Shown one piece after another: positions 1-34,080 of a stretch of DNA of 34,080 bases. The first letter of the stretch is position 1. Every line of letters starts with the position of its first letter. The position numbers and the translations under genes were made by a program. Source of the DNA: a virus; the IMG/VR virus record IMGVR_UViG_3300029787_000174, positions 1 through 34,080 of that record, one strand, 5' to 3'. The notes beneath the pieces are model-generated. The model was not told the DNA's origin. It searched no databases and saw only the letters and a list, made by a program, of their open reading frames with translations.

Positions 1-392
1 TCTTCCTCGATTCTATCTTTTTGATCTTTCGTGTACTCTTTATGAGCTACCACAGCATCTGCCAAGCCAGCAATACCGCCAGAACCCATAACTGAACCAC
101 TACTACCCGAAGGTGAAAAAGCGCCAAGCGCCTTGCCCATAAGCGCAGCATGTTCGTCTCGATCAAATCCTTCTTGCTCGTAAAACTTTTTCTTTTCGGT
201 ATCCTTCTCTTTTCGCTTTTTTTCCAGCCCATCAGCGACATCCGCTCGCTTTTTTGAGTCAGACTTACCAAAGCTTAAAAACGGCTTCTTTTTCTTTGCC
301 GTTTCGCCTGGAGCACTCACCGCCCCCGTGGTCATTGTTGGTGTAGTCTGCGGCACTTTTGGTACGCCGGTAATATTCGGCTGATCTGCCAT
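1..392 (-). CDS. Hypothetical lysine-rich phage protein, cut by the window edge
   Basis: The first 130 residues of a minus-strand gene are visible; it has no stop before base 1. It starts MADQPNITGVPKVPQ, continues with a Thr/Pro-rich stretch, a basic run (AKKKKPF, residues 32-38), a charged Lys/Glu region (about 48-72) and a Gly/Ser-rich stretch (about 90-105). Its ATG overlaps the stop of the 1109-residue gene in a TAATG junction, so translation is probably coupled, and it is the last visible gene of the minus-strand structural operon. I recognise no family. Position after the tail genes suggests a virion-associated or assembly protein, by inference only. Confidence 0.75.
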   Translation of the reverse strand, partial: MADQPNITGVPKVPQTTPTMTTGAVSAPGETAKKKKPFLSFGKSDSKKRADVADGLEKKRKEKDTEKKKFYEQEGFDRDEHAALMGKALGAFSPSGSSGSVMGSGGIAGLADAVVAHKEYTKDQKDRIEE

Positions 393-3300
393 TATTGTAC
401 CGCTCCTTCAGTTTGGTTTAGTGTGTTGACAGCTTCGTTTGACTGAAGAGCCCTCAAAGCCTCCATAGCTTCTTTGGCTTTAGCGACATCATCGGCAGTA
501 AACTCAGTAGGCTCCTGTGTTTCGGGTGTCTTTGGCGGCTCGGTATTTTGACCGACAACAGGTGGGGTTGACTTCACCTTTGTCTGACCCTCAGTCTGTA
601 CCGCATCTTGAGAGTCGTCCGATTCGGTATCTTCCGACAAAGGATCTTCGCTCCCAAACGTTTGTTTGAATACGTCTCTAATCTTGTCTCGCTTAGTTGT
701 TTTACGCTCTTCTTCTCGTTTAGCAATCTCAGCCGCCAGTTCTACAGCTTGTTTCTGCACAGACTCAGTTTTGTCTTCAATCTTTGTAGGCCCTGTTGGG
801 GGTAGCTTGATCTCGCCCTTAGACTCAGGTTCACCCGCAGCATCCTCGATAGCCACCTTGTTAAGTGCCGTTGATACTGGATCAGGATCTTTTGCCTTTT
901 CGGCTTCAGCTTTAGCTTTTGCCTCCGCATCTTTGCGTGCCTGCTCGCTTTCGGGGGTAGCCTGAAGCGCGCTCGTGAGTTCAGGTGTAAGCTCCGGAGT
1001 CGGTGGCGGGGGTGGAAACTGCTCTTCAATTGGAGGCTCTGGTGCAGTTACCGCATCAATCTCAGCATCAGACAACGCTTCAGCAGGTGGCGGTTTCGGC
1101 TGTGTTGGTGGGGGTGCCGTAAGCGCATCCATATCAACCTGTGACATGTCAAGCTGCGGATCTTGTCGTGGCTGGGTTGCAGGCGCTTCAGGTTTCGCCA
1201 AACGCTCGGGAATAAGACCCATTTCCGCATCTAGAACATAACCATCAGGTATCGCAGGCCCTGGCTTACCCTCGAGATTTGCGTCCCTTGACTGTTGAGT
1301 CCACCGACGAATCCTGAGTTGTTCCTCATCAGACAACGGATCAACCTTCTCTTCGCCAACAATCGGGGTTGTGTCGAAGCCCTCAAAATCACCAGGCTCA
1401 ATTGGCTCGGCTTGAGGCAGCTCAACGATTGGACGCAATCCAACTCCAGCAACAAGCTCGTACCCCTCTGGAATATTGTCCAAAGCCTCTTGTCGAGACG
1501 TTTTGAATAGTTCATCCCACTGACTGATAACACCCTTCTGCTCGTCAGAAAGTGCGTCAAATGTAGCTTGATTGAACGCAGCTTCAGCCTCTGCCGCAGG
1601 ATCGGGCACATCTGGAGCAGTCTCGACTTTAACTTCTCCTGAGAAAGCTTCCTGATCGGGAGATGCCTCGAGATCAACAAACTTCATTCCAGCGATATTT
1701 CGCTCGTTCGTAAACGTTTGGCGGGCTCGAGGATCGTACTCTTCGCTAATTGTAAAGCCCATTGTTTCAGGCGTTATGGAACTCATCCGATCTTGATCGG
1801 TAGCATCCCAAAACGCCGAGTCCAAGCCAGGGATTGGTGTTTCACCTTCTACGGTTTCAAAAACCGCTTGTGATGGCAACTGTCCTGATTCGATCTGAGC
1901 AACTGTTGGTGCAACTGCATTCCCCTCTTCGGACGCATCCTGAACGACTACCCGACGACCTGGAGCCTCAGAAACACGGTACAACTCTTCATCGTTCCCA
2001 TCCTCTTCGACCAGAGTAGTTGACCCGTCAGAGCCAACCCTAAACGTACGGCCATCACCTGTAACGAGGTAATCCTGATCACCTACGCGCTTACCGGTAA
2101 CCGATGAGCTTTGAATCTGTTGGTTAAGCCGCTCTTCATATTCGCGGTTACTCAAATGCCGACCATCTTGGTCAACCACGTAGCCACGATTTTCGATCAT
2201 CGCAGCATTTACCATATCCGGAGGCGTCAAAGACTCATCCGCAGCCCGTTGGATTGCACCGCCACCGAAAAACAATCCGCGCCTCGCAGCACGATCAACC
2301 CGTGTGGTTCTTTCAGGGTCGCGTTTAATGATCTCAATTTGGTCAACGTCGCCAGGTCTCAACATTACGCTGGGAGGATCGCGATCAGGAACCATGACAC
2401 GAACAACTCCAGGTGGGTCCGCAGCATGAAATTTCATGCGCTCGCCCGTAATCAATTCACCATTCAAGCGAAACTGAACAACGTCGCCGGTCCCAACTTG
2501 GCGCATACCATAGCCGCCAGGACCCCTCTTCTGTTGCCGGTAAAAAGCATTGACAGCCGCAAGGTCGTCTCGGCCTTGAACGTAGCTATCAAAATCAAGC
2601 TTTCCATCCTTGCCCATACTGATACGGCCAAGCTCGTCAAAACCATTGTCTGCAGCCCATGCACGAAACGCATTACTAGAAACGCTGATTCCCATGTTGG
2701 TGCGAAGCTTGTCGGCCCCACTGGGGTCCTCTTCAATCAGCTTTTTCTGCATCGCCTTCAGGCGTTCATTGCTATCCTCAAGCTCTTTATAGTCCGCCAA
2801 TTGAGCGCTAAGCGCATCCATGTCTCCAATGTCAAAGGTGCCTGGACTTTCTGCAATATCCTCAAGTTGAGCTACACCTTCCTTGGCTTTTGCGAAAAGC
2901 TCGACTACGTCTTCAGGTTTAGTGGCTACTTTAATGTTGTCAGATAGACCACGAAGAGATTTAATGTGGGCACCAGAAGAAGCCATCGCTCCAGCGTGCG
3001 CGTCCATGGTTTGGTTGTAAATAACCAAATCATTTGAATCACCCTGATCAAAAAAAGCTGCGTGCTCTGTAGTCGTTAAGATTCCCTTTTTGATTAAGGG
3101 GCTTGTCTCTGGATTTTTAAGCTCTTCAAAGTTTAATAGTTTGCCCGTTTCGTTGTCGATATCAAACAAAGTATGGTTTGCTTTGTCATTAAACTTAACC
3201 ATCAATTCTTTTAACGCCGCCGCATCTTCGATTTTTCTTAGATTGCGCGGGTCAGCCCCAGGACCGAACGGATTTGCGTCAAAAAACGCATTAAACATTG

Positions 3301-3721
3301 CAGACGAATAACCTCGACCACCCCGGTAGTTTTTGTCATTCGCGTTATCAAGTGCCTTCTGCACCATATTGTAGTCGTGTTGACCCGCCTTGCTGATTGC
3401 GGTTTCGCTCTTTTTAATAAGGCGATCGAGATCCCCAAGATACGCTTTCTTGAGACTCAACGCGTTAGCGTTCGTCATATCGGCAATTTTGGTCTGAAAC
3501 TTGCGCTCCGCTTCACGCCATTCAAGTGCAGCCTTGAGACGAGCCTTACCAGCATTCAACATGGCTTTTGTGTTGATGCTGATGCGATCCTCAATCTTCA
3601 GCAGCAACCCGTAGCGTTTCGCCTCAGTCATCACCTCGTCAGACGTGGGCGGGCCTGACTTACCTTCTCGAGCCTTGCGGATAGCCGCAGCCAAGTGAAC
3701 CATGTTGTAAGTCGTTGCCAT
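392..3721 (-). CDS. Large acidic probable virion protein (1109 aa)
   Basis: This is the largest gene in the window. The N-terminal 150 residues are charged and helical. The middle (about 400-560) looks more beta-like with conserved Gly/Asp. The C-terminal third is Pro/Glu/Ala/Gln-rich and low-complexity, with proline runs near residue 920 and helical Lys/Ala/Glu stretches after it. Two copies of a roughly 40-residue motif occur near residues 724 and 794 (LSDE..., then a Trp, then SR(Q/D)A, then IP(E/D)GY and GL(R/I)P). It follows the 262-residue gene with a TAATG overlap. Size and place at the end of the tail operon fit an internal or ejected virion protein of a short-tailed phage. No catalytic motif such as a lysozyme domain was seen, so the role is inferred. 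Confidence 0.8.
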   Translation of the reverse strand: MATTYNMVHLAAAIRKAREGKSGPPTSDEVMTEAKRYGLLLKIEDRISINTKAMLNAGKARLKAALEWREAERKFQTKIADMTNANALSLKKAYLGDLDRLIKKSETAISKAGQHDYNMVQKALDNANDKNYRGGRGYSSAMFNAFFDANPFGPGADPRNLRKIEDAAALKELMVKFNDKANHTLFDIDNETGKLLNFEELKNPETSPLIKKGILTTTEHAAFFDQGDSNDLVIYNQTMDAHAGAMASSGAHIKSLRGLSDNIKVATKPEDVVELFAKAKEGVAQLEDIAESPGTFDIGDMDALSAQLADYKELEDSNERLKAMQKKLIEEDPSGADKLRTNMGISVSSNAFRAWAADNGFDELGRISMGKDGKLDFDSYVQGRDDLAAVNAFYRQQKRGPGGYGMRQVGTGDVVQFRLNGELITGERMKFHAADPPGVVRVMVPDRDPPSVMLRPGDVDQIEIIKRDPERTTRVDRAARRGLFFGGGAIQRAADESLTPPDMVNAAMIENRGYVVDQDGRHLSNREYEERLNQQIQSSSVTGKRVGDQDYLVTGDGRTFRVGSDGSTTLVEEDGNDEELYRVSEAPGRRVVVQDASEEGNAVAPTVAQIESGQLPSQAVFETVEGETPIPGLDSAFWDATDQDRMSSITPETMGFTISEEYDPRARQTFTNERNIAGMKFVDLEASPDQEAFSGEVKVETAPDVPDPAAEAEAAFNQATFDALSDEQKGVISQWDELFKTSRQEALDNIPEGYELVAGVGLRPIVELPQAEPIEPGDFEGFDTTPIVGEEKVDPLSDEEQLRIRRWTQQSRDANLEGKPGPAIPDGYVLDAEMGLIPERLAKPEAPATQPRQDPQLDMSQVDMDALTAPPPTQPKPPPAEALSDAEIDAVTAPEPPIEEQFPPPPPTPELTPELTSALQATPESEQARKDAEAKAKAEAEKAKDPDPVSTALNKVAIEDAAGEPESKGEIKLPPTGPTKIEDKTESVQKQAVELAAEIAKREEERKTTKRDKIRDVFKQTFGSEDPLSEDTESDDSQDAVQTEGQTKVKSTPPVVGQNTEPPKTPETQEPTEFTADDVAKAKEAMEALRALQSNEAVNTLNQTEGAVQ

Positions 3722-4509
3722 TACTTTACTGCTCCTGTCCCTGTATCTCCACCAGAGTACTGTGCGGCGGCACCACCACCGTCGGCTCCAGCTCCAGCAC
3801 CGCCACCACCGCCACCGGAGAATGCGCCCATAGTTGCAGCAGCGGTCAAGCCCTGCATACCAACGTCTGCAAATCTTTCGAACCCACTCCGAGATTGCAT
3901 CATCATTCCAGGAACCGCAGATTGAAGTCCACCCAAAGCTTGCCCATACTGGGTCACAGTGCCGCGATCAGCCTGCTGCTGCTGCGCACCAACTTGCTCA
4001 GAAAGGCGAGCAGTGCCCAACCGGCCCTGAGAAACTGTGGACCTCTGGCGATCTGCAAGAGCGCGCTTCAAAGCCTCCTTTCGACCCGAACCATAAGGCC
4101 CCTCACCGCGCTCAAGCTCGGCCCGCTGACCCTTTGCCTGCGCTTCAGCCGCACGCTGAATCTCTTCCGTGCCCTCGCGTTGCTTGGCTTGGCTAAATCC
4201 GTACTTCCCCTTTCTCAGCCTTTTTTGAGCCCGTCGAGCCTCCGGACCCATAGCCTTTTTGATCGCTCGACGACGTTTTCGCTCTGCGGCTTTTTGTGCT
4301 GCTATCGCCCTTTTTTCCCGCTTGTTTCCAGCAATAGCCTTACCAATACCAAGAGTAAGCGCCGTGCCGCCGATAATCGCCCCTGTAATCGGATCGATTG
4401 AAAACACCAGTCCAGGGTCTGGGTCACCACCCTCCAACAAACACAGCGCGTAAAACGCAAAAATACTGAGCCAAGCAACAGGATGAAATTTTGGAATCAA
4501 TATGTGCAT
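3721..4509 (-). CDS. Basic virion-associated protein with N-terminal hydrophobic segments
   Basis: The 262-residue product has a hydrophobic segment at residues 9-26 and a Gly/Ala-rich hydrophobic segment at about 43-61. Then comes a strongly basic helical region (KRERKRRRAIKK-like, about 63-110), a Gln/Arg-rich region, and a glycine tail (about 230-262) with a run of six Gly. The start is supported by GAGGG four bases upstream of ATG. It is co-transcribed with the tail genes and overlaps the next gene by TAATG. Membrane-active N-terminus plus basic coil is reminiscent of small ejection proteins of short-tailed phages, but no specific family was recognised. Confidence 0.75.
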   Translation of the reverse strand: MHILIPKFHPVAWLSIFAFYALCLLEGGDPDPGLVFSIDPITGAIIGGTALTLGIGKAIAGNKREKRAIAAQKAAERKRRRAIKKAMGPEARRAQKRLRKGKYGFSQAKQREGTEEIQRAAEAQAKGQRAELERGEGPYGSGRKEALKRALADRQRSTVSQGRLGTARLSEQVGAQQQQADRGTVTQYGQALGGLQSAVPGMMMQSRSGFERFADVGMQGLTAAATMGAFSGGGGGGAGAGADGGGAAAQYSGGDTGTGAVK

Positions 4510-4530
4510 GGAACCCTCAAACCGAAATAA

Positions 4531-5484
4531 TCATAACAAGTTAAGGACTCGAGCGTTCCGAATACCTAAACTGAGTTTACCCACAAGATCAAAATAACCT
4601 CGATTTACCACCATTGACTTCCTTCTTGATCCGGCATTCTGCAAGTAAACAGCCTCACCATCAGGCGCTTCAATCGAGCACTCAACAGAAATCTCATGAT
4701 AGCCTTTGCTCAATTCGGCTACGTGGTGCAAATCAAGTTGTCGACCTGTATGAGCCTCTGTTTGAATATATCGAGGGTTACCGCCACGATACTTGAGTAG
4801 TTTGGCCGGTTCGTCGGAGTCAATTCGGGCATACCGATCAAAAGAAATGTGGTCCGCAGGATCGAGATACTTTTCGTCGTAGTAGTCAAATACAGCCATA
4901 CCTGGGCCTGTCTGATCAACTCGATCAAGTGCTCCAGGAGACACAGGATGAAACATGTTCTGGCCCAGTGTGCGGGTACTCGCAGTAACTACATTATTAT
5001 CGAGCCTACATCGCAATCGAATAATTGAGTTCACACCACCGCTGTGATTGTTGCCGTCTTTATCTTTGTAGATACCTCGCCATGAATTGTAGCTAAAAAA
5101 CAAAGACCACTGCATCAAGGACACTGATGTTGCGTATGGTTGGTACCAGCGTAAAGAACATCCAGGCAAAGCAAAAAAGTTGAGCGAGTCTTCCGTTTCT
5201 GGTATTCCACTACCGTAAACAGTCGACGAAGTAAGCATTGACTCAACCCGAGCTAATGACGCTTGTTCAGGCTGAATATGATAGTCCTCAACGACAAAAT
5301 CTGGATCGAGATTTTGGTACGACAATCGACCATTTGTTTGGGACATCAACCCACTATCTTTATGCGGTGTGTCAAGCCTTGCATGAGTCGAAAGTGTATA
5401 GTGGTCATTCACGTCACTAAAAGACTTCGTTTTAAGAAGCGGGTTTCCGTTTCCCGGCAGCAGTGGAAGCATAATTTTAGGCAC
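4531..5484 (-). CDS. Tail-side structural protein (317 aa)
   Basis: I read a GTG start preceded by GAGG at 4-5 bases. An in-frame ATG four codons later lacks well-placed spacing. The protein is rich in aromatic residues, Gly, Asn and Asp, with alternating hydrophobics typical of beta-rich virion proteins. It ends in a pattern (G-Y-H-E-I-S-V-E ... L-S-L-G-I-R-N-A-R-V-L-N-L) that resembles the inner PGEHTIEL...R-R-L-V-A-F-D-L segment of the 862-residue neighbour, suggesting a shared beta-sandwich. It lies six bases after that neighbour's stop. The likely role is a tail appendage or tail-tip protein; the specific role is unknown. Confidence 0.72.
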   Translation of the reverse strand: MPKIMLPLLPGNGNPLLKTKSFSDVNDHYTLSTHARLDTPHKDSGLMSQTNGRLSYQNLDPDFVVEDYHIQPEQASLARVESMLTSSTVYGSGIPETEDSLNFFALPGCSLRWYQPYATSVSLMQWSLFFSYNSWRGIYKDKDGNNHSGGVNSIIRLRCRLDNNVVTASTRTLGQNMFHPVSPGALDRVDQTGPGMAVFDYYDEKYLDPADHISFDRYARIDSDEPAKLLKYRGGNPRYIQTEAHTGRQLDLHHVAELSKGYHEISVECSIEAPDGEAVYLQNAGSRRKSMVVNRGYFDLVGKLSLGIRNARVLNLL

Positions 5485-5490
5485 GGGACC

Positions 5491-8079
5491 TCACTTTTGA
5501 ACCTTGATCGCAGTCAATCGAGCGTTTCCGAAATCAACCCGAACACCTTGAAGTATGTCTCGATCCCCTACAGGGGAGGCCCATTGACGCTCAAACGGAA
5601 CTTTGACCTTTGATGAATCCGACGTAACACCGGGAATCATCCCAAGCGTAACGCTCAAGGTTCTTGGGTCGCTTGGGCTGGTGCCTTTCGTCCAAATCGA
5701 GGGGCACATCGTACAAGTAAACCCACCAAACTCGGTTATGACTCTATCCGTTGTACCGGTATTCTCGATAACGGTCATGATCGGTATATTAATACCTAAG
5801 TTACTTTGAACAAGGTTACCGCCTATTCCAGTTGTCGAATCAATGTAGAAACTATCGTCGGGGTCATCCTCAAAAAATTCATCAACACGACCGACATCAC
5901 GCCATCCAGGGTCCATGTCCCAATAATTCTTTTTACCCAGTCGCTTCATTGGAAGGTTGACCATTTTTGATGACGCATCAAACAAAGCAGAACGATTCAG
6001 CCAATTAAAAGAATTCACTACTGAAGGAACAGAATCCGTGGAAACAATCCAAGATCCGTCTTCTTTGTAGCCAATAGCGAAGAACGCAAACAAGTCTAAA
6101 TATCTTTCGGCCAAGCAATACGGTAAATAGTCTCGTGCATATTTCCTAAGTTTTACGCCATCGGTGTACTTGTTCATCATGTTAAGTACATTGAGAGCAT
6201 CATCAGAGTACAAAGGTTGAATACTCCGAAGCTCGACATCCATCATCAAAATCAATTGTTCGCGTGGCCGTAAAACCTGCTCGGATGCCGGGGGTGTAAT
6301 GCTGAGTTTGTTAAAGCCATCATCCTTCTGCAACTGCAACCACCCCAACCTCGACGTAGATAACAGCGACGAACCGTCCGTTGTTCTCCACCCGTTGGTG
6401 TGTCGAGGTACGACATTATTTGCTAGAGTATCGCCATGCTTGTAACCAGGAAAAATTGCCTCCGACGTACTCGCATCGTTGTCGGACTCAAAAACTCCCG
6501 TAAATTGATTGACCGTAAGGCCCGGCACAATCGTCGAAGTCTCAGAGTAAACTACTTTACTTGGTAGGTACTTGTTCGTTAGAACCTCATCGTTCAATGC
6601 ACTGTCAGGTATTGCGTTAATCGTATTCGATAAAACCTCTCTGACATCTTTTACATTTCGATCCGTAACCTCAGTTTCTGTTTTGAAAGATGGTATTCTC
6701 CCAAGGGGATCAAAATAAAAAGGAGACGAAGAAGAGCCCCCAAAACTATCTGTTGGTGTTCTTGATGGGTGAATCGGCAGGTCAAACGCAACAAGTCGTC
6801 GAGAAAACACCCCAACAAAATCACCTTTTTTAAACTTCCCTTTTTTGCGCTGAAGTCGTCGAACACACAATTCGATTGTATGCTCTCCCGGCTGCACCTC
6901 AACAACAGCACCCAAGCGGGTAGGCATCACTTCAGGGCCGCAAGAAACCGCCCGAGATGATTTTATTTTCTGGCCTGGACGCGAATCTTTACTTTCACCT
7001 AATGTCGACGTAACACCCCAGGATCGCTGACCGGTAATTTGCTCTACGAATTTAACCGACTCTGGGTCGACACCAGCACCAAGAACATTTTCCCACTCTT
7101 CTTTTTCAATCTCATCTTCCTCTTTTGTGCGGATACCATCGCTCACTTTCAAGCCGTGAGGCGATTCTTCGTACGGTAACCGCTTACCTGTAATCGTTTC
7201 CTCTATAATTTTTCCGTCTAAACGAATCGCAAACTGGACCAAGCAAGGCAAAAATCCCTTCGAAATGTGGTGATACCCATGTTTATGAGGTTCATCTATT
7301 TCTTGCGACGACGATGAACCCCAGAATACATTTTCGTTAAGCTGGTACGAAAACTCTTCGTCGTAAATCTCAATGTTGTCGGTTTTGTTCTTCGCATACG
7401 GATTTGAAAGAGCCTCATGCGTAGGAGAAGGGCCCAATCGATTTAGTACCGTGCGCTCTTTAACTGCAAGCGAATCGGTCCCGTGTTCATCAAACCAAGA
7501 ATCGTCAGCCTCTGGGGCGTCTAAATCTGCACCACGAAATCGCAATCCTGGTATCCAAGGCTTTTTGTACTCAAAAAATCCTTGCCAAATATACTGGGCG
7601 TAAGCTGAAACCCAAATCTTTGAGTGACCTGTGGTAAAAGTAAGTTTCTGACTATCCGACAAATTAGCATTTTTGACCGCAGACCAAGCGCCGTGATTGG
7701 GCACAATCGACGGGTATGCATTGGGGCTGACGCCATCAAAACCAAAATAGTCTCGAAATGTAGCGCCATCAAGCCGAACGAAATTTGGAGGTGTTCGATC
7801 CGAACTCGCCTTGTTCTGCTGCCAAAATTCAAACCGACTTTCAACTTGAGACACATGTGTTTTAAAATACGCACCTTCTGCGACGGAAGGGCCCGTAGGT
7901 AGCGGTGTTGTGCTATCCGGATGCGGCCTTAGACTTCTTTTAAGGTTACCCGCATTGAAATTAGTTCGATCAAGTCGACCCTGCAAAATATCATAAACAG
8001 GGTGAATATCCTCATTGAAGTCTGTCGGATCCAAAACATCACGAGTACGCAAAAATCTTCGAGGAAAAATGTGTGGCAT
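5491..8079 (-). CDS. Large tail-side structural protein (862 aa)
   Basis: This 862-residue protein starts MPHIFPRRFLRTRD and has no signal peptide or membrane segment. Its composition (Asp, Asn, Gly, Ser, aromatic residues) suggests a beta-rich virion protein. A middle segment (PGEHTIELCVRRLQ ... RRLVAFDLP, about residues 400-435) looks like a receptor- or appendage-type beta-sandwich and is echoed in the 317-residue neighbour. Its ATG overlaps the stop of the nozzle-like gene (TAATG), so it is coupled to it. Order nozzle, then this, then the 317-residue protein suggests distal tail or fiber function. I do not recognise a depolymerase or lysozyme motif. Confidence 0.75.
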   Translation of the reverse strand: MPHIFPRRFLRTRDVLDPTDFNEDIHPVYDILQGRLDRTNFNAGNLKRSLRPHPDSTTPLPTGPSVAEGAYFKTHVSQVESRFEFWQQNKASSDRTPPNFVRLDGATFRDYFGFDGVSPNAYPSIVPNHGAWSAVKNANLSDSQKLTFTTGHSKIWVSAYAQYIWQGFFEYKKPWIPGLRFRGADLDAPEADDSWFDEHGTDSLAVKERTVLNRLGPSPTHEALSNPYAKNKTDNIEIYDEEFSYQLNENVFWGSSSSQEIDEPHKHGYHHISKGFLPCLVQFAIRLDGKIIEETITGKRLPYEESPHGLKVSDGIRTKEEDEIEKEEWENVLGAGVDPESVKFVEQITGQRSWGVTSTLGESKDSRPGQKIKSSRAVSCGPEVMPTRLGAVVEVQPGEHTIELCVRRLQRKKGKFKKGDFVGVFSRRLVAFDLPIHPSRTPTDSFGGSSSSPFYFDPLGRIPSFKTETEVTDRNVKDVREVLSNTINAIPDSALNDEVLTNKYLPSKVVYSETSTIVPGLTVNQFTGVFESDNDASTSEAIFPGYKHGDTLANNVVPRHTNGWRTTDGSSLLSTSRLGWLQLQKDDGFNKLSITPPASEQVLRPREQLILMMDVELRSIQPLYSDDALNVLNMMNKYTDGVKLRKYARDYLPYCLAERYLDLFAFFAIGYKEDGSWIVSTDSVPSVVNSFNWLNRSALFDASSKMVNLPMKRLGKKNYWDMDPGWRDVGRVDEFFEDDPDDSFYIDSTTGIGGNLVQSNLGINIPIMTVIENTGTTDRVITEFGGFTCTMCPSIWTKGTSPSDPRTLSVTLGMIPGVTSDSSKVKVPFERQWASPVGDRDILQGVRVDFGNARLTAIKVQK

Positions 8080-10502
8080 TACTTATCCTGTCTAAAAGGC
8101 ACTCGACCCAACGGAGTGCCCTTTGTCGCAATACTGACGTCAAAAGCAAACGCCGCAATCTTCAATCGCCCTAATTCCCAGTCAGTCGCCCGAGACTTTC
8201 GAGCTTCGAATTCAGTTTGGCCTAAATCTGGGTTGTCGAACAAATTTTCCCACGAGCGGGACTCCGCACCTTCAGTCTCAAGTTTATTTTTTTCATCCTC
8301 GATTGGTTCAAATTTTGGGGCGGGACTTCCAATTAATTCAATTTCAAACGCCCACGAATTGGCGTTTCTAATATCTACAGGAATATGCCGCCAAAAAACT
8401 CGACTGTCTCGAGTGCTCGAAGAACCAACAACCGCATCTCCTGCAACATCATCAATTAGATCAGATCCGTCATCTGGACCGTGAAGCAACAGATCTTTCA
8501 TCTCTGCAATCGGTTTCCACGAACCATTTCGAAACAGACGAACAGTCGCATTACCAACCCAAGCATCCAATAAACCTACATAAAGACTGCGAACGTTAGT
8601 TGGAACCAAACCAAAATCACTAGACCTAAGCCAAGCGGATCGATATCTGATTCTCCTGGGGGGCCCAAAATAATCTGTGGTTTGATGATTCAAGACAAAA
8701 ACACGAGACAAATTAAGGTACCCGCGAAAAGTTTGGCCCTTATCAGTCTTACCAATTGAACCAAGCCCCTGCTCTCTAGGGTCGCTACCGACGGCCAGCG
8801 TCAGGTGAGTGTGGTCGCGAACAGAACACAAGTCAGCAATCTCAATACCTAACGTCTGCCTGCGCCAATACACACCATCAAAACACAAAATCAAGGTGTT
8901 TCGTCGATGACCTCTCTCCGCAACAGCACAACGATACTCACCGGTTTCATGATCAATCACAGACACGGCACGATAGAATTGGCTTTCATTAAGCTCGCGA
9001 TCGAAAATCTTATTGATCGGCTTTGATATTTTTGCCAGCGAACCGTCTAGCTTCAAACAGTAGAACCCATCAGACGCCAGCCAAACCAAACTGCCATCTC
9101 GCATAGATTGAATTGACTTCTGAGAAACACATCCGATTCCTGACGCCAGCGGCTTAGATATCGTGAAATCATCACTAATCAAATACGTCGCCGTCTCTGT
9201 AAAGGCAATCAAGCTACCGTTACTCGACGCCAAGGCCGTAATCTCAGCACCTTGGCTGTCAGGAAAGATGTAGTCGTCTGCCTCAAACGTGCCGGGAAAC
9301 CCCGGCTGTGACTGCCTTACAATGCCTGGGGCACCAGGAACGTTCCCAACCACAAGCCTACCTTGGTGCGCGCAGGCAACGCGGAAGACCGGCACCGAAA
9401 TAGTCGGGGTCCACTCCATACCCAAATCGCTGTCGGCGTTGTTGTCGTCGAAATAAAACTGGCGAGATCCAGGAACGCGAGCAACAAACTTTGGTGTCTG
9501 GTCTTTGTGGTTGGTATCGGCCGTCCGAAAAATTCTTGTGGCCACTGCGTGCTTAGGTAGATCGCCCGAAGACTTAACCAGAAATCGTCGTGTTAGGTCG
9601 TCAATCTCAACGCCTGTGGGAATTGTTTTTTTCGTCATTGCTCGGCCCCGAGCAAGTATCCCTGCAATACCGCCGGCAAAATCAGGCGGTTTCAATGCGG
9701 GTACAAAATACGGGTCTGCTTGATTGGTGTGAATCGTCGCAGGATCGCTGGGCGGCGAAAACTCAGACAAGTTTCCATGAATGTCCTCGTACTGAATATA
9801 GTAATACCAGGCACCTTTGAGCAACGACGCTCTTTGCCCAGTCAGCTCGTCTCCTGGCGTGCCAATACGACCTTGCCAAGAGTACCCCATCGCATTTGGA
9901 TAGTAGTTAGGTACGTCATCAAAATCAGGTTGGCTTGGCGATGATACCGCAAGAGCCGCTGCTCTTTTGTCAAACCCCAGGGGTGTGACCTGCCCCTCGT
10001 AGGTAATCATCTGCGGTTGGTCCACACCGTTAAAGTAAATGATTTTGTCATTCACAATAACGTACTGATCGATAAATTTAGAGTCTGCCGACACAGCTAA
10101 CCCATCAATCAAAACCTCATCAGGGTCGTCCATGCCGCCGTTGAACGAATAAAGTCGGGGCCCGATTCGGTACAACAACATTTGAGCCGAACCATTCAGA
10201 AGTGCCGCAGAAAAAATGCTGAACGGCTCACCTGATTTGTAAGCATATCTAGGAATAAACGCTGGCCACTGAGCATCAAGGCCGTCAAGATCAAGCTCAT
10301 CGCCATCGTAGCTGGTTAACGTTCTATATGCTTGAGCCCTAATTCGTAAAATCGACGGCCCAACGACACTCTGAAGAATTTCGTCGGGGCCGATTTCTAA
10401 ATTTTCAACAAGCCACGCAAGCGGCTGCGGAGAAAAAGTCTGTCTACCCTCCCCAGGAGGGATAAAGACCGTATTAGTGCTTTGCTCCGTAGGACCGCCC
10501 AC
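8079..10502 (-). CDS. Tail nozzle / DNA-stabilisation-like beta-propeller protein
   Basis: The 807-residue product contains the pattern I associate with podovirus tail nozzle or P22 gp10-like stabilisation proteins. The segments are a LVVGNVPG segment, a run with GFPGTFEADDYIFPDSQGA, then ITALASSNGSLIAFTETATYLIS, then a GIGCVSQKSIQSMRDG block followed by LVWLASDGFYCL, and RNTLILCFDGVYWRR. These read as successive blades of a propeller closing the tail channel (about residues 360-550). GTG start with GAGG seven bases upstream. It follows the 166-residue gene by 13 bases and runs by TAATG into the 862-residue gene. The family call rests on remembered motif layout. Confidence 0.75.
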   Translation of the reverse strand: MGGPTEQSTNTVFIPPGEGRQTFSPQPLAWLVENLEIGPDEILQSVVGPSILRIRAQAYRTLTSYDGDELDLDGLDAQWPAFIPRYAYKSGEPFSIFSAALLNGSAQMLLYRIGPRLYSFNGGMDDPDEVLIDGLAVSADSKFIDQYVIVNDKIIYFNGVDQPQMITYEGQVTPLGFDKRAAALAVSSPSQPDFDDVPNYYPNAMGYSWQGRIGTPGDELTGQRASLLKGAWYYYIQYEDIHGNLSEFSPPSDPATIHTNQADPYFVPALKPPDFAGGIAGILARGRAMTKKTIPTGVEIDDLTRRFLVKSSGDLPKHAVATRIFRTADTNHKDQTPKFVARVPGSRQFYFDDNNADSDLGMEWTPTISVPVFRVACAHQGRLVVGNVPGAPGIVRQSQPGFPGTFEADDYIFPDSQGAEITALASSNGSLIAFTETATYLISDDFTISKPLASGIGCVSQKSIQSMRDGSLVWLASDGFYCLKLDGSLAKISKPINKIFDRELNESQFYRAVSVIDHETGEYRCAVAERGHRRNTLILCFDGVYWRRQTLGIEIADLCSVRDHTHLTLAVGSDPREQGLGSIGKTDKGQTFRGYLNLSRVFVLNHQTTDYFGPPRRIRYRSAWLRSSDFGLVPTNVRSLYVGLLDAWVGNATVRLFRNGSWKPIAEMKDLLLHGPDDGSDLIDDVAGDAVVGSSSTRDSRVFWRHIPVDIRNANSWAFEIELIGSPAPKFEPIEDEKNKLETEGAESRSWENLFDNPDLGQTEFEARKSRATDWELGRLKIAAFAFDVSIATKGTPLGRVPFRQDK

Positions 10503-10515
10503 AAAATCACCTCAA

Positions 10516-11016
10516 CTAAACAGTAATCTCATACGTCTTCTGCTTCCAGGCTTTAGACAACTTATCATAAATGTTGTCCGTTCCCTTCAAAGAAGGTTGA
10601 GATTTAAGTACTCGTGAGCGCCACGACATGTATTTTTCTTCCGCCCAAGGTGCCGGAATGTTGAAAATTGATTCGGTTTCGAAACGTTCAGCCTCGGCAG
10701 GATCTTCAATCACAGTGTCATCGTCATCACTACGAAGAATTTCTTGGGGTGGAACCCAACCAACTTGATCTTCATCAAAAACCCATCCGACAGGCATCCA
10801 GTCGTGCACAGACCGATGCTCAACAGCACCACTCACAAACTCAACCCCATTCTTGGTCATCAACGTGACAGTCCAAATAGGTGAATCCTCTGAGTTTGCC
10901 AAGACACTTACCACCATGGCTTCTTCATACTGGTTGATCAGTGTCTTACGAAACATCTTGTCGCCGACGCTCAGTCGGGGGATAGCGGTCAAAGTTGGAT
11001 AGAATTTCTTACTCAT
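10516..11016 (-). CDS. Small unknown protein between adaptor and nozzle genes (166 aa)
   Basis: The protein begins MSKKFYPTLTAIPRLSVGD, has a probable small beta domain (residues 15-80, VGDKM ... WTVTLMTKNG ... DWMPVGWVF), an acidic linker (about 95-112, RSDDDDTVIEDPAEAER) and a basic helical C-terminus. ATG is preceded by AGAGG at five bases. It is 16 bases downstream of the adaptor-like gene and 13 upstream of the nozzle-like gene. That position suggests a minor head-tail joining or tail completion protein, but I recognise no family. Confidence 0.72.
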   Translation of the reverse strand: MSKKFYPTLTAIPRLSVGDKMFRKTLINQYEEAMVVSVLANSEDSPIWTVTLMTKNGVEFVSGAVEHRSVHDWMPVGWVFDEDQVGWVPPQEILRSDDDDTVIEDPAEAERFETESIFNIPAPWAEEKYMSWRSRVLKSQPSLKGTDNIYDKLSKAWKQKTYEITV

Positions 11017-11032
11017 GTATACCTCTTAATGA

Positions 11033-12859
11033 TTATTCCGAAGAACTAAATGTACCGTAACGGTGCCTGTGAGAATAACCCAAAATTGATACCGGTTCGA
11101 CAATTCCTCCAGGATTACCGTATCGATCTCGAAAAACACGTACCAGATTGAGGTACCTTTCGAGATGAGCTTGAGCGCTCATCTGATCATTCCCATCTAC
11201 GAGGCTAACGTAATACAGCGCAAGCTCAATCAATGTCGGTACTGCTTCCGGATGAACCTCTGCGGTATCGGCGTCATCGAGCAACCGTCGAGGTGTTCGA
11301 GACACACGAAAATCTAATTCGTAGCGTGCATCCTGGTGAGGAAACACTTTCCACGCGTAATACCCCGTGCTGTGGTGCAAAGGTCGATGGTAGTCGTACA
11401 ACTCTTTGCCGGTCCAAATAATACGCGCCGAGGGCTTATCGGCCTCACTAAGAGCCGAAATCGACGAAGCTAAAGGGGTTCCCGCAGACTCAAGTGTGGT
11501 CGCCATGTCGTAAGTAGGCTCAACCTCACAAAGCAAATAAAATCGCCGGTTCGTTTCAACCGCATTGAACGTGCCCGCACCCCGTTCATTTGCTTCTAAA
11601 TGAGCTACATAGTAACGAATCCGCATACCAGATCGACCATATCGTTTATACGAAGGGTCTCCGAAACCCAACATCGCATCAATATTTGTTGCCGAGATAA
11701 TCAATGCTCCCGGATCACCCGAATCTTTTTGGTCGATAATGGCAATCGGAGACGGAGCGCTTTCGAACAAAGGATCATTGATTCCGGAAAACTGATTCTC
11801 TCCGGTAAGAACAGATCCCTTTTTATACGCCCACGTCAAACCAAATGAGCTGTCTTGATCTGTATCCCCTCCAGGGGTAATTGAAGGCGACTGCTCCCAC
11901 TCTTCATCGCGTCTGCCCAACACATACGTGTAACAAATCCCCCATTTTCCCCGACGCAAGCCTTTATCATCAGCCCACTTATACGCAGCAGCCAAAACGC
12001 CTGGGGTAACCGTCTCGGTGATAGTCTCAACTATCTTACCCTCTCCGTTATCCCCTACTTCACGACTAAGTTCACGCTGTACTGTGACAGTATCTTTTGC
12101 GTTAGCTTCAAGGATAAAAGGTGCTTCTGTAGGTGCCGCCAGTTTGAAATGACGACCTCGCCAACACCGATAAGGTCGACCTGTGGAGTTACCTTGAAAG
12201 TCCACCATATCCTGACGACTTGCGCCGGCTGTGTCGATTTTCCAGACCTGCTGGCGTGTTCCGTCAAAGATTCTTGCCGGCTCCATCACTTCCATTACTT
12301 GAGCGTCGACAAAAAATTCTGGTTGGTGAATTCGAAACTCAAGCGAGCTACCGCCAGCGTTGCCGCCTATAGTGATAAGGTCTGGATATGGACGATCAAG
12401 AGTCACTGCGTAATTGGTAAACGGCGTTCCTGGATTATCGCCCGTTGTACCGGTCTCAATAAACCACTCGAGACACTGCCGGCGATGAACCACACCTGAC
12501 GCATCAGTAATCTCAATGTGCATAAGGCCGTCCCACTCACCAGTTACGACTGGTCTCCACGTAGTAAGACTGCCATCTTCTGCGATTGGGGTGCCTGCGG
12601 TATCCACAAACTGCAAGAGTCGTTTATCGTTGTCATACGTAATTACTCGCGCCTTCACGGCATCATCAGTACTGACAACATCAGGATACAAAACAATGTG
12701 TTCCTCACCAGGAACCAGCGCTTGCGGAACGTCACTCGCCATACGAACGAGCGCAGCATTCAACGCTTGAGTAATTCGATTGTCTTGGGTGACACCCGAT
12801 GAATCCCAAGATCTCATGGCATACAATTGCCGTTTCAACATCGCGAGAGAAACGTTCAC
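11033..12859 (-). CDS. Adaptor-like head-tail connector protein, unusually long (608 aa)
   Basis: The N-terminus (LAMLKRQLYAMRSW ... ITQALNAALVRMASDVP, residues 5-45) and the C-terminus (LIELALYYVSLVDGNDQMSAQAHLERYLNLVRVF-type helices, about 555-590) are the helical ends expected of a podovirus head-to-tail adaptor. Between them lies about 500 residues of beta-rich sequence, so it is roughly three times the usual adaptor length, either an adaptor with a large insertion or a fused tail protein. GTG start with GGAGG four bases before it. This binding site lies immediately after the terminator that ends the capsid unit, so expression needs read-through or a separate promoter. Functional call is inferred from helix pattern and gene order. 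Confidence 0.65.
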   Translation of the reverse strand: MNVSLAMLKRQLYAMRSWDSSGVTQDNRITQALNAALVRMASDVPQALVPGEEHIVLYPDVVSTDDAVKARVITYDNDKRLLQFVDTAGTPIAEDGSLTTWRPVVTGEWDGLMHIEITDASGVVHRRQCLEWFIETGTTGDNPGTPFTNYAVTLDRPYPDLITIGGNAGGSSLEFRIHQPEFFVDAQVMEVMEPARIFDGTRQQVWKIDTAGASRQDMVDFQGNSTGRPYRCWRGRHFKLAAPTEAPFILEANAKDTVTVQRELSREVGDNGEGKIVETITETVTPGVLAAAYKWADDKGLRRGKWGICYTYVLGRRDEEWEQSPSITPGGDTDQDSSFGLTWAYKKGSVLTGENQFSGINDPLFESAPSPIAIIDQKDSGDPGALIISATNIDAMLGFGDPSYKRYGRSGMRIRYYVAHLEANERGAGTFNAVETNRRFYLLCEVEPTYDMATTLESAGTPLASSISALSEADKPSARIIWTGKELYDYHRPLHHSTGYYAWKVFPHQDARYELDFRVSRTPRRLLDDADTAEVHPEAVPTLIELALYYVSLVDGNDQMSAQAHLERYLNLVRVFRDRYGNPGGIVEPVSILGYSHRHRYGTFSSSE

Positions 12860-12868
12860 AGAACCTCC

Positions 12869-12907
12869 AAAAAACGAGGGGGGCGCAACCCGAAAGCTAC
12901 GCCCCCC
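12869..12907 (-). terminator. Intrinsic terminator after capsid and cement genes
   Basis: Read on the minus strand: an eight-base GC stem (GGGGGGCG / CGCCCCCC, + strand arms 12878-12885 and 12900-12907), a 14-base loop, then TCG and six U (from A6 at 12869-12874). It lies between the cement gene stop and the ribosome binding site of the adaptor gene. This makes capsid plus cement a separately terminated unit and likely lowers downstream tail gene expression. Confidence 0.88.
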
Positions 12908-12929
12908 AAGTGTATCACGTAGTCAGATG

Positions 12930-13553
12930 CTACGAAATATCGATGTAGCACTGAGCAAAGTCAGCCAACGTGGTGTCAGCAGCCTCGAGCGTAACGCCGA
13001 TAACAGACAAGTCTGATCCAGCGGCAAGGTTGACCTCACCCGCGCCAGCACCGCCGTCGGTGTCAATCAGGGCGTTAGCCGCAACTGACTTAGCGCCACC
13101 GCTTGCGTCCGTACGGACAACGGCGCAACCTTTCGTGATAACCCAACCAAATGAGTTGGCGGCAATGTCGTTATCAGCCACACCAATAAGCTTGGGCTTG
13201 AGAATGGCATTGCTGTCATTGGGACGACCCGTAAAGGGTCTTGCAGCATCTCGCTCAACAACGTCACCCTTGTTGATCGCAATAGCAGCCTTAATAAACA
13301 CCCAGTGACGATCTCCGACCAAGAGAGCGAAGTTCTTATCCCGGTCTACACCAGAATTACCCTTCCCTTTCTCTTCACCAGTCAGACCTGTGCCTGCTGG
13401 TGTGGAGGTCGTAAGACCCGACTCTACTTCGTCAGCCGACTGCACACGTCGAGTACCCAAAGAGTACTGCTCCGATGTGTAGGTCTGCGAATAGCCTGGT
13501 TGAGCGTCAACGCCAGCAACGACGTCACCACCTGTAGTAAATGATCCAGCCAT
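12930..13553 (-). CDS. Capsid cement / head decoration-like protein
   Basis: I set the start at 13553 (MAGSFTTGGDVVAG), because GGAGG sits perfectly five to six bases upstream; a longer reading to 13589 would put that site inside the gene. The 207-residue protein is Gly/Ala/Asp-rich and has patterns of small beta-barrel head proteins (INKGDVVERDAA, KLIGVADNDIAANSFGWVITKG, SVIGVTLEAADT). These resemble the DUF2190-type cement family in style. It lies directly after the capsid gene and before a strong terminator, which fits a protein made in capsid-like amounts. The C-terminus ends CYIDIS. Identity is inferred from place and pattern. Confidence 0.8.
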   Translation of the reverse strand: MAGSFTTGGDVVAGVDAQPGYSQTYTSEQYSLGTRRVQSADEVESGLTTSTPAGTGLTGEEKGKGNSGVDRDKNFALLVGDRHWVFIKAAIAINKGDVVERDAARPFTGRPNDSNAILKPKLIGVADNDIAANSFGWVITKGCAVVRTDASGGAKSVAANALIDTDGGAGAGEVNLAAGSDLSVIGVTLEAADTTLADFAQCYIDIS

Positions 13554-13564
13554 GATGTACCTCC

Positions 13565-14614
13565 TTAGACCGCACCGCCAGACACACAACCCTGCGCCGG
13601 AAGCTTGGTGCAGATGATGTTGCCTTGCATTGCGAAGATTGCTGTCACCACGTCTTGATCGCCAACCCGCTCCTTGAACTCCGATACATTCGGGGCTTCA
13701 AGCATTGGGAACTCGATGTAGTCCGTGTTGAGCATGTAAGTAACACCGTCTGCTGCGACACCAGTGAAGCTGGAGCGATCCAGATCAATGGACGAAGTAA
13801 CAGAGGCCAAACCAAGGTTCAGAGCCATGGTGTTGGACTTGTCAATCTTGTCGTCGACGAGAGTTACGCGAACGTTTTCACTTCGTTGGTCTTCGAAGTT
13901 GGTGTAGGTGTCATCATCCATGAAGATCATGTCTGGACCCTTACCAATTCCACCCGCATAGTGGGCGCACTGACGATAAGTCTTACGAAGCTGAGTCATA
14001 CCATCAGCAACAAAAGACGAAATGTCATTGAATTGGTTGAAGTGGAAGTAGCTGTTGCTCTTCTTGACGCCTTGAACAACATCAGCTTGGGATGCAGGAG
14101 TAATGAAGTCCAGCATTCCGTTAAGAACGCCAGTTCCAATACCCGAAGCAAACTGACCGTTAAGGGTCAAAAAGCCTTGAAGCTCAGATGTGTTGAAAGC
14201 AAGACCGCGACTCGCACCTGTAAGAAGGTACTTGTTCAAGTCAGCCTTAGCAGCTTCCATTGCGGTTTGCGGATACTCTTCAATCAGACGAATAATCGCC
14301 AGCTTTCCAGAGTTTTGCGCAAGCTCACGCTTGGGAATGTTAATCGCCATAACCAGACGATGAGGCTCAACCTCAAACTTCCGGATTTGTTGACGACGGG
14401 TCATGTTCAGTAGCTCATCACCGACGTAGACACCAACACCACGAGCAGGTGCACCACCGGAAAAGGAACGCTCAATCTTGGTTCCGCCTTCCATTGGCAT
14501 ACGTGCTTTCGAGTTAAGTGCCTCGAACAGTTCATTGCTACGAACAAACGAGTTTACCAGAGGTCCGCGAAGATCGGCGAACGTAGTATTCAGTAGTTCA
14601 GTACTGATAGTCAT
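13565..14614 (-). CDS. Major capsid protein
   Basis: The 349-residue product has the layout of a phage HK97/P22-type coat protein. It shows a short helical N-terminus with FVRSNELFEALNSKARM, then GGTKIERSFSGG (about 42-53) and a DELLNMTRRQQIRKFEVEPHRL segment. An amphipathic helix (about 100-130) ends in ADLNKYLLTGAS, followed by a C-terminal beta domain (GVTYMLNTDYIEFPMLEAPN near 290). Length fits the family. It is the first gene of the minus-strand structural block, divergent from the large terminase, and is followed by the cement-like gene 11 bases later. The binding site is weak (GAGA). It is unusual in not following the scaffold gene, which lies on the opposite strand about 8 kb away. 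Confidence 0.83.
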   Translation of the reverse strand: MTISTELLNTTFADLRGPLVNSFVRSNELFEALNSKARMPMEGGTKIERSFSGGAPARGVGVYVGDELLNMTRRQQIRKFEVEPHRLVMAINIPKRELAQNSGKLAIIRLIEEYPQTAMEAAKADLNKYLLTGASRGLAFNTSELQGFLTLNGQFASGIGTGVLNGMLDFITPASQADVVQGVKKSNSYFHFNQFNDISSFVADGMTQLRKTYRQCAHYAGGIGKGPDMIFMDDDTYTNFEDQRSENVRVTLVDDKIDKSNTMALNLGLASVTSSIDLDRSSFTGVAADGVTYMLNTDYIEFPMLEAPNVSEFKERVGDQDVVTAIFAMQGNIICTKLPAQGCVSGGAV

Positions 14615-14789
14615 TTTGTTCTCACATAAAGTGTTACAGGATTTAAACGAGTTTCACGCCTGCCTGGTGCGTTAAATCGGACCTATCGGCTACCCGACCG
14701 CAAATTAGGTGCGTGATTTAGGTTTACATGATTACAAATAAAAGTGCAACACTTTCGGCGCAAAAGTGTTTACGTGATAAACTTTCCAC
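14615..14789. promoter_or_regulatory. Divergent control region between capsid and terminase genes
   Basis: These 175 bases separate two blocks read in opposite directions, so both promoters must lie here or in the adjacent coding sequence. I see no convincing -35/-10 pair. AAAGTGTT occurs at 14628-14635 (continuing GTGTTAC) and 14763-14770, and AACACTTT at 14748-14755. The last two form an 8-base inverted repeat with a 7-base spacer, 20 bases upstream of the terminase start. A second pairing, AAAGTG at 14741 with CACTTT at 14750, overlaps it. This looks like an operator pair for a regulator acting on one or both promoters. Confidence 0.55.
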
Positions 14790-16439
14790 ATGGCTAACAC
14801 AGAAAAGAAAGAAACCGAAAAAATTGGCGGTGCTGAATTTGCAGATGCCCCTGGCTTACACCAAGGCAAGATTCGAGCACTTTTTTCGACGCCCGATGCA
14901 TTTGTCTCAATGTGTCAGATTGTCCGAGAAGACGAGTCTACAGGTTACATGGAGCCTACACATACGCAAAAGAAACTGCTGAAAGCCTACGACGAGAATC
15001 GTTGGTTGATGGTAAACAAATTCCGGCAAGCAAAGATTACCACTGTGTCAGTTATGCTTTTGTTGCGCGACTGCATGTACCTTAGCGGCGTCAAAGGCTT
15101 GCTGATTGCTGAGCGACAAGACACGGCTGAAGATATTTTCGAGCGCATTTTATTTGCTTACAACCGTTTGCCTGCTGATGTTCGTATGCCTCTTGCTCCT
15201 GGCAAAAAAGCGGGCGCTACGCAAATGCAATTCATCCATGGTGGCGGCATAAAGGTTCTTACCGCTGGCGGGCGTAGTCCTGCAATTGGTCGATCAATCG
15301 ACCGACTCGTCATTACTGAGTTTGGTGAAGCACAATGGCAACGCAAAGCCGCGATTAACATTTTCCCGACAGTAAACAAAAGACCCAACGCAAAAGTAAT
15401 TTTGGAGTCTACGCCCGGTCGAGCAGGATCTCATCACGAACAGATGTGGCGTTCTGCACTCGAGGGTACCAGTCGATTTACGCCATTGTTTTTGGAGTGG
15501 TGGGAAGACGATAGTTGTCGAGAAATGGTTGATAACTATCAACCTACAGCAACTGAAATCGAATACATGAAACGTCACTCCGGCATGAGTATGCACAATC
15601 TCGCATTTCGTCGCCGAGGATTGAACACGGAGTTTGTCGGTGACACACGTTTGTTTTCATGCAAATACCCGTCAGACCCGTACGATGGGTGGTTGGGAAC
15701 AACGAACCCAGTAATGCCTGCCGATGTGCTCAAGCCTTGGCTCGCAGAAGCAAAAGCCGACCCCGAGCTTTCATACTGGGGATCGCATGAGTTCGAGCCT
15801 CCACAGCCAGGACGACAATATTTAATTACAGCCGACCCCGCAGGATTCGGTAGCACTGGCGATAAATCCGCGCTTACAGTTTGGGATGCTGTTGAATGGA
15901 AAGAAATAGCGTTCTGGGAAGACCGAGAAACTCCAGACAGATTTGCGCAGCGCCTCAAACAAATTCAAGCCCGCTACAATCAGGCACTCCTGGCAGTCGA
16001 ATCAAACGCCACAGCGTGTATTGCAATACTAAAAGATCAGAATACTCGAAACCTTCTTTGGACTGATCGCAACCATCCAGGTTGGTACGCAACGCAGAAA
16101 AGAATCAAGGAATCCGAAGCTCGTCTTGTCCAAATGCTCCGCGAGCGCGACCTGGTCATTCAAAGCAGGGGAACCCTGCATCAGCTACTAAACTATGATG
16201 GATCGACTAAAAAGCGTGTCAAAGGAGAAGACGGCATCCTTCATCACTTTGACCGCGCAAGAACCGCTGTCATGGCAGCAGACATCTTAACGAAACGAAA
16301 CTTTCAAACAGGTGCAAAACAAACTGAACCCACATATATTGCTGGACAAGTTACAATCAGGCAGCTTGACGATGTTAAGCGCCAAAAAAGACAAACTGCA
16401 AAATCACCGTTTAAACCTGCTTCCGTAAATTGGAGATAA
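14790..16439 (+). CDS. terL: Terminase large subunit
   Basis: This is the packaging motor and headful or site-specific nuclease (549 aa). The ATPase half has a Walker A-like KFRQAKITT (residues 77-85), of the variant KxRQ-type loop rather than canonical GK(T/S). It also has a Walker B-like LVITEFGE (173-180) and an ILESTPG coupling motif (204-210). The RNase H-like nuclease half carries acidic residues in LITADPAGFGSTGDKSAL (D349, D358), LLAVESNA (E404) and HHFDRA (D488). No clear ribosome binding site precedes the ATG (upstream bases read ACTTTCCAC). It heads the plus-strand packaging/head operon. A probable small subunit lies more than 11 kb away on the other strand. Confidence 0.93.
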   Translation: MANTEKKETEKIGGAEFADAPGLHQGKIRALFSTPDAFVSMCQIVREDESTGYMEPTHTQKKLLKAYDENRWLMVNKFRQAKITTVSVMLLLRDCMYLSGVKGLLIAERQDTAEDIFERILFAYNRLPADVRMPLAPGKKAGATQMQFIHGGGIKVLTAGGRSPAIGRSIDRLVITEFGEAQWQRKAAINIFPTVNKRPNAKVILESTPGRAGSHHEQMWRSALEGTSRFTPLFLEWWEDDSCREMVDNYQPTATEIEYMKRHSGMSMHNLAFRRRGLNTEFVGDTRLFSCKYPSDPYDGWLGTTNPVMPADVLKPWLAEAKADPELSYWGSHEFEPPQPGRQYLITADPAGFGSTGDKSALTVWDAVEWKEIAFWEDRETPDRFAQRLKQIQARYNQALLAVESNATACIAILKDQNTRNLLWTDRNHPGWYATQKRIKESEARLVQMLRERDLVIQSRGTLHQLLNYDGSTKKRVKGEDGILHHFDRARTAVMAADILTKRNFQTGAKQTEPTYIAGQVTIRQLDDVKRQKRQTAKSPFKPASVNWR

Positions 16440-16441
16440 CA

Positions 16442-16798
16442 ATGCCTGGAAAGAAATCCTCTCGCGCACAAAAAGAAGACTACAAACCAGTAAGTCGATT
16501 CAAGCCAAACGAAAAGTTGCCTGATGACGCATCTGAAATGGATAAGGCAAAGGCGGCGGCAAAGAAAGCTGACGTCGAAGAAAAGTCTGCCTTGCTTCGA
16601 GCATTGAAGGAAGATCAGGGCAAAAAGCCAAGTGCCGAAAAAGAAGCTGAAATGATGGAGCGAATGAAGCGAGCCCGAGAAAGCGACGATCCGTTCAAAA
16701 AGCTTCCCGGTAAGCCCGGCGAAAAGATGCAAAAGAAAACTTTGCCAGGCGACCCAAACGAGAAACCTGACTTCAAAAACATGAAAGACAAAAAGTAG
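16442..16798 (+). CDS. Small charged protein after terminase (118 aa)
   Basis: ATG at 16442 is chosen because GGAG lies six bases upstream and the terminase stop is two bases away; an in-frame TTG at 16430 would overlap the terminase and precede the binding site. The protein is almost entirely charged (Lys, Glu, Asp) with predicted helix at residues 28-85, and a Pro/Gly/Lys-rich tail (KPGEKMQKKTLPGD). No cysteine, no membrane segment. No family recognised. Its position between terminase and portal suggests a head assembly or packaging accessory role, unproven. Confidence 0.75.
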   Translation: MPGKKSSRAQKEDYKPVSRFKPNEKLPDDASEMDKAKAAAKKADVEEKSALLRALKEDQGKKPSAEKEAEMMERMKRARESDDPFKKLPGKPGEKMQKKTLPGDPNEKPDFKNMKDKK

Positions 16799-16806
16799 GG
16801 TTTCGC

Positions 16807-16974
16807 ATGTCAGAAGAAACGGAAAAGTCTGAAGTAATCAGCTTGACGGGCAAGCCGCTTGAGGGGGAGGCTCTCGAGCAATTCCAGAAAGCTTTTAACG
16901 CGTCAGCACTTCTCCGATCTACTTACAACGAAGACGGCACAATGAAACCAGACACCCAAAAACTTGTGGAGTAA
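16807..16974 (+). CDS. Very small acidic protein (55 aa)
   Basis: Read directly from the sequence: MSEETEKSEVISLTG at the start, a helical middle (EALEQFQKAFNASALL, residues 21-36) and a stop two bases before the next gene's ATG. It fills the space between its neighbours exactly, with the same strand and coupling style. The binding site is weak (AGGG seven bases upstream). Function unknown. Confidence 0.65.
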   Translation: MSEETEKSEVISLTGKPLEGEALEQFQKAFNASALLRSTYNEDGTMKPDTQKLVE

Positions 16975-16976
16975 TC

Positions 16977-17216
16977 ATGGCATCGGATCTTTCAGATAAA
17001 GAATACGCAGAACTTACCGGCAACAACCCTGACTATCGAATCAAAGATAGATCATCAGATCTGGGGCCGAAGAAACTAGGCATTATCCCAGGACTGAAAA
17101 AACTTGCTGGTGGTGCCGGAAGTGTTCTAGATATTATTCAAGGTGCTAAAAGTCTTGCTCGAGCAGATGACTCCAAGCGTAGAAAAGAGGCGCTCGAACA
17201 AATTGAAAAGGCGTAG
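16977..17216 (+). CDS. Small protein upstream of portal (79 aa)
   Basis: ATG two bases after the preceding stop, with TGGAG spaced seven bases upstream. The sequence has a charged N-terminus, a Gly/Ala/Leu amphipathic segment (IIPGLKKLAGGAGSVLDII, about residues 36-54) and a charged helical C-terminus. It ends two bases before the portal start, so it is translationally linked to portal. No family recognised. Confidence 0.72.
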   Translation: MASDLSDKEYAELTGNNPDYRIKDRSSDLGPKKLGIIPGLKKLAGGAGSVLDIIQGAKSLARADDSKRRKEALEQIEKA

Positions 17217-17218
17217 TT

Positions 17219-18976
17219 ATGTCTTCACAGCTATCAAAACTTATCGACCGTCACCTAGACTTCTACAAGCGGTCAGAGAAAAAACAATTCGATAAAGCAC
17301 GTCGATTTTATCGAGGTGACTTCTTTACTAGTTCTGATAGCGATTTGGACTCAAGCAGGAATCACTCGTTTCTGTGCTCGAAAAACCTGATCTACGCAAT
17401 CGCAGATACAGCCGTAAGCGCTCTGCTGGGACCAAACCCGACAGTCGCGGCAATCGCACGAACACCCAAGTCACAAGACTCTGCGGGATCTGTGTCTGGA
17501 TTGCTTGAGTACATCTTTCGAACCAATCGATTTCGCCGCAAAGCTGCAACGGCTTTGATTGACGCTGTTTTGTGTAAACGTGGCGTGTTTAAAACTGGTT
17601 GGGACGCAGATCGAGATCTACCGATTGTCCGTGCTGTAAACCCATCAAGCTTGTTCTTTGACCTCACAGCACGCGATCCAGATGACATCCGATACTGGAT
17701 TGAAGCCACCGTTATCTCTTTCGCGGAATTTAAGGATCGTGTTCGCTCTGGACTGTACAAAGCTGAATTAGTCAAAGACGTAGAGCCAGATCGGTTTCCG
17801 AAATGGTTAATGGATCAAAATCAGCAAAGCGATACACAGCAAGTGCGCGATGCATTTAAGTGGGTAACTGTTTACGAGTACTACGATCGTGAACGTGGGA
17901 TCATTCAACACTACATCAAACAAGCAGACGCTGTCGTATTCGAAGACAAGATTGATTACATCCCGTATTCGATGTTTAGCCTCAATCAATCAGGCATTGA
18001 CTGTTTGGGGCTTAGCGAGGTTCAGTTGGTTCTCAAACAACAAGAGACCATCAATGACTTGCTGACTCACATGAAGCAAATCACTTACCTTCAGATTCCG
18101 AGAATTTTGTACGATTCTGGTCGGATTACAGAAGAGGATTTGAACAAAGCTGTTGAGGCAAGTGCCGGATCTTTCGTGGGTATCAATCCGTCAAACAGCG
18201 AAAGTCTCCGTAGTCTGGGAACAATTTTCTACGAAATGCCTCAACCTCAAAACCCGCAGGGCGTACAAGAGTTCGTTGCCCGCCAGGAAGATGATGCTGC
18301 TTTTATTTCAGCACTTGCTGAAGCCGCCCGAGGACAGGTTGTGGGTGCTCGAACCGCCACGGAAATGGCGATCATCGACGCACAAATGCGCACAAGGCTT
18401 GCCACCCGAGAAGGACATCTCAACGACGCCATCGAAGACGTCGCACGAAAAGCCTTCTACCTAAGCAAAAAGTACATGCGCGAGCCAAGACTAATTCGTG
18501 TCGCGGGCGATCGTCGTTGGGCCCAACTCGCACACAAAGACCTTCGTGACATTGAGGTTGATTTCGAGATGGTGTCTTACAACCCCATCCGCAAGAACCC
18601 GAGCGTAATGATCGAAAGCTTGCTGCAAATGATTCCATTCTTGGCAGAAAACCCGAATGTGGACATGAGAAAACTCACAGAAGAAATTATTTCCGGTTTG
18701 GGTCTATCTCGCAGAATTGTTATTCCCCAGGCCGAACTTGAAGCCATGCAGCAGGAGCAAATGGCGGCACAAGCTCAAGCTGCACAAGGACAGGCCCCTG
18801 CAAGCCTTGGGGGTGCGGCTGGCGGTGAGGCGTATCTTGAGGCACAGAAGATGGCCCAACTGCAGCAACTGATGGCACAATTGCCCCCTGAAGAGGCGGA
18901 AGCTCTAAGGGCGCAAATCAGCGAGCAGTCAGGTGTTGAGATCGGCGGTATGCCTGCCCCCGAAGGAGAGGCGTAA
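17219..18976 (+). CDS. Portal protein
   Basis: The 585-residue protein forms the dodecameric portal at the packaging vertex. Supporting features are FDKARRFYRGDFF (residues 24-36), typical of portal N-termini, a NPSSLFFD segment in the stem/wing region, and the helical TATEMAIIDAQMRTRLATREG (about 379-400), a conserved portal pattern before the C-terminal helices. The tail is Gln/Ala/Met-rich from about residue 508 (MQQEQMAAQAQAAQG), probably a flexible barrel region. Length fits portals of short-tailed phages. It stands between the terminase cluster and a run of small coupled genes, and its stop overlaps the next ATG (TAATG). Confidence 0.9.
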   Translation: MSSQLSKLIDRHLDFYKRSEKKQFDKARRFYRGDFFTSSDSDLDSSRNHSFLCSKNLIYAIADTAVSALLGPNPTVAAIARTPKSQDSAGSVSGLLEYIFRTNRFRRKAATALIDAVLCKRGVFKTGWDADRDLPIVRAVNPSSLFFDLTARDPDDIRYWIEATVISFAEFKDRVRSGLYKAELVKDVEPDRFPKWLMDQNQQSDTQQVRDAFKWVTVYEYYDRERGIIQHYIKQADAVVFEDKIDYIPYSMFSLNQSGIDCLGLSEVQLVLKQQETINDLLTHMKQITYLQIPRILYDSGRITEEDLNKAVEASAGSFVGINPSNSESLRSLGTIFYEMPQPQNPQGVQEFVARQEDDAAFISALAEAARGQVVGARTATEMAIIDAQMRTRLATREGHLNDAIEDVARKAFYLSKKYMREPRLIRVAGDRRWAQLAHKDLRDIEVDFEMVSYNPIRKNPSVMIESLLQMIPFLAENPNVDMRKLTEEIISGLGLSRRIVIPQAELEAMQQEQMAAQAQAAQGQAPASLGGAAGGEAYLEAQKMAQLQQLMAQLPPEEAEALRAQISEQSGVEIGGMPAPEGEA

Positions 18977-19284
18977 TGGCCTTGTCCAAGCGCGATAAGA
19001 TTCGTAAAACGAGCCTGCTAAAAAAACATAGGCTCGAGGGCGCTAACCAGTCAAAGCGAACACCTGATCACCCAACGAAAAGCCACATCGTGCTCGCGCA
19101 AGAGGGTAGCCAACTAAAACTAATTCGATTCGGTGAACAAGGTGCCAGCACCGCAGGCAAACCAAAGAAGGGTGAAGGCGATCGAATGAGGAAAAAGCGC
19201 AAGAGCTTTAAATCTCGTCATCGTAAGAACATCGCTAAGGGCAAGATGAGTGCTGCTTATTGGGCCGACAAGGTGAAGTGGTAA
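18976..19284 (+). CDS. Small basic protein with C-terminal RHRK...AAYWADKVKW signature
   Basis: This 102-residue Lys/Arg-rich protein contains a beta-like stretch (KSHIVLAQEGSQLKLIRFG, about 35-53). It ends in a recognisable signature: KSFKSRHRKN followed by KMSAAYWADKVKW. I recall similar short basic proteins next to portal genes in aquatic phages, possibly DUF6321-like, but could not check. It is TAATG-coupled to both portal and the next gene. It may bind DNA or help assembly; this is inference. Confidence 0.7.
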   Translation: MALSKRDKIRKTSLLKKHRLEGANQSKRTPDHPTKSHIVLAQEGSQLKLIRFGEQGASTAGKPKKGEGDRMRKKRKSFKSRHRKNIAKGKMSAAYWADKVKW

Positions 19285-19703
19285 TGGCTACCTTCCAAGA
19301 AATGATGGATGAGATGCGTCAGGGCGCGCAAAAAGCCGATGCATGTCCAGCCGCAACTCAGGACGTTGAACTGAATCTTGAAAATCGACAAAACGCACTC
19401 GACACAAAAGAGTATGGCCCGGCGAATCCAGGTCTTGATGCCGAGGGTGGAAATGATGAGTTCTGGCAACGCTACGCTGACAGGTTTAACGATACGGTAG
19501 AAAATGTGATGTCGATGCGCTGCGGAAACTGTAGCTTTTTCGATACGTCAGACAGCATGAAAGAATGCATTGAAATGGGTATCGGCGAAGATGGTGACCC
19601 TGAACAAGCTGTAGAAGCAGGTGAATTGGGATATTGCTCAGCGCTTGACTTCAAATGTGCTTCTCAGCGAGTATGCATCATCTGGGCTGGTAGGGCGGCA
19701 TAA
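19284..19703 (+). CDS. Cysteine-cluster protein, possible metal or Fe-S binder (139 aa)
   Basis: Start set at the ATG inside the TAATG overlap; an upstream in-frame TTG is not needed. The C-terminal 65 residues hold six cysteines, C80-x2-C83 (RCGNCSFF), C95, C118 (GYC), C125 and C131, spaced like a small zinc or iron-sulfur fold. The N-terminal 70 residues are acidic and helical with one further Cys (21). I recall CGNCxF-type proteins near phage structural genes, likened to high-potential iron-sulfur folds, but this is tentative. It is coupled to neighbours on both sides. Confidence 0.72.
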   Translation: MATFQEMMDEMRQGAQKADACPAATQDVELNLENRQNALDTKEYGPANPGLDAEGGNDEFWQRYADRFNDTVENVMSMRCGNCSFFDTSDSMKECIEMGIGEDGDPEQAVEAGELGYCSALDFKCASQRVCIIWAGRAA

Positions 19704-19891
19704 TGGCCAAGAAAAAAACTAAAAGTCGTGTAAACGAAGCGGGCAACTACACTAAGCCAGGGATGCGTAAACGCATGTTCGCAAGGATTAAGGCTGGCGG
19801 CAAGGGCGGCAGGCCAGGTCAGTGGTCCGCACGTAAAGCTCAAATGCTGGCCAAGCGATACAAAGCAAAGGGTGGGGGTTACAAAAACTAA
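19703..19891 (+). CDS. Short basic protein of the NYTKPxMRKR...GQWSARKAQMLAK type
   Basis: The 62-residue protein is nearly all basic and glycine-rich: EAGNYTKPGMRKRMFARIK, then GGRPGQWSARKAQMLAK and a GGGY ending. I recognise this signature as a recurring short protein in aquatic phages, with no known function. High charge suggests nucleic acid binding. TAATG overlaps at both ends make it part of a coupled chain from portal onward. Confidence 0.75.
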   Translation: MAKKKTKSRVNEAGNYTKPGMRKRMFARIKAGGKGGRPGQWSARKAQMLAKRYKAKGGGYKN

Positions 19892-20130
19892 TGTCCCTCA
19901 AAGAGACACAGAAGTCGCTCAAGACTTGGACAAAACAAAAATGGCGTACCAAATCTGGCAAGCCAAGCGTCCAGGGCAAAGACGCCACGGGAGAAGTTTA
20001 CGCTCCGTCGGCCACTTTTAAGTCTACAAGTAGAGAAAAAATTGCTGCTGCTACCAGAAAAAAACGAGCGGCGACAAGAGCAGGTAAACAACACGCAAAG
20101 CATGGTTTGCATAAAGGGAAAAAACGATGA
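19891..20130 (+). CDS. Short basic protein with WTKQKWRTKSGKPS motif
   Basis: The 79-residue protein carries LKTWTKQKWRTKSGKPSVQG (residues 10-29), an ATGEVYAP segment and a basic tail (RKKRAATRAGKQHAK). The W-T-x-Q-x-W-R-T-x-S-G-K pattern is a family I recall from phages and large viruses (possibly DUF5872), function unknown. It overlaps its upstream neighbour by TAATG and its downstream neighbour by four bases. Probably a DNA- or RNA-binding accessory protein; inference only. Confidence 0.75.
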   Translation: MSLKETQKSLKTWTKQKWRTKSGKPSVQGKDATGEVYAPSATFKSTSREKIAAATRKKRAATRAGKQHAKHGLHKGKKR

Positions 20131-20273
20131 AAGACAAAACAACGTATAAACCCCGAAAAGATTACGGTCCTGGACACAAGAGGGCTGCAATTAGGTCAAT
20201 CGCCAAGACTAAAAAGAAAATTATGAAGCCCAAGAAACAAACGGCTGAACACTCTTCGAAGAGCAAAAAATGA
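20127..20273 (+). CDS. Very short lysine-rich protein (48 aa)
   Basis: Read directly: MKDKTTYKPRKDYGPGHKRA at the start, then IRSIAKTKKKIMKPKKQ and a Ser/Lys tail. The ATG overlaps the previous stop in ATGA, and the stop overlaps the next start in ATGA, the same coupling as its neighbours. About a third of residues are Lys or Arg. Function unknown. It belongs to the same set of tiny basic proteins. Confidence 0.65.
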   Translation: MKDKTTYKPRKDYGPGHKRAAIRSIAKTKKKIMKPKKQTAEHSSKSKK

Positions 20274-21058
20274 GTGAGCTGGACGAAAAAATGCTCGGAC
20301 TTCGTAAGTCAACGACACAAGCTCTGGACGAGCCTAAGCCCGCATACCGTGTGATGTCTGTCGACCCTAAAGGTGGAAACATTGACGACCAGTTTGCTTT
20401 GATTGAATCGGCACAAACATACGGGTCACCAGCATCGGATCCATCCATGCGCAAAATTCGTGTCGGTGACTCGCTTCCAGAGGGTGAGGTCACGGCAATC
20501 ACCGGAAAAGGGATTCAAATTATTCCTGACTACGGGGATGAGTACGTCATTCCTTTGGGTGGAAGACCTGGCTACAAGCCTCCCACGAAAAAGAAATCAC
20601 CGCCCGTTCAAGCAAAGTCACCATTAGAATCTGTGTTTGATGCAGCCGATAAAATGGATGTTGATCCAAAGACCGCAGCGATGTTGACGACGACAAACTA
20701 CGGAGCAAGTGCCAAACACACAATGGATCAAATGAAAAAGTTCTTGGACGAACAAGGGATTAGCATTACCCCCACCAAGGGCACGAGTGCTGTTGACACG
20801 AACACTGAAATCTACAGTGAATACATACCTGGGGCCGAAGATATGAGCCCAGACGAGCTTCGTGAAGCGTCATTTGATGCGGCTGCAAGACAGTACGGGC
20901 AAAAATACGAAAACCAACAGCCATATACCGAAGATGGTGTGGAGATCGACGGCATCCCGTACTCGAAAGAAACGTATGACGACGGTGCAGTTTTCTTTGT
21001 ACCTACAGGCGAAGATGGAGACTACATGCGTGGCAAGAGCAAAGAGGTGACACTATGA
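20270..21058 (+). CDS. Acidic unknown protein (262 aa)
   Basis: An Asp/Glu/Pro-rich protein with a small beta-like domain (residues 62-95, RVGDSLPEGEVTAITGKGIQII...YVIPLGG), a Lys/Pro linker (about 100-115) and a C-terminal acidic half. ATG overlaps the previous TGA, and its TGA overlaps the next ATG. No family recognised. Between portal and scaffold it could be a head assembly protein, but nothing in the sequence proves it. Confidence 0.72.
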   Translation: MSELDEKMLGLRKSTTQALDEPKPAYRVMSVDPKGGNIDDQFALIESAQTYGSPASDPSMRKIRVGDSLPEGEVTAITGKGIQIIPDYGDEYVIPLGGRPGYKPPTKKKSPPVQAKSPLESVFDAADKMDVDPKTAAMLTTTNYGASAKHTMDQMKKFLDEQGISITPTKGTSAVDTNTEIYSEYIPGAEDMSPDELREASFDAAARQYGQKYENQQPYTEDGVEIDGIPYSKETYDDGAVFFVPTGEDGDYMRGKSKEVTL

Positions 21059-21516
21059 GCTACATAATCAACAACGTAGAGTGTACGGGCTGCGATTACT
21101 TCGAGCACGAAGCTATGTACAAGCGTGCCGATGGACCCGATGATTGTCCGAAATGCGGCAGCGAACGCAAGATGAGTTTTCGTGGGTTCAGCTTTGCAAT
21201 CCACGGTCAAGGACCAGGATCATTCGCCGCAGTAGACTTTGGCGTACTCGGAAAGGCAGAAACCAAAGAAGATTACGACCGTTGCATGTCTACAATTCAA
21301 GAACGATTCCCCGGCAAGAGGGTTCACATTGAGGGTGAGAATGCAGCACAAAAGGCTGATAGGCTGGACACAATCCGACATGAGAGTTGGAAGCGAAAGA
21401 AGTCTAAGGGCTTGAATGACAAGATTCTCAAAGAAGTGTCAACGCACAAAAAGCGCCTCGCTTCTGAGGGTCGACCCGACAAACGTAGCCCCGCAGAACT
21501 TGTAGGAAACAAATAA
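21055..21516 (+). CDS. FmdB-like zinc-ribbon protein (153 aa)
   Basis: The N-terminus has two CxxC pairs, C10-x2-C13 (CTGC) and C31-x2-C34 (CPKCGSERK), around a Y/F-rich loop, the layout of FmdB-type zinc ribbons. The remainder is charged and helical (HESWKRKKSKGLNDKI). Start overlaps the preceding stop (ATGA), end overlaps the next start (TAATG). A second zinc-ribbon gene of the same type lies at 26519-26707 on the minus strand. Role unknown; zinc binding is well supported, the function is not. Confidence 0.75.
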   Translation: MSYIINNVECTGCDYFEHEAMYKRADGPDDCPKCGSERKMSFRGFSFAIHGQGPGSFAAVDFGVLGKAETKEDYDRCMSTIQERFPGKRVHIEGENAAQKADRLDTIRHESWKRKKSKGLNDKILKEVSTHKKRLASEGRPDKRSPAELVGNK

Positions 21517-21773
21517 TGCCCGACCCAAGCATCAAATCATTGCTGTCAGATATTGAGCTTGTAGAGTACGCGGGCCACATGGCTGACATGCAAGAACGAC
21601 AACTCAAAGAAGTAAAAGACGACACCATCAGGGACGCAAAGGTAATCCGAGATACTGTTACCGGAGAGCAAATTAGTGTCCCAAATAAATTTATTCGTTC
21701 GATTGGTGTAAAGTCAGCCTTCGAACTTATGAGACCGGATTTGTTTCAGGAATTCACCGAACAAAATTCATAA
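21516..21773 (+). CDS. Small unknown protein (85 aa)
   Basis: A helical, charged protein (MADMQERQLKEVKDDTIRDAK near residue 23-43). It ends with a more hydrophobic part (FIRSIGVKSAFELMRPDLF). TAATG overlap with the zinc-ribbon gene. It is the last gene of the coupled chain, because a 40-base gap with an inverted repeat follows. No family recognised. Confidence 0.68.
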   Translation: MPDPSIKSLLSDIELVEYAGHMADMQERQLKEVKDDTIRDAKVIRDTVTGEQISVPNKFIRSIGVKSAFELMRPDLFQEFTEQNS

Positions 21774-21779
21774 CCCCAC

Positions 21780-21793
21780 TGGTAATGTTACCA
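21780..21793. repeat. Perfect inverted repeat TGGTAA-TG-TTACCA
   Basis: A 6-base palindromic arm pair with a two-base centre in the only real gap (40 bases) between the coupled small genes and the next gene, 20 bases before its start and about 10 before its AGGA binding site. It could be an operator or a small RNA hairpin affecting initiation. Short enough to be chance. Confidence 0.35.
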
Positions 21794-21813
21794 ACATGTA
21801 ATAGGATAGTCCC

Positions 21814-22287
21814 ATGGCTCAAGAGCAACCAATGCCCGAAAACGAACAACAAAAGATGGACGAAGTTAAGCGTCTACTTGATCAAGCCGACACCGAAATG
21901 GGTGCACCCGAGGGTGAGCCTGGAATGGCGGCAGAGGGCGCTGACATGGCACAAGAAGGTGCGATGGAAGAGCAAATGGGAGAAGCTGCAATGGCTGAAG
22001 CCACAGAGGGTATTGATCTCAATCCTCTCATGGAAACTTTGGGTGCTACCGAAGAGCGGGCACAGGAGTTGTACGATGCAGCACAACAAATCCCAAACCT
22101 TGCTGGAAAGACTCCCCAAGAGCTTTCCGATATGATTGCAACAGATTTCGATGTTCTAATGCAGATTGAGATGGTTGCGGCTCGTGGCGAAGGCGGCGCT
22201 ATGGGTGCACCCCCTGCAGAGGCTCCAATGCCAGATATGGGTGGTCAAATGCCCCCTGGCGAAATGATGCCGCCAGAAGGTATGTAA
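21814..22287 (+). CDS. Acidic, methionine-rich protein before scaffold (157 aa)
   Basis: Low-complexity Glu/Met/Ala/Gly/Pro composition, with a central helical part (LNPLMETLGATEERAQELYDAAQQ-type, about residues 70-95) and a Met/Pro/Gly-rich tail. AGGA at 21803-21806 precedes ATG by seven bases. It ends one base before the scaffold start. Its acidic nature and place suggest a scaffold accessory or head protein. No family recognised. Confidence 0.72.
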   Translation: MAQEQPMPENEQQKMDEVKRLLDQADTEMGAPEGEPGMAAEGADMAQEGAMEEQMGEAAMAEATEGIDLNPLMETLGATEERAQELYDAAQQIPNLAGKTPQELSDMIATDFDVLMQIEMVAARGEGGAMGAPPAEAPMPDMGGQMPPGEMMPPEGM

Positions 22288-22288
22288 T

Positions 22289-23221
22289 ATGTGGGATGAA
22301 GACAATGAGGCCGTAGAAGGCGAACAACCTGAAGTAGCAGAGTCATCTGAGGCTTCAGACTCGCCCGCAACCAGCGCAGAGCCCGTAGAGGCTCAGTCTG
22401 AAGGGGAGTCTTTCGAGGCTGCACCGGAGGTTTTTGACTGGAACGGAGAGCTTGAAAGCTTGCGCCAGGAACAGTGGTTCAATGATCTTGATGAAAACAT
22501 GCGAGATTCTATGTCTCGCGGATTCGAAACCAAGTATCAGAACTGGGCTCGAGGCTATCAGAAAAAGTTTGACGAGTTGTCTAAACAACGACGCGAAGCT
22601 GACAAGGTGTTGGATGCCGCACGCGCACAAGAGCGTAAAGTCATGCAGTGGCTTCACGGCGACGTCGACCCGCTCATCGAGAAACAAAAAGAAATCGATA
22701 ACCTCAAGGTGGCACACAAATCTGCGCTCGAAACGCTTCGAGAGCGCGCTGAGATGGAACACGAAAAGGTAAAGAAGTCTTTTGGTTCCGATCTTGAAGA
22801 GGCTGTAAATGCACGAGATCAAGCGATTCAGCAACATAACGAGCTTCAAAAACAAATCGAAGCATTTGAAGAGTCTGTAACTGAGCAAGAAGTAGACAAC
22901 ATCGAACAGTACTTGCTGGAATCAGCTTCTGATATCTACGAGAATGACGAAGCATTCGAAGACTTCCTGATGGCGTGGAAAGCTGGTGCGGAGATCGACA
23001 AGGCAATCAAAATGGTGCGCGCTCTGCACCCGCAAGAAACCGCCCCAGAACCGGAGCCTGAGCCTGAGCCAGAACCGGTCCCAGAAGGCATGAAGCTTAT
23101 GAACATGAAGCCCGACACAGCAGCGGCTACAGAGGGTGGGAACCCTCAAACGTTCGAAGAAATGATGCAGTCTTTGAAGCGAGAAGGTCAGCGCGAAGCC
23201 GACGTCCTACGCAACGCATAA
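22289..23221 (+). CDS. Capsid scaffolding protein
   Basis: The 310-residue protein is highly acidic in its first 45 residues, then a long charged helical region (about 85-215) with a likely coiled coil. A PEPEPEPEP linker follows (near 255), and a C-terminal helix (FEEMMQSLKREGQREADVL, about 289-307) of the kind that contacts coat protein. No catalytic motif. This composition and placement after portal are typical of scaffolds. Here the coat gene is not next to it but on the opposite strand about 8 kb left. It is the last gene before the bidirectional terminator. Confidence 0.82.
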   Translation: MWDEDNEAVEGEQPEVAESSEASDSPATSAEPVEAQSEGESFEAAPEVFDWNGELESLRQEQWFNDLDENMRDSMSRGFETKYQNWARGYQKKFDELSKQRREADKVLDAARAQERKVMQWLHGDVDPLIEKQKEIDNLKVAHKSALETLRERAEMEHEKVKKSFGSDLEEAVNARDQAIQQHNELQKQIEAFEESVTEQEVDNIEQYLLESASDIYENDEAFEDFLMAWKAGAEIDKAIKMVRALHPQETAPEPEPEPEPEPVPEGMKLMNMKPDTAAATEGGNPQTFEEMMQSLKREGQREADVLRNA

Positions 23222-23225
23222 ATAA

Positions 23226-23264
23226 AAAACCCCCGACGGCCTAAGCTATCGGGGGTTTTCTTTT
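23226..23264. terminator. Bidirectional intrinsic terminator between scaffold and cement genes
   Basis: Perfect 11-base arms AAAACCCCCGA (23226-23236) and TCGGGGGTTTT (23249-23259) around a 12-base loop. On the plus strand it ends in TTTTCTTTT. On the minus strand the stem is followed by TTTTTTATT. It separates the converging scaffold block (+) and cement pair (-). Confidence 0.92.
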
Positions 23265-23275
23265 GCCTAAGCTGA

Positions 23276-23962
23276 TCAGGTGATCAACATGTATCTGACT
23301 ACAGTGGTACTGCTCATCGAACCACTCAGCGTAATCGTCAACGTACCACTAGCAATCTTTGCGCTCAAAACGGTACGATTATCGGGATTGTCACTAAATT
23401 CAGTAAACACAATAGAATTGTTATACGAGGTATTGTTGGGAAAAGTGGCTGTAAGGGTTGTGCCCGAACTTGCAGTAATCGCCGAGATAAAGCAGTTATT
23501 TAGTCTCCCAGGACGCAACAAAACCTTACCGTTATCCGCATCACCAAGAGCAATAATGCGCCCAACTCCAGGCCCAAAACGCTCTGCCGCCGATCCCGAG
23601 GACTTTGCAGAGGACCCGCAGTTGCTGAAAAGAAACTTCCCGGCAACGCTAGACAGACTCACCTCGGAACCGATTGATCTAGTTAAGGCATTCGTCTGCG
23701 TCGTGACAATCTTTTCGTCAACCGCGACAGGTCCAATATATCCGGATGAAGCAGCAAAATCAGCCACGTAATACGGACCCAACTGAGGGGGGTCAGCATT
23801 ATGATCAGCCAAAGAAACGGACATGAAACCGCTACTCATACCAGTCACACAAAGAATATCACCTTCCGCGACATCCTCTGCACAATGTACGGTTATTGCG
23901 TTTTGAGACGCTTTTGTCGAACCCTTCTTAATCTGGGCACCCTTAATTCTAACTCCAGCCAT
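23276..23962 (-). CDS. Capsid cement / decoration-like protein, paralogue 1
   Basis: The 228-residue protein starts MAGVRIKGAQIKKGSTKASQN, nearly matching its neighbour's MAGVRFDQNQIRPGVSKCRAS, so the two are paralogues. Shared blocks are EDVAEGDILCVTG, a V-x-L-A segment, YYVADFA, a VAGK-F segment and VGRII/VGRVL. The fold is likely a small beta-barrel head protein of the DUF2190 kind. The C-terminal quarter is different, Thr/Ser/Asn-rich beta sequence ending VRYMLIT. AGGAG precedes ATG by six bases. It lies nine bases downstream of paralogue 2, before the bidirectional terminator. Confidence 0.75.
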   Translation of the reverse strand: MAGVRIKGAQIKKGSTKASQNAITVHCAEDVAEGDILCVTGMSSGFMSVSLADHNADPPQLGPYYVADFAASSGYIGPVAVDEKIVTTQTNALTRSIGSEVSLSSVAGKFLFSNCGSSAKSSGSAAERFGPGVGRIIALGDADNGKVLLRPGRLNNCFISAITASSGTTLTATFPNNTSYNNSIVFTEFSDNPDNRTVLSAKIASGTLTITLSGSMSSTTVVRYMLIT

Positions 23963-23971
23963 TTTAAACTC

Positions 23972-24682
23972 CTATCCAATAATCATGTAAGTGCAGTCGT
24001 CAGACGACGTTGGGTGAGAAATACTCAGTATGCCGGACTGAATTGCTCCGGCAAATGTAGTCGCAGCAGTAGTTCCATCAGCGGTGAGCAAAACTGCGGC
24101 ACCATCAAGCTCAGCACCTAAACCGATAACCGTGCTTGGAGTGCTACCGCTAAGGGTAACCTTACCCATAATCAGGCCACTACGAGACATGGTAGACGGA
24201 GCCAGCATAATGACACCTTCGGTCGCGTGCGACTTGAGAACACGACCGACGACAAGAATCGCCTTGTGCGTTGCACCTGATGCGATTGCCCCAGGGTACG
24301 ACCCGATAGTAAAGAGCTTGCCAGCTACGGTGCGCGAAAGATAAACAGCGTCACCAACAGCAGCACCTGATGTGTCAAGAACGGCTGTAGTGTACGTCGC
24401 TGCCGTAATCCTCTTCCACTCAAGTGCGACGGCTGTAGTCACATACTTTGTACCGGTAACTGTGACTGCAAAATCAGCCACATACATCATTCCGACGCTC
24501 TTTAGTGTTGTCGCTCCAGAAGCCAAAGAAACCTCAACAACACCGCTGTCGGCATCATATCCAGTAGCAACAAGAATATCGCCTTCGGCAACAGTCTCCA
24601 TGACCTTTACAACGGTCGCAGAAGCGCGACACTTAGATACACCAGGACGAATTTGATTTTGATCAAACCTTACTCCAGCCAT
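23972..24682 (-). CDS. Capsid cement / decoration-like protein, paralogue 2
   Basis: The 236-residue protein pairs with the next gene. It shows METVAEGDILVATGYD, SVGMMYVADFAV, GDAVYLSRTVAGKLFTIG, and AILVVGRVL, a layout of repeated beta strands as in cement or head-fiber base proteins. GGAG five bases before ATG. Its 5' leader on the minus strand carries two identical GC hairpins. It is a different copy from the cement-like gene beside the capsid gene, so the phage has three such proteins in two places. The precise virion role is unknown. Confidence 0.75.
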   Translation of the reverse strand: MAGVRFDQNQIRPGVSKCRASATVVKVMETVAEGDILVATGYDADSGVVEVSLASGATTLKSVGMMYVADFAVTVTGTKYVTTAVALEWKRITAATYTTAVLDTSGAAVGDAVYLSRTVAGKLFTIGSYPGAIASGATHKAILVVGRVLKSHATEGVIMLAPSTMSRSGLIMGKVTLSGSTPSTVIGLGAELDGAAVLLTADGTTAATTFAGAIQSGILSISHPTSSDDCTYMIIG

Positions 24683-24693
24683 TTTTTCTCCAG

Positions 24694-24732
24694 CCCCTCG
24701 AAGGGGTATTCATCCCCTCGAAGGGGTTTTTT
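24694..24732 (+). terminator. Two identical tandem hairpins with U-tract
   Basis: CCCCTCGAAGGGG occurs at 24694-24706 and again at 24714-24726, exactly 20 bases apart; each folds as a five-base stem with a three-base loop. The second is followed by T6 on the plus strand, making a plus-strand terminator. No plus-strand gene precedes it, so it may block antisense transcripts. On the minus strand the same hairpins lie in the leader of the cement paralogue, just before its binding site. Confidence 0.6.
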
Positions 24733-24762
24733 CAAAGCGCATAATTGCGTGGCACTACTATA

Positions 24763-26247
24763 TCACTTCTTTTTAAGTTTGGGTAAATCCTTGGGAGGCT
24801 CTACAGTCTTAGCGCTCTTTCGTGTGCGTGTAGTCGTAGGCTTTGGTTCAGGCTTCGGAGCTTCTGCGGGCTTGGGTTTAGCCACTGTTGGTGGACCACT
24901 CTCGAATCTGAATCCACCCTTACCGTCCCGAACAACCCTGCCGCCCCTACGATTTGTTTCCTCAAGAACCTTGCGTGCCTGATCGTACTGATCTTTAGGA
25001 ACACTCAACAAGAAATCAGTCTCTATTTCGTTGAACCCTGTAGGCTTAGCTGCCCGTTTTGCCGCTTCTTGTTTCGCGACAGACGAGTCAATACGTCGTC
25101 GAGTCGCAGTACGGCGCTCACGAAGAGCGTCAATCGTTGACGTGTCACCACCACTCTTCGTAATCTCTTTATACTTTTGAGGTGTGACGTAATAATCTGG
25201 AATGTCTGCTGGCGTGGGCTCCGGTCCACGATCACGAGCAGGCTTTGCCCGGTGCTGCTTTCTAAGTGCCTCAAGCTCCATCGAGGCTCCAGGACGAGCA
25301 TACATTGTCTGACCGCGAACACGGACTACGCTTCCAGGGCCCGTAGGCAGTCGCTCAGATCCATAGGGATTAGCCGGATCTTGCATCGAGCCGCGCAGCC
25401 GTTTCTCTTCACCCAGATCGCGAGCGCGGCCACCAGAAACAAACGTACCCTGACCACCCGCAAACTCACCAACACTTGCCTTGCCATAAAGATCACGGTC
25501 AATGTTTGATGTTGTGCGTGCTGCTTTTGCGCGGTCAGTAAAAACTTGAACGTCAGAGTCAGCTCGCTGTTGAGCGCCCCGCTCCCTCAGTTGTTGCTCG
25601 GTAAGCTTTGAACGTTTAAGCTTTTTAGCCGCCTCCGGAGTCATCCGAGTAGACCCCTCATAAGCAGCGTCTTCAGCAAGCTGCTGAAGTTTTGGCTTCA
25701 ACTCTTTGCGAGCCTGGGCCTCTGTGATATCACCCGCATCCAGACGACGAGAGTAGTCTCTCAACACGTCTCGAGCTTCTGCCGCCGCTGCAGTGTCCGC
25801 GTTCCTTTTAAGAAGGCCCAACTGCTTCGTGCCGATGTATGGAGTCATCGCTGCAGCAAGACCCAATGAGCCAATGCGGCTAAGCTCTTCAGCACCAACC
25901 TCATCCATTACACCACGAGCCAACTCAAGACCCGTAGCCGCAGTATCAGAAAGTGGCGACGGATCAATCAATGAAAGATTTTGTGCCGTATCGATCGCCC
26001 TGTCGATTGGACGATTTCCGTAAAGAGACGAAACCACGCGATCCAACTCTGCCCTGTCTCCCTCTTCCGTTCTCGGCTCACCTTCAGTAATTCGAACCTT
26101 GGGCTCCCCCGCAGACACGACAGTGGGCTCTGAGGGCACAATACCGCTACCAGCTAACATTGATTCGTCTGGATCATCCGAGAATAACGCCGAAGTGCCT
26201 CGACGCTCGGCGCGCATCATACGCTCGTACTCGTCTCTATCAGCCAC
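24763..26247 (-). CDS. Unknown charged protein, probable virion or assembly protein (494 aa)
   Basis: GTG start, with AAAGG eight or nine bases before it. Charged throughout, with one hydrophobic stretch (SLGLAAAMTPYIG, about residues 127-139), an Arg/Lys-rich middle, a small more ordered block near residues 405-455 (FLLSVPKDQYDQARKVLEE), and a Pro/Lys tail (KPKPAEAPKPEPKP-like). No recognised domain. It lies between a Gly-rich small gene and the cement pair in one minus-strand unit, so virion association is a reasonable guess. Confidence 0.75.
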   Translation of the reverse strand: MADRDEYERMMRAERRGTSALFSDDPDESMLAGSGIVPSEPTVVSAGEPKVRITEGEPRTEEGDRAELDRVVSSLYGNRPIDRAIDTAQNLSLIDPSPLSDTAATGLELARGVMDEVGAEELSRIGSLGLAAAMTPYIGTKQLGLLKRNADTAAAAEARDVLRDYSRRLDAGDITEAQARKELKPKLQQLAEDAAYEGSTRMTPEAAKKLKRSKLTEQQLRERGAQQRADSDVQVFTDRAKAARTTSNIDRDLYGKASVGEFAGGQGTFVSGGRARDLGEEKRLRGSMQDPANPYGSERLPTGPGSVVRVRGQTMYARPGASMELEALRKQHRAKPARDRGPEPTPADIPDYYVTPQKYKEITKSGGDTSTIDALRERRTATRRRIDSSVAKQEAAKRAAKPTGFNEIETDFLLSVPKDQYDQARKVLEETNRRGGRVVRDGKGGFRFESGPPTVAKPKPAEAPKPEPKPTTTRTRKSAKTVEPPKDLPKLKKK

Positions 26248-26252
26248 GTAAT

Positions 26253-26489
26253 TTAACCTTTATTCATTCGGCGTTTACGACGGCCTAAAAGACCAGAGGC
26301 AATCGCTGCACGGGGCGCTTTGCCGAACATTTTAGAGCCGCCCAGCGCAGCAGCAGCGCCCGCACCAAGTGCTCCAACTGGTGTCAACCCAAGTGCCGCA
26401 CCACCAAGCCCTGCAGCAGCACCCAAACCGCCTCCGATCATTGCTCGACCAAACTTCTTACGTTTACTTTTACTAATATACGGTACCAC
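26253..26489 (-). CDS. Small glycine/alanine-rich protein, possible membrane peptide (78 aa)
   Basis: I set the start at a GTG (26489), because GGAGG lies five bases upstream; the longer reading from 26501 would start within that binding site. A basic N-terminus (YISKSKRKKFGRAM) is followed by a long Gly/Ala/Leu segment (residues 18-54, GGGLGAAAGLGGAALGLTPVG...) resembling a glycine-zipper membrane insertion segment, and a basic tail (GRRKRRMNKG). Such basic-hydrophobic-basic peptides can be holins or virion penetration peptides, but neither is shown. Five bases separate it from the next gene. Confidence 0.68.
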   Translation of the reverse strand: MVPYISKSKRKKFGRAMIGGGLGAAAGLGGAALGLTPVGALGAGAAAALGGSKMFGKAPRAAIASGLLGRRKRRMNKG

Positions 26490-26518
26490 GAATACCTCCA
26501 CGATCTAAGTTAGCATAA

Positions 26519-26707
26519 CTAACCTGTATTTTTAAGTCCATAGTTGTCTTTAGCCCAACCACTGCCCTGAAGAGAAAAGCTCGTTAGCGCCACAGATTTT
26601 TTCATCTGCTTGTCGCAATCAGAACATGTCGGCCAAAGATCTTCAAACTTTTGAAGTACTTCCACCTTCTTGTCGCAAGCGTTACACTCAAAAACGTAAA
26701 GAGGCAT
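26519..26707 (-). CDS. FmdB-family zinc-ribbon protein (62 aa)
   Basis: The protein begins MPLYVFECNACDKKVEVLQK, a near textbook FmdB start, with C8-x2-C11 and C28-x2-C31, and has S/F-rich strands at the end (SFSLQGSGWAKDNYG). A longer in-frame reading to 26881 would run antisense through the neighbour and is rejected. AAGGG lies nine bases upstream, inside the opposite gene. Its ATG and the plus-strand ATG are back to back with one base between (CAT-A-ATG). FmdB proteins are annotated as regulators on weak grounds; zinc binding is the safe statement. Confidence 0.82.
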   Translation of the reverse strand: MPLYVFECNACDKKVEVLQKFEDLWPTCSDCDKQMKKSVALTSFSLQGSGWAKDNYGLKNTG

Positions 26708-26708
26708 A

Positions 26709-27050
26709 ATGAAGAACCCTTTTGAAAATTTCCCCTGCACCATGTGCGGTGCATGTTGCCGTAAAGTTGGGGAGGTAGTAGTTGAAGCGGAATCGAACGG
26801 CGTAGACCTGGGATACGAGTTTCCCATCAACGATGACGGGTCATGTGCGCATAGCATAGCTATTATCGACGCTGAAGGCAAAACAGCGGTAAGTTGCGAG
26901 ATCTATCAAAATAGACCCGAGATATGCAGAATCGGGTACTCTGTACCACCAGACATGACGACAAAGCAATACACTCGATTCACAGCAATGCACTGCAATC
27001 TGCTTCAAGAAGAGTACGAGATCGAAGAGAGGTTTAGGGTCAAACTGTAG
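26709..27050 (+). CDS. YkgJ-like CxxCxxCC cysteine-cluster protein (113 aa)
   Basis: Residues 10-17 read CTMCGACC, the CxxCxxCC signature of the YkgJ family (metal- or Fe-S-binding), followed by C46, C63, the Y-x-N-R-P-E-I-C-R motif (66-74) and C96. The length is typical. The binding site (AGAGG) is inside the opposite zinc-ribbon gene. It is the only plus-strand gene between 23.2 and 29.2 kb and has its own terminator downstream, giving a moron-like (added cassette) arrangement. Role in the phage unknown. Confidence 0.82.
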   Translation: MKNPFENFPCTMCGACCRKVGEVVVEAESNGVDLGYEFPINDDGSCAHSIAIIDAEGKTAVSCEIYQNRPEICRIGYSVPPDMTTKQYTRFTAMHCNLLQEEYEIEERFRVKL

Positions 27051-27079
27051 GTGACACGATATATAGTAGGTCTCAAAGT

Positions 27080-27184
27080 TTGACACACTACATAAGCAGC
27101 AGTTACCATCGAACAGACCTTTAAGGTCAGTCCGACAAAGTTTACGCCCGGCCAGTACCTCTCCACTGGTCGGGCGTTTTCTTA
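27080..27184 (+). ncRNA. Candidate small RNA: promoter-like element, hairpin and terminator
   Basis: TTGACA (27080-27085) with TACCAT (27104-27109) at 18-base spacing would start a transcript near 27115. It would contain hairpin GACCT-TTA-AGGTC (27116-27128) and end at the terminator (27144-27184), about 70 bases without an open reading frame. The -10 matches only four of six, so this may simply be the 3' end of the YkgJ-like gene mRNA. Confidence 0.3.
27144..27184 (+). terminator. Intrinsic terminator downstream of YkgJ-like gene
   Basis: Thirteen-base arms ACGCCCGGCCAGT (27144-27156) and ACTGGTCGGGCGT (27165-27177) with one G-U pair, eight-base loop, then TTTTCTT. It also lies just beyond the stop of the converging acidic gene; on the minus strand no good U-tract follows, so it is mainly plus-strand. 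Confidence 0.9.
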
Positions 27185-27565
27185 ATATGACTTACTGCTT
27201 CCGTACGGGTTGTGGTCACCGTAGGACTTGTGGGGCTTATCGTCGGAATCCTTCGAGTCATCGTCGGAATCTTCGGATTTATCCTCGTCACTTTCCTTAC
27301 CGTACATCTCTTCGCAGATCTCAATCAGCTTATCCGCTTGACCCGCGTGAAGCTTAGACGCCTTGTACAATTCCTTGGCCATTTCCTTCATTGCCATGCG
27401 AGGATCGTCCGAGTACTTGTCTTCACCCTTGGGGCCCCCCTCATCATCGCCCATCATCATCTTTTTCTTGGCCTCAACAAAAGAATCTCCGTCAAAATCG
27501 GGCATCTCTTCGCCGAGCACCTCTTTTTTCGCCATAATGATGAGTTTCGGTCCCATTCCGTGCAT
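27182..27565 (-). CDS. Acidic unknown protein (127 aa)
   Basis: MHGMGPKLIIMAKKE start, supported by AAGGA seven bases upstream (an internal Met at residue 11 lacks it). The middle is charged helical (AMKEMAKELYKASKLHAGQADKLI, about 58-81). The end is Asp/Ser/Lys low-complexity (about 88-112) with a HKSYGDHNPYGSSKSY tail. Located 17 bases after the probable small terminase gene in the same direction. No family recognised. Confidence 0.7.
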   Translation of the reverse strand: MHGMGPKLIIMAKKEVLGEEMPDFDGDSFVEAKKKMMMGDDEGGPKGEDKYSDDPRMAMKEMAKELYKASKLHAGQADKLIEICEEMYGKESDEDKSEDSDDDSKDSDDKPHKSYGDHNPYGSSKSY

Positions 27566-27582
27566 GATTCTTCCTTATTTGG

Positions 27583-28122
27583 CTAATTTGCGCCCGATGC
27601 TACGCCACCAGCTACGATTCGGGCCAATCTTTCGTCGAAGTCCACGTCAACAGTAACGCCTACCCGCGTTTCTGCCGAATCAGACTGTGGAGTTATACCA
27701 CATCTGTCCAATATGGCCTCAGATGCCTTGACTCGGTCCCGTGGCTGCGCACCTACGTCCGTTGCCACCTCTAAAAGCGCGCTCAACGCCGCTTCTGCGG
27801 CCTCTTGCAGCCCCTCACCCAAGACTTTTTGCCGTCTTTCGGCCCCATCGTCGATGGCTTCGACAAATTCCGGCTCTTTCGACCAGGACCAAACGGTTGT
27901 GGGGCGAATTCCAAGTCTTCGGGCGGTGGTTGCAACCGTATACCCGGCCCCCAGCAGACTCTTTGCGGCTGATTTCAACTCTTCGTTACCCGAAAACCGC
28001 GTTTGCTCTGCCAACATGGCAACAACTTCGGACTCACCTGCAGGCACGACCGTGCGCGGGACCAATTGTAGTCCGTCAGCAGGCGGTAAAGTCGGTTCAG
28101 GACGTTCTGATTCGTCTTCCAT
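27583..28122 (-). CDS. terS: Probable small terminase subunit (helix-turn-helix protein)
   Basis: A helix-turn-helix spans about residues 54-80 (SLLGAGYTVATTARRLGIRP...TTVWSWSKEPEF). A helical oligomerisation region follows (about 98-123), then DRVKASEAILDRCGITPQ (129-146). This order, DNA-binding domain, helices, then R-x-K-A-(S/A)-x-x-I-L-D-R-x-G, is the layout of TerS proteins of the phBC6A51 type, which recognise packaging sites. TerS normally sits right before TerL. Here it is 11 kb away on the other strand, and its start has only a weak AGGG. A transcription regulator is the alternative. Confidence 0.68.
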   Translation of the reverse strand: MEDESERPEPTLPPADGLQLVPRTVVPAGESEVVAMLAEQTRFSGNEELKSAAKSLLGAGYTVATTARRLGIRPTTVWSWSKEPEFVEAIDDGAERRQKVLGEGLQEAAEAALSALLEVATDVGAQPRDRVKASEAILDRCGITPQSDSAETRVGVTVDVDFDERLARIVAGGVASGAN

Positions 28123-28172
28123 GGTTTCACATTACCCTGGTGGAAAACTATTCACAAGTCCAGTGGACAATA

Positions 28173-28562
28173 CTACTCTTCAGATTCGCCTTTGGGGCCA
28201 ACGTATTTACTGACAAAGTATTCTGCCGCAGATTCCTGTCCTTCAATCGGCATAAAGTCCTCTACAGGGTAACGAACACCTACCGGATCAAGGTTAAATG
28301 AAGCGATAAAGGGAGTGTGGGGCCCCGCCCAACAACCTTCGATGTTGTAACAGAAGTAATCAAGTGCCTCTTCGTAAGTTGCGCCCTTATCGACCAACAA
28401 CTTTAGGCACTTTTCGCGGTCATACAACGCAATGGGCTCTGTACCACAACGAGCAATCATACCAACAAGGGCTTCGTCAAACCCATCGTACATAATGGCT
28501 TCGGGGTTCAATTCTTCTAAAGTCGAAACAATATCTGCGGGGGTAGAAATCTCAATGCTCAT
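28173..28562 (-). CDS. Conserved small phage protein (YDGFDEA...GCWAGPHTP type)
   Basis: Start at the ATG overlapping the upstream stop (TAATG), giving 129 residues; an upstream in-frame start is unnecessary. Characteristic segments are IMYDGFDEALVGMIARCGTEPIALYD (about 27-52) and ATYEEALDYFCYNIEGCWAGPHTP (about 65-88). I recall this as a widespread phage family of unknown function with Y-D-G-F-D and N-x-x-x-x-x-x-G-x-x-T-P patterns. It lies between the ribbon-helix-helix-like gene and probable TerS. Confidence 0.78.
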   Translation of the reverse strand: MSIEISTPADIVSTLEELNPEAIMYDGFDEALVGMIARCGTEPIALYDREKCLKLLVDKGATYEEALDYFCYNIEGCWAGPHTPFIASFNLDPVGVRYPVEDFMPIEGQESAAEYFVSKYVGPKGESEE

Positions 28563-29128
28563 TATGCTGACCATCCGTGGGGAACGATATGTCCCGGTCC
28601 ATAGGGTGTTGTTTGGACTTTAATTGTTTTGCCTGAGTGATCAACACCATCGTAGGCAACGACATCCTGAAGTGAGGGGTCTGGAGACCAATAAAAAACC
28701 ATGGTCTCATCTCCTGCTCGACCCCAATAACGACGCCAACCCTGACGATCGTAGTAAGAATGCACATCAGACTGAGATTCAGGGATGCGTTCGTTCACAC
28801 CCCAGCGATGCCAACCATCAGGAATCCGAATCATTCCAGCATTATCGAGATCAGCCTCTTCGACAACCTCGACAGGCGTTGCCTCAACAGATTTAGCAGA
28901 TGCTTTTGGGGGCGAGTCGGGGGTAGCGCTCACCTTGGTGGGAGCCCCCGCTGGTGGTGGTGCGAGAGACCGGTCCTTTAAACCGCGAACAAGCGCCAGG
29001 CGAGCAACAGTTTCGCGTGAAACCACTATGCCAAGTTCTCTAACGGCCTCGGACTCGCTGATAATGGGCACCAGTTCATCCAGTTGCGCGAGGATTTTAT
29101 CGTCGATCGGTACTTCGATTGTTTGCAT
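28562..29128 (-). CDS. Protein with ribbon-helix-helix-like N-terminus (188 aa)
   Basis: The N-terminal 55 residues (TIEVPIDDKILAQLDELVP ... VSRETVARLALVRGLK) read like a ribbon-helix-helix DNA-binding unit, a short strand and two helices. A Pro/Ala/Ser/Glu linker follows (about 57-95). The aromatic-rich C-terminus (GMIRIPDGWHRWGVN, YYDRQGWRRYWGRAG, VFYWSPDPS) is of unknown kind. GGAGG lies five bases before ATG. It is the first gene of the minus-strand block beside the large leader region, and a TACCA-TTG-TGGTA palindrome (29185-29197) lies about 57 bases upstream, a possible autoregulatory operator. Confidence 0.68.
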   Translation of the reverse strand: MQTIEVPIDDKILAQLDELVPIISESEAVRELGIVVSRETVARLALVRGLKDRSLAPPPAGAPTKVSATPDSPPKASAKSVEATPVEVVEEADLDNAGMIRIPDGWHRWGVNERIPESQSDVHSYYDRQGWRRYWGRAGDETMVFYWSPDPSLQDVVAYDGVDHSGKTIKVQTTPYGPGHIVPHGWSA

Positions 29129-29188
29129 AAATGCCTCCAGGGGATGAACCTACCATGCAATAACCGTCGTGACAAGGCGGTAATACCA

Positions 29189-29217
29189 TTGTGGTAAGGT
29201 GTTTTGAGAAATATATT
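29189..29217 (+). promoter_or_regulatory. Candidate sigma-70-like promoter for the right arm
   Basis: TTGTGG (29189-29194) and TATATT (29212-29217) with a 17-base spacer. The -10 matches five of six bases, the -35 three. It points toward the right-hand genes. Its -35 overlaps the TACCA-TTG-TGGTA palindrome, so a repressor there would block it. Confidence 0.42.
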
Positions 29218-29246
29218 TGGAAAAGGAAAGGTCCCTCCATCAAGGT

Positions 29247-29289
29247 ACCATGGGGGTTCAATGTAGGGTGTACCCCCCCACCCCATGGT
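29247..29289. repeat. Inverted repeat ACCATGGGG / CCCCATGGT
   Basis: Perfect nine-base arms at 29247-29255 and 29281-29289, 25 bases apart, with inner G5, GGGTGTACCC-like and C7 tracts that can pair in several ways. It lies in the presumed leader of the right-arm transcript; RNA structure or protein site. Confidence 0.5.
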
Positions 29290-29413
29290 CGGCGTGTTTA
29301 TTAGAGCACCGGCCGGCATATCTATCTTGGTGGTTCTATGGGGGGAGGACGGCACAACTATCTAACTGGTAATATCTACCCATCTTTTTCTGGGTGGGGG
29401 GGAGGTAATATAA

Positions 29414-29509
29414 ATGTTTATGGGTAAAGAAGGTCACACCCAACACAAGGATCGATCGAGGGAACGTGGTGCACCAGGCCCGGCCCAATCACTTCCATTT
29501 GTCGCATAG
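29414..29509 (+). CDS. Possible 31-codon leader peptide
   Basis: ATG at 29414 has an excellent GGGGGGAGG site eight bases upstream and reads 31 codons (MFMGKEGHTQHKDRSRERG...) to TAG. The hairpin CTACCCA/TGGGTGG (29376-29397) abuts the binding site. The composition is ordinary for random GC sequence, so coding is uncertain; a leader peptide is conceivable. Confidence 0.3.
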   Translation: MFMGKEGHTQHKDRSRERGAPGPAQSLPFVA

Positions 29510-29568
29510 TTCTGGCTAGCCTCAAGGCCCTTTCGGGTTTCCACTCGTACCTCGCGGACCCACCTAAA

Positions 29569-29585
29569 CCATTTGTTCCAAATGG
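29569..29585 (+). repeat. Hairpin CCATTTG-TTC-CAAATGG
   Basis: Perfect seven-base stem and three-base loop in the right-arm leader. No U-tract follows, so it is not a standard terminator. It may be an RNA structural element. Confidence 0.45.
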
Positions 29586-29663
29586 CTCAAGGACCTTGCG
29601 TCTATCTGCGCCCTATGCGTCTGCACTCTCGTGATCGGGACGGACCCGGTCACCCCACAACCC

Positions 29664-29692
29664 CTCGCTCTCAACCTCGTGTTGAGGGCGAG
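29664..29692 (+). repeat. Strong hairpin before first right-arm gene
   Basis: Twelve-base arms CTCGCTCTCAAC and GTTGAGGGCGAG (one G-U pair) with a five-base CTCGT loop. It ends ten bases before the GGAG site of the gene starting at 29712. No U-tract follows, suggesting mRNA stabilisation, processing or attenuation. Confidence 0.6.
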
Positions 29693-29711
29693 CCCTACAT
29701 TGGAGATACCC

Positions 29712-29912
29712 GTGAGCGCAATGAAACAACGTTACGAGCGCGGCCTCCGTCCCTGGCCCGGTCAGCAAGCTGACCAGTCCGAGACAGAGTCCGTCGCCGA
29801 GAGAGCGGCACCGACGCCGCAGAGAACCCACCCGCATCAGCAGCCGCTGTTCGCCGGAGACAGCTCCGTGCTGTTCGCCGCTTTCGATCAGTGGATCGGA
29901 GGTGCCGAATGA
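29712..29912 (+). CDS. Small unknown protein with GTG start (66 aa)
   Basis: I place the start at GTG 29712, since GGAG lies six bases before it; the next ATG (29721) is too far and an upstream ATG (29631) would include the strong hairpin. The sequence is MSAMKQRYERGLRPWPGQQ, then a Gln/Pro/His-rich middle and a hydrophobic end (SVLFAAFDQWIGGAE). The stop overlaps the next ATG (ATGA). Function unknown. Confidence 0.6.
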   Translation: MSAMKQRYERGLRPWPGQQADQSETESVAERAAPTPQRTHPHQQPLFAGDSSVLFAAFDQWIGGAE

Positions 29913-30265
29913 GATGCCCGCACACCGGAGAGTCGCTTGACTGCGCGTTCCTCCGTCGATTCATCGACGAACTGGGAACTTTGGACGCTACTTCCAAGCG
30001 CGACCGATACCAGCTTGAGAAGATAGCTAGGTACTCGCGTGTCGCGCACAATCAGCTTGAGGCGAAACATCGTCGAGCCTATGTCGTTCGTGAGCGAGAG
30101 GGCATCTCGGAACAATCGGAACGGCCATTGAGCGACGAAGAGATGCAACGGATGGGTCTCATGAGACAAATCCTGAAGCACGTACACCTGTACACAGAAA
30201 CGAAGCTTGGCTCCAATCTGCTCGTTGATCCTGAAATCACGCTTCTGTTTGACACCCCCGAGTGA
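29909..30265 (+). CDS. Small charged protein (118 aa)
   Basis: Start at ATG 29909, overlapping the preceding TGA and preceded by GGAGG six bases away. The protein (MRCPHTGESLDCAF ... VAHNQLEAKHRRAYVVREREG) is largely helical and charged, with two Cys near the N-terminus (residues 3 and 12) and a C-terminal LRQILKHVHLY-like helix region. No family recognised. The following gap holds a strong hairpin. Confidence 0.72.
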   Translation: MRCPHTGESLDCAFLRRFIDELGTLDATSKRDRYQLEKIARYSRVAHNQLEAKHRRAYVVREREGISEQSERPLSDEEMQRMGLMRQILKHVHLYTETKLGSNLLVDPEITLLFDTPE

Positions 30266-30274
30266 TTCCACTGC

Positions 30275-30306
30275 ATGCTCATCGGGCTTCGCTGTCCGAT
30301 GAGCAT
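30275..30306 (+). repeat. Perfect 11-base hairpin between right-arm genes
   Basis: ATGCTCATCGG (30275-30285) and CCGATGAGCAT (30296-30306) with a ten-base loop. No U-tract; the next gene's AGGAGG site is about 35 bases downstream. Same kind of element as the hairpins before other right-arm genes. Confidence 0.65.
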
Positions 30307-30347
30307 TCTGTGAAATCCTTCACAATATCAACCACTTAGGAGGCCAC

Positions 30348-30608
30348 ATGGCTTTTCTTGAAGACAAACTCCTTTCCGCTATCAACGCTATCGAATCCGA
30401 GCGCGACATCAACCGCCTGATAAGTGCGCGCGACGCCATCGAAGAGAAGGCTTGCGACGATCAGTGGGAGATCACCCTCGACGTCAAGTCTCACGCATAC
30501 AGCGACGACGATATCGATCGCGCTTACGCATTCAACAACGTTCTCTGGAAGTTGCGTGACGCACTTGATCTGGAGATCAAAGAGCGTGAAGCACTTTCCC
30601 GTCTCTAA
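30348..30608 (+). CDS. Small acidic helical protein (86 aa)
   Basis: ATG has AGGAGG five bases upstream. The sequence (MAFLEDKLLSAINAIESERDINRLI ... YAFNNVLWKLRDALDLEIKEREAL) is almost wholly helical and amphipathic, consistent with a small coiled or bundle protein. C-ending codons predominate, unlike left-side genes. It sits alone between two hairpin-bearing gaps. No family recognised. Confidence 0.75.
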   Translation: MAFLEDKLLSAINAIESERDINRLISARDAIEEKACDDQWEITLDVKSHAYSDDDIDRAYAFNNVLWKLRDALDLEIKEREALSRL

Positions 30609-30628
30609 GTTTGATTCCTTTCCGCGCT

Positions 30629-30648
30629 CATCCGGCTTCGGTCGGATG
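30629..30648 (+). repeat. Hairpin with UUCG tetraloop between right-arm genes
   Basis: CATCCGGC (30629-30636), loop TTCG, GTCGGATG (30641-30648): an eight-base stem with one G-U pair closed by a C(UUCG)G tetraloop, an exceptionally stable RNA fold. It lies 33 bases before the GGAGG site of the next gene. No U-tract directly follows. Confidence 0.7.
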
Positions 30649-30689
30649 GACGTTGTGAGTAATTAAACTCTAACCAAACCGGAGGTAAC

Positions 30690-31037
30690 ATGTTTGGTAT
30701 CTACGACAGTGACGGTTGGTCGGCCTACCTGGTCGCCACCGCACCAACTGAGTTCGCCGCTCAGTGCTTCATCAACCGGATGAAGGCTCATCCCAACAGT
30801 CGATTCTCGAGACTGTGTGATGTAGACAGCCTTTTCATCAAACCGGTGCGTCACCTGGTTGACCTGGGTGACCACGAGGATCTTGTTCAGTCTCTCATCC
30901 CTGATTGGGCTGGAGACGACCAACGTGAGTTCGAGCGCCAAGAAGCTTGCCGCGAGATCGACCGCACCGTGAAACAAGCGCGTGCACAGAAACAACCCTT
31001 GTCTAACCAGGGTTTCGACTGGTGGCCTGCCAGCTAA
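30690..31037 (+). CDS. Small unknown protein (115 aa)
   Basis: GGAGG four to five bases before ATG. The protein (MFGIYDSDGWSAYLVATAPTE, then FAAQCFINRMKAHPNS...LFIKPVRHLVDLGDHEDLVQSLIPDW) looks like a compact alpha/beta domain with a charged C-terminal helix (about 80-103). The stop is followed by the repeat-rich 400-base region. No family recognised. Confidence 0.72.
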   Translation: MFGIYDSDGWSAYLVATAPTEFAAQCFINRMKAHPNSRFSRLCDVDSLFIKPVRHLVDLGDHEDLVQSLIPDWAGDDQREFERQEACREIDRTVKQARAQKQPLSNQGFDWWPAS

Positions 31038-31041
31038 TCAG

Positions 31042-31382
31042 GCTCTCGTTACACTCTGTAACACAACGTAACACACTCAGTGTTACGGCATATTCAAGGT
31101 TCTTCTTACCTTACTACAGAGTGTAACACTGTAACACTGTTTATCGACTATACACTTACGTGACGAGAGCGACAATGGGTTTTGAGCAAACGAACTAACG
31201 CTAACCCACTCCCTCTCTCCGTATGTATGTCCTATCAACAATATCCGTGTTACAGTGTTACACTTCGTGATACCGCAGGTTCTTCCTACCGTATCGCGTA
31301 ACACACAACCTGTTACACTGTGTAACGCCAATCCGAACACTGACAGCGAAAAGCCAGGTTCGACGGTGAGACACAGCGTAAC
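31042..31382. repeat. Cluster of twelve GTAAC/GTTAC elements with 17-base inverted repeat
   Basis: GTAAC or its complement begins at 31048, 31058, 31068, 31082, 31123, 31131, 31249, 31257, 31298, 31312, 31322 and 31378, mostly within TGTAACAC contexts, some spaced exactly ten or eight bases. GTGTAACACTGTAACAC (31121-31137) is perfectly inverted at 31247-31263. A second repeat, GGTTCTTC(T/C)TACC, occurs at 31098 and 31278. The region holds no gene. It could be an iteron-like origin or an operator array for the gene starting at 31440. Confidence 0.72.
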
Positions 31383-31439
31383 ACCCGGCTGTTGGCGGAA
31401 ACCAACAAATACTTCAACCCGACCAAGGAGGTCAACATC

Positions 31440-31925
31440 ATGCTCTTTCAACTTCAAACCCAAAGCCAAGCCAGCACCGCCGAGCAACTCGGCAAACTCG
31501 CGGACCAACTGTGTGCGCACATCATGTCTGCAACCAACGACGTACTCGACAACGAGGACAAGCACAGCGAAGACGTCGTCAACCATGCCTGGGTTGCGCA
31601 AGACGACTGCAAACAACTTCGACGTGCAGTCAACCAGGTCAACCAACTCGTACAGTTCTTGCTCGAGAAACAAGAGGCTGGTGAGTACAACTACGACGTT
31701 CCGCAACGGTTCGAAGTTCCCATCAAATACTTGGAAGCAATCACGATCATGATTGACAAGTGTGCGTTGATTGACAACGACGAAGCTTTCATGATCGCCG
31801 ATGAGTTGACCACGTATCACCAAGCACTTCGCTGGTACTACCAACCCAACGATCCACGGTACGCACACCAAGCGATCGGTGCAAAACTCCAACGCTTTGC
31901 AGAACGCATCCTACTGCAAGCATGA
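31440..31925 (+). CDS. Helical unknown protein downstream of repeat cluster (161 aa)
   Basis: Start at ATG 31440, since GGAGG lies nine bases before; an upstream in-frame start would include this site. The protein (MLFQLQTQSQASTAEQLGKL ...) is mostly helical with conserved-looking W/Y residues (NHAWVAQDDCKQLRRAVNQV, ALRWYYQPNDPRYAHQA). Placement directly after the GTAAC cluster makes it a candidate for control by that cluster, or for the factor acting on it, but no DNA-binding motif was recognised. Confidence 0.72.
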   Translation: MLFQLQTQSQASTAEQLGKLADQLCAHIMSATNDVLDNEDKHSEDVVNHAWVAQDDCKQLRRAVNQVNQLVQFLLEKQEAGEYNYDVPQRFEVPIKYLEAITIMIDKCALIDNDEAFMIADELTTYHQALRWYYQPNDPRYAHQAIGAKLQRFAERILLQA

Positions 31926-31938
31926 TTCCCCTGCAGGT

Positions 31939-31974
31939 AAAACATCTCAGCCAGTGGGTGAGAGATGTTTTCCC
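31939..31974 (+). terminator. Terminator-like hairpin with TTTTCCC tail
   Basis: AAAACATCTC (31939-31948) and GAGATGTTTT (31962-31971), perfect ten-base arms, 13-base loop, tail of only four T then CCC. Better termed a weak intrinsic terminator or mRNA 3' end stabiliser. Confidence 0.6.
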
Positions 31975-32046
31975 TTCCGTGCAATCAAGCACCCGCCGAC
32001 GGTCGGTCACCGTCACCTTCCTTAAACAACAACTCAGGAGTCTACA

Positions 32047-32667
32047 ATGACTGTTCAAGATACTAACTCTTCCGCTAAGTTCGAGCGCTTCGTAGCCAAC
32101 GCGGTTCGCCCCGTTCGCCTACAACCTTCCGAGGTTGAGCACTTCCTCTTCGGTCGAGGTGTCATCCACGGTGTGGTTACCAAGGCCGACGGTCGCCAGG
32201 TCAACCAGATCATCGCTCGGTTCCTCGTCGATCCGGACAACAAACACGTAGCGCACATCCACTTCTTCACAGACAGTCTCAAGACTGCTCGGAAGATCGC
32301 CGCGATGCTTCGTCCATCCTGGCAACCATGGCGCAAGGACAACCCACGCCGTCGCAAGTCCACATTCTCCATCGGCAAAAAGGAGTCGTGGCACCAGGAG
32401 CCTTGCTTCTCAGCTACCTGGGGCGTCAAGCTCACCGCTGAAAAGCCTGTGACATCCAAAGTCACCGGGCCCTTCGGTACCTTCCACGAGACTCCAAAGA
32501 GCGAAGAGTCACCCTGGCTCTGGCTCAACGGAGCGAAGGTTCCAGTCGACAAGGTCAACGACCTGCTCGTCGACATCAACACACCCGAGCGCACACAGGA
32601 GCAAATCCTGCAGCAACTTGGGTGGCACGAACGCCAGGCTGCAATCGAGCTTGAGCGCCTTCGCTAA
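32047..32667 (+). CDS. Unknown basic protein (206 aa)
   Basis: ATG has CAGGAG about seven bases upstream. The protein has a mixed alpha/beta N-terminus (VEHFLFGRGVIHGVVTKADG, IIARFLVDP, VAHIHFFTDSLKTARKIAAML), a strongly basic middle (PWRKDNPRRRKSTFSIGKK, about 93-111), and a C-terminal helix-rich part (TQEQILQQLGWHERQAAIELE). The basic patch may contact nucleic acid. C-ending codons dominate. No family recognised. Confidence 0.75.
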   Translation: MTVQDTNSSAKFERFVANAVRPVRLQPSEVEHFLFGRGVIHGVVTKADGRQVNQIIARFLVDPDNKHVAHIHFFTDSLKTARKIAAMLRPSWQPWRKDNPRRRKSTFSIGKKESWHQEPCFSATWGVKLTAEKPVTSKVTGPFGTFHETPKSEESPWLWLNGAKVPVDKVNDLLVDINTPERTQEQILQQLGWHERQAAIELERLR

Positions 32668-32680
32668 AACTCAAAGCATT

Positions 32681-32706
32681 CCTACCAGGCTCTCGGGTCT
32701 GGTGGG
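32681..32706 (+). repeat. Ten-base hairpin between right-arm genes
   Basis: CCTACCAGGC (32681-32690) and GTCTGGTGGG (32697-32706) with a six-base TCTCGG loop, two G-U pairs. Followed by TTTA only, so a partial terminator at best; same kind of element as before other right-arm genes. Confidence 0.55.
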
Positions 32707-32752
32707 TTTACTGTGCGTTTTATCTTTCCCTTAACCAACAACAGGAGTTGCA

Positions 32753-33214
32753 ATGTCAACCAACATCATTCCTCAAACATACTTTTGCGAAGACGGGCTT
32801 GTCGAAGGCCCGCTCGTCGAATGCGTCAAAGGCATTGGCGGTTCACACTGGACTAATCATCCAATCGAAGTGTACGCAGTCGTGGGCACAACCACGCCAT
32901 ACCACGCTCACTTCTACATGAGCAAAGAACGGGCTCGAGCAAACTGGCATCGCCTTACACCCAGCGCGAGGCGTGTAATCCACCAATGCAAATCGGTAAG
33001 CTTCACCCTTCCCGACTCATGGCAACAGTGGGAAAACAGCTACCTGCGCGCGAAACACAGCTACGAGGACACCAACCCAGACTTCAAAGCCACGCACTAC
33101 TTCTACGACAAAGAACTAATCAAGTGGTGGGATTCCGGAATGCAACCAGCCCAAGCATTCAATATCTGGCAACTCAAAAACGCGTACATCCCTCGACACC
33201 AACCTCAACTATAA
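32753..33214 (+). CDS. Unknown protein (153 aa)
   Basis: CAGGAG precedes ATG by six bases. The sequence begins MSTNIIPQTYFCEDGLVEGP, includes an IEVYAVVGTTTPYHAHFYMSK beta-like block (about 38-58), a run of helices with several Trp (SWQQWENSYLRAKHSYED, LIKWWDSGMQPAQAFNIW), and ends basic. No family recognised. It is followed after 13 bases by a short gene with an AGGAGG site. Confidence 0.72.
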   Translation: MSTNIIPQTYFCEDGLVEGPLVECVKGIGGSHWTNHPIEVYAVVGTTTPYHAHFYMSKERARANWHRLTPSARRVIHQCKSVSFTLPDSWQQWENSYLRAKHSYEDTNPDFKATHYFYDKELIKWWDSGMQPAQAFNIWQLKNAYIPRHQPQL

Positions 33215-33227
33215 ACAGGAGGCAATC

Positions 33228-33407
33228 ATGCCAATCAACTTCTGGACATTCTCATTCTCCAACTCCGAAGATCATTCCATCAACGAGACTCGTCACTCCG
33301 GTGACCCACCCCGTACTCTCTGGGACGACGACCAGGAGGCCGCTTCAGCAGCCAGCCCAGTCCGGATCATCTTTCCAACCAACCACACAATCGAGGCGAA
33401 CAAATAA
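33228..33407 (+). CDS. Small unknown protein (59 aa)
   Basis: Read directly: ATG with AGGAGG six bases upstream. It begins MPINFWTFSFSNSEDHSIN, has an acidic middle (TLWDDDQEAASAAS) and ends TNHTIEANK. Its TAA overlaps the next start (TAATG). Good binding site and C-ending codons support it. Function unknown. Confidence 0.65.
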   Translation: MPINFWTFSFSNSEDHSINETRHSGDPPRTLWDDDQEAASAASPVRIIFPTNHTIEANK

Positions 33408-33493
33408 TGTTCATGTTTCAAGTAGGTCTCCTTCTCATTCTCACAACTCTATTCACCTTCGCGTACTGCGAAGCACTTGACCCGAGGCGCTAA
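33407..33493 (+). CDS. Tiny single-pass membrane protein (28 aa)
   Basis: Read directly, MFMFQVGLLLILTTLFTFAY followed by CEALDPRR. Residues 4-19 form one hydrophobic transmembrane segment. ATG overlaps the previous stop (TAATG) and the stop is two bases before the next ATG, so it is tightly coupled. No SD of its own. Role unknown; too short to assign as holin. Confidence 0.5.
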   Translation: MFMFQVGLLLILTTLFTFAYCEALDPRR

Positions 33494-33495
33494 TC

Positions 33496-33720
33496 ATGGA
33501 TCACTTCTCAGTTTACTGGTACGACGATGAGGGCAACCAACATCGAGAGCGTTACCTTGAATCTCTCGAGCGCTGCAAAGAAGCGTTCGATCGTCTAACG
33601 ATGGGCCCCGCAGTAGCGCTTGGCGTCATCAAACAAATCAAAATCACTGACAGTATGGACTGTCTTGTTCTTGACCTCAGCCGCCATGGTGGTCGCTGGG
33701 TCGACACCTCAACACTCTAA
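33496..33720 (+). CDS. Small unknown protein before SSB (74 aa)
   Basis: The sequence MDHFSVYWYDDEGNQHRERY then ESLERCKEAFDRLTMG and beta-like IKQIKITDSMDCLVLDLS suggests a small alpha/beta protein. GAGG lies 9-10 bases before ATG, inside the preceding gene. It ends 16 bases before SSB. No family recognised. Confidence 0.7.
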   Translation: MDHFSVYWYDDEGNQHRERYLESLERCKEAFDRLTMGPAVALGVIKQIKITDSMDCLVLDLSRHGGRWVDTSTL

Positions 33721-33736
33721 CTGCAAAGGAGCAGTC

Positions 33737-34080
33737 ATGAACCTCGTAGTCATCAGCGGAAACCTCGGAGCCGCACCCGAAACCCGAGCCACAGGCAACG
33801 GCCTCACCGTCGCCAACCTAAGCGTAGCAACAAACGAACGCGTAAAGCAACAAGGCGAATGGACCGACCATACCGAGTGGCACCGAGTCACAGTCTTCGG
33901 CAAGCAAGCCGAGGTATGCCAACAGTTCCTTGCAAAAGGTTCCAAGGTCACCATCCAGGGCAAGCTTCGCACACGCAAGTTCACCGACAAGCAGGGCCAG
34001 GAGCGGTGGTCAACAGAGATCCTCGCTGACAGCGTAGAGTTTGGAAGTCGCGCCAACTCCAACCAACCTCCCGCACCGTC
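33737..34080 (+). CDS. ssb: Single-stranded DNA-binding protein, cut by window edge
   Basis: The visible 114 residues hold an OB-fold of bacterial SSB type: MNLVVISGNLGAAPETR, VANLSVATNER, TEWHRVTVFGKQAEVCQQFLAKGS (about 46-69), VTIQGKLRTRKFTDKQGQE, and TEILADSVEFG, after which a flexible tail (SRANSNQPPAP) begins. AAAGGAG precedes ATG by about six bases. It coats single-stranded DNA during replication. The missing C-terminal tip, usually acidic, cannot be seen. It marks the start of a replication module beyond the window. Confidence 0.92.
   Translation, partial: MNLVVISGNLGAAPETRATGNGLTVANLSVATNERVKQQGEWTDHTEWHRVTVFGKQAEVCQQFLAKGSKVTIQGKLRTRKFTDKQGQERWSTEILADSVEFGSRANSNQPPAP

Follow-up and report, generated by a model that had tools for sequence, protein, structure and literature searches.

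A probable iteron-type replication origin with two near-mirror arms in a family of uncultured tailed phages

The window analysed here is the whole of a 34,080-base virus contig, a 34-kb fragment from a record classed as linear (which often means a fragment). It carries genes for a capsid protein, a portal protein and the small and large terminase subunits, with an SSB gene at its right edge. The capsid protein has a single match among annotated phages, and that a distant one (25% identity). Near the right end, an ORF of 115 aa (30690–31037) is followed by a gap with the following setting.

31038–31439: gene-free gap of 402 bp with the proposed origin inside, flanked by ORFs 30690–31037 and 31440–31925
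31425–31431, + strand: ribosome-binding site AAGGAGG, serving the first rightward gene (read from the sequence)
31440–31925, + strand: first gene right of the array, 161 aa; nothing above the cut-off in the family search
33737–34078, + strand: SSB gene (PF00436, 1.8e-33), running off the record end

The mechanical ORFs across the gap 31038–31439 have no family match and are not kept as genes in the relatives, and the region described as gene-free in a preliminary description of this DNA does indeed lack a credible gene. That description had also placed the repeats ahead of SSB, as is the case (the SSB gene starts at 33737), and in several relatives the SSB gene likewise lies about 2.5 kb right of the array. 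A ACCAGGAGGTCAACATG-like leader in the relatives is the counterpart of the AAGGAGG ribosome-binding site.

The gap contains 12 GTAAC/GTTAC cores within 335 bp, between 31048 and 31382.

31048–31052, − strand: iteron 1 core; GTTAC or GTAAC in relatives
31058–31062, + strand: iteron 2 core; core scan and alignment of relatives
31068–31072, + strand: iteron 3 core; mirror partner 31312
31082–31086, − strand: iteron 4 core; mirror partner 31298
31123–31127, + strand: iteron 5 core; mirror partner 31257; inside the left inverted-repeat arm
31131–31135, + strand: iteron 6 core; mirror partner 31249; inside the left inverted-repeat arm
31249–31253, − strand: iteron 7 core; inside the right inverted-repeat arm
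31257–31261, − strand: iteron 8 core; inside the right inverted-repeat arm
31298–31302, + strand: iteron 9 core; core scan and alignment of relatives
31312–31316, − strand: iteron 10 core; core scan and alignment of relatives
31322–31326, + strand: iteron 11 core; GTTAC replaces GTAAC in two relatives
31378–31382, + strand: iteron 12 core; core scan and alignment of relatives

When the record was dinucleotide-shuffled 2000 times, no 335-bp window had more than six GTAAC cores, against the 12 of the real sequence, so the earlier judgement that twelve copies are too organised for chance holds. Among all 5-mers in the real record, only GTAAC and AAAAA reach 12 in any 335-bp window.

With their orientations, the sites make up two near-mirror arms on either side of a centre of about 110 bp, and this arrangement is kept once per array-bearing relative. 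The main regularity of the array is not the ten-base phasing alone that had been stressed in the preliminary description: about position 31192 the whole is nearly mirror-symmetric, and 8 of the 12 sites take part in this (p = 0.002 versus random positions). Several further elements accompany the cores.

31097–31110, + strand: left AGGTT box (AGGTTCTTCTTACC); AGGTT invariant in the eight-member alignment
31120–31137, + strand: left arm of a perfect inverted repeat, 18 bp; holds iterons 5 and 6
31138–31246: central spacer of about 110 bp, the proposed melting site; AT 0.56 versus 0.50 for the record
31176–31181 and 31203–31208: central inverted repeat TGGGTT/AACCCA, its centre on the symmetry axis 31192
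31247–31264, − strand: right arm of the perfect inverted repeat, 18 bp; holds iterons 7 and 8
31277–31290, + strand: right AGGTT box (AGGTTCTTCCTACC); repeat search, alignment and box counts
31355–31361, + strand: outer AGGTT box (CAGGTTC); alignment and box counts

The perfect inverted repeat first described as 17 bases long is in fact 18 bp, its arms being 100% complementary, and the two-copy repeat 180 bp apart was recovered as GGTTCTTCTTACC at 31098–31110 and GGTTCTTCCTACC at 31278–31290. A second conserved motif, AGGTT(C/G), is seen between the iteron groups in most relatives (31097, 31277 and 31356 in the window); a fourth AGGTT match, at 31307, overlaps the right arm. The mirror symmetry recurs with p values from <0.0005 to 0.0055 in the close group of relatives, in G010 and G011 and in L200, a contig like Thermoanaerobacterium phage THSA-485A; the test on exact GTAAC cores was not significant in G007, G008, G021 and THSA-485A. 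The AT content of the array centre is above the genome mean in all 13 of the relatives measured, mostly by a modest margin.

An RNA element was considered and rejected: the region has no Rfam match, and the central repeat shows one or few both-side changes and fades with divergence. Among eight members the TGGGTT/AACCCA helix is paired in 91.7% of cells, with both-side change in one pair only; the repeat is weak or absent among diverged relatives, and G007 and G008 do not keep both inner arms paired. Because both-side changes are few, the central repeat fades and G007 and G008 have lost full inner-arm pairing, DNA sites explain the array better than RNA structure does.

The two genes to the right of the array, used as queries, led to no close relatives, and therefore the capsid protein and the 17-mer of the inverted repeat were used instead. 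The capsid protein search of viral contigs gave 99 relatives, of which 80 were kept; the exact scan for the 17-mer GTGTAACACTGTAACAC gave 23 contigs, six of them with the inverted pair at the same 126–127-bp offset. At the DNA level, seven of the 30 records searched gave a strong match to the array region and others a weak one; the same kind of search of the annotated phage collection gave 0 matches. The densest cluster has 12–14 GTAAC cores in G001–G006 and G026, and in the close group these 12–14 cores compare with four to six in the next densest window. Further relatives have 12 (G010), 11 (G007), nine (G008), 13 (G011) and 10 (G021) cores per array, the GC-rich relatives G009 and G012 have six in a similar layout, and G023 has GGTAC-type repeats in place of GTAAC. 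No array was seen in G014, G015 and several other contigs, most of which are fragments.

The cores are the conserved part of the array. In an alignment of eight close members (the window included), 58 of the 60 core columns are invariant, versus 74 of 275 elsewhere (Fisher 2e-25), and so repeated short sites exceed chance in this non-coding DNA by core conservation as well as by the shuffles. Most of the longer relatives have a single such array per genome. The preliminary description had named two findings that would count against it, the same density elsewhere in the genome and loss of the repeats in close relatives; no second dense array was seen in any genome scanned, and the repeats persist in spite of changing neighbours, the gene content next to the array turning over between genomes of close relatives. 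The flanking bases are common to the cores of one genome and different between genomes, the context being GTAACAC in the window's group and GTAACC in G007 and G008. Such flanking bases of their own, and the switch to GGTAC in G023, are what one would see if every array tracked the protein of its own phage, although shared descent also plays a part. Other words form dense clusters in GC-rich relatives (G012, 32500–32620; G013, about 39520; G022, 33820–33920), among them at least 12 tandem GGTCCG and nine GTCCGG, near the fam6 gene or an early gene.

The window is a fragment that ends before the helicase region, and a DUF927 helicase with a C-terminal DNA-binding domain is seen in the relatives. 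The helicase of the long ones (for example G002) is about 712 aa long and combines DUF927 with HTH_56, the "Cch helix turn helix domain", at its C-terminus; all 12 relatives searched have HTH_56. The nearest solved structures are SaPIbov1 Rep (8tch, 4.9e-31) and then SCCmec Cch (5dgk, 1.1e-16). A model of the C-terminal 212 residues (pLDDT 69, a modest confidence) has a strand-helix-helix-strand-strand pattern; structurally it comes closest to 8tch, 5dgk and then oriT-bound TcpK (5vfx). The global fit to 8tch is poor, so the model speaks for a winged helix but for nothing beyond that. Every one of the 11 relatives measured has its array on the 3' side of the helicase gene, a direction that requires a circular map in three of them (G007, G008 and G009). 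The array is thus downstream of the helicase gene, at a distance of 2.6–12 kb and not directly behind it, direct placement being treated here as typical of SaPIs, not as defining. This phage family also has a family A DNA polymerase with an N-terminal uracil-DNA glycosylase domain (G002, L140:868-3618).

Arrays behind helicase genes are found in other phages as well. Twenty-four annotated phage records contain a distant relative of the helicase, and the gap behind the gene was read in six. Directly behind the DUF927 gene there are 12 GTAAC copies in THSA-485A, nine in Ruminococcus phage phiRg507T2_3 and six each in Anaerostipes phage AC844P2 and Roseburia phage Jekyll (the DUF927 helicases of these cultured phages are at 24–28% identity), and behind the helicase gene there are GGGAACT-type repeats in PT1028 and GGTGAAAC-type repeats in FP_Epona. 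THSA-like contigs have 10–12 (L200, L202 and L203) or 10 (L206) GTAAC cores behind the helicase, and among distant DUF927 loci no clear array was seen there in L197 and L207–L210. At DUF927 loci, the position behind the helicase is kept and the repeated word changes. The DUF927 genes of L204, L211, L213, L196 and L193 are followed by GGCGTAAG, CTAAC, GGTCACC or GGTGAAAC, not GTAAC. In unrelated contigs that share the 17-mer, the array is directly behind a Prim-Pol/D5 (L085) or VapE (L099 and L100) helicase gene.

In a sample of GTAAC triplets from viral contigs that was not picked by helicase, the match had seven or more cores nearby at 45 of 80 loci. Pfam searches of 52 ORFs beside 37 of the arrays, in which some ORFs may match more than one family, gave DUF5906 (five), DUF927 (three), VapE (three), Toprim/AAA_25 (two) and small terminase (six); the control of 37 ORFs at 22 sparse sites gave one DUF3631 and one Rep3 protein. 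This helicase-blind sample leans weakly to replication genes, and many arrays have no neighbouring helicase. GTAAC may be linked to the X-box of RFX winged helices; the one weak RFX match beside an array does not count as a test of this. We suggest, tentatively and as a possibility that the odds do not favour, that GTAAC is a widely shared recognition core for initiator helicases of the DUF927/HTH_56, VapE and Prim-Pol/D5 types, read through their C-terminal winged helices. If that were true, the origins of many uncultured phages could be found by sequence alone. Compact GTAAC arrays, with seven or eight cores in about 90 bp, are found in AT-rich phages (L082, L094, L104 and G025/G027, the last at L128:10133-10394 and L129:9291-9364) just upstream of a small-terminase-like gene, and are candidate origins, pac sites or operators.

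A master operator, at which a phage repressor or activator on the GTAAC sites would govern the early rightward and late leftward genes, is an unlikely explanation of the array. It would suit the setting of the array, which has a strong ribosome-binding site downstream of it and lies close to where leftward genes give way to rightward ones, and a 118-aa HTH protein of the relatives, fam33, has matches to transcriptional regulators. However, neither a second dense array nor a GTAACAC pair occurs elsewhere in the genomes checked, and hence no autoregulatory site was seen near fam33; in unrelated phages, arrays with this core follow replicative helicase genes and do not mark a shared promoter; and a dimeric repressor would not usually have asymmetric cores set out in two near-mirror arms. 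The fam33 gene (G002, L140:8671-9027) is conserved in long relatives and is the likeliest phage regulator, and its operators were not found.

A centromere-like partition site or a packaging (pac) site is very unlikely. The array does adjoin the small terminase gene in G010, G011 and G023, as the compact GTAAC arrays of one AT-rich phage clade do too, but the distance to that gene is at least 2–3 kb in the close group and about 11 kb in G003, and a packaging site is not favoured because this distance is not kept; for partition, the ten long relatives, whose contigs may be incomplete, gave no ParB_N (PF02195) match. A site-specific recombination site, whether an attP with arm sites or a telomere resolution site, at which the near mirror image would serve a recombinase, could draw on the large imperfect palindrome, its central inverted repeat and the flanking arm-type repeats, but is extremely improbable, with no tyrosine integrase or serine resolvase (PF00589, PF00239), and for telRL no protelomerase (PF16684), in the same ten relatives with their possibly incomplete contigs.

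The origin half of the "origin or master operator" first suggested is supported by a single array per genome in most relatives, by the conserved cores and by arrays of the same core behind the replicative helicase genes of other phages, and no positive evidence was obtained for the operator half. The array is very probably an iteron-type ori of an uncultured tailed phage. We propose that the C-terminal winged helix of the helicase would read the GTAAC iterons, with one hexamer per arm facing inward, and that the centre between the arms would melt; the helicases may then load themselves on the single strands, needing no separate loader, and would be joined by phage SSB and PolA, the start of replication being bidirectional or unidirectional. 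Against an origin, the array in the window's family is not adjacent to the helicase gene, unlike in SaPIs, the initiator gene is outside the window and the AT-richness of the centre is modest. Also on that side of the balance are the four genomes without significant exact-core symmetry, the distant DUF927 loci with no array behind the helicase and the modest quality of the C-terminal model. The GC skew has no inflection at the array either, so this check for a replication start, proposed in the preliminary description, lent no support. In short, this family of uncultured tailed phages has in the locus a concrete origin candidate, one that connects it with initiator helicases studied mainly in staphylococcal islands. 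The near-mirror arms fit a model in which two hexamers are loaded, and the results suggest a practical rule: seek short-repeat arrays 3' of DUF927, VapE or D5-type helicase genes.

The SaPI Rep protein is reported to recognise the iterons of its ori by the C-terminal domain, seemingly in the form of two hexamers, and the DUF927 protein Cch to be a relative of SaPIbov1 Rep (PMC7581432). Like the SaPI origin, the array here consists of multiple short iterons in a non-coding gap, and the helicase of the relatives resembles SaPIbov1 Rep as a DUF927-type self-loading helicase with a C-terminal DNA-binding domain. Unlike that origin, which is directly behind the helicase gene, the array is kilobases away from it, and it has GTAAC cores in a large tailed-phage genome; the SaPI-like element PT1028 has its repeats at the equivalent place. 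The relatives' helicase shares DUF927 and the HTH_56 "Cch" domain with SCCmec Cch and Cch2. Cch2 binds a downstream direct-repeat site through its C-terminal domain, and this site has three AAGTG iterons (PMC7581432), whereas there are twelve GTAAC sites in two near-mirror arms here. The closest layout is that of THSA-485A, in which a gap of similar length, unannotated in the record (L190:7582-7946), has twelve GTAAC cores arranged as an outer group, an inner pair, an AT-rich centre, an inner pair and an outer group; the array of THSA-485A, however, is immediately behind the helicase gene, and its cores stand in a GTAACCGA context. Classical iteron plasmid origins of the RepA/TrfA type also have short initiator sites in arrays next to a region that melts, but there the initiator recruits a host helicase, whereas here the proposed initiator is the helicase itself and the arms are near mirror images. 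What seems to be new in this phage family is a putative iteron origin of the SaPI Rep/Cch type that lies far from its initiator gene and is built as a near mirror image.
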